Shown here piece after piece: positions 1 to 64,000 of a DNA stretch of 64,000 nt (positions are counted from its first letter, which is position 1; each line of letters begins with the position of its first letter). The notes under the pieces are model-generated. The model saw only the letters and a program-made list of their open reading frames with translations. It was not told the origin of the DNA and made no database searches. The translations under genes were made by a program, and so were the position numbers. Origin of the DNA: Urbifossiella limnaea (GTDB lineage: Bacteria > Planctomycetota > Planctomycetia > Gemmatales > Gemmataceae); contig NZ_CP036273.1 of the NCBI RefSeq assembly GCF_007747215.1, positions 1,224,322 through 1,288,321 on the forward strand, in the 5' to 3' direction.

Positions 1-477
1 CGGGCTGTAGACGTTCACGACCATCAGGATGCTGGTGGACTGCTTCTTCGTCGTCACGCCGATCTGCTTCACCTCGGCCGGCAGGGTGGCGGTGGCGATG
101 GCCACGCGGTTCTGCACCAGCACCTGCGCCATGTCCGGGTCGGTGCCGACGCGGAAGGTGACGGTGAGGCGCATGTTCCCGTCGTCGGTGCACTGCGACT
201 CGAGGTACAGCATCCCCTCGACGCCGTTGATCTGCTGCTCGATGGGGGCGGCGACCGTCTCGGCGACGGTCCGGGCGCTCGCCCCGGGGTACTGGGTGGT
301 GACGACGATCTGGGGCGGCACCACGTCCGGGTACTGCGCCACCGGCAGGGCGGCGAGCGCGAGCACGCCGACGAGCGTGGTGAGCACGGAAAGCACGATG
401 CCGAAGACGGGGCGGTCGATGAAGAAGTGGAAGGCGCTGTGCGGCGTGGGGGCGGACGTGTGGGTCGGAGCGGACAT
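1..477 (-). CDS. RND efflux transporter permease (HAE1/AcrB type), N-terminal part
   Basis: N-terminal 159 residues of an inner-membrane proton-driven RND pump; the rest lies beyond the left edge. The translation opens MSAPTHTSAPTPHSAFHFFI, followed by the family hallmark 'DRPVFGIVLSVLTTLVGVLA' (first transmembrane helix). 'LPVAQYPDVVPPQI' and 'YPGASARTVAETVAAPIEQQ' follow, matching the first porter subdomain of AcrB/MexB. The ATG is at 477-475, and no convincing in-frame alternative lies upstream. It sits 110 bp downstream of the periplasmic adaptor on the same strand, the usual adaptor-then-permease operon order. Substrates cannot be told from this fragment. The family call is firm; the gene is incomplete only because of the window boundary. 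Confidence 0.93.
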   Translation of the reverse strand, partial: MSAPTHTSAPTPHSAFHFFIDRPVFGIVLSVLTTLVGVLALAALPVAQYPDVVPPQIVVTTQYPGASARTVAETVAAPIEQQINGVEGMLYLESQCTDDGNMRLTVTFRVGTDPDMAQVLVQNRVAIATATLPAEVKQIGVTTKKQSTSILMVVNVYSP

Positions 478-547
478 GGTCGGGTGTTCTCGTGTGGCGT
501 CGCCGATTCGTCTTCGATCGGAGCCCCGACGGGGCGGCAGCCAATAG

Positions 548-567
548 CCCAGGGCGTCAGCCCTGGG
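548..567. repeat. Short palindrome between efflux adaptor and permease genes
   Basis: An 8-bp perfect inverted repeat (CCCAGGGC / GCCCTGGG) around a 4-base loop (GTCA), in the gap between the adaptor and permease genes. A longer relative with the same core and loop TTCA lies at 21912-21937, so this is a repeated element rather than a chance hairpin. Confidence 0.6.
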
Positions 568-587
568 AAGCGTTCGCAGGGCCGGCC

Positions 588-1748
588 CTACTGCTGCACC
601 TTCACCTTCACCCCCGGCCGCAGCCGCAGGATGTTCGACGTGACCACGCGGTCGGCCGCCGTCACCCCGCCGCGCACCACCACCCAGCCGGCGTCGGCCT
701 GCCCCAGGTCGACCGGCCGAATCGCCACCTCGTCCTGGTCGGTCAGCACGTACACCACCCGCTGCCGGTCCTGCGCCACCACCGTGTTCTCCGGGATCAT
801 CAGCGCCTTGCCGGCGGCCCCGGCCATCATCCGCACCCGCACCGAGTCGCCGGGGGTGAGGCGCTTGTCGGCGTTGGCGAACTCGGCCCGCAACGTCCGC
901 GTGCCGGTGCCGCGGACGAGCTCGGCGTCCACGTACGTGAGCGCGCCCGACCGCTTGAACACGGTTTCGTCCTTCTGCGCGATCGTCACCTCGAGCGGCG
1001 TCTCCCTCGGGTCGGGAATCGCCTTCTTGTCGAGGATTTGTTCCCGGTACCACAGCGACGTGCTCTCGTCGACCTCCCAGGTGGCGTACACCGGGTGGGT
1101 CGGCACGATCTCGACCATGAGCGACTGGTACGCCGCGACGGCGTCGCCCTTCTGCACCTTGGACAGCCGGGCGACGCCGGACGCGGGGGCGAGGATGGTG
1201 CAGTAGTCGAGGTTCTTCTGCGCCTTCGCCTGCGCCGCCAGGGCCGACTGCTTGCTGGACTCGGCGACCTTCAACTGGGCCCTGGTGACCGCGTACATGG
1301 CCTCCTTCTCGTCCTTGGAGGAGGCGCTGCCGCCGCCCTTGCTGAAGACGTCGAGCTCGCGGTCGTACTGCACTTTCGCCAGGGCCGCGTCGGCCTTGGC
1401 CTTGATGATGTCGGCCTCGGCCTTGGCCAGGCTGGCGACGGCCGTGTCGAGGTCGGCCTGGAACAGCACCGGGTCGATCCGGTACATCACGGTCTTGTTC
1501 TTCTCGACCGCCTTCCCCTCGGTGAAGTCGCGGCTCAGCAGCACGCCGGTGACCTGCGGCACGACGCGGACGGGGTCCTTCGGCTCGATCCGGCCGGTGA
1601 ACTCCTTGTACGGGGCGGCGTCGCGCTCGGCGGGATGCACGACGGTGACCGTCGGCGGCTCGGGCGGCTGGAGTTCGGGCGGCTTCGCGCAGCCGACGAC
1701 CGCGGCGAGGGCCAGACCCAGGAGGGGAGAGAGCCGGGGGGCGGGCAT
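588..1748 (-). CDS. Efflux RND transporter periplasmic adaptor subunit (membrane fusion lipoprotein)
   Basis: 386-residue membrane fusion protein bridging the RND permease and an outer-membrane channel. Residues 1-22 are a lipoprotein signal ending in the lipobox 'LAAVVGC'. Then come the barrel-sandwich half ('RDAAPYKEFTGRIEPKDPVRV', 'GVLLSRDFTEGKAV'), a coiled-coil hairpin rich in Ala/Lys/Glu (about 95-170), the second lipoyl half ('ILAPASGVARLSKVQKGDAV') and a C-terminal 'PGDSVRVRM' beta-barrel region. I chose ATG 1748 over the adjacent GTG 1751 because the GGAGG ribosome-binding site is then five bases away. It is the first gene of an operon with the downstream permease. Confidence 0.93.
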   Translation of the reverse strand: MPAPRLSPLLGLALAAVVGCAKPPELQPPEPPTVTVVHPAERDAAPYKEFTGRIEPKDPVRVVPQVTGVLLSRDFTEGKAVEKNKTVMYRIDPVLFQADLDTAVASLAKAEADIIKAKADAALAKVQYDRELDVFSKGGGSASSKDEKEAMYAVTRAQLKVAESSKQSALAAQAKAQKNLDYCTILAPASGVARLSKVQKGDAVAAYQSLMVEIVPTHPVYATWEVDESTSLWYREQILDKKAIPDPRETPLEVTIAQKDETVFKRSGALTYVDAELVRGTGTRTLRAEFANADKRLTPGDSVRVRMMAGAAGKALMIPENTVVAQDRQRVVYVLTDQDEVAIRPVDLGQADAGWVVVRGGVTAADRVVTSNILRLRPGVKVKVQQ

Positions 1749-1844
1749 CACAGCCTCCGGGGAACATGCGACGATGAGCGGATTCTATTCAGCCGAAGAG
1801 ATGAGGGGCCGGGGTTTCGTCGCGACCGGCGAAACCCCGAGCCG

Positions 1845-2021
1845 TCACAAATAGGTGCTGAGCAGGTAGAGCCCGAGCCCGATGGCGGTGAGGAACACGG
1901 CGATGCGCGTGCCCCAACCGAGCGCCTCGCGCAAAATGCGGTCCCACCGGTCGTGCCGCGTCGCGGCGTAGACCAGGCTGACGATCAGCAGCAGGACAGG
2001 CAGGTCCCAGTAAATGCTCAC
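1845..2021 (-). CDS. Small single- or double-spanning membrane protein, 58 aa
   Basis: A short reading frame starting GTG at 2021 and ending TGA at 1845. The product has two hydrophobic stretches: 'DLPVLLLIVSLVYAATR' and, after a charged turn (HDRWDRILREALGWG), 'IAVFLTAIGLGLYLLSTYL'. The amphipathic layout and use of the otherwise unexplained gap support a real gene. The ribosome-binding site is weak (GGGG about six bases upstream). It lies on the same strand as the efflux genes and behind the next gene, so it may be co-transcribed. I do not recognise a named family. Confidence 0.6.
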   Translation of the reverse strand: MSIYWDLPVLLLIVSLVYAATRHDRWDRILREALGWGTRIAVFLTAIGLGLYLLSTYL

Positions 2022-2040
2022 GACTTACCCCACTTCGGAT

Positions 2041-2124
2041 GAGGGGGTGAAGGGGTGAGGGGGTGAAGGGGTGAGTGTGTCACCCGCTCGTCACCCCCTC
2101 AGCCCCTCACCCCTTCACCTCCTC
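2041..2124. repeat. Imperfect inverted repeat built from GGGGTGA units
   Basis: Arms 2041-2074 and 2091-2124 pair at about 31 of 34 positions. The left arm is itself a tandem of GGGGTGA-like heptamers. The right arm runs into the 3' end of the gene ending at 2107, so the last six codons of that protein lie inside the repeat. Confidence 0.65.
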
Positions 2125-2739
2125 ATCCTTCCCAGGCGGGTCGCGGAACATCGGGCCGGCGAGCGCGTCGTAGATCACCAGCAGGTTCAGCACGCCGGCG
2201 ATCACGGTGTACACCCAGCCCAGGTCCCACCGCTTGTTGCCGTTCCGCTGGAGGTCGTTCAGTTCGTCCTCGGTCGGCGCCCGCTGGAAGGTGCCGAACA
2301 GCGGGCCTTCCTTCTTCTCCGGGTCGTACGCGGCGTACTGCACGACGGCCGGCCACGCCGCGGCGCCGATCCAGAACTGGGCGGCGAACTGCGGCCGGTA
2401 CCACACCGCGCTGGCCGTGCCCTTCAGCTGCATTCCGGCCAACACGAGCGGCGGGGCGTTGGTGACGTCCGGCAGCCAGACGTTCTTCCACTGCCCCATC
2501 GCCATGCCGTAGAAGAACAGGACGTACAGCCCGCCGAAGAACAGCAGCCCCTTGCCGAGCCGGCCCTGATACACCTGCCCGAGGCCGGGAATGAGGTAGC
2601 TCAGCCCGGCGGCGAGGAAGTCGAGGCGGACCGGTTCGGGGGCGGGGCTGACGACGGGCGGCGGCGGGGCCACGACCGGGAGCGCGGCCGCGCCGGTGTC
2701 GGCGGGCGCGGCGGGGGGGTCGGTCGGGGCGGAAGCCAT
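2107..2739 (-). CDS. Membrane protein with PGLGQ-Y motif, resembling DUF6677
   Basis: 210-residue membrane protein. After a Pro/Ala-rich, disordered N-terminus (residues 1-40) comes 'AAGLSYLIPGLGQVYQGRLGKGLLFFGGLYVLFFYG', the pattern of small planctomycete membrane proteins grouped as DUF6677 and related to TM2-type domains. Hydrophobic segments recur near 120-135 ('FWIGAAAWPAVVQYAAY') and 180-195 ('VYTVIAGVLNLLVIYDAL'). I chose ATG 2739 because an upstream in-frame extension would run through the fold-back at 2843-2921. The function is unknown. The family name is from memory of the motif and is moderately certain. Confidence 0.75.
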   Translation of the reverse strand: MASAPTDPPAAPADTGAAALPVVAPPPPVVSPAPEPVRLDFLAAGLSYLIPGLGQVYQGRLGKGLLFFGGLYVLFFYGMAMGQWKNVWLPDVTNAPPLVLAGMQLKGTASAVWYRPQFAAQFWIGAAAWPAVVQYAAYDPEKKEGPLFGTFQRAPTEDELNDLQRNGNKRWDLGWVYTVIAGVLNLLVIYDALAGPMFRDPPGKDEEVKG

Positions 2740-2842
2740 TCGGGTGAACTCGACCGGGAGGAACGCCGGCGGCCCGGCAGACGGTATTCGCCGCCGGCCG
2801 GGCCGGATTGTCGATCGGGGGATTATACAGAGTGGGGGAGTG

Positions 2843-2921
2843 TTCGGGAGTCGGTGGGAGCCTGAGGGAGTAAACCGGGGTTCGACTCCTCGATTCCCGC
2901 AGGCTCCCACCGACTCCCGAA
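2843..2921. repeat. Fold-back element, GGGAGTCGGTGGGAG family, copy A
   Basis: Perfect 22-bp inverted repeat: arm 2843-2864 (TTCGGGAGTCGGTGGGAG then CCTG) and its complement at 2900-2921. A second inner stem (GGAGT/ACTCC) lies in the loop. The arm core reappears in the much longer fold-back at 53867-53979, so the two are members of one family about 51 kb apart. It lies between two minus-strand genes. Confidence 0.85.
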
Positions 2922-2928
2922 GACTGTT

Positions 2929-3576
2929 CTACCGCGGCCACGGCACCGGGAACGGCAGCGTCACCCAGCCCGCGTCGGTGGCGAGGTGCGCCGCGGTGTA
3001 CAGCAGCAGGCCGATCCCCGCGAGGCCGAGCACGTTCTTGCCGAACCCACTGCGGAGGAGCCACCCGGGCGGCCCGAGGAGGCCGGCGGCGCGGTCGAAC
3101 ACCCAGTTCAACCCCGCCAGCGGCCACAGCAGCACCGGCAACGGCGGCTGCGGTTCGTACACCACCTGCGGCGCAGGCTCCGGCGGCGGCGCGCTCACGA
3201 CCGGGGCCGGCTTCGGCGCCCGGCGCGCCGACGGCGGCGTCGGCTTCCGCTCGATGATCGGCGTGGTCGGCTCCGGCGGCGGGATCAGCGGCACCGGCGC
3301 GGTGACCGGTTCGGGCCGCACCACGACCGGCGGCGCGGGGGCCGGCGGCGCGACGAGGACGGGCGCCCGCGGCGGTTCCGGCGGGGCGACGAGGTGCGGC
3401 GAGGGAATCGGCGGGGCGGACGGGGCGTCGTAGCGCCAGGTGGGGCCGGCGGGGGTGCTCTGCGCCGCCGGCGGCTCGGTGCCGGTCAGCGGCAGGTTGA
3501 GCATCCGCTGGAGGAGGTCGTCGAGCTCGTCGAGTTGTTGGCGGGTGAGGTCGTTCGCGCTGGGGGCGGTCGCCAT
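2929..3576 (-). CDS. Proline-rich membrane-anchored hypothetical protein
   Basis: 215 residues, start ATG 3576. Residues 1-35 ('DLTRQQLDELDDLLQRMLNL') look like an amphipathic helix. Residues 40-140 are a low-complexity Pro/Ala/Val linker of the kind that crosses the periplasm or a crowded compartment. The C-terminal 70 residues carry two hydrophobic stretches ('PVLLWPLAGLNWVFDRAAGLL' and 'NVLGLAGIGLLLYTAAHLA'). I do not recognise the family. The architecture suggests a helix connected to a membrane anchor by a long flexible tether. Confidence 0.65.
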   Translation of the reverse strand: MATAPSANDLTRQQLDELDDLLQRMLNLPLTGTEPPAAQSTPAGPTWRYDAPSAPPIPSPHLVAPPEPPRAPVLVAPPAPAPPVVVRPEPVTAPVPLIPPPEPTTPIIERKPTPPSARRAPKPAPVVSAPPPEPAPQVVYEPQPPLPVLLWPLAGLNWVFDRAAGLLGPPGWLLRSGFGKNVLGLAGIGLLLYTAAHLATDAGWVTLPFPVPWPR

Positions 3577-3716
3577 GGCTTCCTTCCGCGGCCGGGCCGG
3601 CGTCGTGCCGAGGTGCGGCGGACTCTACCCCGCCGCGCACGGGGCAAACAAGACCAACTCCGACAGCGGCCCGGAACGACCCGCCGGCGGTCGGTCTGAA
3701 TATTATTTGTGTATTT

Positions 3717-3769
3717 GACTCAATGCGTGCCTCGACCCCCCGGGGGGGAGCCGTGCACACAATGAGTCC
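3717..3769. repeat. Palindromic repeat, GACTCAATGCGTGCCTCG family, copy 1
   Basis: Imperfect palindrome of about 53 bp: ends GACTCAAT / ATGAGTCC, centre CCCCCCGGGGGGG. A near-identical copy in the opposite orientation lies at about 15034-15084. The preceding 30 bases (3690-3716) are unusually A/T-rich for this window and may hold a promoter for one of the two flanking divergent genes; no confident -35/-10 pair can be named. Confidence 0.8.
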
Positions 3770-3857
3770 GGTCCGAGCGTCGGGGGGCGCGGCGGAAACT
3801 CGGCTTCCCCCGGGCGCCCCGGCGGCGCTACACTGCCGGCCCGCGGGAGGAGCCCGG

Positions 3858-5132
3858 ATGCGCATCTGTATCTACGACGACCGACGCGCCGCCGACCTCG
3901 GCCCGCTCACCGCCACCCGGCCGGCGTCGGACCTCTTGTGCGGCCTGACCACGCTCGCCGACAAGCAAACCCGGTACTTCCGCGCCGAGAGCGTCGGCTA
4001 CCTCGTCCGCCCCGAACTGGCCCCGCTGCTGAAGGCCCGCGACCCGAACACGCCGGTCAACGACCCGGGCTGGCTGCGCGCCGCGCCGACGGTACTGGTG
4101 AACTCGCGCTGGGTGGCGCCGCCGCCGCCGTTCCCCGGCCCCGTCTACCGCGACCTGTTCAGTGGCGGCACCGTCGTCGGCATTTGCGGCGCCGAAGTGG
4201 CGTTCGCGTCCGTGGGCACGCAGCCGCTGCAAGCCGCCAGCCCCGCCACCATCGACGACTGCGTCGCCGACTGGAGCCAGGCACTGCCCGGCGTGGAAGT
4301 CGGCGGTCACGTCGTTCGGCGGCCGTGGGAACTCGTGGACCTGAACGCGGCCCAGATCGCCGCCGACTTCGCCGCGTGCGAGCCGTCCGCGACCGGCTTC
4401 CACCCCGCCGGCTTCGCCCTGGTCGGCCCCGCCGACCGGCTGTTCCTGCACCCCACCGCCCGCATCGACCCGATGGTCGTGGCCGACACCACCGGCGGCC
4501 CGGTGTGGATCGGCCCGGGGGCGCTGGTGACGGCGTTCACACGGCTGGAAGGGCCGTGCGTGGTGGGGGCGCACTCGCAGCTGTTCGGCGCGAAGCTGAA
4601 GGCCGGCACGACGCTCGGGCCGCACTGCCGCGTCGGCGGCGAGGTCGAGTCGAGCATCGTGCTCGGCTACGCGAACAAGTACCACGACGGCTTCCTGGGC
4701 CACAGTTACGTCGGCGAGTGGGTGAACCTCGCCGCCGCGACCGGCACCGCCGACCTGCGCTGCGACTACCGGCCGGTGACGGTGAAGCTGAACGGCGAGG
4801 TGATCGACACGGGCCGGCTGAAGGTCGGGAGCATCTTCGGCGACCACGCCCGCACCGGCCTGGGTGTGCTGCTCGACGCCGGCACCGTGGTCGGCCCGTT
4901 CGCGGCGGTGCTGCCGTCGGGACGGCTGGCCCCGCGGTGCATTCCGGGGTTCGCCCGCACCGGCCCGGACGGCACCGTGGCGATGGACGTGGACGGCCTG
5001 TTCGCCGCGGCCGAGCGGGCGATGAAGCGGCGCGGCAAGGAACTGACGGCGGAACTGCGGGCGGCGTACGCGGCGGCCGCGGGGCGGGTGGCGGAGGAGC
5101 CGGGGACGCTGCCGCTGCGCCGGGCGGCGTAG
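3858..5132 (+). CDS. GlmU-like putative sugar nucleotidyltransferase
   Basis: 424 residues. The N-terminus 'MRICIYDDRRAADLGPLTATRPASDLLCGL' is typical of the GlmU-like putative sugar nucleotidyltransferases (an atypical nucleotidyltransferase fold). Residues 200-340 look like a left-handed beta-helix of hexapeptide repeats ('PTARIDPMVVADTTGGPVWI', 'VVGAHSQLFGAKLKAGTTLG'). 'SIVLGYANKYHDGFLGHSYV' resembles the acetyltransferase/UDP-GlcNAc region of GlmU. I chose ATG 3858, just after the GGGAGGAG ribosome-binding site. It is first in a six-gene run with gaps of 54 bases or less, consistent with making an activated sugar for the glycosyltransferase five genes on. Confidence 0.85.
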   Translation: MRICIYDDRRAADLGPLTATRPASDLLCGLTTLADKQTRYFRAESVGYLVRPELAPLLKARDPNTPVNDPGWLRAAPTVLVNSRWVAPPPPFPGPVYRDLFSGGTVVGICGAEVAFASVGTQPLQAASPATIDDCVADWSQALPGVEVGGHVVRRPWELVDLNAAQIAADFAACEPSATGFHPAGFALVGPADRLFLHPTARIDPMVVADTTGGPVWIGPGALVTAFTRLEGPCVVGAHSQLFGAKLKAGTTLGPHCRVGGEVESSIVLGYANKYHDGFLGHSYVGEWVNLAAATGTADLRCDYRPVTVKLNGEVIDTGRLKVGSIFGDHARTGLGVLLDAGTVVGPFAAVLPSGRLAPRCIPGFARTGPDGTVAMDVDGLFAAAERAMKRRGKELTAELRAAYAAAAGRVAEEPGTLPLRRAA

Positions 5133-5141
5133 AATGTCCGC

Positions 5142-6377
5142 ATGGCGCTCCTCGTCCGGTCACTCCCCGTCGCTCAGAACTGGGACTGCCGCGGCTGCGC
5201 CGCCTGCTGCCGGTCGTACAGTATCCCCGTGAGCGCCGACGAGCGGAAGCGGATCGAGGCCCAGAACTGGGACCTCGGCACCTCACTGTTCGATGCCCGC
5301 GGCACCACACTGAACCACCGCCCCGACGGCGCCTGCGTTTTCCTCGGCGACGACGACCGCTGCCGCATCCACGCGAAGTTCGGCGCCGCCGCGAAGCCGC
5401 TGGCGTGCCGCGTGTACCCGTTCCTGCTCGTCCCCGCCGGCGACCACTGGCGCGTCGGCCTCCGCTACGCCTGCCCGAGCGCCGCCGCGAACGACGGCCG
5501 GCCGCTCGACCAGCACCTCGCCGAAGTCCGCGAGTACGCCGCGCAGCTGGAGGAGAACGAGCCCGCCGCGAGGACGCAGCCCCCGCCGCCGCTCCGCGCC
5601 GGCACCGTCGTGCCGTGGGACGACGTGCTCCGCATCGCCGGCGTGGTGGCCAAAATGCTCGGCGAAGCCGACGTGCCGATGGAGCGCCGCTGGCGGAACG
5701 TCCTGACGCTGGCGGCGCTCGCCGACGGACTCAAGTTCGACGGCAAGAAGCCGGTGACGGGCGGCCGCCTGAGCGAGCTGTTTCACGTGCTGTCGGAGAC
5801 GGCCGCGGACGAGACACCGCCGGCGGATCAGGTGTCGCGGCCGGGTCGGGCCGGGCGTTTGGTGTTCCGGCAGGTGCTGGCGGTGTACGCCCGCAAGGAC
5901 CACGGCGCCGAGCGCGGTACGGCCCAACGCTCGGCCCTCGGCCGCGTCGCGGCGGCGGTCCGCTTCGCCCGCGGTTCGGGCGTGGTGCCGAAACTTCACG
6001 CCGCACTTCCAACGGTGCCCTTCGCGGCGGGCGAGGAACCGTTCGGCCCGCTTCCCGACGAAAGCGCCGCACTGTTAACCCGGTATTTCCGCCTGAAGGT
6101 CCAGTCGCTTCAGTTTTGCGGACCGACCAACTTCGGCGTACCATTCTGGGAGGGGCTGCGCTCGCTGGCGCTGACGTTCCCGGTGGCGATGTGGCTGGCC
6201 CGGGTGTTCGCGGCCGGCGGGGAGGCGAAGCCGGCCGCGGTGCTCCGGGCGGTGCGGGTGACGGACGACAACTTCGGCTTCAACCGGCTGCTGGGGATGG
6301 GCCGGCAGAAGTTCGCGCTGCGGTTGCTGGCGGCCCGGGACGACCTCCCGCGGCTGACGGCGTGGTACGGGCAGTGA
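5142..6377 (+). CDS. YkgJ-family cysteine cluster protein (putative Zn/Fe-binding)
   Basis: 411 residues. The N-terminus carries the YkgJ cysteine pattern 'WDCRGCAACCRSY', then 'GACVFLGDDDRCRIH' and 'KPLACRVYPFLLVP', a set of cysteines thought to bind a metal or Fe-S cluster. The remaining 300 residues are helical and less conserved, longer than the minimal family domain. It begins nine bases after the nucleotidyltransferase, and its stop TGA overlaps the GTG of the next gene by four bases, so translation is probably coupled. The substrate is unknown. A second, shorter family member lies at 60960-61403. Confidence 0.85.
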   Translation: MALLVRSLPVAQNWDCRGCAACCRSYSIPVSADERKRIEAQNWDLGTSLFDARGTTLNHRPDGACVFLGDDDRCRIHAKFGAAAKPLACRVYPFLLVPAGDHWRVGLRYACPSAAANDGRPLDQHLAEVREYAAQLEENEPAARTQPPPPLRAGTVVPWDDVLRIAGVVAKMLGEADVPMERRWRNVLTLAALADGLKFDGKKPVTGGRLSELFHVLSETAADETPPADQVSRPGRAGRLVFRQVLAVYARKDHGAERGTAQRSALGRVAAAVRFARGSGVVPKLHAALPTVPFAAGEEPFGPLPDESAALLTRYFRLKVQSLQFCGPTNFGVPFWEGLRSLALTFPVAMWLARVFAAGGEAKPAAVLRAVRVTDDNFGFNRLLGMGRQKFALRLLAARDDLPRLTAWYGQ

Positions 6378-7048
6378 AGGGGGAGGCCGTGGAGACCTGG
6401 TTCGAAGGGATCGCACTACTCGGCCGGGTGGCCTGGGTCGGCACCGGCTGCTGGCTGCTGGCCAACGGCGACGAGGCCGCGGTGCTGGAGTTGCCGCCGT
6501 CGGTGTGGGGCGGCCCGGACCCCGTGCGGCTGGCGGCGCAGGCCGCGGCCGAGAAGGGGTTGAACGTCAAATATCTGCTCTGCACCCACGCCCACCTCGA
6601 CCACTTCAGCCGGCCGACGCTGCGCCGCATGCGCGCCACGTTCCCCGACGCCGAGGCGGTGCTGCAAGCGGGCTTCCGCGGCGTCGTGGACGACCCGTTG
6701 GGGGTGCGCTTCTTCGACCGCGCCGAGGTGCTCGACCTGGGCGGCGAGCCGCTGTTCCTGATGCACGCCCCGAAGCACAGCCGCACCGACACGCTGGTGA
6801 TCTTCCGCGGCGCCGTCTGCACCGGCGACTGGGAGCTGGGCACGCGCCGCACGGTCCACGACTGGAACCCGTTGTGGCGGGTGCCGGTGGAGACGCGGGT
6901 GGAGTCGTGCGAGCGGATGATGAAGTTCCCGCGGGAGCGGAACTACGACGTGCACCGGGTCTACTCGGTCCACGGCACCGAGCGCCGCGAGAACGTGGAC
7001 TTCCCCGCGCTGATGGCCCAGACCCGCGAGGACCGGCAGCTGTGGTGA
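6374..7048 (+). CDS. MBL-fold metallohydrolase
   Basis: 224 residues; metallo-beta-lactamase fold hydrolase. The metal-binding signature is 'CTHAHLDHFS' (HxHxDH). Further ligands are probably in 'MHAPKHSRTDTLVIF' and 'VCTGDWELG', with a distal His in 'VYSVHGTERRENVDF'. The GTG at 6374 overlaps the stop of the YkgJ gene (GTGA). A GTG at 6389 is an alternative. Its place between a cysteine-cluster protein and a phosphatase suggests a tailoring hydrolase. The substrate cannot be read from the sequence. Confidence 0.88.
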   Translation: MKGEAVETWFEGIALLGRVAWVGTGCWLLANGDEAAVLELPPSVWGGPDPVRLAAQAAAEKGLNVKYLLCTHAHLDHFSRPTLRRMRATFPDAEAVLQAGFRGVVDDPLGVRFFDRAEVLDLGGEPLFLMHAPKHSRTDTLVIFRGAVCTGDWELGTRRTVHDWNPLWRVPVETRVESCERMMKFPRERNYDVHRVYSVHGTERRENVDFPALMAQTREDRQLW

Positions 7049-7102
7049 CCGACGCCGGTTGCACTTCCCCTCCGTGACGCGATCTGTCACACTCCCGGCC
7101 GC

Positions 7103-8104
7103 ATGGACGCGCCCCGGTTCCCCCGCCGCCGCCTGCTCCGCCTCGCCGGGGCCGCCGCAGGTCTCGCGCTCGCCGCCGAGGCCGGCCGCGTCGTCGTCTG
7201 GACCAACCGCCACGCCGTCGTGCCCGGCCGCGTCTACCGGTCGGCGCAGCTATCGCCGGCGGGCCTGACCGACGAGATCGCCGAGCACGGCATCCGCACC
7301 GTAGTGAACCTCCGCGGCACCTGCCCGGACGTGCCGTGGTACCTGGCCGAAGCCCGCGCTACCGTCGCTACGGACGTGAACCTCGAAGACGTGTCGCTGT
7401 CGGCGAAGCGGCTTCCGTCGCCGTCCGAGATTCGCCGGCTGGTCGAAATCCTGGACCGCACCGAGTACCCGATTCTGCTCCACTGCCAGCAGGGCGCCGA
7501 CCGCACCGGCCTCGCGGCGGCCGCGGTGCTCTTGCTCCATTCCGACGCGACTCTGGGCCAAGCCCGCCGGCAGCTGTGGCCGCGCTACGGGCACGTCAAC
7601 GCCGGCCGCACCGCCGCCATCGACCGCTTCTTCGACTTCTACGAGGCGTGGCTCGCGGCGCGGAACGAGCCGCATTCGCGCGAGCGATTTCGCCAGTGGG
7701 CGACGGCCGAGTACTGCCCCGGCCCGTACCGCGCCCGGCTGACGCTGATCGACCCTGCCCCCGCCTACCCCGCCGCTCGCGGCGTTCCATTGCACGTCCG
7801 CTGCGAGAACACGGCGATCGAGCCGTGGGTGTTCCGCCCCGGCTCGGCCGGCGGCGTGCAGCTGCGCTACTCCGTGTACACGCCGACGGGCACGAAGCTG
7901 TACGTCGGCCACGCCGGCCGCCTGGCCGCGACTGTTGCCCCCGGCGAGAGCATCACGCTGGTTGCCGGCCTGCCGCCGCTGCGGGAGCCGGGCCGGTACG
8001 TGTTCCACGCCGACCTCGTGGACACGCAGGTGATCGACCTGCACGACGCCGACTTCGTCCAGTACGGCTCTGAGCCGCTGGTCGCCGACGTGACCGTGAA
8101 GTGA
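7103..8104 (+). CDS. Tyrosine/dual-specificity phosphatase-like protein with Tat-like signal
   Basis: 333 residues. The N-terminus 'RRRLLRLAGAAAGLALAAEA' looks like a twin-arginine or signal-anchor segment, so the enzyme probably acts outside the cytoplasm. The catalytic loop 'LHCQQGADRTG' (His127, Cys128, Arg134) matches the HCX5R phosphatase signature. 'RVYRSAQLSPAGLTDEIAEH' and 'TVVNLRG' are the usual early motifs of this family. Residues 215-330 form an additional beta-rich domain without a clear match ('HVRCENTAIEPWVF', 'LYVGHAGRLAATV'). The stop nearly abuts the following glycosyltransferase. The substrate could be a phospholipid, phosphosugar or phosphoprotein. Confidence 0.85.
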   Translation: MDAPRFPRRRLLRLAGAAAGLALAAEAGRVVVWTNRHAVVPGRVYRSAQLSPAGLTDEIAEHGIRTVVNLRGTCPDVPWYLAEARATVATDVNLEDVSLSAKRLPSPSEIRRLVEILDRTEYPILLHCQQGADRTGLAAAAVLLLHSDATLGQARRQLWPRYGHVNAGRTAAIDRFFDFYEAWLAARNEPHSRERFRQWATAEYCPGPYRARLTLIDPAPAYPAARGVPLHVRCENTAIEPWVFRPGSAGGVQLRYSVYTPTGTKLYVGHAGRLAATVAPGESITLVAGLPPLREPGRYVFHADLVDTQVIDLHDADFVQYGSEPLVADVTVK

Positions 8105-8112
8105 GGCCAGGA

Positions 8113-9081
8113 ATGCTGTCCGTCGTGATCCCGGTGAAGGACGAGCGCGACAACGTCCGCCCGGTGGCCGACCGGGTGCGGGAGGCGCTGCGCGACGCCG
8201 GCCCGTGGGAACTCGTGTTCGTGGACGACGGCAGCACCGACGGCACGTTCGCGGCGCTGGAATCCGTCGCGGCGGTAGATTCCCGCATCAAGGTGGTGCG
8301 GCTGCGGCGGAACTTCGGCCAGAGCGCCGCCACCCAGGCCGGGCTCGACGCCGCCACCGGCGACGTGGTCGCCACCCTCGACGGCGACCTGCAGAACGAC
8401 CCCGCCGACATCCCGCGCATGATGGCAAAGCTCGACGAGGGCTTCGACGCCGTCCTCGGCCTGCGCGAGAAGCGGCAGGACAAACTGCTCGTGCGGAAGG
8501 TGCCGAGCCTGGTCGCCAACCGCGTCATCCGCCGGGTGCTGGGCATCCCGTTCAAGGACTTCGGCTGTGCCCTCCGCGTCATGCGCCGCGACGTGGCTGA
8601 TGGCCTGGAGCTGTACGGCGAGATGCACCGATTCATCACCGCGCTCATCCTCCAACAGGGCGCCCGCGTCACGCAGGTACCGGTGACGCATCACCCGCGC
8701 ACGGCCGGGCAGTCGAAGTACAACCTGACGCGGACCGTGCGCGTCGTGCTCGACCTGATGACGGTCAAGTTCCTCGGCAGTTACCAGACGCGGCCGATGC
8801 ACGTGTTCGGCAGCCTCGGCCTCGGCTGCATCGCGCTCGGCTTCCTGTCGGCGGTCACGTCGGTGGTGATGAAGTACACGACCGGCCCCGGCATGACGGC
8901 GAACCCGCTGTTCCTCATCGGCGCGGTGGCGGCGCTGACGGGCGTGCAATTCCTGTCGCTGGGGCTGGTCGGCGAGGTGCTGACGCGGGTGTACTTCGAG
9001 AGTCAGGGGAAGCGGCACTACACCGTCCGCGAGCGCCGCAACCTGGACGCCGGCCCCGCCCCGCTCCGCCGCGCCGCCTAA
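8113..9081 (+). CDS. Family 2 glycosyltransferase, polyprenyl-phosphate sugar synthase type
   Basis: 322 residues; GT-A family 2 enzyme of the dolichyl-phosphate mannose synthase/GtrB kind. It carries 'VVIPVKDERDNV', 'VFVDDGSTDGT', 'RNFGQSAATQAGLDAATGDV', 'LDGDLQNDP' (DXD-like) and 'GCALRVMRRDV'. Two C-terminal membrane helices ('VFGSLGLGCIALGFLSAV', 'PLFLIGAVAALTGVQFLSLG') fit membrane-anchored sugar transfer to a lipid carrier. I chose ATG 8113 over GTG 8101 because an AGGCCAGGA-like site precedes it. It begins eight bases after the phosphatase, and the oxidase follows after nine. Confidence 0.9.
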   Translation: MLSVVIPVKDERDNVRPVADRVREALRDAGPWELVFVDDGSTDGTFAALESVAAVDSRIKVVRLRRNFGQSAATQAGLDAATGDVVATLDGDLQNDPADIPRMMAKLDEGFDAVLGLREKRQDKLLVRKVPSLVANRVIRRVLGIPFKDFGCALRVMRRDVADGLELYGEMHRFITALILQQGARVTQVPVTHHPRTAGQSKYNLTRTVRVVLDLMTVKFLGSYQTRPMHVFGSLGLGCIALGFLSAVTSVVMKYTTGPGMTANPLFLIGAVAALTGVQFLSLGLVGEVLTRVYFESQGKRHYTVRERRNLDAGPAPLRRAA

Positions 9082-9090
9082 ACTGCCCAC

Positions 9091-10212
9091 ATGGCGACGA
9101 CCTGCGACGTGATCGTGATCGGCGTCGGCGGCATGGGCTCGGCGGCGTGCTTCGAGCTGTCCCGCCGCGGCGCGGGTGTTGTCGGCCTCGAACAGTTCCC
9201 GCTCGCGCACAGCCGCGGCAGCTCCCACGGCCGCACCCGCATCATCCGCACCGCGTACTACGAGCACCCCGACTACGTGCCGCTGCTCCGCCGCGCCTGG
9301 GAGCGGTGGTACGAACTCGAACAACTCACCGGCCGGCACCTGCTCACCGGGTGCCCGTGTTTGATGGTCGGCCCCGAGTCCGGCGAGGTGGTGACCGGCG
9401 TGCGCGCGGCGGCGCGCGAGCATGATCTTGCGGTCGAGAGCCTGACCGCGGCCGAGGTGAACCGCCGCTTCCCCTTCCGCTTCCCCGACGACTACGCCGG
9501 CGTGCTCGAACACGCGGCCGGCTTCCTGGCCGTCGAGGACTGCGTGCGGGCGCACGCCGACGCGGCGCGGCACTTCGGTGCCGACCTGCGGGCGGAAGAA
9601 GCCGTGCGGTCGTGGGCGGCCCGCGGCGACGGCGTCGAGGTGGTAACCGACCGCGACACGTACCACGCCGCCCGGTTGGTCGTGACCGCCGGCGCGTGGG
9701 CGACGCAGTTGCTGGCCGACCTCGGCGTGCCGCTGACGGTGATGCGCCAAGTGATGACGTGGTTCCGTACCGACTCGGCGGCAGTGCGGCGCGACCGCTT
9801 CCCCATCTTCCTCGCCGACGTGCCCGGCGGCGCGTTCTACGGCCTGCCGGCGATCGACGCCGACGGCGTAAAGGTCGCCCGCCACTACGGCGCCCCCGAG
9901 CTACGCGACCCGACCGAGATGAACTGGCAGACGACCCCCGCCGACTTCGAGCCGGTCGACGGCTTCCTGCGGGCGTACAGCACGCTGCCGCCGTTCGAGC
10001 CGAGCCGCGCCGAGGCGTGCCTGTACACGCTGACGCCGGACCGGCACTTCGTCATCGACACGCACCTGCACTACCCGCAGGTGTCGGTGGCGTGCGGGTT
10101 CTCGGGGCACGGGTTCAAGTTCGCCCCCGTCGTCGGCGAGGTGCTGGCCGACCTGGCGCTCACGGGCCGCACGCCGCACCCGATCGGCCGGTTCGCGGCC
10201 CGCGGCCGGTGA
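9091..10212 (+). CDS. solA: SolA-like FAD-dependent N-methyl amino acid oxidase
   Basis: 373 residues; monomeric sarcosine oxidase/N-methyltryptophan oxidase family. The Rossmann FAD site is 'CDVIVIGVGGMGSAACFELS', followed by 'LEQFPLAHSRGSSHGRTRII' (family signature). C-terminal 'CLYTLTPDRHFVID' and 'CGFSGHGFKFAPVVGEVLADL' match the covalent-flavin/substrate region; the Cys in 'EACLYTLTPD' is the expected flavin attachment site. It is the last gene of the tight run starting at 3858. Its presence beside a glycosyltransferase is unexpected and may be only operon packing. The gene symbol is by family resemblance. Confidence 0.85.
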   Translation: MATTCDVIVIGVGGMGSAACFELSRRGAGVVGLEQFPLAHSRGSSHGRTRIIRTAYYEHPDYVPLLRRAWERWYELEQLTGRHLLTGCPCLMVGPESGEVVTGVRAAAREHDLAVESLTAAEVNRRFPFRFPDDYAGVLEHAAGFLAVEDCVRAHADAARHFGADLRAEEAVRSWAARGDGVEVVTDRDTYHAARLVVTAGAWATQLLADLGVPLTVMRQVMTWFRTDSAAVRRDRFPIFLADVPGGAFYGLPAIDADGVKVARHYGAPELRDPTEMNWQTTPADFEPVDGFLRAYSTLPPFEPSRAEACLYTLTPDRHFVIDTHLHYPQVSVACGFSGHGFKFAPVVGEVLADLALTGRTPHPIGRFAARGR

Positions 10213-10309
10213 ACCCGCCCGGGTGGAAATCGCTCCTTCGGGCCGCCTACCATACCGCGCGGCCGAACAACTCCGCGAGCCGCCCGACTCTCCCGAAGGC
10301 GCCGCACCC

Positions 10310-11215
10310 ATGCGCTGGTCGAAGCCCGCCGCCGTCCTCTGCGTCGCGTATTCCCTCGTCGTCGCCGGGTGCCGGGACGCCGGCAAGGATCAGCCGACGG
10401 CTCAGCCGCCCGCGCCGTCCGTCGGCCCGGACGGCCAGCCGTTTGCGGCGACGGCACCGGCCGACTCGGGTTCGCCGGCCCACGCCGCGGCCCAGCAGTT
10501 CGTCACCGACCTGCGGGGTTCCGCCGCGACTGACCCCAACCGCGTGTCGGCCCGGTTCCTGAAGGTCATCGGCAAGCCGCTCGGCACGTCGCCGGAGGAC
10601 CAAGCCAAGAAGTTCAGCGGAGCCGCGGCGGGTCAGTGGCTCAAGCGCGTGGCCGCGGCGATGGGGAGCGACGCGCGCGTCAGCCCGGCGGCCGGCGCCG
10701 CCCGTGAGGGGTCGGCGGTGTTCGTCGGCAGCTTCGAGAGCGGCGCCGTGCCCAAGGGCCGCTACCTGATCCGGCTCGTCGAGGACGGCGGGGCGTGGAA
10801 GCTGGACTGGTTCCAGGTCTCGGCCGCCGAGGCGCGGGTGCCGACGACCCCGATCGACCCGTTCGTCGACTTCGCCGTTCTGTCACTGGGCGACGTGCTG
10901 GCCGCCGGTCCGATGACGGCCGACGACCGCGCGCCGCTCGGCGCCGCGCTGTTCACCCCGGCCGTAATGGCCGGCTGGGAGGTGAGCCAGCCGGAGGACG
11001 CTGCCGGGTACGACTACCAGCGCGGCGCCCTGGCGGCGAAACTGGACGCGGTCGCGGCCGGCAAGGCGGAGTGGTACTTCCGCTCGTCGGCGTCGGTCGC
11101 CGCGTACAAGATTCAGTTCGGCGTCGGCGCGGAGGCCATGGTGTTCGTGGACTTCGCGCTCGTCCGCGGCGACGGCCCGAACCACTGGCGGGTCGACCAG
11201 TTCGTCCGGCACTAA
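10310..11215 (+). CDS. Predicted lipoprotein of unknown function
   Basis: 301 residues. The signal ends in a lipobox ('YSLVVAGCRDAG'), then a Pro/Ala-rich linker. The body contains 'AAQQFVTDLRGSAATDPNRV' and 'VFVGSFESGAVPKGRYLIRL', and ends 'NHWRVDQFVRH'. I recognise no named domain. I chose ATG 10310 for the signal peptide; the upstream in-frame stretch is not signal-like. The stop TAA at 11213-11215 consists of the TA target duplicate of the IS element plus the first base of the element. The original stop was therefore probably TAG, and the protein end is unchanged. Confidence 0.75.
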   Translation: MRWSKPAAVLCVAYSLVVAGCRDAGKDQPTAQPPAPSVGPDGQPFAATAPADSGSPAHAAAQQFVTDLRGSAATDPNRVSARFLKVIGKPLGTSPEDQAKKFSGAAAGQWLKRVAAAMGSDARVSPAAGAAREGSAVFVGSFESGAVPKGRYLIRLVEDGGAWKLDWFQVSAAEARVPTTPIDPFVDFAVLSLGDVLAAGPMTADDRAPLGAALFTPAVMAGWEVSQPEDAAGYDYQRGALAAKLDAVAAGKAEWYFRSSASVAAYKIQFGVGAEAMVFVDFALVRGDGPNHWRVDQFVRH

Positions 11216-12274
11216 GCAGTTGGCCCCGATTGCGTACCATGTTTCATGATCCGCGTTCACCTCACCGTTGCGACGCAGTCCGAGTTGCAGGCTCTCCGGC
11301 GGGACCCCCTCCCGCCCCGGGTACGGGATCGGCTGGAGATGGTCCTGCTGTCCGACGCCGGGTGGTCCCCGCCCCGGATCGCCCGGCACCTCGGGTGTGA
11401 CCCGCAGACCGCCCGGGCCGTGATCCACGGGTTCAACGCCCGGGGGGTGCCGGCCCTCTACCCCGGCAAGCCCGGGCCGGCCCCCAACTACGCCCGCCGG
11501 GATCAGGTGGCCGCCCGGCTGACCGACCGGCTCGGCCAGGACCGGACGTGGACGGCGGCCCAACTGGCCGACGCCCTCCGCCCCAACGGGATCCGGCTCC
11601 GTGCCCGTCAGGTCCGTCGGTACCTCGCCCGACTGCGGGCCGGGTACCGGCGGACGGCCTCGACCCTGGAGCACAAGCAGAACCGGCCCAAGGTCGCCCG
11701 GGCGGCGGCCGTCCTGGGCGGCCTGCAGCGGAAGGCCCGGGAGGGCCGGCTGGTCCTGGACTATCTCGACCAGTGCGGGTTCGCCCCGTCGCTGCCCGGT
11801 GGGTACTCGTGGTGCCTGCCGGGCCAGCGGAAGCGGGTCCGGTACGAGTACCCCCAGGGTCGGCGGGTCAACGTCCTGGCCACCTACGAGCCGCTCGGCC
11901 CGGCCCCCCGCTTGGATGCCGTGCCGTTCGAGCGGACGCTCACGTCGGACGACCTCGTGGCCTACCTGCGGGGGAGGCCCGCGGTCGGGCGACCCCGGGT
12001 GGTGGTTCTGGACAACGCCCCGATCCACACCAGCAAGGTGGTCAAGGCCGCCCGGCCCGAGCTGGCGAAGTCGGGGGTCTACCTGTACTACCTGCCGGCG
12101 TACAGCCCCGAGTTGAACCGGATCGAGGCCGTGTTCAAGCAGGTCAAGCACCACGAGATCCCGACCCGCAGTTACGCCACCCGGTCCGATCTGCGGGCGG
12201 CCGTCGAGCAGGGCTTCAACTCCTATGCCCAAAAGCTCCGCCCAGAACCTGGGAAACAACTACGGCCGGCTGCT
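11215..12274 (+). mobile_element. Intact IS630-type insertion sequence
   Basis: A 1060-bp element with terminal inverted repeats: left AGCAGTTGGCC..., right (complement) AGCAGCCGGCC..., matching at about 14 of the first 18 positions. It is flanked by TA on both sides (11213-11214 and 12275-12276), the target duplication typical of IS630/Tc1-mariner elements. It carries one full-length transposase. Base composition resembles the host. Confidence 0.9.
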
Positions 12275-12277
12275 TAG
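11246..12277 (+). CDS. IS630 family transposase
   Basis: 343 residues, uninterrupted. The N-terminal half has helix-turn-helix character ('SPPRIARHLGCDPQTARAVI', then a second winged-helix segment 'TAAQLADALRPNGIRLRARQ'). The C-terminal DDE domain shows 'VLDYLDQCGF' (first Asp), 'VVVLDNAPIHTSK' (second Asp) and 'PAYSPELNRIEAVFKQVKHH' (Glu), the canonical IS630 catalytic set. Its TAG stop uses the TA of the target duplication, so the last base of the stop codon is host DNA. The intact frame and terminal repeats suggest it may still be mobile or inserted recently. Confidence 0.95.
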   Translation: MIRVHLTVATQSELQALRRDPLPPRVRDRLEMVLLSDAGWSPPRIARHLGCDPQTARAVIHGFNARGVPALYPGKPGPAPNYARRDQVAARLTDRLGQDRTWTAAQLADALRPNGIRLRARQVRRYLARLRAGYRRTASTLEHKQNRPKVARAAAVLGGLQRKAREGRLVLDYLDQCGFAPSLPGGYSWCLPGQRKRVRYEYPQGRRVNVLATYEPLGPAPRLDAVPFERTLTSDDLVAYLRGRPAVGRPRVVVLDNAPIHTSKVVKAARPELAKSGVYLYYLPAYSPELNRIEAVFKQVKHHEIPTRSYATRSDLRAAVEQGFNSYAQKLRPEPGKQLRPAA

Positions 12278-12329
12278 GGCGGGCAACCGGCGTTCCGCCG
12301 CGGGCGATGTCGGGTAGAATGGCCCTTCC

Positions 12330-14579
12330 ATGCCGCCCGCGAACCTTCCACCACTACCGCCCGCGCTCCCCGCCGCCGTCCGGCGGTTCTGGGGCTTCAC
12401 CACCCTCCGCCCGCTCCAGGAAGACGCCATGCGGCTGGCCCTCGCCGGCCGCGACGCCCTCGTCGTCATGCCCACCGGCGGCGGCAAGTCGCTGTGCTAC
12501 CAGGCGCCGGCCGTCGTGCGCGGCGGGCTCACCGTGGTCGTGTCGCCGCTCATCGCGCTGATGAAAGATCAGGTGGACGGCCTCACCCGCGTCGGCGTCC
12601 CGGCCGTCCGCCTCGACAGCTCCATGACGCCCGACGAGAAGGCCGACGCCACCCAGCTCATCCGCAGCGGCGAAGCGCGACTCGTGTTCACGTCGCCGGA
12701 ACGACTCGTCAACACCGGCGTGGCGCAGTTCCTCCGCGACAGCGGGGCGAACGCCGTGGCCATCGACGAGGCCCACTGCATCAGCCACTGGGGGCACGAC
12801 TTCCGGCCCGAGTACCGGCAGATGGCCCGCCTCAAGGAGTGGTTCCCGGGAGCCGCCGTCCAGGCGTACACGGCCACCGCCACCGAGCGGGTCCGCGCCG
12901 ACATCGTCCAGCAGCTCGGCATCGACGACGCCTCCGTCCTCGTCGGCAACTTCGACCGGCCGAACCTCACGTTCCGCGTCCTGCCGCGCGTCAGCCCCAT
13001 CGCCCAGGTGCGCGAGGTGCTCGACCGCCACCCCGGCGACGCCGGCATCGTGTACTGCCTCCGCCGCGCCGACGTGGACGACATGACGGCCCAGCTGAAG
13101 GCCGCGAAGTACAAGGCCGTCGGCTACCACGCCGGGATGAGCCCCGACCAGCGCCGCAAGGCCCAGGAGTCGTTCGCCTCCGAGGAAACCGACATCGTCG
13201 TCGCCACAGTCGCGTTCGGCATGGGGATCGACCGGTCGAACGTGCGGTTCGTCGTCCACGCGGCGATGCCGAAGTCGATCGAGCATTACCAGCAGGAGAC
13301 CGGCCGCGCCGGCCGCGACGGGCTGCCGAGCGAGTGCGTGCTGCTGTTCAGCGGGGCCGACTTCATCACCCTCAAGAACATCACCCTGAAGTCGGCGCAG
13401 GAGGCGGGGGCGACCCAGGAGTACGTCGCGTCTACCATCAAGCACCTCGACGACATGGCGAAGTACGCCCGCGGCGCCGTGTGCCGCCACCGGGCACTCG
13501 TCGAGTACTTCGGCCAGCAGCTCGAAACCCACAACTGCGGCGCGTGCGACATCTGCCTCGGCGACACCGACGAGGTGCCCGAGGCGAAGGTGGTGGCGCA
13601 GAAGATTCTGTCGTGCGTCGCCCGGGTGAAGGAGTCGTTCGGCGTCACGCACGTCCTCGACATCTTGAAGGGCGCGAACACCGAGGGCGTCCGCAGCCGC
13701 GGGCACGACAAGCTGACCACGTACGGCCTGCTCGAAGACGTGCCGAAGAACGACCTGCGCGACTGGATTTACCAGCTCGTCGGCCAGGGGGCGCTGGCCG
13801 TGAGCGAGGGCGAGTACCCGCTGCTGAAGCTGACGCCGGCGTCGTGGTCGGTCATGAAGGGCGAGCAGTCGGTGCGGCTAATCCGGCTGGCGCAGCAGAA
13901 GCGGCGCTCGAAGCGGGACCGCGACGACGCCCCCGTCACGACCCGGGAGCGGCAGCAGCCCGGCACGCTGCCGGCCGGCGCCGACCCGGAGTTGTTCGAG
14001 CGGCTGCGGCAGGTGCGGCGGCAGGTCGCGGCGGGGCTCGGGGTGCAGCCGTACCTCGTCTTCCCCGACTCGGTGCTGGCCGAGTTCGCCCGCGGCCGGC
14101 CGAGCACGGCGGCCCGGATGCGGCAGGTCAGCGGCGTCGGCGACCGCAAGCTCGCCGACTTCGGCGAGACGTTCCTGGATGCGATTCGTGCCCACTGCGG
14201 CCAGGCCGGCCTGGCGCTGGACGTGGACGCGCCGGTGCAGCGCGGGCTCGTGCCGGCGAAGCCGGAGCGGAAGCCGTCGGCGCGACGGGACAAGGTGTTC
14301 GAGCTGTTCCGCGGCGAGGCGAACGTCGACGCCGTCGCCGCGAAGATCGACGTGAACCGGGCGACGGCGGTGGATTATCTCACGGAGTTCATCCGCGCCG
14401 AGAAGCCGGCGAGCATCTTCCCGTGGGTGCCGGAGGAGGTGTGCGAGCGGGTCGCGGCGGCGGCCGAGCAGTGCGGCACGGCCCGGCTCAAGCCGGCGTT
14501 CCTGGCGCTGAACGAGGAAGTGCCCTACGACACCATCCGCATCGTGTTCGCGTTCCTCGACAGCCGCGACGGGCGGTAG
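12330..14579 (+). CDS. recQ: ATP-dependent DNA helicase RecQ
   Basis: 749 residues. 3'-5' DNA helicase used in recombination and repair. 'WGFTTLRPLQEDAMRLAL' is the Q-motif region. Walker A is 'VVMPTGGGKSLCYQAPA', and 'AIDEAHCISHWGHDFRPEYRQ' is the DEAH box plus aromatic-rich loop specific to RecQ. 'YHAGMSPDQRRKAQESF', 'VATVAFGMGIDRSNVRFVVH' and 'QETGRAGRDGLPSECVLL' are motifs IV-VI. A Zn-binding Cys set ('CRHRALVEYF...CGACDICLG'), a winged-helix region and an HRDC domain ('DPELFERLRQVRRQVAAGLG') follow, then an extra C-terminal helical domain. It starts 52 bp after the IS element, so its promoter may have been affected by the insertion. Confidence 0.97.
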   Translation: MPPANLPPLPPALPAAVRRFWGFTTLRPLQEDAMRLALAGRDALVVMPTGGGKSLCYQAPAVVRGGLTVVVSPLIALMKDQVDGLTRVGVPAVRLDSSMTPDEKADATQLIRSGEARLVFTSPERLVNTGVAQFLRDSGANAVAIDEAHCISHWGHDFRPEYRQMARLKEWFPGAAVQAYTATATERVRADIVQQLGIDDASVLVGNFDRPNLTFRVLPRVSPIAQVREVLDRHPGDAGIVYCLRRADVDDMTAQLKAAKYKAVGYHAGMSPDQRRKAQESFASEETDIVVATVAFGMGIDRSNVRFVVHAAMPKSIEHYQQETGRAGRDGLPSECVLLFSGADFITLKNITLKSAQEAGATQEYVASTIKHLDDMAKYARGAVCRHRALVEYFGQQLETHNCGACDICLGDTDEVPEAKVVAQKILSCVARVKESFGVTHVLDILKGANTEGVRSRGHDKLTTYGLLEDVPKNDLRDWIYQLVGQGALAVSEGEYPLLKLTPASWSVMKGEQSVRLIRLAQQKRRSKRDRDDAPVTTRERQQPGTLPAGADPELFERLRQVRRQVAAGLGVQPYLVFPDSVLAEFARGRPSTAARMRQVSGVGDRKLADFGETFLDAIRAHCGQAGLALDVDAPVQRGLVPAKPERKPSARRDKVFELFRGEANVDAVAAKIDVNRATAVDYLTEFIRAEKPASIFPWVPEEVCERVAAAAEQCGTARLKPAFLALNEEVPYDTIRIVFAFLDSRDGR

Positions 14580-14639
14580 CGCGCAAGTCACGTCCGCCCC
14601 GGCGTTCGGGTGTCAGCCCGACCCCCGGCTGGACTCCCG

Positions 14640-15002
14640 ATGTTCGCCGCGCTGCGCCGCCCCTGCCTCCTTGCCGCCGCCGTCGTTCTGACGGTGCTCG
14701 GATCGGCCCCGGCCGCGGACGCCGGCTGGGTCACCATCCAGAACGACACCGGGCGCGTAGTCGTTGTGCAAACGACGGTTACGTCGAACAACCAGCCGCG
14801 CCGCGGCCGCCCCGTGCGGTTGCTGCCCGGCGAACACGTCCGCGAGTACCACGCCGCCGCGGCGGTGCAGGTCGAGGTGTTCGAGGGGCGGGAGCAGGAC
14901 CGATCGCTTTATTGCGGGCAGCTGGCGTTGCGAACGGACCCGCAGGCGTTCTCGATCGCGTCCGCGGGCCGCGGCGTAACTGTCACGCCGGCCGGTCGTT
15001 AG
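14640..15002 (+). CDS. Small secreted hypothetical protein, 120 aa
   Basis: Begins with a clear signal peptide ('PCLLAAAVVLTVLGSAPAADA', cleavage likely after ADA). The mature part starts 'GWVTIQNDTGRVVVVQTTVT' and has a short beta-rich sequence ('VRLLPGEHVREYHAAAAVQV', 'VFEGREQDRSLYCGQLALRT'). I do not recognise a family. The ATG at 14640 is the only start that gives the signal peptide. It follows recQ by 60 bp on the same strand. Confidence 0.7.
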   Translation: MFAALRRPCLLAAAVVLTVLGSAPAADAGWVTIQNDTGRVVVVQTTVTSNNQPRRGRPVRLLPGEHVREYHAAAAVQVEVFEGREQDRSLYCGQLALRTDPQAFSIASAGRGVTVTPAGR

Positions 15003-15033
15003 GCCACGAGGTGCGTTCGACGCTCGGGCCGCG

Positions 15034-15084
15034 TTCAGTGTGTGCACGGCTCCCCCCCGGGGGGTCGAGGCACGCATTGAGTCC
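15034..15084. repeat. Palindromic repeat, GACTCAATGCGTGCCTCG family, copy 2 (inverted)
   Basis: Reverse-complement relative of the element at 3717-3769: TGTGTGCACGGCTCCCCCCC then GGGGGGTCGAGGCACGCATT then GAGTC. The match is essentially continuous over the central 45 bases and weaker at one end. The surrounding gap 15003-15206 holds nothing else I can support. Confidence 0.8.
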
Positions 15085-15206
15085 ATGCCACAAATTAGCG
15101 TTGGAGCGACGCCGCGGCGAGCCGGTGCCGATTCGGTCGTTGCCGGTCGCCACCGCGGGCGGCTAGAGTGTGGGGGTTCCACCCTCCCACCCCCCGGCTC
15201 CTCACC

Positions 15207-16610
15207 ATGTCCCTGAACGGCCACGCCCCGGCGAGCGGCGCCCCCACCCGCGTCCGGTTCTCGATCCTCGGCCTGCTCTGCCTGCTGGCGATGATCACGT
15301 ACCTCGACCGCGCCATGTACGGCAGCGCCAAAGGCGACATGATGGCTGCCGTCGGCCAGCCGGTCAGCCAGTTCTTCTGGGTACTCACGTTCTTCCAGCT
15401 GGCCTACGCCCTGTTCGAGATCCCCGCCGGGTGGATGGGCGACACCTTCGGCCCGCGCAAGACGCTGTTGCGGATCGTCGTGTGGTGGTCGCTGTTCGTC
15501 GGGCTCACCGGGTTCGCCGGGATGGCGCTGCCGGGCGGCGAGGTGGTGGTGATCGGGTTCGTGGTGCTGGTGGGGATGCAGTTCCTGTTCGGGATGGGCG
15601 AGGCGGGGGCGTTCCCGAACATCGCCAAGTCGATCTACAACTGGTTCCCCGAGGACAAGCGCGGGTCGGCGAAGGGGGTGATCTGGATGGCGGCCCGGCT
15701 GATGGGCGGGCTGACGCCGTTCGTGTGGGCGCTGATGGTGACGATCGGCGGCCTGTCGTGGCGGCAGGCGCTGTGGGTGTTCGCCGGGGTCGCGGCCCTG
15801 TGGTGCGTGGCGTTCGTGTGGTGGTTCCGCGACCACCCCGAGCAGCATCCCGCGGCCAACGCCGAGGAGGCCGCCCTCATCAACGCCGGGAAGGCGGCCC
15901 ACACCGACCAGCCGCGGGTGCCGTGGCGGAACATCTTCCGCAGCCGCAACGTGTGGGCGCTGTGTCTGATGTACACGGTGACCAACTTCAACTGGTACTT
16001 CCTCATGTACTACCTCCCCGGGGCGCTGAGGGACCAGTTCCGGGACCAGGTGTCGGGGAACACCGGCATCCTGCTGCTGGCCCTGCTTGGCGGGGCGCCG
16101 CTGCTCGTCGGCATGGGCGGGTGCTTCCTCGGCGGCGTGCTGTCCGACCGCTACATCCGCCGGACCGGCGACCGGGTGTGGGGGCGCCGGCTGTTCGGGA
16201 TGCTCGGCTACGGCCTGGCGGCGGTGTGCTACCTGACGGCCGCGTTCTTCACCGAAAACCTGTGGGTGTTCGCCGGCTGCCTGATCCTGGTGGGGTTCAC
16301 GAACGACCTGATCATGGCGCCGTCGTGGGCGTGCGCCCAGGACATCGGCCGCCGCTACTCGGCGACCGTGTCCGGGGCGATGAACATGGTCGGCAACCTG
16401 GGGGCGGCGCTGGGGAACTTCGTCAGCGGGCTGATCCTGGCGGCGTACACCGCCCCGAAGTTGATCGACGGGAAGGAGAAACTGGTCGTCGAGTCGACGG
16501 GCTACGTGGTGTGCTTCACGCTGTTCGCCGCCGTGTACGCGCTCGGGGTGGTGTCGTGGGTGTTCATCGACCCCACGAAGCCGATCGACGTGGCCGAGGA
16601 GCGGGCCTGA
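15207..16610 (+). CDS. MFS transporter, anion:cation symporter type
   Basis: 467 residues with about twelve hydrophobic helices. N-terminal 'VRFSILGLLCLLAMITYLDR' and the loop 'GWMGDTFGPRKTLLRIVVWW' (MFS loop 2-3 signature G-x-x-x-D-x-x-G-x-R) identify the superfamily. 'GMGEAGAFPNIAKSIYNWFP' is a hallmark of the sugar-acid/anion:cation symporter branch (hexuronate, tartrate or phthalate permeases). The second half contains 'GGCFLGGVLSDRYIRRTGDR' and 'AMNMVGNLGAALGNFVSGLI'. I chose ATG 15207 because residues before it are not membrane-like. The probable substrate is a small organic anion. Confidence 0.92.
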   Translation: MSLNGHAPASGAPTRVRFSILGLLCLLAMITYLDRAMYGSAKGDMMAAVGQPVSQFFWVLTFFQLAYALFEIPAGWMGDTFGPRKTLLRIVVWWSLFVGLTGFAGMALPGGEVVVIGFVVLVGMQFLFGMGEAGAFPNIAKSIYNWFPEDKRGSAKGVIWMAARLMGGLTPFVWALMVTIGGLSWRQALWVFAGVAALWCVAFVWWFRDHPEQHPAANAEEAALINAGKAAHTDQPRVPWRNIFRSRNVWALCLMYTVTNFNWYFLMYYLPGALRDQFRDQVSGNTGILLLALLGGAPLLVGMGGCFLGGVLSDRYIRRTGDRVWGRRLFGMLGYGLAAVCYLTAAFFTENLWVFAGCLILVGFTNDLIMAPSWACAQDIGRRYSATVSGAMNMVGNLGAALGNFVSGLILAAYTAPKLIDGKEKLVVESTGYVVCFTLFAAVYALGVVSWVFIDPTKPIDVAEERA

Positions 16611-16613
16611 GCG

Positions 16614-17372
16614 TCACGCCACGGCCATCGCCGGGGCCGCGGCCGGCTCCTCGACGACCGTCGAGTCCGCCAAGGCGTCCGGCGCCTTGTGGGGGGCGTA
16701 GGCGTGGACCGCGACGACGCCGTCGCGGAGCGTCAGGTAGTGGCACGGCTTCTCGGTCCAGCAGCCGCTGTTGTAGTACGTGACGGCCCCGGCCTCGCGC
16801 ACGCCGGCGTGGTGCGTGTGGCCGCAGCACACGGCGTCGCACCCGTACTTCTCCGCCAGCCGGACCGCCCCGGCGAAGATCTTCTCGGCGTTGCGCAGGA
16901 ACGTCTTGCTCCGCCGCTTGGCGAACTTGGCGAACCGGTGCGACGGGTCGACCCACTGCAGCGCGTTGTACACCCGGTCGGCGAGCCACGTGCACACCGG
17001 GTAGCGGCTGATGAACTCGTCGAACCGGTGGCCGTGCAGGAACAGCACCCGCTTGCCGCCGCTCTCCACCACCAGGTCTTGCAGCACCTCGACGCCGAGC
17101 AGGTGCGAGATGTCGTCCGCCGCGCCGTCGTGGTTGCCGACGATCCAGGTGATCTCCACCTCGTCGGACAGCTTGCGCAGCTCGGACAGCACGTTCCAGT
17201 GGTGCTTCTTGAGGCGGCGGAAGTCGATGGAGTCGAACACGTCGCCGTTGAGGACGAGCCGGCGCGTCCGCAGCCGCCCGTGGCGGACGTCCTCCAGGAA
17301 ATGACCCAGCGCCTTGGCCTGGCTGTTGGCGCTGCCCAGGTGGATGTCCGAGATGACGACCGCGTCGAGCAT
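16614..17372 (-). CDS. Metallophosphoesterase, UDP-2,3-diacylglucosamine hydrolase-like
   Basis: 252 residues. Calcineurin-like phosphoesterase motifs appear in order: 'VVISDIHLGS' (DxH), 'LVLNGDVFDSIDF' (GDxxD), 'WIVGNHDGAAD' (GNHD), 'LFLHGHRFDEF' and 'CCGHTHHAG' (GHxH). The spacing resembles LpxH/LpxG-like enzymes that remove UMP from UDP-diacylglucosamine in lipid A synthesis, though other substrates are possible. ATG 17372 is preceded by GGAGG six bases away. It converges with the MFS gene, leaving a 3-bp gap. Confidence 0.88.
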   Translation of the reverse strand: MLDAVVISDIHLGSANSQAKALGHFLEDVRHGRLRTRRLVLNGDVFDSIDFRRLKKHHWNVLSELRKLSDEVEITWIVGNHDGAADDISHLLGVEVLQDLVVESGGKRVLFLHGHRFDEFISRYPVCTWLADRVYNALQWVDPSHRFAKFAKRRSKTFLRNAEKIFAGAVRLAEKYGCDAVCCGHTHHAGVREAGAVTYYNSGCWTEKPCHYLTLRDGVVAVHAYAPHKAPDALADSTVVEEPAAAPAMAVA

Positions 17373-17551
17373 CAGCAACCTCCGTGCGTGGCGGTCGGGA
17401 GCTGGCGTACCCCTGGCGAGGACAAGGTTACGCCCGGCGAACGGGTTTGGTGTGACGGGCGCGTGAAGGTTCCGAGATGGTCAGTCGGCGGCGACTTGTC
17501 AGAAAACCTGGCGCTGTCGGAAATCCGGACATAGAAAAACGGACGGCCCGC

Positions 17552-17579
17552 TTGCATGCCCGGGGGTGAGCGTTAAGAT
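17552..17579 (+). promoter_or_regulatory. Possible sigma70-type promoter upstream of McrB-type gene
   Basis: TTGCAT (17552-17557), a 16-base spacer, then TAAGAT (17574-17579). Both hexamers are partial matches to consensus. The predicted transcript would start just before the hairpin at 17588. This is a low-certainty call made on position and pattern only. Confidence 0.3.
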
Positions 17580-17587
17580 GTGAGTGT

Positions 17588-17653
17588 CCCGCCGGGGATG
17601 CGACTGCGGTGAATGGGCGACGCCGCAGCAGCCCCCGGCGGGATCTTTTTATT
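17588..17653 (+). terminator. GC-rich hairpin with T-tract (terminator, attenuator or end of a small RNA)
   Basis: Left arm CCCGCCGGGG (17588-17597) plus CTGCGG (17604-17609) pairs with CCGCAG (17623-17628) plus CCCCCGGCGGG (17632-17642). TCTTTTTATT (17644-17653) follows immediately. This is the only strong stem plus T-run I see in the window. It lies about 70 bases before the likely McrB start, so it could attenuate that gene or end a short RNA. Confidence 0.6.
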
Positions 17654-17720
17654 GACGGCCGGCACTTTCTCAACCCAATCCGCTGGCCGTAAATCCCCTG
17701 CATCTGCTACGATCGGTCGT

Positions 17721-20339
17721 GTGACCCGTCTTCGTCGTTCCGCCGTCCGCGTCCCGTCCGGCCCGCTCCTGGAGCAGTTTCGCGCCGCCGCGCCCGGCGA
17801 GCCGACGCCCGCCGAAGTAGCTGTCCGCGCCGCGGCCGGCTGGCTTCACGCCGGCTTCCTGGATTCCGCACCCGACGCACTTCTCGCCGAGAACCTCACC
17901 CGCTTCGCCGACGCCGTACTGCCGCTGTCGTTCCACCGCGCCGCCCTGACGTTCCGCGTGCGCCTCGTGCGCTACGCCCTGAACCACCTCGCCCGCGGCC
18001 ACGACCCGCTGCCGGTGCGGCTCGGCCGCTGCGTCAGCCCCGGCGGCATGTACCACGTCCCCGGCCTCGGCCCGACGCTGTGGGCGGCGCTGGCCCAGGC
18101 GCTTGACCCGGAGCGCCACCCGCGCTGGTGCCCGGCCGTCGAGGCGGGGCTGACGCGGCTCGGGCTGTTCAAGGCCGACCCGGTCGAGGCCGCGGCGCGG
18201 TTCGCGCAGGTGCTCGTCGCCTACGGCTCGCTGCTGGCCGCGCACCCCGACCTGACGGCGCCGCGGCTCGACGACTTCCTCGCCCGCGTCGGGCGCATGA
18301 CGGGGCGCGAGCTGCCGACCGGTCCGACACCCGCCGCGGCACTGACGTGGGGGCCGGACCCCGAAGCGGTCCGCGCCGCGCTCCGGGCCGTGCGCACCCG
18401 CAGGCCGCTGCGGAAGCGGCTGCGCGAGGCGAGCGCCGACGACACCGCGGCGCTGGCCGAGTTCCACGCCGCCGGCCGCGACGGCGACGGCGCCGCGGCG
18501 TGGGCCGCGTTCCGCTCTCTCGCCCCCGACCCGGGCTGGGAACACGCCCTCGCCCGCCTCGACGACGCCTTCGCCCCGTCGCTCCCCGCCGCCGACCGCG
18601 GCCGCTTGTGGGCTGACACCGCGCTGTCACTCCGCGAGCTGTTCCGCGTTCACCCGCTGGAACTGGCTGATGTCGTGGCCGCCGTCGCCGAGCGCGACGA
18701 GCCGAGTGCCCCGGCCGCGTTCGGCGGCTTCTGCGCCGACACGTTCCGCTTCCTCGGCGAACTCGCCGACGGCCGCTCGAAGCCGTGGATGGACGACCGC
18801 CGCGACCGCTACCAGTTCGTGCTGCGCGACCCGCTCGTCGAACTGTGCGACGCCCTCGCGGCGCGCTACGTCCGCCCGGTGCTGCACGGCGAGTACGGCT
18901 GGGAGCTCGAAGCCGACGCCCGCCCGGGGCGGGCCATCACAAGCATCTGCAAGAACGACTTCGGCCGCGGCGGGCCGTACCAGGCGGTGCAGTGGGTGAC
19001 GTTCTACCGCCGCGACCGCGGCACCCGCCGGGCCGACGCCCAGTTCTTCGTGCGCGTGGCGCCGGACGGCGTGGCCTTCGGCTTCCATCTGGGCCGCTCG
19101 GCGCGCGAGGCCGGGCGGCAGTTCCGCGCCGCGGTGCAGACCGACGCCGAGGCGCTGTACGCGGCGCTGGCCGCCGGCGGTGTCTTCGAGACCTGCCGCT
19201 TCCGCGCCGGCGAGGACTTGTCGGCCGACGTGCCGATCCGCACCGCTGCCGACCTGCGGACGTGGGCCGCGCAGAAGACGCTCGCCGCCGGCCGCTGGCT
19301 CCCCGCGGACGCGCCCGAGCTGCGGTCCGACGACCTGGTCGGCGAAATCCTGCTGACGTTCGACCGGCTGGTGCCGGCGTTCGCGTGCGCTGCCGAGGCC
19401 GACCCGCGGCCGATTCTGGCCCGCCGCAGCGGCGACCCGGCGCGGCTGCCGAGCTACGATTCCGCGAGTTTCGGCGAGCAGACGCTGCTGTCCGAAACGT
19501 GGCTCGACCGCGTGCTCCACCTGCTGCAACTCAAGAAGCAGCTGATTCTTCAGGGCGTGCCCGGCACCGGGAAGACACACGTGGCCCGCTGTCTGGCGCG
19601 ACTGCTGGCCCGCGACAACGCCGAGGCCGTGCGGCTGGTGCAGTTCCACCCCGGGTACAGCTACGAGGAGTTCGTGGAGGGCGTGCGCGTCCGCAGCGTC
19701 GAGACGGACGGCCGCACCGAGGTGACGTACCCGGTGGAGGACGGGGTGTTGGCGGCGTTCGCGGCGCGGGCCGCGGCGCGGCCGGCGGAGCCGCACGTGC
19801 TGCTGATCGACGAGATCAACCGCGGCAACCTGCCGCGGGTGTTCGGCGAGCTGCTGTACCTGCTGGAGTACCGCGACCAGGCGGTGACGCTGCCGTACTC
19901 GAAGCGTGAGTTCCGGCTGCCGGAGAACCTGTTCGTGCTGGCGACGATGAACGCCGCCGACCGCTCCGCCGCGGCGCTGGACCAGGCGCTACGGCGCCGC
20001 TTCTCGTTCGTGGACATGCCGCCGGACGCCGCCCTGCTGGCGACGTGGCTGGACCGCCACCCCCCGGCCGACGCCGACGGCACGCTCGGCCCGCGGGTGG
20101 TGCGGGTGTTCGAGGAGCTGAACCGCCGCCTGTCGCGCGACCTCGGCGCGGACAAGCAGGTGGGCCATTCGTTCTTCATGGTGCCGGGCCTGACGGCGGA
20201 CACGTTCGCGGCCGTGTGGGACCACCACGTCCGCCCGCTGCTGACCGACTACCTCGGCGGCCGCGCCGATCGCGTGAACGACTACGAGCCGACGAAGCTG
20301 CTGGGGAAGAAGCGCGAGCGGGTGGGTGGCGACGGATGA
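17721..20339 (+). CDS. McrB-type AAA+ ATPase/GTPase with DUF2461-like N-terminal region
   Basis: 872 residues if GTG 17721 is the start; the frame stays open upstream to 17613. The C-terminal third is an McrB-type motor. Walker A is 'LQGVPGTGKTHVARCLARLL' (about 612-619), 'LLIDEINRGNLPRVFGELLY' carries Walker B, and 'ATMNAADRSAAALDQALRRR' carries the McrB-specific MNxADRS box. The first 330 residues match nothing I know. About 334-490 ('FRFLGELADGRSKPWMDDRR', 'FFVRVAPDGVAFGFHLGRSA') resembles DUF2461. In classical systems the N-terminal part reads modified DNA and McrC supplies the nuclease. Here a candidate McrC is 10 kb away on the other strand. A toxin-antitoxin pair follows after 44 bp. 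Confidence 0.85.
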   Translation: MTRLRRSAVRVPSGPLLEQFRAAAPGEPTPAEVAVRAAAGWLHAGFLDSAPDALLAENLTRFADAVLPLSFHRAALTFRVRLVRYALNHLARGHDPLPVRLGRCVSPGGMYHVPGLGPTLWAALAQALDPERHPRWCPAVEAGLTRLGLFKADPVEAAARFAQVLVAYGSLLAAHPDLTAPRLDDFLARVGRMTGRELPTGPTPAAALTWGPDPEAVRAALRAVRTRRPLRKRLREASADDTAALAEFHAAGRDGDGAAAWAAFRSLAPDPGWEHALARLDDAFAPSLPAADRGRLWADTALSLRELFRVHPLELADVVAAVAERDEPSAPAAFGGFCADTFRFLGELADGRSKPWMDDRRDRYQFVLRDPLVELCDALAARYVRPVLHGEYGWELEADARPGRAITSICKNDFGRGGPYQAVQWVTFYRRDRGTRRADAQFFVRVAPDGVAFGFHLGRSAREAGRQFRAAVQTDAEALYAALAAGGVFETCRFRAGEDLSADVPIRTAADLRTWAAQKTLAAGRWLPADAPELRSDDLVGEILLTFDRLVPAFACAAEADPRPILARRSGDPARLPSYDSASFGEQTLLSETWLDRVLHLLQLKKQLILQGVPGTGKTHVARCLARLLARDNAEAVRLVQFHPGYSYEEFVEGVRVRSVETDGRTEVTYPVEDGVLAAFAARAAARPAEPHVLLIDEINRGNLPRVFGELLYLLEYRDQAVTLPYSKREFRLPENLFVLATMNAADRSAAALDQALRRRFSFVDMPPDAALLATWLDRHPPADADGTLGPRVVRVFEELNRRLSRDLGADKQVGHSFFMVPGLTADTFAAVWDHHVRPLLTDYLGGRADRVNDYEPTKLLGKKRERVGGDG

Positions 20340-20383
20340 CGGCCGCCGTTACGATGGGGCACAGGACCGCAGAGGTGTCGACG

Positions 20384-20614
20384 ATGCCAGCAACCGTATT
20401 GCCCGCTGATTTCGACAGTATGCCGCCCGAGGAGCGGTTGGCGCTGGCCGAAGCGCTGTGGGACAGCGTCCAGCGCGACGTGGCGGAAGCCCCGTTGTCG
20501 CCGGCCCAACGGGCGGAACTGGAGCGGCGGCTCGCGGACAGCATCGCCCGGCCGGACGCCGTGACGCCGTGGGAGGAGGTCAAGGCCCGGGCGCTGGCGA
20601 GGGCGCGCGGGTGA
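20384..20614 (+). CDS. Putative addiction-module antitoxin
   Basis: 76 residues. 'SMPPEERLALAEALWDSVQ' followed by 'LSPAQRAELERRLADSIARP' and 'VTPWEEVKARALARA' is the pattern of the short 'addiction module component' family (TIGR02574-like) found before RelE/ParE toxins. I chose ATG 20384; an ATG at 20354 is possible. Its stop overlaps the GTG of the toxin by four bases, the usual coupled arrangement. It is the first gene after the McrB-type gene and may share its transcript. Confidence 0.85.
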   Translation: MPATVLPADFDSMPPEERLALAEALWDSVQRDVAEAPLSPAQRAELERRLADSIARPDAVTPWEEVKARALARARG

Positions 20615-20907
20615 GCCTCCCCGTCGTCCTGCGCGCCGAGGCGGAGGCCGAGTTCGACGAGGCCTTCGACTTCTACGACGGCCGCGGCACCGGCCTAAGT
20701 CGGATGTTCGCCGCCGCGATTCAGGCCGTGTTCGACGGCATCACCGCCCAACCGCGGATGCACGCCGTCGCCCTTGCGGACGTCCGCAAGGCGGTGGTCC
20801 GCCGTTACCCGTACTGTGTCTACTTCCGCCCGCACCCGGACCGGATCGAGGTGCTGTCGGTGTTCCATACCAGCCGCGACCCGTCGATCTGGCAGGGGCG
20901 CGTCTAA
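20611..20907 (+). CDS. RelE/ParE family toxin
   Basis: 98 residues, GTG start inside the antitoxin stop (GTGA overlap). 'VVLRAEAEAEFDEAFDFYD' is the N-terminal helix pair. 'RMHAVALADVRKAVVRRYPY' and 'CVYFRPHPDRIEVLSVFHTSRDP' give the beta-sheet core with the Arg and His residues typical of ParE/RelE toxins. Members of this family either cleave mRNA at the ribosome or inhibit gyrase; this sequence resembles the ParE-like side ('VFHTSRDPSIW'). It is complete and in frame with an intact partner, so the module looks functional. Confidence 0.88.
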   Translation: MSLPVVLRAEAEAEFDEAFDFYDGRGTGLSRMFAAAIQAVFDGITAQPRMHAVALADVRKAVVRRYPYCVYFRPHPDRIEVLSVFHTSRDPSIWQGRV

Positions 20908-20925
20908 GCCCCGTCCTGGTATCTT

Positions 20926-21882
20926 ATGCCCACCTACGCTGCCGACCTCGCCGCCGTCCGGGCCGCCGCGGAGCGCGTCCGCGGCGTCGTCCACCGCACG
21001 CCGGTCCTCACCTCCGAGACGATCGACCGCCTCGCCGGCCGCGCCGTGTTCTTCAAGTGCGAGAACCTCCAGAAGACCGGCGCGTTCAAGTACCGCGGGG
21101 CCACCAACGCCGTCCGCAAGCTCACCGACGCCGAAGCCGCCCGCGGCGTCGTCACGCACTCCAGCGGCAACCACGCCCAGGCGCTCGCGCTCGCCGCGCG
21201 CGTCCGCGGCATTCCCGCGTACATCGTGATGCCGCGGACGGCCCCCGCCGTGAAGAAGGCCGCGGTCGAAGGTTACGGCGGCATCGTCACCGTGTGCGAA
21301 CCCACCCTCGCCGACCGCGAGCGGACTGCGAACGAGATCGCGGCGCGGACCGGGGCGGTGCTGATCCCGCCGTTCGACCACCCGGACGTGATCGCCGGCC
21401 AGGGCACCGCGGCGCTCGAGCTGCTCGAAGACGTGCCCGACCTGGACGCGGTCGTGGCCCCGGTCGGCGGCGGCGGGCTGGTGTCGGGCTTCTGCGCCGC
21501 CGCGAAGGGGCTGAACCCCGCGTGCCGCGTGTTCGCCGCCGAGCCCCTCGGGGCCGACGACGCGGCGCGGTCGAAGGCGGCGGGCGAGTGGCAGCCGCAG
21601 ACGGCCCCGAACAGCATCGCCGACGGGCTGCTGACGAGCCTCGGCACGCTGACGTGGCCGTTCGTCCGCGACCAGGTCGAGCGCGTCGTCGTGGTGACGG
21701 AGGAGCAGATCCGGCAGGCGATGCGGCTGGTGTGGGAGCGGATGAAGCTCGTCATCGAGCCGAGCGCCGGGGTCGGCGTCGCGGCCGTGCTGTCGGACGA
21801 GTTCCGCGCGCTGGCCGGCGTCCGCAAGGTGGGCGTGGTGCTGTGCGGCGGGAACGTGTCGCTCGACAAGCTGTACTGGTAG
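20926..21882 (+). CDS. PLP-dependent threonine/serine dehydratase or serine racemase
   Basis: 318 residues. Fold type II PLP enzyme. 'FFKCENLQKTGAFKYRGATN' carries the Schiff-base lysine (in GAFKYRG). 'SSGNHAQALALAA' is the PLP carboxylate loop, and 'APVGGGGLVSGF' is the glycine-rich phosphate loop. The length and lack of a C-terminal ACT-type regulatory domain fit catabolic serine/threonine dehydratases and serine racemases rather than biosynthetic IlvA. Substrate preference cannot be decided from sequence. It begins 18 bases after the toxin gene. Confidence 0.9.
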   Translation: MPTYAADLAAVRAAAERVRGVVHRTPVLTSETIDRLAGRAVFFKCENLQKTGAFKYRGATNAVRKLTDAEAARGVVTHSSGNHAQALALAARVRGIPAYIVMPRTAPAVKKAAVEGYGGIVTVCEPTLADRERTANEIAARTGAVLIPPFDHPDVIAGQGTAALELLEDVPDLDAVVAPVGGGGLVSGFCAAAKGLNPACRVFAAEPLGADDAARSKAAGEWQPQTAPNSIADGLLTSLGTLTWPFVRDQVERVVVVTEEQIRQAMRLVWERMKLVIEPSAGVGVAAVLSDEFRALAGVRKVGVVLCGGNVSLDKLYW

Positions 21883-21911
21883 CGCCGTGGTGAAAGGGCC
21901 ACCGCCGACGC

Positions 21912-21937
21912 CCGCCCAGGGCTTCAGCCCTGGGCGG
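21912..21937. repeat. Palindrome, CCCAGGGC-TTCA-GCCCTGGG family
   Basis: 11-bp perfect arms (CCGCCCAGGGC / GCCCTGGGCGG) with loop TTCA, between the dehydratase and the HflC-like gene. It shares its core with the element at 548-567. Confidence 0.7.
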
Positions 21938-21967
21938 CCTGGGCGGTGTCTCGGTATACTCCCCAGG

Positions 21968-22915
21968 ATGAAGCGAGTCCTGCAAATCGCCGCCGCGGTC
22001 GCCGTCGTCCTCTGGCTGCGGACGGCGTTCTACGCCGTGGACTACGCCGAGTTCGCCTACGTCACGCAGTTCGGCGAGCGCGTCGCCGTACACGACGGGG
22101 AGACGGCCGCGGGCTTGAAGGTGAAGGCGCCGTGGCCCGTTCACTCGGTCGTGCGGATCGACCGCCGCGTGCAGTCGTTCGACCTGCCGGCGGTGGAATC
22201 GCTCACCCGCGACCCCGTCACCAAGACCGTGGACAAGACGCTCGCCGTGGACGCCTTCGTGACGTGGCGCATCCCCAGCGCCGAGGCCGCGGAGCAGTTC
22301 GTGAAGGCGATCCGCACGCCGGAGCAGGCGCGCAAGACGCTCGGCCCGCAGGTCAGCGGCCGGCTCGCGGCGCTCGTCAGCACCATGCCGCTCGACGACC
22401 TCATCAGCGTCGCCGACGCCGCGACCATCGACGCCCGCGCCGAGAAGGTGCGGGCGCAGCTGCTCGGCGACGGCTTCCGCGAGCGGGCGCTGGCCGAGTA
22501 CGGCGTCGAGGTGATCGACGTGCGGGTGCGGCGGTTCAGCTACCCGGAGGCAGTTCGCGCCAGCATTGCCGACCGCATCCGCAGCGAGCGGGCGAAGAAG
22601 GCGGCCGACTACGAGAGCGAGGGGCGGCAGCGGGCCGCGAAGATCACGACCGACGCCTACGCCACGGCCAAGACGACCGAGGACGACGCGGCGGCGCAGA
22701 AGACGCGGATCGAGGGCGAGGCGAAGGCCGAGGCGGCGCGGGTCCGCGGCGCGGCCTACGCCCAGGACCGCGAGTTCGGCCAGTTCCTCGACAAGCTCCA
22801 GGCGTTTCAGGTGATGGTCGCCGACACCCGCGACGTGCTGCTGCTGTCGACGCGGCACCCGCTGTTCGACCTGCTGCGGGGGCCGCCGGGGGCTGTCGCG
22901 CCGCCGAAGCAATAA
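21968..22915 (+). CDS. hflC: HflC-like SPFH-domain membrane protein
   Basis: 315 residues. An N-terminal membrane helix ('VLQIAAAVAVVLWLRTAFYA') is followed by the SPFH/prohibitin domain: 'DYAEFAYVTQFGERVAVHDG', 'AGLKVKAPWPVHSVVRIDRR', 'VDKTLAVDAFVTWRIPSAEA'. A long coiled coil (about 195-270, rich in Ala/Lys/Glu: 'EDDAAAQKTRIEGEAKAEAA') follows. The layout matches HflC, which with HflK modulates FtsH protease. No hflK is adjacent, so the partner must be elsewhere or this is a stand-alone SPFH protein. I chose ATG 21968 because the upstream codons run through a palindromic repeat. Confidence 0.85.
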   Translation: MKRVLQIAAAVAVVLWLRTAFYAVDYAEFAYVTQFGERVAVHDGETAAGLKVKAPWPVHSVVRIDRRVQSFDLPAVESLTRDPVTKTVDKTLAVDAFVTWRIPSAEAAEQFVKAIRTPEQARKTLGPQVSGRLAALVSTMPLDDLISVADAATIDARAEKVRAQLLGDGFRERALAEYGVEVIDVRVRRFSYPEAVRASIADRIRSERAKKAADYESEGRQRAAKITTDAYATAKTTEDDAAAQKTRIEGEAKAEAARVRGAAYAQDREFGQFLDKLQAFQVMVADTRDVLLLSTRHPLFDLLRGPPGAVAPPKQ

Positions 22916-22919
22916 GGTG

Positions 22920-22967
22920 TTCGCCGCTCGCGGCGTTGCACCGCGGGGCAACGCCGCAAGCGGCGAA
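22920..22967. repeat. Fold-back element, CGCCGCTTGCGGCG family
   Basis: 20-bp arms (22920-22939 and 22948-22967) match at 19 positions, with loop ACCGCGGG. It lies between two converging genes (HflC-like and DUF4178). The sequence is related to the fold-backs at 37348-37397 and 39655-39696. Confidence 0.85.
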
Positions 22968-22971
22968 ACTC

Positions 22972-24990
22972 TCACACCTCGCGCCGATTCCCTTTCTTCC
23001 GCTTCCGCTCCTTCGTCACCCGCGTCGTCGCGGCGTGCTCGCCCACGGCGGCGGCGTTCATCATCGAGAAGTCGCTGTTCTGCCACCGCCGGTTCACGAA
23101 CACCAGGTGACACACCCCCGTCACCAGCGGCACCACCAGAATCCCCAGCAGCGTCAGCAGCCACACCCCGCCGTTCGACGCGCCCTGCTCCACCGTCACC
23201 GTCAGCGGCTCGTCGCGCAGCGTCTCGCGGTCCACCTCAAGCCGCAATGAATACTGGCCGCCCGGCTGCGCCGTCACGTACGCGGCGCCGCGCTTGTCGC
23301 CCTCCGTCCACGTCTCGCCGTCCTCGACGCCGGTGTAGAACTCCAGCGGCACCAGGAACGGCTGCACCTGCCCGGTGGCCTGCTCGACCAGGTCGCCCTC
23401 GACGACCAGCCAGCCGGTCATGCTCGGCGCCGCCACCGTCACGCGGACGTTGCGGCGGGCCTTCAGCTCGAACAGGTCGGTGAAGAACTCCTGCACCTTT
23501 GGCGTCGCCGGCACGGGCGGCGAGTCCGGGGCCAGCGGCTGCGCGGCCGGGCCGCGGAGCTGGAACGTCTGCTCGAGGACCTTCCGCGACGGCACGCTGA
23601 GGATGACCACGATCCCGAGCACGCACAGCGCGACGAACAGCAGCGCGGCGGACTTGTACACCGCCGTGTACCCGAACGGCTGGTTCGGCGCCACGCCCGT
23701 GGGTACCGGCAGCGGCTTCTCCAGCTTGAACGCCGCCTGCACCTCCGCGGGCGTGAGGTACGTCCCCAGCGACCAGTTGATCTCCTCCGACTTCCAGTAG
23801 GTGTTGCGCTCCAGGCTCAGCAGTTGCGGCGGGCGGATGAAGTCGGCCGTGGTCGCGGTTTCGCCGACCGTCACCTTCCAGTAGCACTCGCCGATCACGC
23901 CGCGGACCGACGCCTGCCCCGCCTGGAACTTGCGGAACCACCGGCCGTCTACCGACGCGGAGTGACTCCCCTCGGTCACCGCCCCCGGCGGCAGCGGCGC
24001 CGAGTGCGTCCAGTGACCTTCGCCGTTGATGAGCCACTCGAAGCCGTCGCGCGGGTGGTACAGCAGGTACTCGGTCCAGAAGTAGTCCTTCCCCTCGACC
24101 GTGACGCTGCGGCGGAATGCGCCGATCACGGTCCGCTCCTTCCCGCCCAGTGTGCCGGTCGCCCCCAGCGGAATCCGCAGCGCGAACGGCGGCTCCTTCA
24201 GAGCGTTGAGGACGGCCAGGTCGCCGGCGCTGGCGTCGAGCAGCGAGCCGCAGTACGGGCAGCCGACGCGCTCGGTCTTGTCCGGGGCGCGGAGTTCGAG
24301 CGCGCCGCCGCAGTTCGGGCAGCTCGCCCGCCGGGCCGCCACCTCGCGCAGCTCGTGCGTGGCCCGCGCGGAGTCGCGCACGCCGAGGTCGTCGAGCGTC
24401 ACCTGCCGGCCGAGGAACAGCGCCGGCGGCTCGGCCGGGCCGGCGAGCGTGGCGAACCCGCCGCCGTCCGCCGACAGGTCGGCGTAGCGGTACGACTCGC
24501 CGGGCGTCAGGCGGAACGGCAGCTCGCCCTCCGCGCCGTTCACCGTCGCCGTGCCCGTCTCCGCGACGACGAACCGTTCCTGCGCTTCGGGCAACTCGAC
24601 GGCGGCGCCGGCTTCCAGCTCCTGAAGCACCGGTCGGTCGGCGGACGGGGGTTGCTCGAACAGCAGGTAGTAGCGGCCCTGCGCCTCGGAGAGCCAGCCC
24701 CAGCGGCCGTCGGCGAACGCGGCGTACCACTCGTCCCAGACGCCGCCCGCGGGGTGGGCCAGCTGCGTCCGGCCGGTGAGCTGGAACTTGCGGCCGTCGT
24801 ACTTCCCCTCGATGCCGACGCGGAGCACGGCCCCGGTGTCCACCAGCGCCGCGACCTTACCCAGGTCTTCGACGGCCCGGTCGCCGCGGGCCACGGCGGA
24901 GCGGCAGTACGGGCACACGGCGACCATCGAGCCGCCGACGGCGAACACGACCGGCCCGCCGCACGACGGGCACTGCACCCGGACGCTCAT
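22972..24990 (-). CDS. DUF4178-type protein with two zinc ribbons and membrane helices
   Basis: 672 residues. The first zinc ribbon has Cys7, Cys10, Cys26 and Cys29 ('CPSCGG', 'CPYCRS'). A first beta-rich domain ('GIEGKYDGRKFQLTGRTQLA') matches the DUF4178 pattern. A second zinc ribbon ('CPNCGG', 'CPYCGS') and a second DUF4178-like unit ('TVEGKDYFWTEYLLYHPRDG') follow. Membrane helices sit near 440 ('SAALLFVALCVLGIVVILSV') and near the C-terminus ('GGVWLLTLLGILVVPLVTGV'), and the protein ends in a basic tail. It overlaps the speD stop by four bases, so the two are translationally coupled. The function is unknown; co-occurrence of DUF4178 with SpeD-like genes is a known recurring neighbourhood. 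Confidence 0.85.
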   Translation of the reverse strand: MSVRVQCPSCGGPVVFAVGGSMVAVCPYCRSAVARGDRAVEDLGKVAALVDTGAVLRVGIEGKYDGRKFQLTGRTQLAHPAGGVWDEWYAAFADGRWGWLSEAQGRYYLLFEQPPSADRPVLQELEAGAAVELPEAQERFVVAETGTATVNGAEGELPFRLTPGESYRYADLSADGGGFATLAGPAEPPALFLGRQVTLDDLGVRDSARATHELREVAARRASCPNCGGALELRAPDKTERVGCPYCGSLLDASAGDLAVLNALKEPPFALRIPLGATGTLGGKERTVIGAFRRSVTVEGKDYFWTEYLLYHPRDGFEWLINGEGHWTHSAPLPPGAVTEGSHSASVDGRWFRKFQAGQASVRGVIGECYWKVTVGETATTADFIRPPQLLSLERNTYWKSEEINWSLGTYLTPAEVQAAFKLEKPLPVPTGVAPNQPFGYTAVYKSAALLFVALCVLGIVVILSVPSRKVLEQTFQLRGPAAQPLAPDSPPVPATPKVQEFFTDLFELKARRNVRVTVAAPSMTGWLVVEGDLVEQATGQVQPFLVPLEFYTGVEDGETWTEGDKRGAAYVTAQPGGQYSLRLEVDRETLRDEPLTVTVEQGASNGGVWLLTLLGILVVPLVTGVCHLVFVNRRWQNSDFSMMNAAAVGEHAATTRVTKERKRKKGNRREV

Positions 24991-25391
24991 CGGCCGGCCT
25001 CCGTGTCGGGAACGCCCCGCTGTACCTCGCGCACCTGCACCCGGGCGGCGCCCAGCGCGTCGGCGAGGCGTGCCTCCCACGGCCACCGCGGCCGCGGCCG
25101 GCAGCAGTACAGGTTGAACGTGGCCAGCCCGTGCTCGGGGAACGTGTGGCAGGCCAGGTGCGACTCGGCCAGCAGGTACAGCCCGGTGACGCCGCCCGGC
25201 CCGGGGAACTGGTGCCACAGCGGCTCGCCGACGCGGGTGAGTTTCAGCTCGCCGAGCAGCGATTCGCAGACGCGGCGGAGCAGGGCGGTGGTGCGGAGGC
25301 GGTCGGGGTCGCAGCCGAACGCCTCCACGACCCACTCGGCGCCGGCCGGCGGGTGGGTCGTGATTTCGGTCGTGGTACGGGGCGTGTTCAC
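24987..25391 (-). CDS. speD: S-adenosylmethionine decarboxylase-like protein (SpeD)
   Basis: 134 residues from GTG 25391; the frame is open further upstream. The self-processing signature is '[16 protein letters not shown]', where Ser77 would become the pyruvoyl group after cleavage of the Glu-Ser bond. '[11 protein letters not shown]' near the N-terminus matches the family start. The length suits the short bacterial class. It normally supplies the aminopropyl donor for spermidine synthesis, but no spermidine synthase is adjacent. The overlap with the DUF4178 gene suggests a specialised copy rather than the housekeeping one. Confidence 0.85.
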
Positions 25392-25477
25392 CGCCGTATC
25401 ACCGATACCCGCCCGCGCCGGCCGCGTCAACCGGCCGGGCCTACAATGGGCGCGACCCACCACCCGGAGAGTACCCG

Positions 25478-26902
<1,425 letters not shown>

Positions 26903-26909
26903 CCGCCGG

Positions 26910-28112
26910 TCAGACTTCGACTGGCTTCGCAGCCGGAACCACCCGGCCCGGACGGTGGGGGCGGAGATTCCGCTTCCCGGCCCGCCGGCCGAGGCCGACG
27001 AGCCAGTTCCGCGCCGGCACTTCCACCAGTCGGTACACGGCCATCGACACCACGAGCGCCGCGGCCAGGAAGCCGCCGGCCTGCGCGAACACGCCGACTT
27101 CGGCGAGCGGCAGCCACGAGTCGAGCTGCGTGAACACGATCGTGTGCGTGAGGTAGAAGCTGTAGCTCGACTCGCCGAGGAACACCGGCACCCGGCCGGC
27201 CAGGAGCCGCGACAGGTGGCCGCGCTGCCGGGCGAACACGGCTACGACCAGCGCGAACGCCGGCGTGTAGTACCCGACCAGCCGGACCAGTAGCGGCAGC
27301 CGGTTCGAGTAGCCCACCGCCACGCCGACCGCCACCAGCGCCGCCAGTTCCAGCCCCGTCCACCGCCACCGGCCCGCGGCCGGCGCGTCGCCCCCGCTGC
27401 GGACGTAGTCCAGACCGAGCGCCACGCCGACGATGAATTCGGCCAGCCGCACGAGCGGGCAGACCATCAGGTACTGCGTCCACGGGTTCACGTTCGAGCA
27501 CTGCCAGTACATCAGGCCGAACTCCGCCGCCCACGCCGCCCCGGCGAGCGCCCACAGCCGGCGCCGCCGCAGGCCCGGCAGCTTCGCCGCGGTCCACACG
27601 AACGCGGGGAGGCAGAGGTAGAAGAACACCTCGTCCGAGAGCGACCAGGCGGTCGGGTTCATCCCCGGCGGGTACGGGCTCGGGGCGGGCGTCCAGACCT
27701 GCACGAGCAGCAGGTTCGCGCCCACCCCCCACCCCGTGGTCGGCGGCGGCACCAGCGGCAGGACCGCGAGGACGGCGAGCGTGAGGAGGTACACCGGCCA
27801 GATGCGGGCGAACCGGGCGAGGAGGAAGCGGCCGAGGTCGCCGCGGGCGGGGCGCGCGAGCCGCTGGTGGTACGAGTACGCCAGCACGAACCCGGACAGG
27901 ACGAAGAAGAACGGCACCCCGGCGAACCCCTCGGCCATGAACCGACGGGCCGTGGGCGGGAGCGACGGGTCGTGAGCGAACCCCGGGATGTGGACGACCG
28001 CGACCGCGGCCGCGGCGAGGAAGCGGAGTCCGGTGAGGGCGTCGAGCCGGCGGCGGGCGTCCACCTCTGCGGCCTCCGGTGCAGGGGAGCGGCTCTCCCC
28101 ATCCGGCGGCAC
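26910..28112 (-). CDS. Acyltransferase 3 family membrane protein (OafA/YrhL-like)
   Basis: 400 residues, about ten hydrophobic helices. 'RLDALTGLRFLAAAAVAVVH' at the start, 'GVPFFFVLSGFVLAYSY' and the Arg-rich 'FLLARFARIWPVYLLTLAVL' are the standard acyltransferase_3 motifs. Family members O-acylate cell-surface glycans, lipids or secondary metabolites. The start is uncertain: GTG 28112 is used, and a later in-frame start near residue 17 is possible. It converges with lpdA (7-bp gap). Confidence 0.92.
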   Translation of the reverse strand: MPPDGESRSPAPEAAEVDARRRLDALTGLRFLAAAAVAVVHIPGFAHDPSLPPTARRFMAEGFAGVPFFFVLSGFVLAYSYHQRLARPARGDLGRFLLARFARIWPVYLLTLAVLAVLPLVPPPTTGWGVGANLLLVQVWTPAPSPYPPGMNPTAWSLSDEVFFYLCLPAFVWTAAKLPGLRRRRLWALAGAAWAAEFGLMYWQCSNVNPWTQYLMVCPLVRLAEFIVGVALGLDYVRSGGDAPAAGRWRWTGLELAALVAVGVAVGYSNRLPLLVRLVGYYTPAFALVVAVFARQRGHLSRLLAGRVPVFLGESSYSFYLTHTIVFTQLDSWLPLAEVGVFAQAGGFLAAALVVSMAVYRLVEVPARNWLVGLGRRAGKRNLRPHRPGRVVPAAKPVEV

Positions 28113-28153
28113 CTATCCCGAACGAGGCGCGGATGCAACCCCGGCCGGTGTCG

Positions 28154-28612
28154 CTACGCCGCCCGGTCGGCGATGCGGGCGCGGGCGCGGGCCAGGATCA
28201 TGGCGTGGTCGAAGGCCATCTCGGGCAGCTTGTCCAGCCGGAACCAGCCGACGGCCTCGGCGTCGTCGGCGGCGACCGGCTTCAACTCGTCGGCGTTCAC
28301 GCGCACCAGGTACGCGACGGTGACGGTCCACCCGCGCGGGTCGCGGCCGGGGTCGCCGGCGGTGTATAGCTGCTCCAGGTCGCTCACTTCGACGCCCGTT
28401 TCTTCGAGCGTCTCCCGCTGTGCGGCGGCGGCCAGCGGCTCGTTCTCGTTCACGAACCCGCCCGGGAGCGCCCACCGGCCGGCGTGCGGGTCGCTCTTGC
28501 GGCGGATCAGCAGCACCCGCGGCCGCGCCTCCCGGGTGGCCACCACCAGGTCCACGGTCAAGGCCGGGCGGGGGTAGTCGTAAGCGAACTTCTTGGCGCG
28601 TTTCGCGGCCAC
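28154..28612 (-). CDS. NUDIX hydrolase
   Basis: 152 residues, GTG start. The Nudix box is 'GGFVNENEPLAAAAQRETLE' continuing 'ETGVEV' (G-x5-E-x7-R-E-x-x-E-E-x-G pattern). 'WALPGGF' precedes it, and 'VLLIRRKSDPHAGR' is the typical substrate strand. 'DPRGWTVTVAYLVRVNADEL' suggests the ADP-ribose/dinucleotide branch of the family, possibly with a role in NAD metabolism or repair of oxidised nucleotides. It runs divergently from the GNAT gene. Confidence 0.92.
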   Translation of the reverse strand: MAAKRAKKFAYDYPRPALTVDLVVATREARPRVLLIRRKSDPHAGRWALPGGFVNENEPLAAAAQRETLEETGVEVSDLEQLYTAGDPGRDPRGWTVTVAYLVRVNADELKPVAADDAEAVGWFRLDKLPEMAFDHAMILARARARIADRAA

Positions 28613-28761
28613 CCGCAGCCCTCCGACCGGCCAACGACTTGGGGCCGACGCTTCGGCCGTGCCTTGAGGAACTTACCCGCCCGCGGCGCCGGTGCCAACC
28701 ACGGAATCCGCGCGGGGGGCGGCTAGAATGGGGCGACGACCCACACGAGGAGAGGTGCTTT

Positions 28762-29469
28762 GTGCGTTTTCAGGACGAGTCCTGTTGGGAAGTGACGGAC
28801 GTGAGCGACCCGCGCGTGCGGGCCGCGGGACGGCTGTACGAGCGCACGCTCGACCCGGACGAGCGCATCCCGTGGGAGTGGATCGAGCGTGGCATCGGCA
28901 ACCCGACCGGCCGCACCGCCGGGTGGAAGCGCCACCTGATCCTCGCCGAGGTCGGCGACGCGCTCGCGGGCTACGCCTACGGCGCGTTCATCCCCGGCTA
29001 CGGCGGCTACCTCTGCTATCTCGGCGTGGACGAAGCCTGCCGCGGGGCGGGGGTCGGCACGAAATTGTTCGCGGCGTTCTTCGAGCGGGTCGCGGCCGAC
29101 GCCGCGGCGACGGGCGAGCCGCTGCCGTTCGTGGTGTGGGAGAGCCACCGCCCGGCCGCGGAGCCCGACCTGTGGGCGGCGCGGGTGCGGCTGTTCGACA
29201 AGGTCGGCGGGCTGTGGGTGAAGGGCGTCGAGTTCCAGACGCCGAACTTCGCCGGCGAAGCGGGGCCGGTGGCGCTCCAGCTGTTCGTGAAGCCCGTGGA
29301 CCGGCCGGCGGCGACCTTCACCGCGGAGCGGTTGTGGGGCGTGGTCGAGGGGCTGTACGAGCGGGTGTACCGCATCGACCCGGGCGAGCCGCTGTTCGAG
29401 CAGACGGTGCGGGCGGACGTGCGGCCGGTGCTGGTGCCGGCGCGGGAAGCCGATGGTGTCGAAGTGTAA
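28762..29469 (+). CDS. GNAT family N-acetyltransferase
   Basis: 235 residues, GTG 28762 preceded by a GAGGAGAGG ribosome-binding site. 'HLILAEVGDALAGYAYGAFI' and 'GGYLCYLGVDEACRGAGVGT' include the acetyl-CoA pyrophosphate loop of GNAT enzymes ('RGAGVGT'). 'FAAFFERVAADAAATGEPLP' is the following helix. The C-terminal 80 residues are an additional region ('VALQLFVKPVDRPAATFTAE') not typical of the minimal fold. The substrate is unknown. The gene ends directly at a 34-bp fold-back. Confidence 0.82.
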   Translation: MRFQDESCWEVTDVSDPRVRAAGRLYERTLDPDERIPWEWIERGIGNPTGRTAGWKRHLILAEVGDALAGYAYGAFIPGYGGYLCYLGVDEACRGAGVGTKLFAAFFERVAADAAATGEPLPFVVWESHRPAAEPDLWAARVRLFDKVGGLWVKGVEFQTPNFAGEAGPVALQLFVKPVDRPAATFTAERLWGVVEGLYERVYRIDPGEPLFEQTVRADVRPVLVPAREADGVEV

Positions 29470-29471
29470 TC

Positions 29472-29550
29472 GCGAGCGGCCCGCGTGAGCGGGCTGTTCC
29501 TGAGCCCAACACTGGCGCTCAGGAACAGCCCGCTCACGCGGGCCGCTCGC
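29472..29550. repeat. Perfect 34-bp fold-back between converging genes
   Basis: Arms 29472-29505 and 29517-29550 are exact reverse complements around an 11-base loop. The element begins two bases after the GNAT stop and ends 11 bases before the HNH stop, so it could end transcription from both sides. No T-tract follows either arm. Confidence 0.9.
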
Positions 29551-29560
29551 CGCTTTCACC

Positions 29561-30214
29561 TTACCCCTTCAGCTCGACCGACCAGTACGCCGCGTCCACG
29601 AACGACGCCCACGACTGGTACTTCTTCTGGGTCAGCTTCAGGTTCAGCAGCGGGCTCCGCTTCGGCTTCTCCGGCTTGCGGATCAGCGTCATGTTCGCCT
29701 GCCGCGGGGTGCGGCCGCCCTTGCGGACGTTGCAGTCCACGCACGCGCACACGATGTTGTCCCACGTGGTGCCGCCGCCCTGGCTCCGCGGCGACACGTG
29801 GTCCAGGCTCAGCTCGCTGGTCGGGAACTTCTTCCCGCAGTACTGGCACTGGTTGTGGTCGCGGGCGAAGATGTTGCGGCGGTTGAACTTCACCGTCTGC
29901 TTCGGCATCCGGTCGTAGCCCAGCAGCCGGATCACCCGCGGCGCCTGGAGGGCGGCGGTGGGCGTCCGCACCCAGTCGTCGTCGCTCTGCACGTTCAGCT
30001 TCGACCGCAGCTCGCTCAGCTCGGCCCAGCTCTGGAACGTGTAGGTGGCGAACGCGCCCTCCTCCAGGCTCACCACCTCGGCCAGGTCCTTGCAGAGCAG
30101 GCAGAACGCGCGCCGGACGCTGATGACGTGGACGGCCATGAACGTCTTGTTCAGGACGAGCACGCTGGCGTCCAGCGCGGTGGGTATCCCGGGTGCGGCG
30201 GCGAGCGGATTCAT
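29561..30214 (-). CDS. HNH endonuclease
   Basis: 217 residues. 'LVLNKTFMAVHVISVRRAFC' with 'LCKDLAEVV' is the usual N-terminal region of this widespread HNH group. The nuclease core is 'CQYCGKKFPTSELSLDHVSP' followed by 'GGTTWDNIVCACVDCNVRKG', with two CxxC pairs and the catalytic His in 'LDHVSP'. I chose ATG 30214; an in-frame extension upstream is low-complexity. It lies 169 bp downstream of the McrC-type gene on the same strand. This HNH group is very common, so the neighbourhood may be incidental. Confidence 0.92.
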   Translation of the reverse strand: MNPLAAAPGIPTALDASVLVLNKTFMAVHVISVRRAFCLLCKDLAEVVSLEEGAFATYTFQSWAELSELRSKLNVQSDDDWVRTPTAALQAPRVIRLLGYDRMPKQTVKFNRRNIFARDHNQCQYCGKKFPTSELSLDHVSPRSQGGGTTWDNIVCACVDCNVRKGGRTPRQANMTLIRKPEKPKRSPLLNLKLTQKKYQSWASFVDAAYWSVELKG

Positions 30215-30383
30215 GGCGGGCGGCCCCCTTCTATGTGGTGGCCCGCCGCCGGGCACTCCGGCGGGGGGTGTGGGATACGAGGCGCGGCCGGGCGGAGAGG
30301 TTCGACCTCGGCGCCATCATAACCGGTCGGGATCGGTGGCGGAAGGGGCCGCCGGGGCGGAATCGCCGTGCCTTCACGAGGGC

Positions 30384-31523
30384 TTAACGAGCCAACAGCC
30401 GTGCCAGCCGTGCGAGCCCCGCGGCCACCGCGTCCGAGGTGCCCACCACCGGCAGCCGCACCAGCGCCACCGTCCGCGCTCCGGCTTGCAAAACCTTCCG
30501 CGCGAAGCGTCGCCCCGGGTACACCAGTGCCGCCCGCGGCGCGCCCGTCACCGCGGCGTAGGCCAACACCTGGTGCAGGTCGGCGGCGTCGGGGCCGGGC
30601 CGCTTCCACTTCGCGTCCAGCACCCAGCGCGGCTCGCCGCGCCGCTGCACCAGCACGTCCGGCCGCAGCACCGTGTCGCCGACGGCAAACCCGGCGTGCG
30701 CCTCGACCGACCAGCCCGCGGCGAGTCGGTCCGCGAGGCCGGTCGCCAGGTGGCGCTCGAACGCCCGGCCGAGGTCGATCAGGAACGCCCCGCCGCCGGG
30801 CGTTCCGTCGGCCGCGGCGAGCCCGTCGCCGAGGGTGCGGCACAGCGCGAGCAAAGAAGTATACGCACCCGCCCGCGGTTCCCGCGCGGCGGCGTCGAAC
30901 ACGCTGTCGGTCGGCATCACGGCGGTCACGCCCTCCAGCGGCGCGGCCGCGGCCCGCACCTCGGCGCGGACGGGTGCCGGGAGCGCCGGGTGGGTCGCCA
31001 CTGCGTCGGCGACGGACTTCGGAATCTGGTTCCACGGAGCGTCCAGGTCGAACGCCGACTCGGTGACGTGGAACGTCGTCGGGAAGGCGCGGGCGGCGGC
31101 GTCGCGGAGCTGGTCGGCGGTGCGGAGCCGGCCGCGGAGGTACGGCGCGGCGTGGTCCGCGTCGTGGTAGCCGCGGACGAGCCCGGCCGCGGCGACGGCG
31201 CGCAGCCGCTCCGCGAACTCGGTCGCCAGTACAGCGAACAGCTCCGCGTCGGGGGGCGCGGCGCCACAAGCGGCGAAGTGTTCGAGGCCGAGGAGGAGCC
31301 GCAGGTTCGGCCAGGGAAGTTTGGGCCGGATCGTGAGGCGGACGTGCGGCGCGTCGATGGTGCCGACGACGCCGCGGGCGGTTAGGCGGACGCGGTCGGC
31401 GGTGCCGCCGGGGTTCACCTCGACGACGCCGGCGAACTGGTCGCGCAGGAACGCAGCGTCGGCCGGGCGGAGGCGGACGGCCCGGGTGCGGCGCTCGACG
31501 AGGACGACCGTGCGGCGCGTCAC
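30384..31523 (-). CDS. McrC-type restriction nuclease subunit
   Basis: 379 residues. The N-terminal half has beta-rich McrC features ('GVVGTIDAPHVRLTIRPKLP', 'YLRGRLRTADQLRDAAAR'). The C-terminal half is a PD-(D/E)xK nuclease: Glu256 region, 'VLRPDVLVQRRGEPRWVLDA' and Lys305, giving Asp289 ... Asp303-x-Lys305. McrC cleaves DNA when driven by McrB. The GTG start overlaps the stop of the preceding membrane-protein gene (GTGA), indicating coupled translation with that gene rather than with McrB. The McrB-type gene at 17721-20339 is the only candidate partner in the window. Confidence 0.85.
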   Translation of the reverse strand: MTRRTVVLVERRTRAVRLRPADAAFLRDQFAGVVEVNPGGTADRVRLTARGVVGTIDAPHVRLTIRPKLPWPNLRLLLGLEHFAACGAAPPDAELFAVLATEFAERLRAVAAAGLVRGYHDADHAAPYLRGRLRTADQLRDAAARAFPTTFHVTESAFDLDAPWNQIPKSVADAVATHPALPAPVRAEVRAAAAPLEGVTAVMPTDSVFDAAAREPRAGAYTSLLALCRTLGDGLAAADGTPGGGAFLIDLGRAFERHLATGLADRLAAGWSVEAHAGFAVGDTVLRPDVLVQRRGEPRWVLDAKWKRPGPDAADLHQVLAYAAVTGAPRAALVYPGRRFARKVLQAGARTVALVRLPVVGTSDAVAAGLARLARLLAR

Positions 31524-32992
31524 GGATCGACCCCGCCCGACGCGTCGGGCGTGTCGTCGAACGGTAGTTCCGGCGCCGGCCGGGTCGCCCCGCGGGCCGC
31601 CGGCGGCCACAGCTTCCAGCCGCGGCCGACGCCCCGTAACGGGTCGTCGTCCGCCGGCCCGTTCACCCGAATCCCTTGGTTCTGGTCGTCGGCCGCGGCG
31701 TACACCAGGACGCCGCCGTCGTCCGTCTTCTGGTACTGGATCGCGCCGCCGGTGTACGGGTCGGGCGGGAGCGGCGGCAGCACGTCGGCGGGGATCTCGG
31801 CCAGCGACTCGGGCCACCGGCCGCGGCTGAGGCGGAATCGCTCGCACGCCACGGCCGCGCTCGCCGTCAGCAGCGTGGCCCGCGCGCGGATCGAGGCGTC
31901 GCCGACCTTGCTCACCGCGGGGAGCGTCAGCTTGGTGACGACGTACTGGATGCGGTACGGGTCGCCGTCCGGCAGCTTGACCGCGGCCAGCGCCTTGCGC
32001 TGCTCGTGCGGCGGCTTCTTGGCCGCGTCGATCATCTCGGTGTAGAGCTTCAGCGCCATCGCCCGGTCGCCGGGAAGCAGCCCCTTGTACAGGGCGAAGC
32101 CGGGGGCCACGAGCGGGTTCTTGCCGTCGCTCCCGCCCGCCATGCCGACGAAGTCGCCGGGGGCGATGGTGCCGTTCTCCAGCCCCTCGAAGACGCGGTC
32201 GAGCGTGGCCCGCTCGCCGCGCAGGCCGTTCAACAGGTACGGCACGTCGGCCTCGGCCCGCAGCGCGGCCTGGAACGCGGCCAGCTCCTTGTCGTCCCTC
32301 GGCTCGCCCCACGCCAGCACCTGCATCCCGGCGGTCGCGGCGATGCTGGCCCCGGCGATGCGGACCAGCTGCGAGATGAGGAACGGCTCGTCGCCCAGCG
32401 CCCGGCACGCGACCAGCCCGGCGCGGGCGGACCCGACGCCGCGGTCGGGCTTCCCTTCGAACGCGGCGAGCTTCGCGTCCACTTCCAGAATCTCGAACAC
32501 CTCGCGGGTGTTCTGGGCGTGTGGCAGCAGCGTCATGTACGGGTTGTCGGGGACCGTGAGGGCGACGTAGCCGTGGTCCGCGAGGTCGGGGCGGAGGAAC
32601 GCGGCGCGGGCCGCCGTGCGGGCCTCCGCGGTAACGGGCCGCGCTTGCAGGAACCACGCCGTGGCCCACAGGCCGGGCCACTCGTTGGTGACGTACCCGC
32701 CGCCGAAGTCGCGGAGGGTGCGGACGTGCTGCCACTCGGGCGTGAAGCCCTCGCGGACGCGGCGGGCCGCCTCGGCGGGGTTGCGCTTGGGCGGCGGGGC
32801 GGCCCTGGCGCGGGCGGCGAGTATGGCGTCGAGCCGCCACCCGGCGTCGTCGGCGTCGATGCGGGCGGTGACGCGCTCGAGTTCGCGCGTGCCCATGCGG
32901 CGGAGCGACGCCCGCGCGATGACCACGACCAGAACGAGGACGACGACGGTGACGGCGCCGCCGACGAGGGTCTTCTTGAGCCAGCGGGGCAT
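31520..32992 (-). CDS. Membrane-anchored hypothetical protein cotranscribed with McrC
   Basis: 490 residues. One N-terminal helix ('LVGGAVTVVVLVLVVVIARA') then a large soluble, mostly helical region ('RVREGFTPEWQHVRTLRDFG', 'ALADVP'-type repeats are absent). The C-terminal 100 residues ('AAVACERFRLSRGRWPESLA' and 'LPPDPYTGGAIQYQKTDDGG') look like the terminal domain of planctomycete pilin-like or DUF1559-type secreted proteins. I chose ATG 32992 because residues before it are not helix-like. It overlaps McrC by four bases. No defence function can be assigned from the sequence. Confidence 0.65.
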   Translation of the reverse strand: MPRWLKKTLVGGAVTVVVLVLVVVIARASLRRMGTRELERVTARIDADDAGWRLDAILAARARAAPPPKRNPAEAARRVREGFTPEWQHVRTLRDFGGGYVTNEWPGLWATAWFLQARPVTAEARTAARAAFLRPDLADHGYVALTVPDNPYMTLLPHAQNTREVFEILEVDAKLAAFEGKPDRGVGSARAGLVACRALGDEPFLISQLVRIAGASIAATAGMQVLAWGEPRDDKELAAFQAALRAEADVPYLLNGLRGERATLDRVFEGLENGTIAPGDFVGMAGGSDGKNPLVAPGFALYKGLLPGDRAMALKLYTEMIDAAKKPPHEQRKALAAVKLPDGDPYRIQYVVTKLTLPAVSKVGDASIRARATLLTASAAVACERFRLSRGRWPESLAEIPADVLPPLPPDPYTGGAIQYQKTDDGGVLVYAAADDQNQGIRVNGPADDDPLRGVGRGWKLWPPAARGATRPAPELPFDDTPDASGGVDP

Positions 32993-33072
32993 CCGCGTCG
33001 CGCCTCGGGGGGTGGGTAACGGGAAGACGCCGCCGGCGCGGGTGGGTTTCACGCGGGGGCGGCGTGTAACCC

Positions 33073-33137
33073 GTTAGGCCGGGGCGCAGGCCCCGGGGTG
33101 CCTTCTGGACCCACCGGGGCTTGCGCCCCGGCCTAAC
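33073..33137. repeat. Fold-back GTTAGGCCGGGGCGC family
   Basis: Arms 33073-33100 and 33112-33137 pair almost completely (GTTAGGCCGGGGCGCA... / ...TGCGCCCCGGCCTAAC) with one two-base length difference. It sits between two minus-strand genes. Confidence 0.85.
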
Positions 33138-33146
33138 AACCCGCCC

Positions 33147-34385
33147 TCACGTCGGCAGATCCAAACAGTACACGAACCCCGCGTCCTTGACGTACAGCCG
33201 GCCGTCGGCGATCGCCAGGTGCGACCAGCTCCCACGGCCGCACACCATCCACCGGCCGAGCTCGGTCCACTCGGCGGCGTGGAGGCGGAACACCACCAGC
33301 TCCCCCTCCGACGTGAGGCAGAAGCCCGCCCCGCCGGCCGCCGCGAGCGAGTGATACTTCCCCGGGACGCGCGGCGACGTCCACGCCGTCTCGCCCTTGT
33401 CCAGGCTCAGGCACACGAGCCGTACTGTGCGGTGGTCGAAGCCGACGAGGTGGTCGCCGAACACCACCGGCGTCGTCATGTAGCTCTTCAGCTCGTCGGT
33501 CTTCCACTCGGTCTTCGGCTCCGCGCCCGGCGGCGTGGGGACGCTCACCGCGAACGTCGGCCGCCCCTCCCCGGCGATGACGACGCGGTCCTTCCACACC
33601 ACCGGGGTGATGATGGTCTGGTCGTAGAGCGCCTTGAACGGCACGCCCCACAGCAGCGACTTGTCCTCGTACTTCACCCCGACCATCCGCGTGCCGGTGA
33701 AGCAGACCAGCTGCTTGACGCCGGCGGGGGAGGCGATCTGCGGCGAGGCGTAGCTGCTGCGGTCCTCCAGCGCCTTCCACACGACCTTGCCGGTGGCGCG
33801 GTCGAAGGCGACGAACGTGCCGGCCTTCGGCCCGCCGACGTTCACGACCACGGTGTCGCCGTCAACCAGTGGCGAGGCGCAGACGCCGCACGGCGGGAAC
33901 GCCATGTCGTCGCCGAGCGGCCCCTTCTTCTGGCCCCAGAACTCGGCCTGGCAGTCGTGCCGCCAGAGTTGGTTGCCGGTGGCGGCGTCGAGCGCCAGCA
34001 GGACGCCGCCGAGGCCGAACGTGTAGACGCGGTCGCGGTCGAACGCCGGGGTGGCTCCCGGCCCCTTGCCGGCCGTCGGGTCGGGCGGCGCGAACGCCTC
34101 CGCGTAGTCGATCGCCCACAGCTCTTTGCCCGTCTTGGCGTCGAGGGCGCGGACGCGCTCCTTGTCGCCGACGCGGTCGTGGACGAACACCTTCCCCGCG
34201 GCGACGCACAGGCCGGCGTAGCCGTCGCCGGCGGGCACCTTCCAGCGCGGGGCGGGGGCTTCCTTCGGCCACGCCGCGGGGAGCTTGTAGCCGGGGGCGT
34301 GGCCGTCGCGGGCGGGGCCGCGCCACTGCGGCCAGTCGGCCGCGGCCAGGAGCGGGACGGTCAGGATGAGAGCGAGTCGGGTCAT
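33147..34385 (-). CDS. Secreted PQQ-like beta-propeller repeat protein
   Basis: 412 residues. Signal peptide 'LALILTVPLLAAADWPQWRG'; 'DWPQWRGPARDGHA' is the recurrent start of planctomycete PQQ-like propellers. Blade repeats with the outer-membrane assembly BamB/PQQ pattern follow: 'ALDAKTGKELWAIDYAEAFA', 'ALDAATGNQLWRHDCQAEFW', 'AFDRATGKVVWKALEDRSSY'. No PQQ-binding catalytic residues of a dehydrogenase are evident, so it is more likely a binding or assembly scaffold. It is probably periplasmic. Confidence 0.88.
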   Translation of the reverse strand: MTRLALILTVPLLAAADWPQWRGPARDGHAPGYKLPAAWPKEAPAPRWKVPAGDGYAGLCVAAGKVFVHDRVGDKERVRALDAKTGKELWAIDYAEAFAPPDPTAGKGPGATPAFDRDRVYTFGLGGVLLALDAATGNQLWRHDCQAEFWGQKKGPLGDDMAFPPCGVCASPLVDGDTVVVNVGGPKAGTFVAFDRATGKVVWKALEDRSSYASPQIASPAGVKQLVCFTGTRMVGVKYEDKSLLWGVPFKALYDQTIITPVVWKDRVVIAGEGRPTFAVSVPTPPGAEPKTEWKTDELKSYMTTPVVFGDHLVGFDHRTVRLVCLSLDKGETAWTSPRVPGKYHSLAAAGGAGFCLTSEGELVVFRLHAAEWTELGRWMVCGRGSWSHLAIADGRLYVKDAGFVYCLDLPT

Positions 34386-34440
34386 CGGCGGGCCTCGGGT
34401 GGAGAGGCGGGGTCACGGTATCAGGTCGGCGCGGGCCGGG

Positions 34441-35817
34441 CTACTTCCGCCACTGCGCCCGCAGCTGCCGCAGCGCCTCGTCCACCAACTTCTCGCCGCT
34501 CCCCGCCGCGACCCGTGCAGAAACCACCTCGTAATTCCCCTGCGGGTACGCGACGCGGTTCGGGATGTAGCCGATGCTCCCGTTCGCCAGCTCGGCGCAG
34601 ATCGTCTGCTTGAACGGCGACCCGGCCTTGATGGTGAGCCCGAGCTCGACGAAGATCTCGCCCGGCAGGCTGACCCACGCCAGGTCGTCGCCGAGCGAGA
34701 TGACCTGCACCTCGACCGCGAACGCCTTGCCGAGCCGGCCCGCCACGTCGGTCGCCTGGAACGCCTTCACCTGCTCCAGGAACGCCGGCGCCGGCTTCGC
34801 CCCGGCCTGCAACGCCGCGATCACCGCCTTCCCCTTGGCCACGTCCTCGGCCGTCACCGCGGGCAGCTCCAGTTCGACCATCGCGGTGCTGACCCGCAGC
34901 GGGCCGACGGCGAGCGGTTCGAGGCGGTCGTACGTCCGCAGCACCTCGGCGGCGAGGCGCGTGCCGATGCGGGCGGCCTCGCCGTCGCCCTTCTGCGGGG
35001 CGGCGCTCGACACGTTGATGTGGTTGATGTCGCCGCAACAGCCCGTGGTGAAGATCGTGACCATGTCCTCGCCGCGGACGGCGGCGAGGCAGCGGGCGAG
35101 CTGGTACGGGTAGTCGGCGGAGTAGTACATGCCGCCGACCGTGTCGAGGTGCATGGCGAAGTTCACGTACGTGGCGATCGGCTTGCCGTCGAGGCCGTCC
35201 ACGCACACGACCGGCACTGCGGGGTCGGTCGGGCCGGCGGGTCGGACGATCCGGGGGTTGAGCTTGCCGGGGTTCCAGCCGACGGTGCCGTCGAGCATGA
35301 AGAAGCGGCGGTTGAACGCCAGCCGCTCCTCGCGGCCGGTCGCCGTCGTGACGCGCGCCGGCCGGCGCTTCTCGTCCGCGGCCTTCACCGCGGCGGCGAT
35401 GCGGGCGGGGAGTTCCGCCAGGTAGTCGCGCAGGATTTGCTGCCCGCCGGGGACGCCTTCCGCGAACGCGCTGCGGGCGGACAGCACGGGGCCGGTGTGG
35501 GAGTGCGTCGCGGAGATCATGACGTTCGCGGCGGGGATGCCGGTCGCCTTCTCGACCGCGGCCCGCGTCGCCTCCACGATTTCGCGCGGCGTGCCGATGA
35601 GGTCAAGGGCGACGAGCGCGACGCGGGTGCCGTCCTGTTCGAGGACGAGCGCCTTGGCGTGGAGCGGGTCGCGGGTGCCTTCGGCGCCCCGGGCGGAGTA
35701 GTACCCGGCCATCGGGCAGCCGCGCGGCGGTGTGATGTCCGACACGGCGGCGCCGGCGGTAAGGCCGGCGTGCGCCAACTGCGGGAACGCGAGCGCGGCG
35801 AGGAGCGCGAGTCGCAT
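34441..35817 (-). CDS. Neutral/alkaline ceramidase-like secreted hydrolase
   Basis: 458 residues. Signal peptide 'LALLAALAFPQLAHAG' and then 'AAVSDITPPRGCPMAGYYSA', the hallmark of the neutral/alkaline ceramidase N-terminal domain. 'VMISATHSHTGPVLSA' gives His residues expected to bind the active-site Zn, and 'NFAMHLDTVGGMYYSADYPY' a further metal/substrate region. The C-terminal domain of true ceramidases is short or absent here, so the substrate may differ (many planctomycete members are of unknown specificity). Confidence 0.85.
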   Translation of the reverse strand: MRLALLAALAFPQLAHAGLTAGAAVSDITPPRGCPMAGYYSARGAEGTRDPLHAKALVLEQDGTRVALVALDLIGTPREIVEATRAAVEKATGIPAANVMISATHSHTGPVLSARSAFAEGVPGGQQILRDYLAELPARIAAAVKAADEKRRPARVTTATGREERLAFNRRFFMLDGTVGWNPGKLNPRIVRPAGPTDPAVPVVCVDGLDGKPIATYVNFAMHLDTVGGMYYSADYPYQLARCLAAVRGEDMVTIFTTGCCGDINHINVSSAAPQKGDGEAARIGTRLAAEVLRTYDRLEPLAVGPLRVSTAMVELELPAVTAEDVAKGKAVIAALQAGAKPAPAFLEQVKAFQATDVAGRLGKAFAVEVQVISLGDDLAWVSLPGEIFVELGLTIKAGSPFKQTICAELANGSIGYIPNRVAYPQGNYEVVSARVAAGSGEKLVDEALRQLRAQWRK

Positions 35818-35869
35818 GAGAACCCCTTTTGGTTCGCAGGATGACGGACAGGCTACCCGACCGGCGCGG

Positions 35870-35958
35870 AATGGCCAAGGACCAATGACCCACCAATGAC
35901 CAAGGACAGAACCCAGTGTCTTCTATGGTCATTGGTGGGTCATTGGTCCTTGGCCATT
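35870..35958. repeat. Perfect 33-bp fold-back, AATGGCCAAGGACCAATGAC family
   Basis: Arms 35870-35902 and 35926-35958 are exact reverse complements with a 23-base loop. It lies between divergent genes (ceramidase-like and Gfo/Idh), so it is not a shared terminator there. Confidence 0.9.
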
Positions 35959-36024
35959 GTGGGGTGTAGCACCTCACCCCCTCACCGGTTATCCTTAGCC
36001 GATCCTTCTCCCCAATGGTGCCCC

Positions 36025-37344
36025 ATGCCCCGCCCCTCCCGCCGTAAGTTCCTCAAGGCCGCGCTCGCCAGCCCGACGTTCGCGGCCCCGATGTTCGCCC
36101 AGGACCGCAACGCCAACTCAAAACTCGGCATCGCCGTCATCGGCGTCGGCGGGCAGGGGAGCGGCAACAACGGCCTCGCCGCCAACGAGCGGCTCGTCGC
36201 CCTCGTGGACGTGGACGACCGCAAGATCGCCGAGGCCATCAAGAACCTCGGCGCGAAGGCCAACAACCCGCCCGTGTTCCACGACTACCGCCGCATGTAC
36301 GACGCCCACGCCCGCGACCTGGACGCCGTGTTCATCGCCACGCCGGACCACCACCACGCCCCCGCCGCGGTCCGCGCCATCCGGCTCGGCAAGGGCGTGT
36401 TCTGCGAGAAGCCGCTGACGTACACGCTCCACGAGGCCCGCACCCTCGCCGCCGAGGCGAAGCGGATGAAGGTTCACACGTCGATGGGGAACCAGGGCCA
36501 CGCCGGCGACGGCTACCGCCGGCTGTGCGAGTACATCTGGGCGGGGGCGATCGGCGACGTGACCGAGACGCACAGCCTGATGACGCGCAACTTCGGCGGC
36601 ACCGGCGGCCGGCCCAAGAGCGAGCCCGTGCCGGCGGGGCTCCACTGGGACGAGTGGCTCGGGCCGGCGCGGGCGCGCGACTACCACGGCGGGCTGCACC
36701 AGTTCGGCTGGCGCGAGTGGAAGGAGTTCGGCACCGGCACCCTCGGCGACATGGGCTGCCACGTCCTCGACGGCACGTTCTGGGCGCTGAAGCTCGGCGA
36801 GGCGAAGACGTTCACGATCGAGTGCGTCAGCCAGCAGCCGGGGAGCGCCGAGCGGTTCGCGCGGGAGAACCACCTCCGCTGGACGTTCGGCGCCCGCGGC
36901 CCGATGCCGGCCGTGACCGTGAACAGTTACGACAACACCTGGCCGCAGCGCATCCGCGAGCTGGAGAAGGAGCACGGCGAGAAGTTCGGCGGCGGCACGG
37001 TCTACGTCGGCACCCGCGGCATCATGGCGACCGACACTTATGGCGGCAACCCGCGCATCGTGCCCAAGCGGGCGCACGACACCTTCGCCCCGCCGCCGCA
37101 AACCATCCCGCGGTCGCGCGGCGGGGTGAAGGGCGACCTGATCGCGGCCCTGAAGGGCGGCCCGGCGCCGTCGAGCAGCTTCGACTACGCGGGGCCGTTC
37201 ACCGAGTTCGTGCTGACGGGCGTGCTGGCGAGCAACGTCGGCGCGGGGAAGAAGATCACCTGGGACGTGGAGAAATTGACCGCCGACCTCCCCGAAGCGC
37301 AGGCGCTGGTGCGGCGGACGTACCGCGCGGGGTGGGAGGTATGA
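36025..37344 (+). CDS. Tat-exported Gfo/Idh/MocA family oxidoreductase
   Basis: 439 residues. A twin-arginine signal ('RRKFLKAALASPTFAAPMF') is followed by the NAD(P)-binding Rossmann core 'LGIAVIGVGGQGSGNNGLAA' and 'DLDAVFIATPDHHHAPAAVR'. The conserved 'GKGVFCEKPLTYTLHEARTL' (EKP motif) and the C-terminal substrate domain ('TSMGNQGHAGDGYRRLCEYI') confirm the family. Planctomycete genomes encode many such exported members, generally thought to act on sugars. I chose ATG 36025 for the Tat motif. Confidence 0.93.
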   Translation: MPRPSRRKFLKAALASPTFAAPMFAQDRNANSKLGIAVIGVGGQGSGNNGLAANERLVALVDVDDRKIAEAIKNLGAKANNPPVFHDYRRMYDAHARDLDAVFIATPDHHHAPAAVRAIRLGKGVFCEKPLTYTLHEARTLAAEAKRMKVHTSMGNQGHAGDGYRRLCEYIWAGAIGDVTETHSLMTRNFGGTGGRPKSEPVPAGLHWDEWLGPARARDYHGGLHQFGWREWKEFGTGTLGDMGCHVLDGTFWALKLGEAKTFTIECVSQQPGSAERFARENHLRWTFGARGPMPAVTVNSYDNTWPQRIRELEKEHGEKFGGGTVYVGTRGIMATDTYGGNPRIVPKRAHDTFAPPPQTIPRSRGGVKGDLIAALKGGPAPSSSFDYAGPFTEFVLTGVLASNVGAGKKITWDVEKLTADLPEAQALVRRTYRAGWEV

Positions 37345-37347
37345 TTT

Positions 37348-37397
37348 CCGCCGCTCGCGGCGTAGCGGCGTCTACGCCGCTACGCCGCAAGCGGCGG
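37348..37397. repeat. Fold-back, CGCCGCTTGCGGCG family
   Basis: Arms 37348-37370 and 37375-37397 match at 22 of 23 positions; the only difference leaves a G-U pair in one transcript orientation. It lies between the converging Gfo/Idh gene and the hydrolase gene ending at 37402. Confidence 0.88.
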
Positions 37398-37401
37398 TCC
37401 G

Positions 37402-39627
37402 TCACCGCCCCTCGACCCAGACGAGCGCGGCGGCCACGTCGTCCGCGACCGGCCGCCGTGGGCGGAAGCGGCTCACCTCGTTCGTCCCGTTCACCGGCTC
37501 GGACGCCACCACCCGCGGCCCGGCCAGTAGCCCGAGGTCGCCGGCCGCGACACCCCCGGGCACGACGGCGTCGTGCGGCAGCAGGACGTACGGCTTGTCC
37601 AGCTCCATGTACCCCTGCAACCCGCGCCGGGCCACGACGCCGGCCACCGACTCCTCGAACAGCCCCGCGAGCAGCGCCAGGGTGGGGGCACCGGGCTCGG
37701 CGTGGCGCGGCTGCGTGAGGTCGAGCGGGACGCGGGGCGGGCCGACATTCACGAAGGGTTCCACGAACGACTCGCCCCAGACGACCACCCGGCCGGCGTC
37801 GCCCCCGGGCTGCTTGTGGAGCCAACCCAGCACCGTTCGCAGGTCGCGCAGCTGGTTCCCGAGGACGGTTCGCCCCAGGATTTGCTCCGTCTGCGACAGC
37901 GAGGTGCGGCTGCCGCTCCGCTCCGGGGACGTGCCGGGCTGCGTTTCGCCAGTGCCGCGCACGTCCGGGAGGCAGACCGCGACACCCGCCTTCAGGAAGG
38001 CGTCGATCGCCTCGCCGCGCTGCTTGAGGAACCCCGCCCGCCCCGGCTGCGACACCATCACCACCACCGGCCGCGGGCCCGGCACGGTGGGCTTCAGCAG
38101 CAGCAGCGGCACGGTGATCCCGGGTTCCGTCTCCAGGGCGAAGCGGGCCAGCGTGCCCCCGGGGATGGGTTCGGAACGACCCGCGAACACGGCCGGGGCC
38201 GGCCGCGGGTCGACGTCGCCGAGTCGGGCTGCCCACTCCTTGCGCAACACCGCTGGCCGCTCCGCCGGCCGCACCGCGTCCAACCGCAGGCGCACCGCGG
38301 CCTGTTGTTCCACGCCGATTTCCTGGAGGACGAGCCCCAGTTCCCGCGGGCGGAGCCACAGCGCCTCCGCGGGGTCGGTCCAACACGCGAGTTGGTCGGA
38401 CGGGAGCCGCTTGCTGTACTCCGCGGGCGACGGCATGCCGAACCACTTCGCCAGGTACGGGTACACCATCTTCCGATGAACCGCGCCGATGTGCGTGCAG
38501 TGGGTGCTCTCAGGCGGCTGGCCCTTCACGCTGCCGCCGCCGTGGGCGAAGCCAAGCTTGTCGACGGCGGCGTAGAAGCCGAACACCTTCTGCAGCCGCG
38601 GCCACGCCGGGTCGGTCGCCGGGTTCCACGCGAACTCGTGGGCGTACACCACCGGCCGCGGGGCAACGCACCCCACGATCACCCAGTGGGCGAAGCCGTC
38701 GCGGGCGCCGTTGCGGAGGCCGCGGGTGCTCTCCCAGTACCCGTCGCCGAACCACGCGAACTCGCGGTCTGGGTTCGCCGTGACGCTCGACTCCGGCTGC
38801 CAGCCGCCGAAGTTGAACGGCACGACGCACGAGATACGCCGGTCGAGCGCCGCGGTCACGCCCGCCGGGTCGCCGCCACCGGCGACGGCGCCGAGGATGA
38901 TGATGCGCTCCGGGTCGGCGCCCGAGTGTTGCAGGAGCACATCGACACCGCGCATCAGGTCCCACGCCATCCAGCCCATGAGCGAGTCGCCGACCGCCGA
39001 CAGCTGCAGGTTCGTGACGTAGCGGTGGTAGTAGTCCTGTCGGCCGGCCTTGAACTGTTGCGGGAAGTCCTTCTCGGTGCGGAACGGGTGCTGGCGCCGC
39101 TCGCCGTGGCCGAGGTGGTCGGGGACGAGCACGACGCCGCCGGCGCGCGCCCACGTCATCCCCATGTCCTGAAGCTCGCCCTGCGTGCGGCCGGTGTGGT
39201 GACTGTGCGACAGGAGGAAGCCCGGCATCTTCGCCGCGGGTGTCGCGGGGCGGTAGCGGTTGGCCGTGACCCACAGGCCGGGCCGCGACTCGTAGACGAG
39301 GTTGTCGATCACAAAGCCGTCGCCGGGGATCGACTTCAGCACCTCGACGCGGACGCGCGCCGGCGGCTCGGGCCAGTGGCCGAGCGACGCCTTGAGCGCC
39401 ACCAGGCGCGGGTTGCGGAAGGCTTCCCAGTCGGCGCGGGACCGCACCGCGGCGAAGGCGTTCGCCTCGCGCTCGCCGGCGTCGGCGAGGCGCTTGCGGG
39501 CGTCGGCCCAGACCATCTTCGACAGGGCCTTGGCGCGCGGGTCGTCGGGCGGGAAGACGGCGGGGTCCACGTCCGGCAGGTCGGCCGCGACGAGGGCCAG
39601 GGCGGCGACGGCGAGAAGGGTGCGCAT
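37402..39627 (-). CDS. Secreted double alpha/beta-hydrolase protein (N-domain nucleophile lost)
   Basis: 741 residues with two alpha/beta-hydrolase-like halves. Signal region 'LLAVAALALVAADLPDV'. N-terminal domain: 'PGFLLSHSHHTGRTQGELQD', 'VVLVPDHLGHGERRQHPF' and a nucleophile elbow 'IIILGAVAGGGDPAGV' where the Ser position (Ala249) is not Ser. C-terminal domain: 'PVVVMVSQPGRAGFLKQRGE', 'VAVCLPDVRGTGETQP' and elbow 'RVVVWGESFVEPF' with Ser620. Only the C-terminal domain therefore looks catalytic. It resembles acetylxylan-esterase-type planctomycete hydrolases. It lies in tandem with a paralogue at 39708-41783. Confidence 0.82.
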   Translation of the reverse strand: MRTLLAVAALALVAADLPDVDPAVFPPDDPRAKALSKMVWADARKRLADAGEREANAFAAVRSRADWEAFRNPRLVALKASLGHWPEPPARVRVEVLKSIPGDGFVIDNLVYESRPGLWVTANRYRPATPAAKMPGFLLSHSHHTGRTQGELQDMGMTWARAGGVVLVPDHLGHGERRQHPFRTEKDFPQQFKAGRQDYYHRYVTNLQLSAVGDSLMGWMAWDLMRGVDVLLQHSGADPERIIILGAVAGGGDPAGVTAALDRRISCVVPFNFGGWQPESSVTANPDREFAWFGDGYWESTRGLRNGARDGFAHWVIVGCVAPRPVVYAHEFAWNPATDPAWPRLQKVFGFYAAVDKLGFAHGGGSVKGQPPESTHCTHIGAVHRKMVYPYLAKWFGMPSPAEYSKRLPSDQLACWTDPAEALWLRPRELGLVLQEIGVEQQAAVRLRLDAVRPAERPAVLRKEWAARLGDVDPRPAPAVFAGRSEPIPGGTLARFALETEPGITVPLLLLKPTVPGPRPVVVMVSQPGRAGFLKQRGEAIDAFLKAGVAVCLPDVRGTGETQPGTSPERSGSRTSLSQTEQILGRTVLGNQLRDLRTVLGWLHKQPGGDAGRVVVWGESFVEPFVNVGPPRVPLDLTQPRHAEPGAPTLALLAGLFEESVAGVVARRGLQGYMELDKPYVLLPHDAVVPGGVAAGDLGLLAGPRVVASEPVNGTNEVSRFRPRRPVADDVAAALVWVEGR

Positions 39628-39654
39628 GACGTGTGTGGAACGTTCGGGGTGAGT

Positions 39655-39696
39655 CCGCTTGCGGCTTTGCGCGGGGCAGCGCGTAGCCGCAAGCGG
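39655..39696. repeat. Short fold-back, CCGCTTGCGGCT family
   Basis: 12-bp exact arms 39655-39666 and 39685-39696, with a partly paired inner segment (GCGC). It lies between the two tandem hydrolase genes and is related to the elements at 22920 and 37348. Confidence 0.75.
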
Positions 39697-39707
39697 CGAA
39701 ACGGGTG

Positions 39708-41783
39708 TTACCGCGTCGTCGTGAACCGCCCGTCGGCGCCGTCCTTCGCGTAGGCCGCCCGCACCGGCGCGAACGTCCGCTCCACCAGCGCCGCCGGCGC
39801 CGCGTTCCCCGCGGCGTCCTTCGGCGCGCGAATCACCAGCGGGCGCGGCGACAGACTCGCGGCGAGGTCGGGCAGGTCGTACACCGCCAGCGCCCCGGGC
39901 ACGACTCCAGCGAACTGGTTCACGCTCACCGTCGTCCGCGCCACCTCGTCCCACGACACGCCGCCGCCGACCAACTGCACCGCCGCCACGTCGTTCGGCA
40001 GTAGCGCAGCGGTGTGCAGCACCACCGACGCCGCGGCGCCGTGGCCGATGAGCTCGATCTCCTTGTCGGCGGGGCTGCGGAGATGCTTCACGACCGCCAT
40101 CAAGTCTTGCACCCGCCGGCCGAGCAGGGGCCGGCTCAGGTGCAGCGACAGAAACGTCTCGCGCGACTCGACGCCGAAGTAGTTCGGCCGGCCGGGCGCA
40201 GCCACGCCGGGGGCCGTCTCGCCGAAGCCGCTCAGGTCGAGCGCCAGGACGTACCGCCCGGCCTTCGCCAGCGCCTCGGCGTCGGCCGTGGCGGCCGCCT
40301 TGCCGCCGTCGTGGACGAGCACCACCCGTGCCCCGTCGCGCCGCTCCTTCGCGGGCACGAACGCCACCGCCGGCAGCGGCAGCCCGCCGTCGGTGCGGTA
40401 GATCAGCTTCAGCAGCGTGTAACCCTCACGGCCCTCGGCGCCGACCTTCTCGACCGTCGTCTGCGGGGACGCGGTCAGGCCCAGCTGCTTGGCCACCGCG
40501 GCCCGCAGCGCCGCCGGGTCCAGGGCCTTCCGCTGCTTCCGCGCCTCATCCGCCGCGACGGCGTTCAGGTCGAACACGGAGCGGCCCTTCAGGTCTTCGA
40601 TCACGTTGCCGGTGCGGGTGCAGCGCAGGTCGGCGTCCTTCTCGATCGGGAAGTCGCCCTCCGTCACCGGGGTATCGACGCCGCGGAGCCAGCGGTTGAA
40701 GAACCGCACCGCCGCCTCGCGGTGGCTTTTCGGGTAGCCGTGCGACGTGTCCGTCTCCACGAGCGACAGCCGTTCCGGGAAGCCGAGCTTGGCGTACACC
40801 CGGCTCGCCTCGCGAAACGTGTCCCACGTCCCCTTGATGTCGAAGAAGTCCTTCGACGCCGCGATCACGAGCGTCGGCTTCGGCGCCCGCATGGTGACGT
40901 AGTCGGCGTGATCCATTCCGACCGCCACCTGGCCGGGGATGTTCTGCTCGCCGTCCTGCGGGCCGATCGTACTGAACAGCCGGTCGAGGCTCGTGAGGTA
41001 GCACGACGGCGCCGCCGCGGCGATGCGGTCGTCGAGCGCCATGAGGTACGACGTGAGCGTGCCGCCGCCGGAGCAGCCGGTGCAGCCGAGCCGCTTTTCG
41101 TCCACCTCGGGGCGTGAACACAGATAGTCCAGCGAGCGGATGCCGTCCCAGACGCGGTAGCTGGCGGTGCAGTGCCCCGTCGGCAGGGCGCCGACCATCG
41201 TCATGGTGTGCTCGCTGGTGCTCCCCTTGATTGCGGGCTGGCCGAGCTTGTCGAGTAACTGCACGCGCTCGCCCTGACCGATGGGGTCGTAGGCGAGTGC
41301 CGCGAAGCCGTTCTTCACGAGCAGGACGCAGCCGCGCTGCACGTAGTCGGCGGCCTTGCCGGTCTGGCTGTGGCCGATCGGCATCAGCACCGCCGGGAAC
41401 GGGCCGGGGCCGTCCGGCAGGTACAGGTTCGCGGTGACGTGGTGCTCCGGCCGGCTCTCGAAGATCACCTTTTCGATGCGGTAGCCGTCGCGCTTCAGGG
41501 TGCCGACGGTGCGGGCGTTCAGCGGCGTCTTGTCGGGGAAGCCGCCGAGTGCGGCGACGAACTGCTTCCGCAGCCGGTCCTGGCGCGCTGCGATGTCCGC
41601 GGGCGTCCTCAGCGCCTCGACCTCGGTGGCGCGGGCGGCGAACTTCGCGCGGCACTCGGCGAGCAGGAGTTCGTGCAGGAGTTGCTTCGGCGGCGTGGGG
41701 CCGGCGGGGAGGAGTGGCGCGTCCTGCGCGGCGGCGGTGCCGGCGACGAGGAGCGACAACGCCAAGGCGTAGCAGCGGTGCAT
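39708..41783 (-). CDS. Secreted double alpha/beta-hydrolase protein (C-domain nucleophile lost)
   Basis: 691 residues. Signal peptide 'ALALSLLVAGTAAAQDAPLL'. The N-terminal domain is of the acetylxylan esterase type: 'AVLMPIGHSQTGKAADYVQR', 'ALAYDPIGQGERVQLLDKL', elbow 'LGCTGCSGGGTLTSYL' with Ser238, and 'ETDTSHGYPKS' with a likely catalytic His349. C-terminal domain: 'VVLVHDGGKAAATADAEALA', 'VLALDLSGFGETAPG', but the elbow is 'IELIGHGAAASVVL' with Gly582 where Ser is expected. The loss pattern is the reverse of its tandem neighbour. The same region architecture suggests gene duplication. Confidence 0.85.
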   Translation of the reverse strand: MHRCYALALSLLVAGTAAAQDAPLLPAGPTPPKQLLHELLLAECRAKFAARATEVEALRTPADIAARQDRLRKQFVAALGGFPDKTPLNARTVGTLKRDGYRIEKVIFESRPEHHVTANLYLPDGPGPFPAVLMPIGHSQTGKAADYVQRGCVLLVKNGFAALAYDPIGQGERVQLLDKLGQPAIKGSTSEHTMTMVGALPTGHCTASYRVWDGIRSLDYLCSRPEVDEKRLGCTGCSGGGTLTSYLMALDDRIAAAAPSCYLTSLDRLFSTIGPQDGEQNIPGQVAVGMDHADYVTMRAPKPTLVIAASKDFFDIKGTWDTFREASRVYAKLGFPERLSLVETDTSHGYPKSHREAAVRFFNRWLRGVDTPVTEGDFPIEKDADLRCTRTGNVIEDLKGRSVFDLNAVAADEARKQRKALDPAALRAAVAKQLGLTASPQTTVEKVGAEGREGYTLLKLIYRTDGGLPLPAVAFVPAKERRDGARVVLVHDGGKAAATADAEALAKAGRYVLALDLSGFGETAPGVAAPGRPNYFGVESRETFLSLHLSRPLLGRRVQDLMAVVKHLRSPADKEIELIGHGAAASVVLHTAALLPNDVAAVQLVGGGVSWDEVARTTVSVNQFAGVVPGALAVYDLPDLAASLSPRPLVIRAPKDAAGNAAPAALVERTFAPVRAAYAKDGADGRFTTTR

Positions 41784-41800
41784 GTTGGAAATCCAGGAAT

Positions 41801-41925
41801 AACCACAGAGTCACAGAGGGCACAGAGAGAAGAGAGAAGGCAGGGGCCGAACCGTGTTGAAACCAGATTCCTCCTCTTCCCTCGGTGTTCGGTTTCCTCT
41901 CTGTGCCCTCTGTGACTCTGTGGTT
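41801..41925. repeat. Perfect 29-bp fold-back, AACCACAGAGTCACAGAGGG family
   Basis: Arms 41801-41829 and 41897-41925 are exact reverse complements with a 67-base loop containing GA-rich and CCTC-rich segments that may pair further. It lies between the hydrolase gene and the WD40 gene. Confidence 0.9.
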
Positions 41926-41941
41926 AACTGTGTTTGACCTC

Positions 41942-43045
41942 TCAACCCGGGAAGTGCCACACCTGCACCGCCCCGGCCATGTCGGCGGCCGCGAGCCAGG
42001 CGCCGTCGGCCGACCACGACACGGCGTGAATCCAGTCCTTGAACTGCCCGCCGCGCGGCCGGCCGACCTCGCTCACCAGCCGGCCCGCCTCCACGTCCCA
42101 CACGCGGACCACCGTGTCCCGCCCGCACGACGCGAGGTGCTTGCCGTCCGGGTGGAACGCCAGGTCCGTGACGCCGTTCAGGTGCCCCGGCGTCAGCGGC
42201 CGCGGCTTCTTCGCCCCCGTCGGGTCCAGCAGCGTCACGTTCGGCCCGTTACCGTCCGACTCGCCGCCGCGGCCGACGGCCAAGACGCTGCCGTCGTTCG
42301 AGTACGCGGCGGCGGCGAAATGCTGGCCGCGGAAGTCGGCCGACAGGTCGCGGACGACGGCGCCGGTGGTGGCGTCCCACAGCTTCAGCGCGGCGTGGCG
42401 ACCGCTGTCGAACACGAGCGGTAGCCGCTCGCCGACGCACGCCTGCCGGCCGTCCGGCGACACGCCCACGCCGTAGGCCCAGCCCTTCACCTGCCAGCGG
42501 GTGCGGACGGTCGCGGTGGTCGTGTCCCACACGAGGACGTGGCCGCCGTCGTCGCCGGACACGGCCGTGCGGCCGTCGCGGGTGAGCGACAGGTTCACGA
42601 CCCATTCACGGTGGCCGCTGAAGGCGCGGCTCTCGCGCACGAGGCGGACCTCGGCCGGGATCGGCGGCGGCACGCGGGCGCCGTTGCTCTTGCGGCGCTC
42701 GGCGTCGGCGATGGCGCGGGCATTCAGAATTAGCGTCTCGGCAGCACCGGTCGGCTCGGCGGTCGGGTTCCACAGGCGGACGGTGTGGTCGTAGCTTGCC
42801 GACAACAGCAGCGAGCCGTCGGGCGTGCTGAGGAGCTTGCTAACGCAGTTGGTGTGGCCGTCGAGGCGGCGAATCGGTTTGGGCGCGTCGCCGCCGGGGC
42901 GGTCGGGGATGTCCCACAGGAGGACGCCGCCGAGGTTGTTCGCAGCCGCGAGCCGGCGCGAGCGGCCGACCCAGGCCACCGAGGTGACCCAGTCGGCGTC
43001 CCACGGCAGCGTCCAGGCGAGCGCCGGCTTCGTCAGGTCGGGCAT
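41942..43045 (-). CDS. WD40 repeat protein
   Basis: 367 residues of seven or so WD40 blades, no signal peptide. Readable blade ends include 'LSASYDHTVRLWNPTA', 'VSGDDGGHVLVWDTTT', 'ACVGERLPLVFDSGRHAALK', 'ASCGRDTVVRVWDVEA' and 'LAAADMAGAVQVWHF'. The family forms beta-propellers that act as protein-interaction platforms. It is upstream of a DUF1501 gene on the same strand but separated by a fold-back; such WD40 proteins are common next to DUF1501/DUF1549 pairs in planctomycetes. I chose ATG 43045. Confidence 0.88.
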   Translation of the reverse strand: MPDLTKPALAWTLPWDADWVTSVAWVGRSRRLAAANNLGGVLLWDIPDRPGGDAPKPIRRLDGHTNCVSKLLSTPDGSLLLSASYDHTVRLWNPTAEPTGAAETLILNARAIADAERRKSNGARVPPPIPAEVRLVRESRAFSGHREWVVNLSLTRDGRTAVSGDDGGHVLVWDTTTATVRTRWQVKGWAYGVGVSPDGRQACVGERLPLVFDSGRHAALKLWDATTGAVVRDLSADFRGQHFAAAAYSNDGSVLAVGRGGESDGNGPNVTLLDPTGAKKPRPLTPGHLNGVTDLAFHPDGKHLASCGRDTVVRVWDVEAGRLVSEVGRPRGGQFKDWIHAVSWSADGAWLAAADMAGAVQVWHFPG

Positions 43046-43068
43046 GAGGGAAATCCCGGCAGAGAATA

Positions 43069-43170
43069 GCCGCAAAAAGGCACAAAAAGCACGAAAAGGA
43101 AGACAAATCAAACTCTGAATAGCGTCTTGGTTCTGTCTTCCTTTTCGTGCTTTTTGTGCCTTTTTGCGGC
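43069..43170. repeat. Perfect 36-bp fold-back, GCAAAAAGGCACAAAAAGCA family
   Basis: Arms 43069-43104 and 43135-43170 are exact reverse complements around a 30-base loop. The arms are A-rich on one side, so one strand ends in a T-rich segment that may aid termination. Related arms occur at 44460-44568 and 62769-62873. Confidence 0.92.
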
Positions 43171-43186
43171 CAATCTGTCTTTGGTT

Positions 43187-44437
43187 CTAAACCAGCGGAG
43201 CGATCGGCGCCGAGCCTTCGGGCGTCAGCCACACCGGCCGCACGCCGTGGAAGTGTTTGGCCCGCGGGTTGATCCCCAGCGTGTGATAGATCGTCGCGAA
43301 CAGGTCGCCCTCGCTCACCGGGTTGTCGGTCACTTCCTTGCCGTCGGCGTCGGTGCGGCCGTACACCTGCCCGCCCTTGATGCCGCCACCGGCGAGTACG
43401 ACCGTCCACGCCCGGATGAAGTGGTCGCGGCCGGCGCGGTTGTTGATCTGCGGCGTGCGGCCCACCTCGCCCATCCAGATCACGAGCGTGTCACGCAGCA
43501 GGCCGCGTTCCTCTAGGTCGAGCAGCAGGCCGCTCCACGCCGGGTCGAGCACCTGCATGTTTGCCTTGTGGCAGACGAAGTTGTCGGCGTGGCTGTCATA
43601 GTTCTCCTGGCCGACCTCCACGAACGGCACGCCGGCCTCGACCAGCTTGCGGGCCATCAGGCAGCCGCGGCCGAACTCGGTGTCGCCGTACCGCTCCTTC
43701 GCCCGCGGCCACTCGGCGGCGGTGTCGAACACGCCCTTCGCCCGCATCAGCCGCCAGGCGCGTTCCTTGCCGGTGCGGTGGCTGTCGAACGGCTCCGCCG
43801 GCCGGCCCGACGTGAACTCGCCGTCCAGCTGCCGGAACAACTCGGCGCGGCGGCGCTCGGCCGGCTCGGGGTGGTAGGCGCTCGTAAAGGACGGGAGCCG
43901 ACCGTTGCCGCTGACGGAGAACGGCTCGTGCGCCGGCCCGAGGTAGCCGGCGCCGCCGTTGCCGCACGACCCCATGCGCACGAACGTCGGCAGGTCCGAC
44001 GCGGGGTCGCCGTTGAACCGGGCGATGACGGCACCGATCTCGGGGTGCGGCGTCCGCTCGTTCATCTTGTAGCAGGTGTGCATGTGATAAATGCCGTCCG
44101 GGTGGTCCGGCGACTGCGTCCGCATGCTCCGCACCACCGCCAGCTTGTCGGCGACCTGCCCCATCCGCGGCAGGTACTCGCACACCTGGAGGCCGGTTAC
44201 CTTCGACTGCACCGGGCGGAACGGCCCCGCGGTGGGGCGGCCGGGCTTCATGTCGAACGTGTCGATCTGGCTGGCGCCGCCGTTCATCCACAGGAGGATG
44301 CAGCGCTTCTTGGCGCGGACCGCGGCGTCGGCGGCGCTACGGGCGTAGGCCAGCGCGCCCCAGTTCGGCAGGATCAGACCAGACCCGGTGACGGCGGCGC
44401 CCTTCAGGAACGCCCGGCGGCTCAGGTGAGAGAACAT
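43187..44437 (-). CDS. DUF1501 domain protein (Tat-exported)
   Basis: 416 residues. Tat signal 'LSRRAFLKGAAVTGSGLILP'. The body is a DUF1501 domain, an alkaline-phosphatase-superfamily-like fold: 'AKKRCILLWMNGGASQIDTF', 'MHTCYKMNERTPHPEIGAVI' and 'LGPAHEPFSVSGNGRLPSF'. These proteins are secreted together with DUF1549/DUF1553 proteins in planctomycetes and are thought to take part in degradation of surface or sulfated polymers, but no activity is proven. I chose ATG 44437 from the Tat motif. Confidence 0.92.
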   Translation of the reverse strand: MFSHLSRRAFLKGAAVTGSGLILPNWGALAYARSAADAAVRAKKRCILLWMNGGASQIDTFDMKPGRPTAGPFRPVQSKVTGLQVCEYLPRMGQVADKLAVVRSMRTQSPDHPDGIYHMHTCYKMNERTPHPEIGAVIARFNGDPASDLPTFVRMGSCGNGGAGYLGPAHEPFSVSGNGRLPSFTSAYHPEPAERRRAELFRQLDGEFTSGRPAEPFDSHRTGKERAWRLMRAKGVFDTAAEWPRAKERYGDTEFGRGCLMARKLVEAGVPFVEVGQENYDSHADNFVCHKANMQVLDPAWSGLLLDLEERGLLRDTLVIWMGEVGRTPQINNRAGRDHFIRAWTVVLAGGGIKGGQVYGRTDADGKEVTDNPVSEGDLFATIYHTLGINPRAKHFHGVRPVWLTPEGSAPIAPLV

Positions 44438-44459
44438 CACGCGCCTCGGAATCGGAACG

Positions 44460-44568
44460 TTGGCCACAAAAAGGCACGAAAAGACACAAAAAGTAAGACC
44501 GAGCCAAGATTGAAAGCGGTCGTTGTCTTCGTTCCTTTTTGTGTCTTTTCGTGCCTTTTTGTGGCCAA
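44460..44568. repeat. Perfect 34-bp fold-back, TTGGCCACAAAAAGGCACGA family
   Basis: Arms 44460-44493 and 44535-44568 are exact reverse complements with a 41-base loop. Same family as 43069-43170 and 62769-62873. It lies between the DUF1501 gene and the DUF1549 gene. Confidence 0.92.
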
Positions 44569-44575
44569 CCTGTCT

Positions 44576-46150
44576 TCAGTGATTGAACCGGAACTCGCTC
44601 CCGTTCAGGAGCACCCAAATGACATCCTCGACCAGCGCCTCGGCCTTTTCCGGCTGGCCCAAATACGCCGCCACGGTCGCCGCCTCGGTCGGCGTCGGGC
44701 GGCGGCTCAGCACCGTCATGTACAGCCGCTCCGCCTTCCGCTCGGCCGGCTCGCCCGACTTCAAAATCGCGTCCGCGAGGCTCCCCGGCCGGCGCGTGAT
44801 GAGGCGGCGGACGTGCTCCGAGTTGTTCAGGAACAGGTGCTCGCCGAGGCCGCCCTGGAAGTCGCCGAGGCCGTTCGTCGGCTCGCCGAACGCCCGCAGG
44901 AAGTAGTCGGCCCCCACGTCCGGTGCCTTCTCGCCCGCCTTGCGGCCGGCGTCGAACAGCGTGGCTTGCCGCATCGCCGTCAGCATCTCCTCGGCGGTCA
45001 GCGGCCGCACCCGGGCGCGCTCGAACCACTTCGGCAGCGCGGCCTTCGTCGGCCCCGCGAGCGCGAGCTGGTAGCCGTCCGAGTTCACGATCTCGCGGGT
45101 CAGCCACTTCAGATCGAAGTTGTGGGCAACGAACCCGTCGGTGAGCGCCGTCAACAGCGCGGGGTGCGACGGCTCGTTGTCGGCGTGGAAGTCGTCCACC
45201 GGGTGAACCAGCCCGCGGCCCATGTACTGCGCCCACACGCGGTTCACCGCCGCGCGGGCCAGGTACGGGTTGTCCTTCGCCGTCAGCCACGCGACGAACT
45301 TCTCCTTGCGGGAGAACGCGGGCCGCGGCAGCTTCTCGTTCGCCTTGGGCGTCGGCTCCTTTGTCTTCGGCGCCGGCGGCTCGTCCAGATCGACGCCGCC
45401 GAGGACGCGCGGCCGCACCGGCTCGCCCTTCCGGCCGGGTGCCTGGTCTTTCGCGTTGCCGCTGAACAGCACGTCGCCGCTCGCCTTCTCGCCGATGGTG
45501 AAGGTGCGGTTCGCGCCGCTGCCGCTCTCCTGCACGACGAGCCGCACGAAGAACCCGGCCATGCCGTAGAAGTCCTTCTGCGTCCAGCGGTCGTAGGGGT
45601 GGTCGTGGCAGCGGGCGCACTGGAGCTGCGTGCCGAGGAACACCCGCGACACCTGCACCGCGGCTTCTTCGGGCGCGTTTCGGAACTGGACGTGGTACAG
45701 CTCCGACCCGGCCTTCTCGCCGGTGAGCAGGTCGCCGACGATCCGCGTGTACGGGGCGTTCTCCTGGAACTGCGCCGCGAGCCAGGCTTTGAAGCCGTCG
45801 CGCTTGCGGGTGGCGTCGATGTTCCCGGGGTTGCGGCCGAAGAGCACCAGGTCCCACACCGTGGCCTGGGCGGGGCCGTAGCGCGGGTCGGCGAGGAGCT
45901 TGTCGATCAGCTTCTCGCGCTTCTTCGGGTCGGCGTCGGCCAGGAAGGCGACGGCCTCGTCGTGGGTGGGGATGGTGCCGACGAGGTCGAGGAACACGCG
46001 GCGGAGGAACTCGCCGTCGGCCGAGCGCGGGGCGGGCGTGACGGACTGCGTGGCCCACGCGGCGCGGAGCTCGGCGTCGATGGTGCTGCGGTCGGCGGCG
46101 AACGCGGGCGCGGCGAGCAGCAGCGCGACGAGGGCGAGGAGACGGGGCAT
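44576..46150 (-). CDS. DUF1549/DUF1553-type secreted protein
   Basis: 524 residues. Signal peptide 'LLALVALLLAAPAFAADRST'. 'FLRRVFLDLVGTIPTHDEAV' and 'LADPRYGPAQATVWDLVLFG' are characteristic of DUF1549. 'LGTQLQCARCHDHPYDRWTQ' contains CxxCH, expected to bind a c-type heme. The C-terminal half has DUF1553 features ('ARAAVNRVWAQYMGRGLVHP' and 'REIVNSDGYQLALAGPTKAA'). The DUF1549/DUF1553-DUF1501 combination is a recurring planctomycete arrangement. I chose ATG 46150 from the signal peptide. Confidence 0.92.
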   Translation of the reverse strand: MPRLLALVALLLAAPAFAADRSTIDAELRAAWATQSVTPAPRSADGEFLRRVFLDLVGTIPTHDEAVAFLADADPKKREKLIDKLLADPRYGPAQATVWDLVLFGRNPGNIDATRKRDGFKAWLAAQFQENAPYTRIVGDLLTGEKAGSELYHVQFRNAPEEAAVQVSRVFLGTQLQCARCHDHPYDRWTQKDFYGMAGFFVRLVVQESGSGANRTFTIGEKASGDVLFSGNAKDQAPGRKGEPVRPRVLGGVDLDEPPAPKTKEPTPKANEKLPRPAFSRKEKFVAWLTAKDNPYLARAAVNRVWAQYMGRGLVHPVDDFHADNEPSHPALLTALTDGFVAHNFDLKWLTREIVNSDGYQLALAGPTKAALPKWFERARVRPLTAEEMLTAMRQATLFDAGRKAGEKAPDVGADYFLRAFGEPTNGLGDFQGGLGEHLFLNNSEHVRRLITRRPGSLADAILKSGEPAERKAERLYMTVLSRRPTPTEAATVAAYLGQPEKAEALVEDVIWVLLNGSEFRFNH

Positions 46151-46255
46151 GGTGGGAACCCCGGGGAGGCAGGCAGGACGGACACAACACAACGTACCCG
46201 GTCGCGGGGGGAAACGCCAGCGCCTTCCCGACTACCATGATGGCAGGGGGCGACC

Positions 46256-46873
46256 ATGCCGGCGAACGACCTGGTGGTGGCGGTCACGGGGGCGAGCGGG
46301 GCCGGGTACGGCGTCCGCCTCGTCGAGGTGCTACTGCGGGCGGGCCGCACCGTACACCTGATCGTCAGCCCGGCCGGCGCCGAGGTGATCGCCACGGAAC
46401 TCGGGCGAGCCGTCGAGCTCGACGCGGCGAAGTTCGACCCGCTGGCGCTGCTCGGCCCCGCGGCGAAGGGATTGGAGCTCGGCCGGCTCCGCTACCACCA
46501 CTTCCGCGACTTCCGCGCCGGCGTCGCCAGCGGGTCGTTCCTCACCGGCGGTATGGCCGTCTGCCCGTGCAGCATGGGGACGCTGTCGGCCGTGGCCCGC
46601 GGGGCGTCCGAGAACCTGATCCAGCGCGCCGCCGACGTTCACCTGAAGGAGCGCCGCAAGCTCGTGCTGGTGCCGCGCGAGACGCCGCTGGGGCTGGTGC
46701 AGCTGCGGAACATGGTGGCGGTCGCGGAGGCGGGGGCGGTCGTGTTGCCGGCGATGCCGGGGTTCTACGCGAAGCCGCAGCGGGTGCAGGACTTGGTCGA
46801 CTTCGTGGTCGGGCGGGTGTGCGACCAACTCGGGGTCGACCAGCGACTGACGGAGCGGTGGGGCGAACGCTGA
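46256..46873 (+). CDS. ubiX: Flavin prenyltransferase UbiX
   Basis: 205 residues. It makes prenylated FMN, the cofactor of UbiD-type decarboxylases. 'DLVVAVTGASGAGYGVRLVE' is the FMN-binding motif. 'GSFLTGGMAVCPCSMGTLSA' and 'LVLVPRETPLGLVQLRNMVA' are the classical UbiX signatures for dimethylallyl phosphate and FMN binding. 'VVLPAMPGFYAKPQRVQDLV' completes the active site. The length is usual. No UbiD partner is in the window. Confidence 0.95.
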   Translation: MPANDLVVAVTGASGAGYGVRLVEVLLRAGRTVHLIVSPAGAEVIATELGRAVELDAAKFDPLALLGPAAKGLELGRLRYHHFRDFRAGVASGSFLTGGMAVCPCSMGTLSAVARGASENLIQRAADVHLKERRKLVLVPRETPLGLVQLRNMVAVAEAGAVVLPAMPGFYAKPQRVQDLVDFVVGRVCDQLGVDQRLTERWGER

Positions 46874-47077
46874 GGCGTGCCGGCTGCCGTCGGGCGGCTC
46901 GGGGCTTGAAGCCGGGCCGGTGGTGGGCCGTTTCTGCCGTCTCAATTACGGCCGCGCCCGAATTCCGCCCCGGGCCGACTGGTCTGATCGCGCCCGTTGT
47001 CGGATTGTGAACTACGTTTAGGTGGGTTCACATCGCCCCGGTCTCGCCACCGACCCGTCGCAGTTACGAGAACGGCC

Positions 47078-49624
47078 ATGCCCGCCGCGCCCGCCTCGAC
47101 CACGGACCTCCTCGACCTCCTCCGCAAGAGCGGCGTGGCCGCCAGCGTCCCCGCCCCGGGCGACCTCCCCGCCGAGCCGCAGAAGGCCGCCGCCGCCCTC
47201 GTCAAGCAGGGCGTCATCACGAAGTTCCAGGCCCAGCAGCTGCTCCTGGGCCGGCACAAGGGCTTCCGCCTCGGCGCGTACGTCGTGCTGGAACAGCTCG
47301 GCCGCGGCGGCATGGGTGTCGTCTACCTCGCCGAGCACCTGGAGCTCCGCCGCAAGGTCGCCGTCAAGGTGCTGGTCGTTGGTAAGGACGACGACGCCAA
47401 GCTCGCCGCCGAGCGGTTCTACCGCGAGGCCCGCGCCGCGGCGGCGCTCGACCACCCGAACATCGTCCGCATCTTCGACGTGTGCCGCCACGGCGACACG
47501 CCGTACCTCGTGATGGAGTACGTGGAGGGCGAGTCGCTCCAGCAGGTGCTCGACCGCGAGGGGGCGCTGCCGTACGCGTCCGCGTCCGACGCCGTGGCCC
47601 AGGCCGCGGCCGGCCTCCAGCACGCGCACGAGAAGGGCTTCGTCCACCGCGACATCAAGCCCGGCAACCTGATGCGCGACAAGACCGGCGTGGTCAAGAT
47701 TCTCGACATGGGCCTGGCCCGCTCGGCGAGCAACTCCGACGACAAGCTGACCGAGCGCCTCGACGCCGGGGCCGTGGTGGGCACCGCCGACTTCATCGCC
47801 CCCGAGCAGGCGCTCAACAGCCCGAACGTGGACATCCGGGCCGACATCTACAGTCTCGGGGCGGCGTTCTACGCGCTGGTCACGGGGAAGCCGCCGTTCG
47901 CGGGGAACACGACGCAGAAGCTGCTCCAGCACCAGATGGCGGCGCCGCCGAGCATGTCCGCGATCGACGCCACGCTGCCGAAGGGGCTGGCGGGCGTCGC
48001 CGCGAAGATGTTGGCGAAGAAGCCGGCGGATCGGTTCCAGACGCCGGGCGAGGTGATCGCCGCGCTGGCCCCGTGGCTCGGGAACAGCTCCCGCGTGCTG
48101 GCCGGGCTGTCGCGGACGAACCTCGGCGCCGGGGTGGACCTCCACGCCCGGCTGCGGCGGAGCGAGGACGCGCTGAGCGACTCCGGCGTCGTGGACCCGT
48201 CCGACCCGGCCGCCGAGACGGGCGCCGTGGCGTCCGCCAAGACGGCCCGCTCGTCGCCGCGCCGCGTCGAGGTCGGCGGCTCGAGGCGGAAGATGTTCCC
48301 GATCGTCGCCGGGGCGGTGGCCGTGGCCGCGTCGCTGGCGGGGATCGCGTTCGCGCTCGGCGTGTTCGACCGGGAGCCGGCCCGCGAGGTGACCAAGGCA
48401 CCGCCCCCGGTGCCGGTCGTACCGCCGTCGCCGTCGCCGCCAGCCGACCCGCCGCCAACGCCGAAGATTGAGGCGCCGGCGAAGGTCACGCCCCCGCTAC
48501 CGGAGAAGCTGCTGGCCGCGTTCGACATGAGCGCCGTGAAGCCGTTCACGATCCGGTCCGTCGTGGAGGTGAAGGCGAACGGCAGCAAGGACAGCCGCGA
48601 GCTGGGGCGGACCGGTCCCGGCACGCCGCCGGCCGGGTGGTCGGGCCGGGCGTGGAACAAGGACTCGGAGATGGAGTTCTTCGCCGACGCCACGCCGGCG
48701 ATCGGCATCCGCACCCTCCGCGGGCCGGGCTCGGCGATGCTGTTCAGTCCGAAGGTCAACACCCCGAGCGGGCTGTGCCGCCTCCGGGTGGACTACTCGG
48801 CGCCGGTCAAGAGCGGGGCGGCGCACGTGCGGTTCAAGCCGGCCGACGAGCGCGGCGCGTGGGACGCCACCAAGCTGGCGTCGACGCCGGCGGGCGTCTG
48901 GAAGTCGGCCGAGTTCGTGCTCGACCTCAAGGGCGCGACGGCCGGCCTGTTCGAGTTCCACAACAACGACACCGACCCGAACGGCACCCTGCGGGTGCGG
49001 TCCGTGGTGGTGACGGAGCCGCCGCCGGGCACGACCCCGACGCCGCTCCGCCTGTCGGCCCCGGCGCCGCAGCCGGCGCCGCAACCGGCGTTCGTCGGCT
49101 GGACCGAGGGGGCCGTCCTGTACCGGTTCGACGCCGCCAGCATCCCGGCCTACCGGGCCTCGCTGGAGGGTCGCGCCGTCACCGCCGGCGAGGCGCCGCC
49201 GTTCCCGCGCGGCATCTCGGGCTCGTGCTGGAAGAAGGAGGCGACCGGCGAGTTCCGCCGCGACGAGATCGACGGCTCGGCCGCGCTCGGGGTGACGAAC
49301 CTCAGCGACCTGAAGAGCGGCCAGTTCTCGTTCGAGCTGGAGCGCGACATGGGCCTGACGTTCCAGCCGGGCAAGGCGTACCGCGTCAAGGTGAGCTACC
49401 AGCTGAAGAACGACGCGGCCGGCTCGGTGGTGGTGCAGACGACGGAGTACAAGACCGTCGGCGTGACGCACCTGGCGGCGGGTGGCGGGTGGCGGACGGC
49501 GGCGGTGGCGGTCGAGCGCGGCGACCTGCCGCTGCGGCTGACGATCGACAACACCGCCGTCGGCGAGGGGAACACGCTGTACTTCCGCACGGTCGAGGTG
49601 GTGGAGCTGGCGGCGCCGCGGTAG
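47078..49624 (+). CDS. Eukaryote-like Ser/Thr protein kinase with C-terminal beta domains
   Basis: 848 residues. Residues 1-65 are a helical N-terminal region ('VITKFQAQQLLLGRHKGFRL'). The kinase domain spans about 67-345: Gly loop 'LGRGGMGVVYLAEHLELRRK', 'VAVKVL' with the Lys, catalytic loop 'HRDIKPGNLM' (His190), and 'VKILDMGLARS' where DFG is DMG. 'ADFIAPEQA' is the APE equivalent. One membrane helix lies near 406-430 ('VAGAVAVAASLAGIAFALGV'). Two repeat beta-sandwich domains follow ('IGIRTLRGPGSAMLFSP' and 'LGVTNLSDLKSGQFSFELER'), probably extracytoplasmic sensors or binding modules. I chose ATG 47078. Confidence 0.92.
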   Translation: MPAAPASTTDLLDLLRKSGVAASVPAPGDLPAEPQKAAAALVKQGVITKFQAQQLLLGRHKGFRLGAYVVLEQLGRGGMGVVYLAEHLELRRKVAVKVLVVGKDDDAKLAAERFYREARAAAALDHPNIVRIFDVCRHGDTPYLVMEYVEGESLQQVLDREGALPYASASDAVAQAAAGLQHAHEKGFVHRDIKPGNLMRDKTGVVKILDMGLARSASNSDDKLTERLDAGAVVGTADFIAPEQALNSPNVDIRADIYSLGAAFYALVTGKPPFAGNTTQKLLQHQMAAPPSMSAIDATLPKGLAGVAAKMLAKKPADRFQTPGEVIAALAPWLGNSSRVLAGLSRTNLGAGVDLHARLRRSEDALSDSGVVDPSDPAAETGAVASAKTARSSPRRVEVGGSRRKMFPIVAGAVAVAASLAGIAFALGVFDREPAREVTKAPPPVPVVPPSPSPPADPPPTPKIEAPAKVTPPLPEKLLAAFDMSAVKPFTIRSVVEVKANGSKDSRELGRTGPGTPPAGWSGRAWNKDSEMEFFADATPAIGIRTLRGPGSAMLFSPKVNTPSGLCRLRVDYSAPVKSGAAHVRFKPADERGAWDATKLASTPAGVWKSAEFVLDLKGATAGLFEFHNNDTDPNGTLRVRSVVVTEPPPGTTPTPLRLSAPAPQPAPQPAFVGWTEGAVLYRFDAASIPAYRASLEGRAVTAGEAPPFPRGISGSCWKKEATGEFRRDEIDGSAALGVTNLSDLKSGQFSFELERDMGLTFQPGKAYRVKVSYQLKNDAAGSVVVQTTEYKTVGVTHLAAGGGWRTAAVAVERGDLPLRLTIDNTAVGEGNTLYFRTVEVVELAAPR

Positions 49625-49708
49625 GGGGCCGCCAGCCCGCGCCGCTACGCCGCAAGCGGCGGAAGCCCCGAGCCGCTACAATTCTCGCAGCCCCACCCCC
49701 GGTGCTGC

Positions 49709-51046
49709 ATGGACCTGTTCTCCGACCTCCGCGAGGCCAACCGGGCGAAGGCCCGGCCGCTCGCCGCCCGGATGCGGCCGCGCACCCTCGACGAGTTCGT
49801 CGGCCAGGAACACGTCCTCGGCCCCGGCAAGCTCCTCCGCCGGGCGCTGCTCGCCGACCGGCTGTCGTCCGTCCTCTTCTACGGCCCCCCGGGGTCGGGC
49901 AAAACGGCGCTCGCGCACGTCATCGCCAACCACACGAAGAGCCGCTTCCGGCCGCTGAACGCCGCCTCCGCCGGCACGAAGGAGGTGCGCGAGGTGCTGA
50001 CCGAGGCCCGCAGCCACCTCGAAGACGCGGGCGAGCGCACGATCCTGTTCCTGGACGAAATCCACCGCTTCAACCGCACCCAACAGGACGTGCTGCTGCC
50101 GGACGTGGAGGACGGGACGGTCATTCTCGTGGGCGCGACGACGCAGAACCCGTTCTTCGCGGTCAACACGCCGCTGCTGAGCCGCAGCCAGGTCTTCAGC
50201 TTCGAGCCGCTCACCCGCGAGCACATCAAGACCGTCGTCCGCCGCGCGGTGGCCGACGCCGAGCGCGGCCTCGGCGGCCTGAACGTGACCGTGACCGACG
50301 ACGCGCTGGCGTTCCTGGCCGAGGCCTCCGACGGCGACGCCCGGCGGGCGCTGACGGCGCTCGACATCGGCGTGCGCTCGGCACAGGCGCCCGAGAACGG
50401 CGGCGGCCGCGGCGCACCCATCGTCTTCGACCTGGCGCTGGCGACGGACTCGATCCAGCGGAAGGTGATCGACTTCGACCCCACCGGCGACACGCACTAC
50501 GACGTGGCCAGCGCGTTCATCAAGAGCCTGCGCGGGTCCGACCCCGACGCCGCGGTCTACTGGCTGGCGCGGATGCTGGAGGGCGGCGAGGACCCGCGGT
50601 TCGTCGCCCGCCGGCTCGTCATCTTCGCCGCCGAGGACGTGGGCAACGCCGACCCGCGCGGGGTGCTGGTCGCCACCGCCGCGTGGGACGCGGTCGAGCG
50701 CGTCGGCCTGCCCGAGTGCCGCATCAACCTGTCGCAGGCGGTGTGCTACCTGGCGTGCGCCCCGAAGTCGAACGCCAGCTACGTCGCCGTCGAGGAGGCG
50801 CTGAAGGACGTGCGCGAGGGGCGGACGCTCCCGGTGCCGACGCACCTGCGCGACAAGCGGTCGTTGTCCGGCGGCGAGGCGAACCGCGGCGAAGGCTACC
50901 AGTACCCGCACGACCACGCCGGCGGCTGGGTGGAGCAGGAGTACGTGCCGACTGCGGCGCAATACTACCGACCGACCGACCGCGGCTTCGAGGCGCAGCT
51001 CAAGGCGCGGCTGGCGGAGTTGCGGGGGCGCCGGCCGCCGCCGTGA
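49709..51046 (+). CDS. rarA: Replication-associated recombination protein A (RarA/MgsA)
   Basis: 445 residues; AAA+ clamp-loader-like ATPase acting at stalled forks. 'PLAARMRPRTLDEFVGQEHV' is the family start. Walker A is 'FYGPPGSGKTALAHVIANHT', Walker B is 'ILFLDEIHRFNRTQQDVLLP', sensor 1 is 'VGATTQNPFFAVNTPLLSRS', and the arginine-rich C-terminal region is 'GGGRGAPIVFDLALATDSIQ'. The C-terminal tetramerisation part ends 'ARLAELRGRRPPP'. The last 47 bp overlap the converging membrane-protein gene, an unusual but plausible end-on overlap. Confidence 0.95.
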   Translation: MDLFSDLREANRAKARPLAARMRPRTLDEFVGQEHVLGPGKLLRRALLADRLSSVLFYGPPGSGKTALAHVIANHTKSRFRPLNAASAGTKEVREVLTEARSHLEDAGERTILFLDEIHRFNRTQQDVLLPDVEDGTVILVGATTQNPFFAVNTPLLSRSQVFSFEPLTREHIKTVVRRAVADAERGLGGLNVTVTDDALAFLAEASDGDARRALTALDIGVRSAQAPENGGGRGAPIVFDLALATDSIQRKVIDFDPTGDTHYDVASAFIKSLRGSDPDAAVYWLARMLEGGEDPRFVARRLVIFAAEDVGNADPRGVLVATAAWDAVERVGLPECRINLSQAVCYLACAPKSNASYVAVEEALKDVREGRTLPVPTHLRDKRSLSGGEANRGEGYQYPHDHAGGWVEQEYVPTAAQYYRPTDRGFEAQLKARLAELRGRRPPP

Positions 51047-52775
51047 GTTCGGTCACCGCCCCGTCCGGCCCCACGCCGAACAGGCGGAGCGCGCCGCCGG
51101 TCGCCAGCGCGGCCGCCGGCACCCGCACGACGTAACCCGCCCCGGGGACCGGCCGGCCGAGCGCCGCCTCCACGTCCCGGCGGCGGAATCGCAACTGATC
51201 GCACGGCACCACCCGGTCGCCGACGACGGCCACCACCCGCGTCGCCGGCCGCGTCGCCCGCAGCGGCCCGCCGGCGACCCACCCCTGGACGACCAGCGCC
51301 CCCGGGTCCGCGGCGGCGCCGGTGCGCAGGTCGAGCCACCCGAAGTCGGCGAGGTTGCTCGTCGGCACCGCCCCCGCCGGGAGAGCGGAGTCGACGACCC
51401 CGCTGACCCGCGCGTCGGCCGGCCGCGGCGCCTTCAGCACGTCGGCGACCGCGGCCTCGGCGGCCCGCTGGTCGGCGTCGTCGTCGGCGGCCCGGCCGGG
51501 AGCCGTCGCCAGGTTCACCGCCATCGTCACCCCGACCAGCACGAGCGCCGCCGGGCCCGCCCACCGGGCCAAGAGCCCGACCGCGGTGCCGACCGCCAGG
51601 AACGCCAGCGGGAGGAACGGGACCACGAACACGACGCGGTTCAGGTGGTCGTGAACGCACATGTGGTTGACCGCGAGCACCTGCCACGACACGCCCGCCG
51701 CGAGCCCGAGCACCACGGCCCCCGCCAGCCCCACCGCGGCCCGCGGGAGCCGGGCGCGGGCCAGCCCCGCGGCCGCGGCCAGGGCCAGCGCCGCCCCCGC
51801 GACCCACTTCAGCGGTACGTCGGCCCGCACCCGGCCGAACCCGCCGGCCACGCTCACCGCCGGCTGCTCGAAGAAGCCCCAGAAGCAGCGGGCCGCGACG
51901 CGGACCCGCGAGCCGCTCGCCCCCGCCTCCGCCGTCGGGTCGGCGACGGTGCGGGCCGTCGCCCGGTCGCGGATCGCCGCCACGCCGTCGGTCCCCATTA
52001 CGAACTGGTGCTGGGCGACGTGGAGCCCGAGCGCCCCGGCGAAGCCGGCCAGCCCCGCGACCGTCACGACGACCGCCGTCGCGACCCGCCGGCCGAGCGG
52101 CGCCGCCGCCCGGTGGAGGTGGAACCACGCGGCCGCGACGGGGGCGAGGACGACGGTCGTGACGTACTCGTACCCGCACAGGCACTTCGCCAGCACGGCC
52201 AGCGCGACGGCCGCGGCGAGGAGGGCGCACCGGCCGCGGCCCGCGGCCCGCGGCGCGAGGCACCAGACGAGCGCGAACGGCAGGAGCATCAGCCCCAGTG
52301 CCCAGTACAGCGACGGGGCGACCGGGAGGAATGCCGGCGACGCCGCCGCGAGGGCGCACCCGATGTCGCCGGCGGGCGGCCCGAGCCACCGCTGCCCGCC
52401 GACGAGGACCGCCGCCACGACCGCCGCCGCGGCCAGCGCCATCGCCGCCGCCGCCGCGGGCACGACCCACTCGGGCGGCAGCGGCACCGCGGCAACGACG
52501 ATTCCGGTCAGGCCGACCTGCGACGTGTACGGCTGCCAGTGGTCGCCGGGGCCGACCAGAATGAGGGGGTGAAGCGCCGGCAAGTCCGGCCGCGCGACGC
52601 GGGCGGCGACGAGGTTCGCCTCCGACCCGAGGGCGCCGGCGCGGACCCCGTCGCGCGACCAGCCGATGCGGTCGGGGAGGCCGAGGAGGTTGTGGTTCCA
52701 GCTGACGTACAGGAGCGCCGCGTAAACCCCGAGCCGCACGGCGGTCGCTCGGCGGGACGGGGGCTGCGGCGGCAA
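51000..52775 (-). CDS. Polytopic membrane protein, GT-C-like architecture
   Basis: 591 residues (TTG 52775 start; GTG 52739 is an alternative). About ten hydrophobic helices spread over residues 10-420 ('VYAALLYVSWNHNLLG', 'WVVPAAAAAMALAAAAVVAA', 'VAGAALALAAAAGLARARLP'). A large extracellular-type C-terminal region ('VSGVVDSALPAGAVPTSNLA' and 'LVVQGWVAGGPLRATRPATR') follows. The layout is that of GT-C glycosyltransferases of the PMT/GT39 or Alg class, but I see no convincing catalytic DD/DE motif. Its 3' end overlaps rarA by 47 bp on the opposite strand. Confidence 0.68.
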   Translation of the reverse strand: MPPQPPSRRATAVRLGVYAALLYVSWNHNLLGLPDRIGWSRDGVRAGALGSEANLVAARVARPDLPALHPLILVGPGDHWQPYTSQVGLTGIVVAAVPLPPEWVVPAAAAAMALAAAAVVAAVLVGGQRWLGPPAGDIGCALAAASPAFLPVAPSLYWALGLMLLPFALVWCLAPRAAGRGRCALLAAAVALAVLAKCLCGYEYVTTVVLAPVAAAWFHLHRAAAPLGRRVATAVVVTVAGLAGFAGALGLHVAQHQFVMGTDGVAAIRDRATARTVADPTAEAGASGSRVRVAARCFWGFFEQPAVSVAGGFGRVRADVPLKWVAGAALALAAAAGLARARLPRAAVGLAGAVVLGLAAGVSWQVLAVNHMCVHDHLNRVVFVVPFLPLAFLAVGTAVGLLARWAGPAALVLVGVTMAVNLATAPGRAADDDADQRAAEAAVADVLKAPRPADARVSGVVDSALPAGAVPTSNLADFGWLDLRTGAAADPGALVVQGWVAGGPLRATRPATRVVAVVGDRVVPCDQLRFRRRDVEAALGRPVPGAGYVVRVPAAALATGGALRLFGVGPDGAVTELTAAAGAPATPPAAP

Positions 52776-52849
52776 CGTTCGCTCCGGGTCTGAGGCACCC
52801 GGCCCCGTACCCCGGGCGAGATTCCGGTGTCAACCCCACTGAAAACCTG

Positions 52850-52878
52850 TTGACGAGCCGACGACGGAGAGGTAACCA
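52850..52878 (+). promoter_or_regulatory. Possible promoter upstream of infC
   Basis: TTGACG (52850-52855), a 17-base spacer, then TAACCA (52873-52878). The -35 is good (five of six), the -10 poor. The predicted start would be about 65 bases before the ATC start codon of infC, which leaves room for a leader. Confidence 0.3.
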
Positions 52879-52952
52879 TAAGAAGTTAAGGATTCCTTCC
52901 CGGATTCCGGCGTTGCCGGCGTCCGCACCCCGACCCGCAAGGAGACACGGCC

Positions 52953-53726
52953 ATCCCACCGTTCGACCGCAACGCACCCCCCCGGGGCCCGGCCGGCCCT
53001 CGGATGAACGACCAGATCCGCATCAGCCCCATCCGCCTCATCGGCGCCGAAGGCGAGCAGCACGGCATCGTCCCGACCCAGCAGGCCCAGGAGATGGCCC
53101 GCGAGCTCGGCATGGACCTCGTCGAGGTGGCGGACAAGGAACGCCCGCCGGTCTGCAAGATCATGGACTACGGGAAGTTCAAGTACGACCAGTCCAAGAA
53201 GAGCCACCAGAAGACGCACCAGCAGAAGCTGAAGGAGATCCGCGTCCGCCCGAAGACCGGCGAGCACGACATCCACACCAAGGTGGTCCAGGCCCGGCAG
53301 TTCCTGGAGGAGAACGACAAGGTGCAGGTGAACGTGCTGTTCCGCGGCCGCGAGATGCAGCACATCGAGGAGGGGCAGCGGGTGATGAACGAGGTGCTCA
53401 CCGCCCTCGTGGACATCTGCAAGGTCGAGTCCCCGGCCCGGATGGAGGGGAAGCGGATGGTGGCCCTGCTGGCGCCGAAGCCGATCCTGAGCAAGTCCGG
53501 CAAGCCGAAGCCCCCGGGGTCCACCCCGGCGAAGCCCAAGCCCGTGGTGCCCAAGGTCGTCGTGCCCAAGCCCGCCGCCGCCCCGGCAACGGGTGCGGAC
53601 GGTGCGCCGCTCCCCGCGCCAGCCCCACCCGCAGACGGTGCACCGGCAGCGCCCGCCGTGGCCGCCGCTCCTGCGAAGCCGGCCGCGACCCCCACGGCGG
53701 CAGTCGCCGAGAAGCCGAAGGCGTAG
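52953..53726 (+). CDS. infC: Translation initiation factor IF-3 with ATC start and long Pro/Ala tail
   Basis: 257 residues if translation starts at ATC 52953. 'RMNDQIRISPIRLIGAEGEQ' and 'GIVPTQQAQEMARELGMDLV' form the N-domain; 'PPVCKIMDYGKFKYDQSKKS' (family signature) is the linker. 'LKEIRVRPKTGEHDIHTKVV' and 'VQVNVLFRGREMQHIEEGQR' form the C-domain. The first in-frame ATG (53004) lacks a nearby ribosome-binding site, whereas AAGGAG (52939-52944) sits eight bases before ATC 52953. ATT/ATC/ATA starts in infC are the known basis of IF-3 autoregulation in other bacteria. The C-terminal 60 residues are a Lys/Pro/Ala-rich extension ('PKPPGSTPAKPKPVVPKVVV') absent from the classical protein. It is first of infC-rpmI-rplT. 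Confidence 0.85.
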   Translation: MPPFDRNAPPRGPAGPRMNDQIRISPIRLIGAEGEQHGIVPTQQAQEMARELGMDLVEVADKERPPVCKIMDYGKFKYDQSKKSHQKTHQQKLKEIRVRPKTGEHDIHTKVVQARQFLEENDKVQVNVLFRGREMQHIEEGQRVMNEVLTALVDICKVESPARMEGKRMVALLAPKPILSKSGKPKPPGSTPAKPKPVVPKVVVPKPAAAPATGADGAPLPAPAPPADGAPAAPAVAAAPAKPAATPTAAVAEKPKA

Positions 53727-53776
53727 CCGCCCGCGGGCCGGCGCCCTAGAACTGCCTTCACGACCGAACGCCGCTC

Positions 53777-53803
53777 GGAACCCGGGCCACCCGCCCGGGT
53801 TCC
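53777..53803 (+). terminator. Hairpin after infC
   Basis: GGAACCCGGG (53777-53786) pairs perfectly with CCCGGGTTCC (53794-53803) over a 7-base loop. No real T-run follows (GGGCGTTTCGCG). It may be a weak or partial terminator lowering rpmI expression, or an RNA processing site. Confidence 0.5.
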
Positions 53804-53866
53804 GGGCGTTTCGCGTTCCACCCCCGGCGACGGGGGACACACAAGGTGACGGGGCGGCCCATAAGT

Positions 53867-53979
53867 CGGGGCCGGAGTCGGTGGGAGTCTTCGGGAGTCG
53901 ATGGGAGTATGGAGTAGAACCGGGTTCTAACTCCTCCACTCCCATCGACTCCCGAAGACTCCCACCGACTCCGGCCCCG
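53867..53979. repeat. 113-bp near-perfect fold-back, GGGAGTCGGTGGGAG family, copy B, between infC and rpmI
   Basis: Arms 53867-53908 and 53938-53979 are 42-bp exact reverse complements, and the 29-base loop pairs internally (GGAGTAGAAC / GTTCTAACTCC with small offsets). The left arm is a tandem of related units (AGTCGGTGGGAGTCTTCGGG then AGTCGATGGGAG), the same unit as in the element at 2843-2921. It lies inside what is otherwise a conserved ribosomal operon. Confidence 0.93.
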
Positions 53980-54006
53980 CCCCCCCGCACGGACCGGAGC
54001 GCCACA

Positions 54007-54213
54007 ATGGCCACGAAGAACAAGACGAACCGTAGCGTCAAGAAACGGATCAAGGTGACGGGTGGCGGGAAGCTGAAGTACGCCAAGGTCGGCCGGCGGC
54101 ACTTGAACGCCCACATGACGACCAAGCGGAAGCGCGGGCTCCGCAAGGCCGGGATCATCCAGGGCCGCCCGAGCGTGCTGAAGAAGTACAAGCTGGCCCT
54201 CGGGATCAGCTAA
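54007..54213 (+). CDS. rpmI: 50S ribosomal protein bL35
   Basis: 68 residues. 'KTNRSVKKRIKVTGGGKLKY' and 'RHLNAHMTTKRKRGLRKAGI' are standard bL35 sequence, very rich in Lys/Arg. ATG 54007 is the only start giving the normal length. It sits between infC and rplT as in most bacteria, but 280 bp downstream of infC because of the hairpin and fold-back there. Confidence 0.97.
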   Translation: MATKNKTNRSVKKRIKVTGGGKLKYAKVGRRHLNAHMTTKRKRGLRKAGIIQGRPSVLKKYKLALGIS

Positions 54214-54271
54214 CCCCCACACCCCACACACCACCGGGGGATAACCAGGCCCCCCGTTTCGAGGAGACGCC

Positions 54272-54655
54272 ATGGTCCGCGCCCGCAGTAAAGCCCCCAC
54301 CGCGCGCCGCAAGAAGCGCACCCGGAAACTCACGAAGGGCTTCCGCCTCGCCCGCCACAACCTGTACCGGCAGGCGATCGTCACCCTGATCCGCGCCCGC
54401 GCGTTCTCGTACCGCGACCGCAAGGTCAAGAAGCGCGACTTCCGCCGGCTGTGGATCATCCGCATCAACGCCGCCTGCCGGATGCGCGGGCTCCGCTACA
54501 GCGAGTTCATCCACGGCCTGCAGCTGGCGATGGTGGCGCTCGACCGCAAGTCGCTGTCCGAGATCGCCATCCACGACCCGGCCACGTTCGACCAGCTGGT
54601 GAACATCGCCCGCGAGAAGCTGCCGAAGCCGCAGGCTGCCGCCGCGAAGGCGTAA
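54272..54655 (+). CDS. rplT: 50S ribosomal protein bL20
   Basis: 127 residues. 'RRKKRTRKLTKGFRLARHNL', 'RQAIVTLIRARAFSYRDRKV', 'KKRDFRRLWIIRINAACRMR' and 'LRYSEFIHGLQLAMVALDRK' are the canonical bL20 blocks. The length is slightly above the usual 118 because of an Ala-rich tail ('PKPQAAAAKA'). GAGGAG precedes ATG 54272. In many bacteria bL20 represses its own operon by binding leader RNA; I do not see a clear leader copy here. Confidence 0.97.
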   Translation: MVRARSKAPTARRKKRTRKLTKGFRLARHNLYRQAIVTLIRARAFSYRDRKVKKRDFRRLWIIRINAACRMRGLRYSEFIHGLQLAMVALDRKSLSEIAIHDPATFDQLVNIAREKLPKPQAAAAKA

Positions 54656-54671
54656 GAAATGTCGCTCCGAA

Positions 54672-54691
54672 CTCCGGGGACGACCCCGGAG
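54672..54691 (+). terminator. Hairpin downstream of rplT (first of two)
   Basis: CTCCGGGG (54672-54679) and CCCCGGAG (54684-54691) with loop ACGA. It is followed within 12 bases by a second, longer hairpin, a double-stem ending for the ribosomal operon. Confidence 0.6.
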
Positions 54692-54703
54692 CGTCGCACC
54701 TCC

Positions 54704-54733
54704 GAAGCCCACCCGGCGCGCCGGGTGGGCTTC
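54704..54733. terminator. Perfect 30-bp palindrome downstream of rplT
   Basis: GAAGCCCACCCGGCG directly joined to its reverse complement. The loop must use the centre. On the plus strand CCGGCGTTTACC follows, so there is only a short T-run. It probably terminates rplT and the opposing small gene. Confidence 0.65.
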
Positions 54734-54739
54734 CGGCGT

Positions 54740-54829
54740 TTACCCCGGCCGCCGCAGCAGCATCCCGCCGAGCAGGTACACCACCGCGCCCATCACCAGC
54801 GCGAACCCCACCGCCGTAACCGCTTCCAT
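54740..54829 (-). CDS. Tiny membrane protein, 29 aa
   Basis: Starts ATG 54829 after a GGAGGG ribosome-binding site and ends TAA at 54740. Product: 'MEAVTAVGFALVMGAVVYLL' then 'GGMLLRRPG', a single membrane helix with a positive C-terminal end. It is short, so a coding role is not certain, but the ribosome-binding site and clean helix favour it. It converges with rplT at the 54704 palindrome. Confidence 0.5.
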   Translation of the reverse strand: MEAVTAVGFALVMGAVVYLLGGMLLRRPG

Positions 54830-55010
54830 CGCAGACCCTCCGCGGGGAATTGCAGCCGAACGCCTCGATTATGAACAACTGGATCGAAATGTCCACATTA
54901 AATCGGACTCGCGCATCCGCTTTCCCCGCGGCGAGAATCCGCGGCCCGGCCGTCCCACTTCTGGTAGACAGGGGTACGCGGGGCGGTCGTGCCGGTCGTA
55001 GCGGTCGGGA

Positions 55011-55039
55011 TTGACCCCCATTTTGCCCCTACTTACAGT
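55011..55039 (+). promoter_or_regulatory. Probable sigma70-type promoter of secA
   Basis: TTGACC (55011-55016), a 17-base spacer, then TACAGT (55034-55039): five of six and four of six consensus matches at ideal spacing. It would give a leader of about 45 bases before ATG 55091. The rest of the gap 54830-55090 shows nothing I can support. Confidence 0.6.
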
Positions 55040-55090
55040 GAACACTTGATTCCCGCGCCGCCGCGCGGCACCGGCACGAAGGAAGCCCCG

Positions 55091-58993
<3,903 letters not shown>

Positions 58994-59003
58994 GGTCGAA
59001 CAC

Positions 59004-59112
59004 CCCGGCGAGCCGAGGGCCGTCAGGCCCCGGGTGGTACGCACGTCGAATCACGTCGGATGTGACCTGATGTGCGTACCACCCGGGGCCTGACGGCCCT
59101 CGGCTCGCCGGG
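59004..59112. repeat. Perfect 41-bp fold-back between secA and glyQS
   Basis: Arms 59004-59044 and 59072-59112 are exact reverse complements around a 27-base loop. It starts eleven bases after the secA stop. No related copy is seen elsewhere in the window. Confidence 0.93.
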
Positions 59113-59240
59113 CCGTCCCGAACCCCGCCATCCCGTATCGCGTCCCGTATCATGACCCGCGTACCGGCCGGGGTGTTTCGCCCCGGCTGCTCTCTTTCAC
59201 CCGCGGTGCCCAGGCCAAGGGTTCCGCCGGAGGCGCCGAC

Positions 59241-60944
59241 GTGCCGACCCGCATCGACATGGCGAAGTTCGCCAAGTTCTGCAAGGACATGGGCTTCGTC
59301 TACCAGTCGTCCGAGATCTACGGCGGCATCAACGGCTTCTGGGACTACGGCCCCCTCGGCGTCGAGCTGAAGCGGAACATCAAGGAGGCGTGGTGGCAGG
59401 ACATGGTCCGCAACCCGCCGCCCGGCCCGTCGGGTCAGGAGATCCGCATGGTCGGGCTCGACTGCTCGATCATCATGAACCCCAAGGTCTGGGTCGCCAG
59501 CGGCCATGTCGCCACCTTCGCCGACCCCACTCGCAAGTGCCCCGGGTGCGGCAAGTTCACCCGCGCTGACCAACTGTGGGCGATTCTCGCCGAGTCTGAC
59601 TGGATGAACTCCTTACTTCAGGAGTTCGACCCGGTTACCGGGAAATACGACTCGCCGCGGCTGATGAAGTGGGCGAAGGGGAAGGGCCAGAAGCTCGCCC
59701 CGAACCTCGCGCTCGTGAAGAACCCCGAAGTCACTCTCTCGTTCTTGGCGACGCGCGTGAACGGTCAGCCCGAAGCGCCGCCGAGCCTTCAAGAGTTCAC
59801 CCGGTACGTCGCCACCGAGCAACTCGAAGCGACCGGCCTCCAGGAGCCGTGCCCGGCGTGCGGCGCGCCGCTCGGCGAGGCCAAGCAGGTGTCGCTGATG
59901 TTCGAGTCGCACGCCGGGCTCGACAAGACCGAGGAGTCGAAGGTGTACCTCCGCCCCGAGACGGCGCAGGGCATCTTCGCCAACTACCGCAACGTCCTTG
60001 ACAGCACCCGGCTCAAGTTGCCGTTCGGGATCGCCCAGGTCGGCAAGGCGTTCCGCAACGAGGTCACGCCGCGGAACTTCACCTTCCGCAGCCGCGAGTT
60101 CGAGCAGATGGAAATCGAGTTCTTCTGCCACCCGGCCGAGTCGCAGCAGTGGTACGAGTACTGGCGCGACCTGCGGAAGAAGTGGTACAGCACGCTCGGG
60201 ATCCAGAGCGACAACCTCAAGCCGCGGGAGCAGGGGGCGGACGAGGTCGCGTTCTACTCGATCGGCACCACCGACATCGAGTACCTGTTCCCGTTCAGCG
60301 ACGACCCGCAGGAGCTGGAGGGCGTCGCCCACCGCGGCGCCTACGACCTGGGCCAGCACGCCAAACACAGCGGGATGGCCGAGAAGTTCATGTACTTCGA
60401 CGAGGAGCGGTGGAACGCCGATAGCGCCGGCCGCACCACCAACTCGTTCAAGGAGTGGATGAAGACCAACCCGCCGGCCGCGGACGTGGAGAAGTACCAG
60501 TTCACGCCGCACGTCATCGAGCCGAGCGCCGGGGCCGACCGGTTCACGCTGGCGGTGCTGTGCGAGGCGTACACCGAGGACAAGGTGCCGGACGCCAAGG
60601 GGAACGAGGAGACGCGCGTGGTGATGAAGTTCCACCCGCGGCTGGCGCCGATCAAGGCGGCGATCTTCCCGCTGGTTAACAAGGACGGCATGCCGGAGCG
60701 GGCGACGGCGCTGTACCGGGCGCTGAAGCCGCACTTCAACGTCTTCTACGACGACAAGGGCGCCGTCGGCCGCCGCTACCGCCGGCAGGACGAGGCCGGC
60801 ACGCCGTTCTGCATCACCATCGACGGGCAGACCGCCGAGGACGATACGGTGACCATCCGCGACCGCGACACGCTGAAGCAGGAGCGGGTGAAGGTGGCCG
60901 ACGTGCGCGGGGTGATCGAGAAGGCGCTGACGCCGGGCGTGTGA
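59241..60944 (+). CDS. glyQS: Glycyl-tRNA synthetase, single-chain (alpha2) type
   Basis: 567 residues. 'AKFCKDMGFVYQSSEIYGGI' and 'GFWDYGPLGVELKRNIKEAW' are motif-1 blocks of the dimeric class II enzyme. 'CPGCGKFTRADQLWA' and 'EPCPACGAPLGEAKQV' form a zinc-binding insertion. 'LMFESHAGLDKTEESKVYLR' with 'PETAQGIFANYRNVL' is motif 2 entry. 'FRNEVTPRNFTFRSREFEQM' follows, and 'GADRFTLAVLCEAYTED' is motif 3. An anticodon-binding domain ends the protein. GGAGG at 59229-59233 lies seven bases before the GTG start; ATG 59259 is an alternative. Confidence 0.95.
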   Translation: MPTRIDMAKFAKFCKDMGFVYQSSEIYGGINGFWDYGPLGVELKRNIKEAWWQDMVRNPPPGPSGQEIRMVGLDCSIIMNPKVWVASGHVATFADPTRKCPGCGKFTRADQLWAILAESDWMNSLLQEFDPVTGKYDSPRLMKWAKGKGQKLAPNLALVKNPEVTLSFLATRVNGQPEAPPSLQEFTRYVATEQLEATGLQEPCPACGAPLGEAKQVSLMFESHAGLDKTEESKVYLRPETAQGIFANYRNVLDSTRLKLPFGIAQVGKAFRNEVTPRNFTFRSREFEQMEIEFFCHPAESQQWYEYWRDLRKKWYSTLGIQSDNLKPREQGADEVAFYSIGTTDIEYLFPFSDDPQELEGVAHRGAYDLGQHAKHSGMAEKFMYFDEERWNADSAGRTTNSFKEWMKTNPPAADVEKYQFTPHVIEPSAGADRFTLAVLCEAYTEDKVPDAKGNEETRVVMKFHPRLAPIKAAIFPLVNKDGMPERATALYRALKPHFNVFYDDKGAVGRRYRRQDEAGTPFCITIDGQTAEDDTVTIRDRDTLKQERVKVADVRGVIEKALTPGV

Positions 60945-60959
60945 CGCCGGCGGCTCGTG

Positions 60960-61403
60960 TCACAAGAGGGGCAGCGCCCGCCGCGGCCCGGCGGGGCGCT
61001 CGGCCTGGTTCAGAAAGACGTGCAGAGGGGCGTAGTTCCATCCGGTGCCGTGGGTGTCGGACAGTGCCTTCAACGCCGCGACGGCCTCCTCCGTGATGCG
61101 GTTCCCTTCTTCCTGATACCCCGGGTCGCAGAAGTAGACGCGGCAGCCGATCGGCCGCGCGTCGCGGGCCGTACACAGGTTGTTCACCTGGAACGGGCAG
61201 CCGTCGCGCGTCACAGGCGTGTCGTAGGGCGGCGCCCCTTCCAGCAGCAGTTCGGCCTCGAAGTGTGACAGGAACAGGGTGTGGCCGTACTCCGTGAACC
61301 GGCAGCAGCGGCCGGAGGCGTCGCAGCGCGGCCCCGCGGCGCGGACGGCGGCGTCCGCGGCGGCGTACACGTCCAACACGGCGCGTCGTAGGTCGGGTGT
61401 CAC
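60960..61403 (-). CDS. YkgJ-family cysteine cluster protein (short)
   Basis: 147 residues. Cysteine set 'GPRCDASGRCCRFTEYGHTL', 'CPFQVNNLCTARDARPIGCR' and 'FCDPGYQ', the classic YkgJ spacing for a bound metal or Fe-S cluster. The GTG at 61403 overlaps the hslU stop by four bases, so it is coupled to hslU. This is the minimal family size. The larger relative in this window is at 5142-6377. Confidence 0.85.
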   Translation of the reverse strand: MTPDLRRAVLDVYAAADAAVRAAGPRCDASGRCCRFTEYGHTLFLSHFEAELLLEGAPPYDTPVTRDGCPFQVNNLCTARDARPIGCRVYFCDPGYQEEGNRITEEAVAALKALSDTHGTGWNYAPLHVFLNQAERPAGPRRALPLL

Positions 61404-62737
61404 AGGATGAACTTGCTCAGGTCTTCGCTCTGCACGATGGGGCCGAGCCGCTCCTTCACGTACTTGGCGTCCACGACTACGCGCTTGTCCGGCAGGTCGG
61501 GGCCGGCGAAGCTCACGTCCTCGACCACCTTCTCCAGGATGGTGTGCAGCCGCCGGGCGCCGATGTTCTGCGCCGACCGGTTCACCTCGAACGCCGTGTC
61601 CGCCAGCGCCTCCACGCCGTCCGGCGTGAACGTCAGCTCCACGCCCTCCGTGCGGAGCAGTTCGGCGTATTGCTTCGTCAGCGCGTGCTTCGGCTCGGTC
61701 AGGATGCGAAGGAAGTCGGCGCGGGTCAGGTCGGTCAGCTCGACGCGGATCGGGAAGCGGCCCTGCAGCTCCGGCATCAGGTCCGCCGGCTTCGACACGT
61801 GGAACGCGCCGGCAGCGATGAACAGGACGTGGTCCGTCCGCACCGGGCCGTGCTTGGTGTTCACCGTGGTGCCCTCGACGACCGGCAGCAGGTCGCGCTG
61901 CACGCCCTGCCGCGACACGTCCGGCCCGTGGCCGCTCTGCGGGCCGCACACCTTGTCGAGCTCGTCCAGGAACACGATGCCGTGGTTCTCGACGCGGTCG
62001 ATGGCCCGCTCGGTCACGGCCGCGCGGTCGATCAGCGCCTCGGTCTCGAGCTCGGTCAGCACCTTGCGGGCCTCGCGGATCGTCAGCGTCCGCGGCGTCG
62101 GGGTCTTGGGGATGATGCGGTCGAACATCCCCTGGAAGTCCACGTCCATGTTCTCCATGCCGAGGCCGGACAGGATTTGCACCGGGACGTGCTTCTGCTC
62201 GACGGTCAGCTCGACGGTGCGGTCCTCCAGCTCGCCGGCGGCGAGCTTGGCGCGGAACTTCTCGCGGGTGCGGCCGCGCTTCTCCTCGTCCTCGCGCTCC
62301 TGGTCCGGCTCCCACGGTCCGCCGGCCTTCGGCGGCGGCACCAGCAGGTCCAGCAGTCGCTCCGCGACGCGCTCCCGCGCCTTCTCGACCACCTCGGCGC
62401 GCATCTCCTGCTTGACGAGCCCGATGCCCGCCTCCGTCAGGTCGCGGACGATGCTCTCCACGTCGCGGCCGACGTAGCCGACCTCGGTGAACTTCGTCGC
62501 CTCGACCTTTACGAACGGCGCGCCGACGAGCTTGGCCAGCCGGCGGGCGATCTCGGTCTTGCCGACGCCGGTGGGGCCGATGAGGATTATGTTCTTCGGG
62601 GTGACGCTGGCCCGCAGGTCGGCCGGCAGTTGTTGGCGGCGCCACCGGTTGCGGATGGCGACGGCGACGGCCTTCTTGGCGGCGGCCTGGCCGACGATGT
62701 ACTTGTCGAGCTCGGCGACGATCTGCCGCGGGGTCAT
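61400..62737 (-). CDS. hslU: ATP-dependent protease ATPase subunit HslU
   Basis: 445 residues. ClpX-related unfoldase of HslUV. 'TPRQIVAELDKYIVGQAAAK' is the family start. Walker A is 'LIGPTGVGKTEIARRLAKLV', then the pore segment 'KFTEVGYVGRDVESIVRDL', an intermediate domain (about 110-240), Walker B 'GIVFLDELDKVCGPQSGHGP', and the C-terminal sensor 'IGARRLHTILEKVVEDVSF'. It ends 'EDLSKFIL', the tail that activates HslV. ATG 62737 is used; GTG 62746 is possible. It lies downstream of hslV with a fold-back between them. Confidence 0.96.
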   Translation of the reverse strand: MTPRQIVAELDKYIVGQAAAKKAVAVAIRNRWRRQQLPADLRASVTPKNIILIGPTGVGKTEIARRLAKLVGAPFVKVEATKFTEVGYVGRDVESIVRDLTEAGIGLVKQEMRAEVVEKARERVAERLLDLLVPPPKAGGPWEPDQEREDEEKRGRTREKFRAKLAAGELEDRTVELTVEQKHVPVQILSGLGMENMDVDFQGMFDRIIPKTPTPRTLTIREARKVLTELETEALIDRAAVTERAIDRVENHGIVFLDELDKVCGPQSGHGPDVSRQGVQRDLLPVVEGTTVNTKHGPVRTDHVLFIAAGAFHVSKPADLMPELQGRFPIRVELTDLTRADFLRILTEPKHALTKQYAELLRTEGVELTFTPDGVEALADTAFEVNRSAQNIGARRLHTILEKVVEDVSFAGPDLPDKRVVVDAKYVKERLGPIVQSEDLSKFIL

Positions 62738-62768
62738 GTCGGCCACGAGGGGTCTCTCAAGCAGGAAT

Positions 62769-62873
62769 GGCCACAAAAAGGCGCGAAAGGACACAAAAAG
62801 AAAGCAAGACAGAGAACGGATCGAAGCTTGGCTCGGTCTTACTTTTTGTGTCTTTTCGTGCCTTTTTGTGGCC
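62769..62873. repeat. 32-bp fold-back, GGCCACAAAAAGGCACGAAA family, between hslV and hslU
   Basis: Arms 62769-62800 and 62842-62873 match at 30 of 32 positions; both differences leave G-U pairs in the plus-strand RNA. Same family as 43069 and 44460. The element separates two genes that are normally adjacent and coupled. Confidence 0.88.
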
Positions 62874-62886
62874 GTCGGCTTCGTCT

Positions 62887-63420
62887 TTAAATCTCAACCA
62901 CGTCGATGCTGCGGTTGGTGTAGATGCAGATGTCGCCGGCGATCTCCAGCCCGTGACGGACGATCTCGGCCGGCTTCATCGTCGTGTGAGCCAAGAGTGC
63001 CCGAGCCGCGGCCAGGGCGTAGGGGCCGCCGCTGCCGATCGCCAGCACGTCGTCCGTCGGCTGGATGACGTCGCCGTTGCCGCTCAGCAGCAGCAGGTGC
63101 TCGCGGTCCAGCACGATCAACATCGCTTCGAGGCGGCGCAGCACGCGGTCGGTCCGCCACTCCTTCGCCAGCTCGGCGGCGGCGCGCGGCACCGACCCCT
63201 GGTGGTCGCGGAGCTTCGCCTCGAACCGCTCCAGCAGGCTGAACGCATCCGCCGCGGCGCCGGCGAACCCGGCCAGCACCTTGCCGTCGTAAAGGCGGCG
63301 AATCTTCTTGGCGTCGTTCTTCATCACGATGTTGCCGAGCGTGACCTGCCCGTCGCCGCCGATGGCGGCCCCGGCGGCGGTGCGGACTGCGAGAATCGTG
63401 GTGGCGCGGATGCGGGGCAC
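62887..63420 (-). CDS. hslV: ATP-dependent protease proteolytic subunit HslV
   Basis: 177 residues, GTG 63420. After a short six-residue leader (MPRIRA) comes '[20 protein letters not shown]', with the catalytic N-terminal Thr and the oxyanion '[10 protein letters not shown]'. '[20 protein letters not shown]' and '[20 protein letters not shown]' are the rest of the threonine-peptidase core. In E. coli the Thr follows the start Met directly; here a six-residue propeptide must be removed. Confidence 0.95.
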
Positions 63421-63513
63421 GGGCAAGGTTCCTGGGGCGGCGGCGAACACGGGTATGATACCCCCGCGGCACGGTTGCTGCGTAAAATACGGACGCCCAC
63501 GGAGACACCAGTT

Positions 63514-64000
63514 ATGCCGCGCACCCTGGCCCTGCTCGCCGCCCTCGTCGTCGGGGCGACCGCCGGTCGCGCCGGTGCACAACCGCCGGCCACGCAGCCC
63601 GGTCAGCTCGACGTGTTCGACGAGGCGAAGCTGTTCTCGCCGGCGGGGATCGACAAAGCCAAGGAGGCGTTCCGCAAGACCGAGTATCACCACGGCCTCG
63701 CCGTGACGGTGGACACCGTGACGGCGCCGCCGACCGGCAAGCGGGTCGAGGCCGAGGCGGCGCACCGCGACGCGGCGAAGTGGAGGGCCTTCATGACCGC
63801 GTGGGCGCGCGACACCGCCAAGGCCGACCGGGCGAAAGGCGTTTACGTGCTTGTAACCCTCCAGCCGGTCGGCGGCATCGCCGTGCTCGCCGACGCGCAG
63901 ACGACCCGCCGCGGGTTCAGCGCCGACGACGACCGCAAGGTGCGCGAGATTTTCGCGGCCGCGTTCAAGGAGGCGAACGGCGAGCCGGACGAGACGAAGA
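63514..64000 (+). CDS. Secreted protein, start only (possibly TPM domain)
   Basis: First 162 residues; the rest lies beyond the window. Signal peptide '[20 protein letters not shown]'. '[20 protein letters not shown]' and '[19 protein letters not shown]' recall the TPM domain (N-terminal 'DxAxLFS...' followed by a V-T-V-x-T-V strand). The match is weak. It is divergent from hslV; TAAAAT at 63483-63488 could be its -10 but no matching -35 is seen. Confidence 0.55.

Follow-up and report, generated by a model that had tools for sequence, protein, structure and literature searches.

A palindrome in the rpmI leader of Urbifossiella limnaea probably belongs to a dispersed class of hairpins resembling 23S rRNA intervening sequences

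We found that a palindrome between infC and rpmI of Urbifossiella limnaea, in a 64,000-nucleotide stretch of its genome (hereafter the window), is probably (we put the chance at about two in three) a short, gene-less member of a dispersed class of hairpins that resemble the intervening sequences (IVSs) of 23S rRNA. Full-length members of this class would carry a gene for the 23S rRNA intervening-sequence protein (IVP) between their arms, and the copy studied here would sit at the tip of the rpmI–rplT leader hairpin. The palindrome belongs to a family of repeats that is specific to this species, and an IVP gene is carried by one locus that shares its arm word. IVP genes of several phyla are associated with inverted arms, arm sequence tracks IVP sequence, and the palindromes turn over at orthologous sites. 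The features of the infC–rpmI region are the following.

53004–53726, plus strand: infC (NCBIfam)
53772–53808, plus strand: terminator-like hairpin after infC, with a weak T-rich tail and not called by the terminator scan
53846–53854, plus strand: 5′ strand of the conserved leader stem, GTGACGGGG (six genomes)
53867–53979, no strand assigned: focal palindrome, 113 bp (inverted-repeat scan and RNA fold)
53867–53908, plus strand: left arm, 42 nt, reading from about 53875 GGAGTCGGT-GGGAGTCTTC-GGGAGTCGAT-GGGAGT in 10-nt units
53909–53937, plus strand: loop, 29 nt, with an inner hairpin, similar to the inner parts of L003 and L016
53938–53979, plus strand: right arm, 42 nt, the perfect reverse complement of the left arm
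53982–53990, plus strand: 3′ strand of the conserved leader stem, CCCCCGCAC, adjoining the ribosome-binding site (six genomes)
54007–54213, plus strand: rpmI (L35; NCBIfam)
54272–54655, plus strand: rplT (L20; NCBIfam)

The original prediction described a 113-bp palindrome with exact 42-nt arms and a self-pairing loop, lying between infC and rpmI after a separate hairpin, and our analysis bore this out. The arm scan gave 100% complementarity over 42 nt at a spacing of 29 nt, the RNA fold prediction has the loop self-paired, and the NCBIfam genes and the hairpin at 53772–53808 agree with the described position. The stable RNA fold-back that had also been proposed is supported, provided that the element is transcribed: the predicted fold has an energy of −127.8 kcal/mol, compared with a shuffle mean of −67.6 (s.d. 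4.6, z = −13.15), and none of 200 shuffles equalled it. As for the claim that this is the strongest structure in the window, the palindrome does have the longest perfect arms, but longer imperfect arms occur at 59004–59112 and 43063–43176. The inverted repeat at 59004–59112 (54 nt, 91% complementary) lies directly after secA, resembles the REP-like palindromes of the genome and is absent after secA in the nearest relative, G001. Promoter and terminator scans returned nothing at the focal site, where the stem is followed by a run of C and a scan of 53600–54800 found no intrinsic terminator. No Rfam ribosomal-protein leader reached the gathering score in the window; the sole match at that score was an Acido-Lenti-1 RNA (RF01687; 522–567, minus strand).

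The palindrome is framed by a short stem that is shared with relatives. Sequences identical or close to GTGACGGGG and CCCCCGCAC occur in six genomes, where they are able to pair directly upstream of the ribosome-binding site, and an alignment of the joined flanks yielded a consensus stem in the leader, albeit from only six sequences. Because the flanks pair and the alignment gives this stem, we place the focal element at the tip of a conserved leader hairpin. The sequence between the aligned flanks varies from 11 nt (G021) up to 81–99 nt where a palindrome is present. The original prediction looked to close relatives for the same element, taking its absence there as evidence against a role at this site, and such absence was found in part: the infC–rpmI gap that holds a GGGAGTC palindrome in U. 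limnaea lacks any palindrome in G003 and G021; G002 has a short GC stem there, and the palindromes of G004 and G005 use another word and are unrelated in sequence. Since congeners have unrelated palindromes or none at that tip, the focal palindrome is not a conserved attenuator. The G001 contig (L055, G001:C166) stops 13 nt short of rpmI, and a palindrome there may have interrupted the assembly.

The focal palindrome has many counterparts in its own genome. BLAST of the genome (7.80 Mb, one contig) returned 27 matches, counting both strands, which fall at the focal place and at 13 others. The copies all combine a loop with an inner GGGAGTGGAGGAGT (or a close form of it) and with arms in which GGGAGTC is followed by three variable bases; 13 of the 15 copies scanned contain an ungapped palindrome, with arms that are 92–100% identical within a copy. 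The pattern GGGAGTCNNNGGGAGT occurs 22 + 22 times in this genome and 0–2 times in each of 94 other genomes of the family (it is present at all in 15 of the 95 searched), and the GGGAGTC palindrome family is species-specific. The GGGAGTC word was found in 49 stretches of the collection scan, many from unrelated phyla.

The genome also has many further palindrome families of this build that use other short words. A 464-kb sample, consisting of the window and 20 further stretches, five of which were picked around genes or repeats of interest, contained 49 inverted repeats at threshold, whereas order-5 Markov sequence of equal size contained none. In some of these the arms consist of repeated short words (AATGACC, CACAGAG, ACAAAAAGGC, GAATGAC, ACAGGAT, TTTCGAG and GGGGTGA), and others look REP-like. 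The window holds the following besides the focal copy.

2037–2128, no strand assigned: GGGGTGA-unit palindrome; the word also flanks an IVP gene (L208)
2839–2925, no strand assigned: second GGGAGTC-family copy, L014 (BLAST and inverted-repeat scan)
35870–35958, no strand assigned: AATGACC-unit palindrome (inverted-repeat scan)
41800–41926, no strand assigned: CACAGAG-unit palindrome (inverted-repeat scan)
43069–43170, no strand assigned: ACAAAAAGGC-unit palindrome (inverted repeat 43063–43176, arms of 50 nt, 90%)
44459–44569, no strand assigned: ACAAAAAGGC-unit palindrome (inverted-repeat scan)
62769–62873, no strand assigned: ACAAAAAGGC-unit palindrome (inverted-repeat scan)

When genes were called with a coding model of our own and REP-like palindromes were counted in, the distance from palindrome to stop codon was at most 30 nt in 45 of 54 cases (median 6), and that to the start codon in 17 of 40 (median 43).

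A locus elsewhere on the contig links the GGGAGTC word to a protein. At C1:663454-663984, two oppositely oriented GGGAGTC arrays 0.5 kb apart enclose an open reading frame (C1:663535-663928, 130 aa) that matches PF05635, the 23S rRNA IVP (4e-26), and TIGR02436, a four helix bundle protein, and is related to XCC0516 (PDB 2gsc; 3e-6). The right side has a single array, and the left array sits within a small palindrome that is complete on its own; the locus may therefore be an IVP gene beside repeats and not one clean element. The genome has seven PF05635 genes. Six of them have spanning-arm scores of 26–33, and the seventh (L210) scores 10. Their arm words mostly differ, with those of L212 and L214 alike, and three of the seven words recur in small palindromes within the sampled 6% of the genome. 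For several words of small palindromes (CACAGAG, ACAAAAAGGC and AATGACC) we found no IVP partner. In L084:8454-8985, a complete small GGGAGTC palindrome fills the gap between the stops of two convergent genes, one of which is the IVP gene.

The association of IVP genes with inverted arms extends well beyond this species. Of 59 genomes comprising U. limnaea and relatives, 33 had IVP genes; so did 14 of 25 genomes that were selected by way of loci from other groups. The arm test covered 66 IVP loci, of which ten were dropped for too little flank; among the remaining 56, spanning-arm scores of at least 15 were obtained for 35, from several phyla, and the median of all 56 was 19. By comparison, 1.3% of 3,080 mismatched left–right flank pairs reached the threshold (median 9), as did 8 of 305 genes sampled from U. 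limnaea, one of them the IVP gene, and 1 of 24 rplT loci. Judged by genome title, the arm-positive loci include Microcoleus, Flavobacteriales, Lewinellaceae, Prevotellaceae, Verrucomicrobia and Phycisphaerae genomes. The best internal lag of the arms was 7 nt in 24 of the 35 arm-positive loci; the GGGAGTC family, unlike these, has a period of 10 nt. The 21 loci below the threshold include some at 13–14 with recognisable words and five with no visible arms (L224, L237, L238, L256 and L262), so the gene and the arms need not go together. An Rfam scan of 20 IVP loci gave no match in any, which places those 20 outside 23S rRNA. In a Microcoleus genome, two IVP genes (L251 and L261) lie between GTTGACT and GGGGCAT arrays, which resemble the short tandem repeats of cyanobacteria. 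One further IVP locus (L218) has a far longer inverted repeat (score 83) that extends past the word array into non-repetitive sequence.

Among the 35 loci with arms, IVP protein identity was correlated with arm similarity (Mantel r = 0.43, with none of 5,000 permutations as high), and a control that compared each arm with the reverse complement of the other arm, thereby keeping GC content, gave −0.05. More than one-fifth of 7-mers were common to both loci in 6 of 55 pairs with at least 45% IVP identity, compared with 1 of 540 other pairs. This tracking would be explained by shared descent of the whole element as well as by recognition of the arms by the protein.

Orthologous sites differ in which palindrome they hold. 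The site at C1:110873 has an AATGACC palindrome in U. limnaea, a related one in G001, GGTGAGG in G002, GCGGATGACGCAGAT in G005, other sequence in G004 and none in G003. Between U. limnaea and G001, the 37-nt arms at this site differ at seven positions; as the arms remain perfectly complementary within each genome, all seven changes are mirrored in the opposite arm. At position 35870 of the window, the AATGACC palindrome is replaced by ACAGGAT in G004, another word in G005 and another hairpin in G002; in G003 there is no palindrome and the far neighbour gene differs from that of U. limnaea. At C1:663449, the IVP locus of U. limnaea corresponds to an IVP-less GGGCAGT palindrome in G004.

We weighed three other explanations. 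One possibility is that no element is involved: palindromes would grow in place from chance repeats through hairpin-primed or template-switch replication and be favoured by selection behind stop codons, where they would stabilise RNA or act as terminators for both sides, with IVP as a passenger. The mirroring of all seven arm changes at C1:110873, the unrelated words in the same gaps across species and the 45 of 54 stop-codon distances of at most 30 nt would fit this idea, but the association of IVP genes with arms and the correlation between the two argue against it. In addition, because words are common to many distant copies and absent in congeners, copying appears to be needed, and we consider growth in place unlikely. 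A second reading takes the palindrome as the functional core of a conserved regulatory RNA in the rpmI–rplT leader, that is, an attenuator or an L20/L35 feedback site. Although the palindrome lies 27 nt upstream of the rpmI start, the short leader stem is conserved across six genomes and four of six gaps scanned have a terminator-like hairpin upstream, the palindrome itself is absent from G003 and G021, reduced to a short GC stem in G002 and different in sequence in G004 and G005, the same family occurs elsewhere in the genome, and an Rfam ribosomal-leader match is lacking; this reading seems to us quite improbable. The original prediction of an attenuator dedicated to ribosomal-protein levels is likewise unsupported, with the family at 13 other places in the genome and the site variable in relatives. 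The short stem before the ribosome-binding site and the upstream terminator-like hairpin are better candidates for regulation than the palindrome. In several Gemmataceae gaps (L056, L057, L058, L063 and L068), a TACAAT-like box followed by a terminator-like hairpin is found upstream of rpmI; in U. limnaea the box reads TAGAAC (window 53740–53808). This combination looks like a leader attenuator.

The remaining explanation is that these are REP/REPIN-type palindromes mobilised by a RAYT (Y1) transposase. Short, scattered intergenic palindromes are what such a system would leave, other palindromes in the genome look REP-like, and the genome has three PF01797 matches, one of them 3.3 kb from a GGGAGTC family copy. 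However, the RAYT gene at C1:118405-118831 lies amid GGCTGAAGGCCTG-type hairpins and not GGGAGTC arrays, the arms are arrays of a word and not one REP of 20–40 bp, and the gene between GGGAGTC arrays encodes IVP and not RAYT. We therefore regard this origin as very unlikely, and RAYT was rejected as the source of the GGGAGTC palindromes because different repeats surround the best RAYT gene.

We thus favour membership of the IVS-like hairpin class. In such a class, the arms would be inverted arrays of a short word, often of 7 nt; in this family the unit is GGGAGTC with 3 nt added. Members of full length would have a gene for the four-helix-bundle IVP between the arrays. Copies may spread by means of IVP, which would act in trans on its cognate arms. 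The focal copy would occupy the tip of the conserved rpmI–rplT leader hairpin much as small 23S IVSs occupy rRNA helices, and its hairpin most likely forms in the transcript and is then tolerated in the leader or cut by RNase III, as in IVS-bearing rRNA. The arms could stay identical because repair uses the hairpin as its template or because the fold is under selection. Several results weigh against this view: 21 of the 56 IVP loci fell below the arm threshold, only three of the seven IVP words of U. limnaea had small-palindrome matches in the sample, several small-palindrome words lacked an IVP partner, the period of the GGGAGTC family is 10 nt and not the usual 7, and C1:663454-663984 may not be a single element.

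Hairpin elements of short words whose larger members carry IVP, a small protein familiar chiefly from rRNA insertions, point to an overlooked kind of genome parasite. A broader proposal, which we hold tentatively and at somewhat less than even odds, is that IVP is the dedicated partner of short-word palindromes across bacteria: each IVP would recognise its own word and both spread and maintain gene-less hairpins, which would lie immediately behind stop codons and at RNA hairpin tips, the heptamer repeats of cyanobacteria, Xanthomonas and others would be its footprints, and 23S IVSs would be merely the best-known landing site. If true, this would give a widespread, functionless-looking protein family a home outside rRNA, provide an origin for the heptameric intergenic repeats of several phyla and offer a testable system that ties a non-transposase protein to a self-complementary repeat. 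We recognised no literature linking dispersed short-word palindromes to IVP in a search that left subscription journals mostly outside, so an earlier report is possible.

Several known systems invite comparison. REP/REPIN–RAYT systems consist of one gene bracketed by repeats and many dispersed gene-less palindromes. The IVP system likewise has a bracketed gene and scattered gene-less palindromes, but the gene is PF05635 and not PF01797, and the arms are arrays of words; at the best of the three Y1_Tnp genes, the flanks held other hairpins and no GGGAGTC repeats. The elements are like MITEs in being short and gene-less with inverted-repeat ends, but an unsystematic search found no transposase with such ends and noticed no target duplication. 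They also share G-rich, intergenic 7-nt words with the heptameric repeats of Xanthomonas and Nostoc, GGGAATC and GGGGATT, which form 70–75 close inverted pairs per Xanthomonas genome (PMC4692102). That paper gives the repeats no general link to mobile elements and nowhere uses the terms IVP, S23 or helix bundle (PMC4692102). Avd of diversity-generating retroelements is described as homologous to IVP (PMC10053308), but an RVT_1 match at threshold was lacking in 10 of the 33 genomes with IVP (drafts may miss one), and an obligatory reverse transcriptase for IVP is unlikely.

The closest known elements are the 23S rRNA IVSs. That of Coxiella burnetii is described as having a 28-bp terminal repeat and GACAGAT heptamers in its 5′ region, with RNase III cuts in the stem (PMC4990558), and small IVSs reported to lack an open reading frame include those of 83 and 99 nt in Salmonella 23S rRNA (PMC2672173). 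The likeness comprises a long terminal inverted repeat, heptamer arrays in the arm, a seat in a helix of a structured RNA, and a large form with a four-helix-bundle open reading frame in the loop next to a small form without one (PMC4990558, PMC2672173). In contrast to 23S IVSs, the elements here lie in intergenic DNA and an mRNA leader, and a single genome has many of them, built from many words. The focal palindrome has the stable stem from a long terminal inverted repeat; it lies between infC and rpmI in a window without an LSU rRNA match, and its 29-nt loop holds no IVP reading frame, although C1:663454-663984, which shares its arm word, does carry one. Since stems of this kind are where 23S rRNA IVSs are cut, as reported for Coxiella (PMC4990558), RNase III is a reasonable guess, and by this analogy cutting of the focal stem is plausible.
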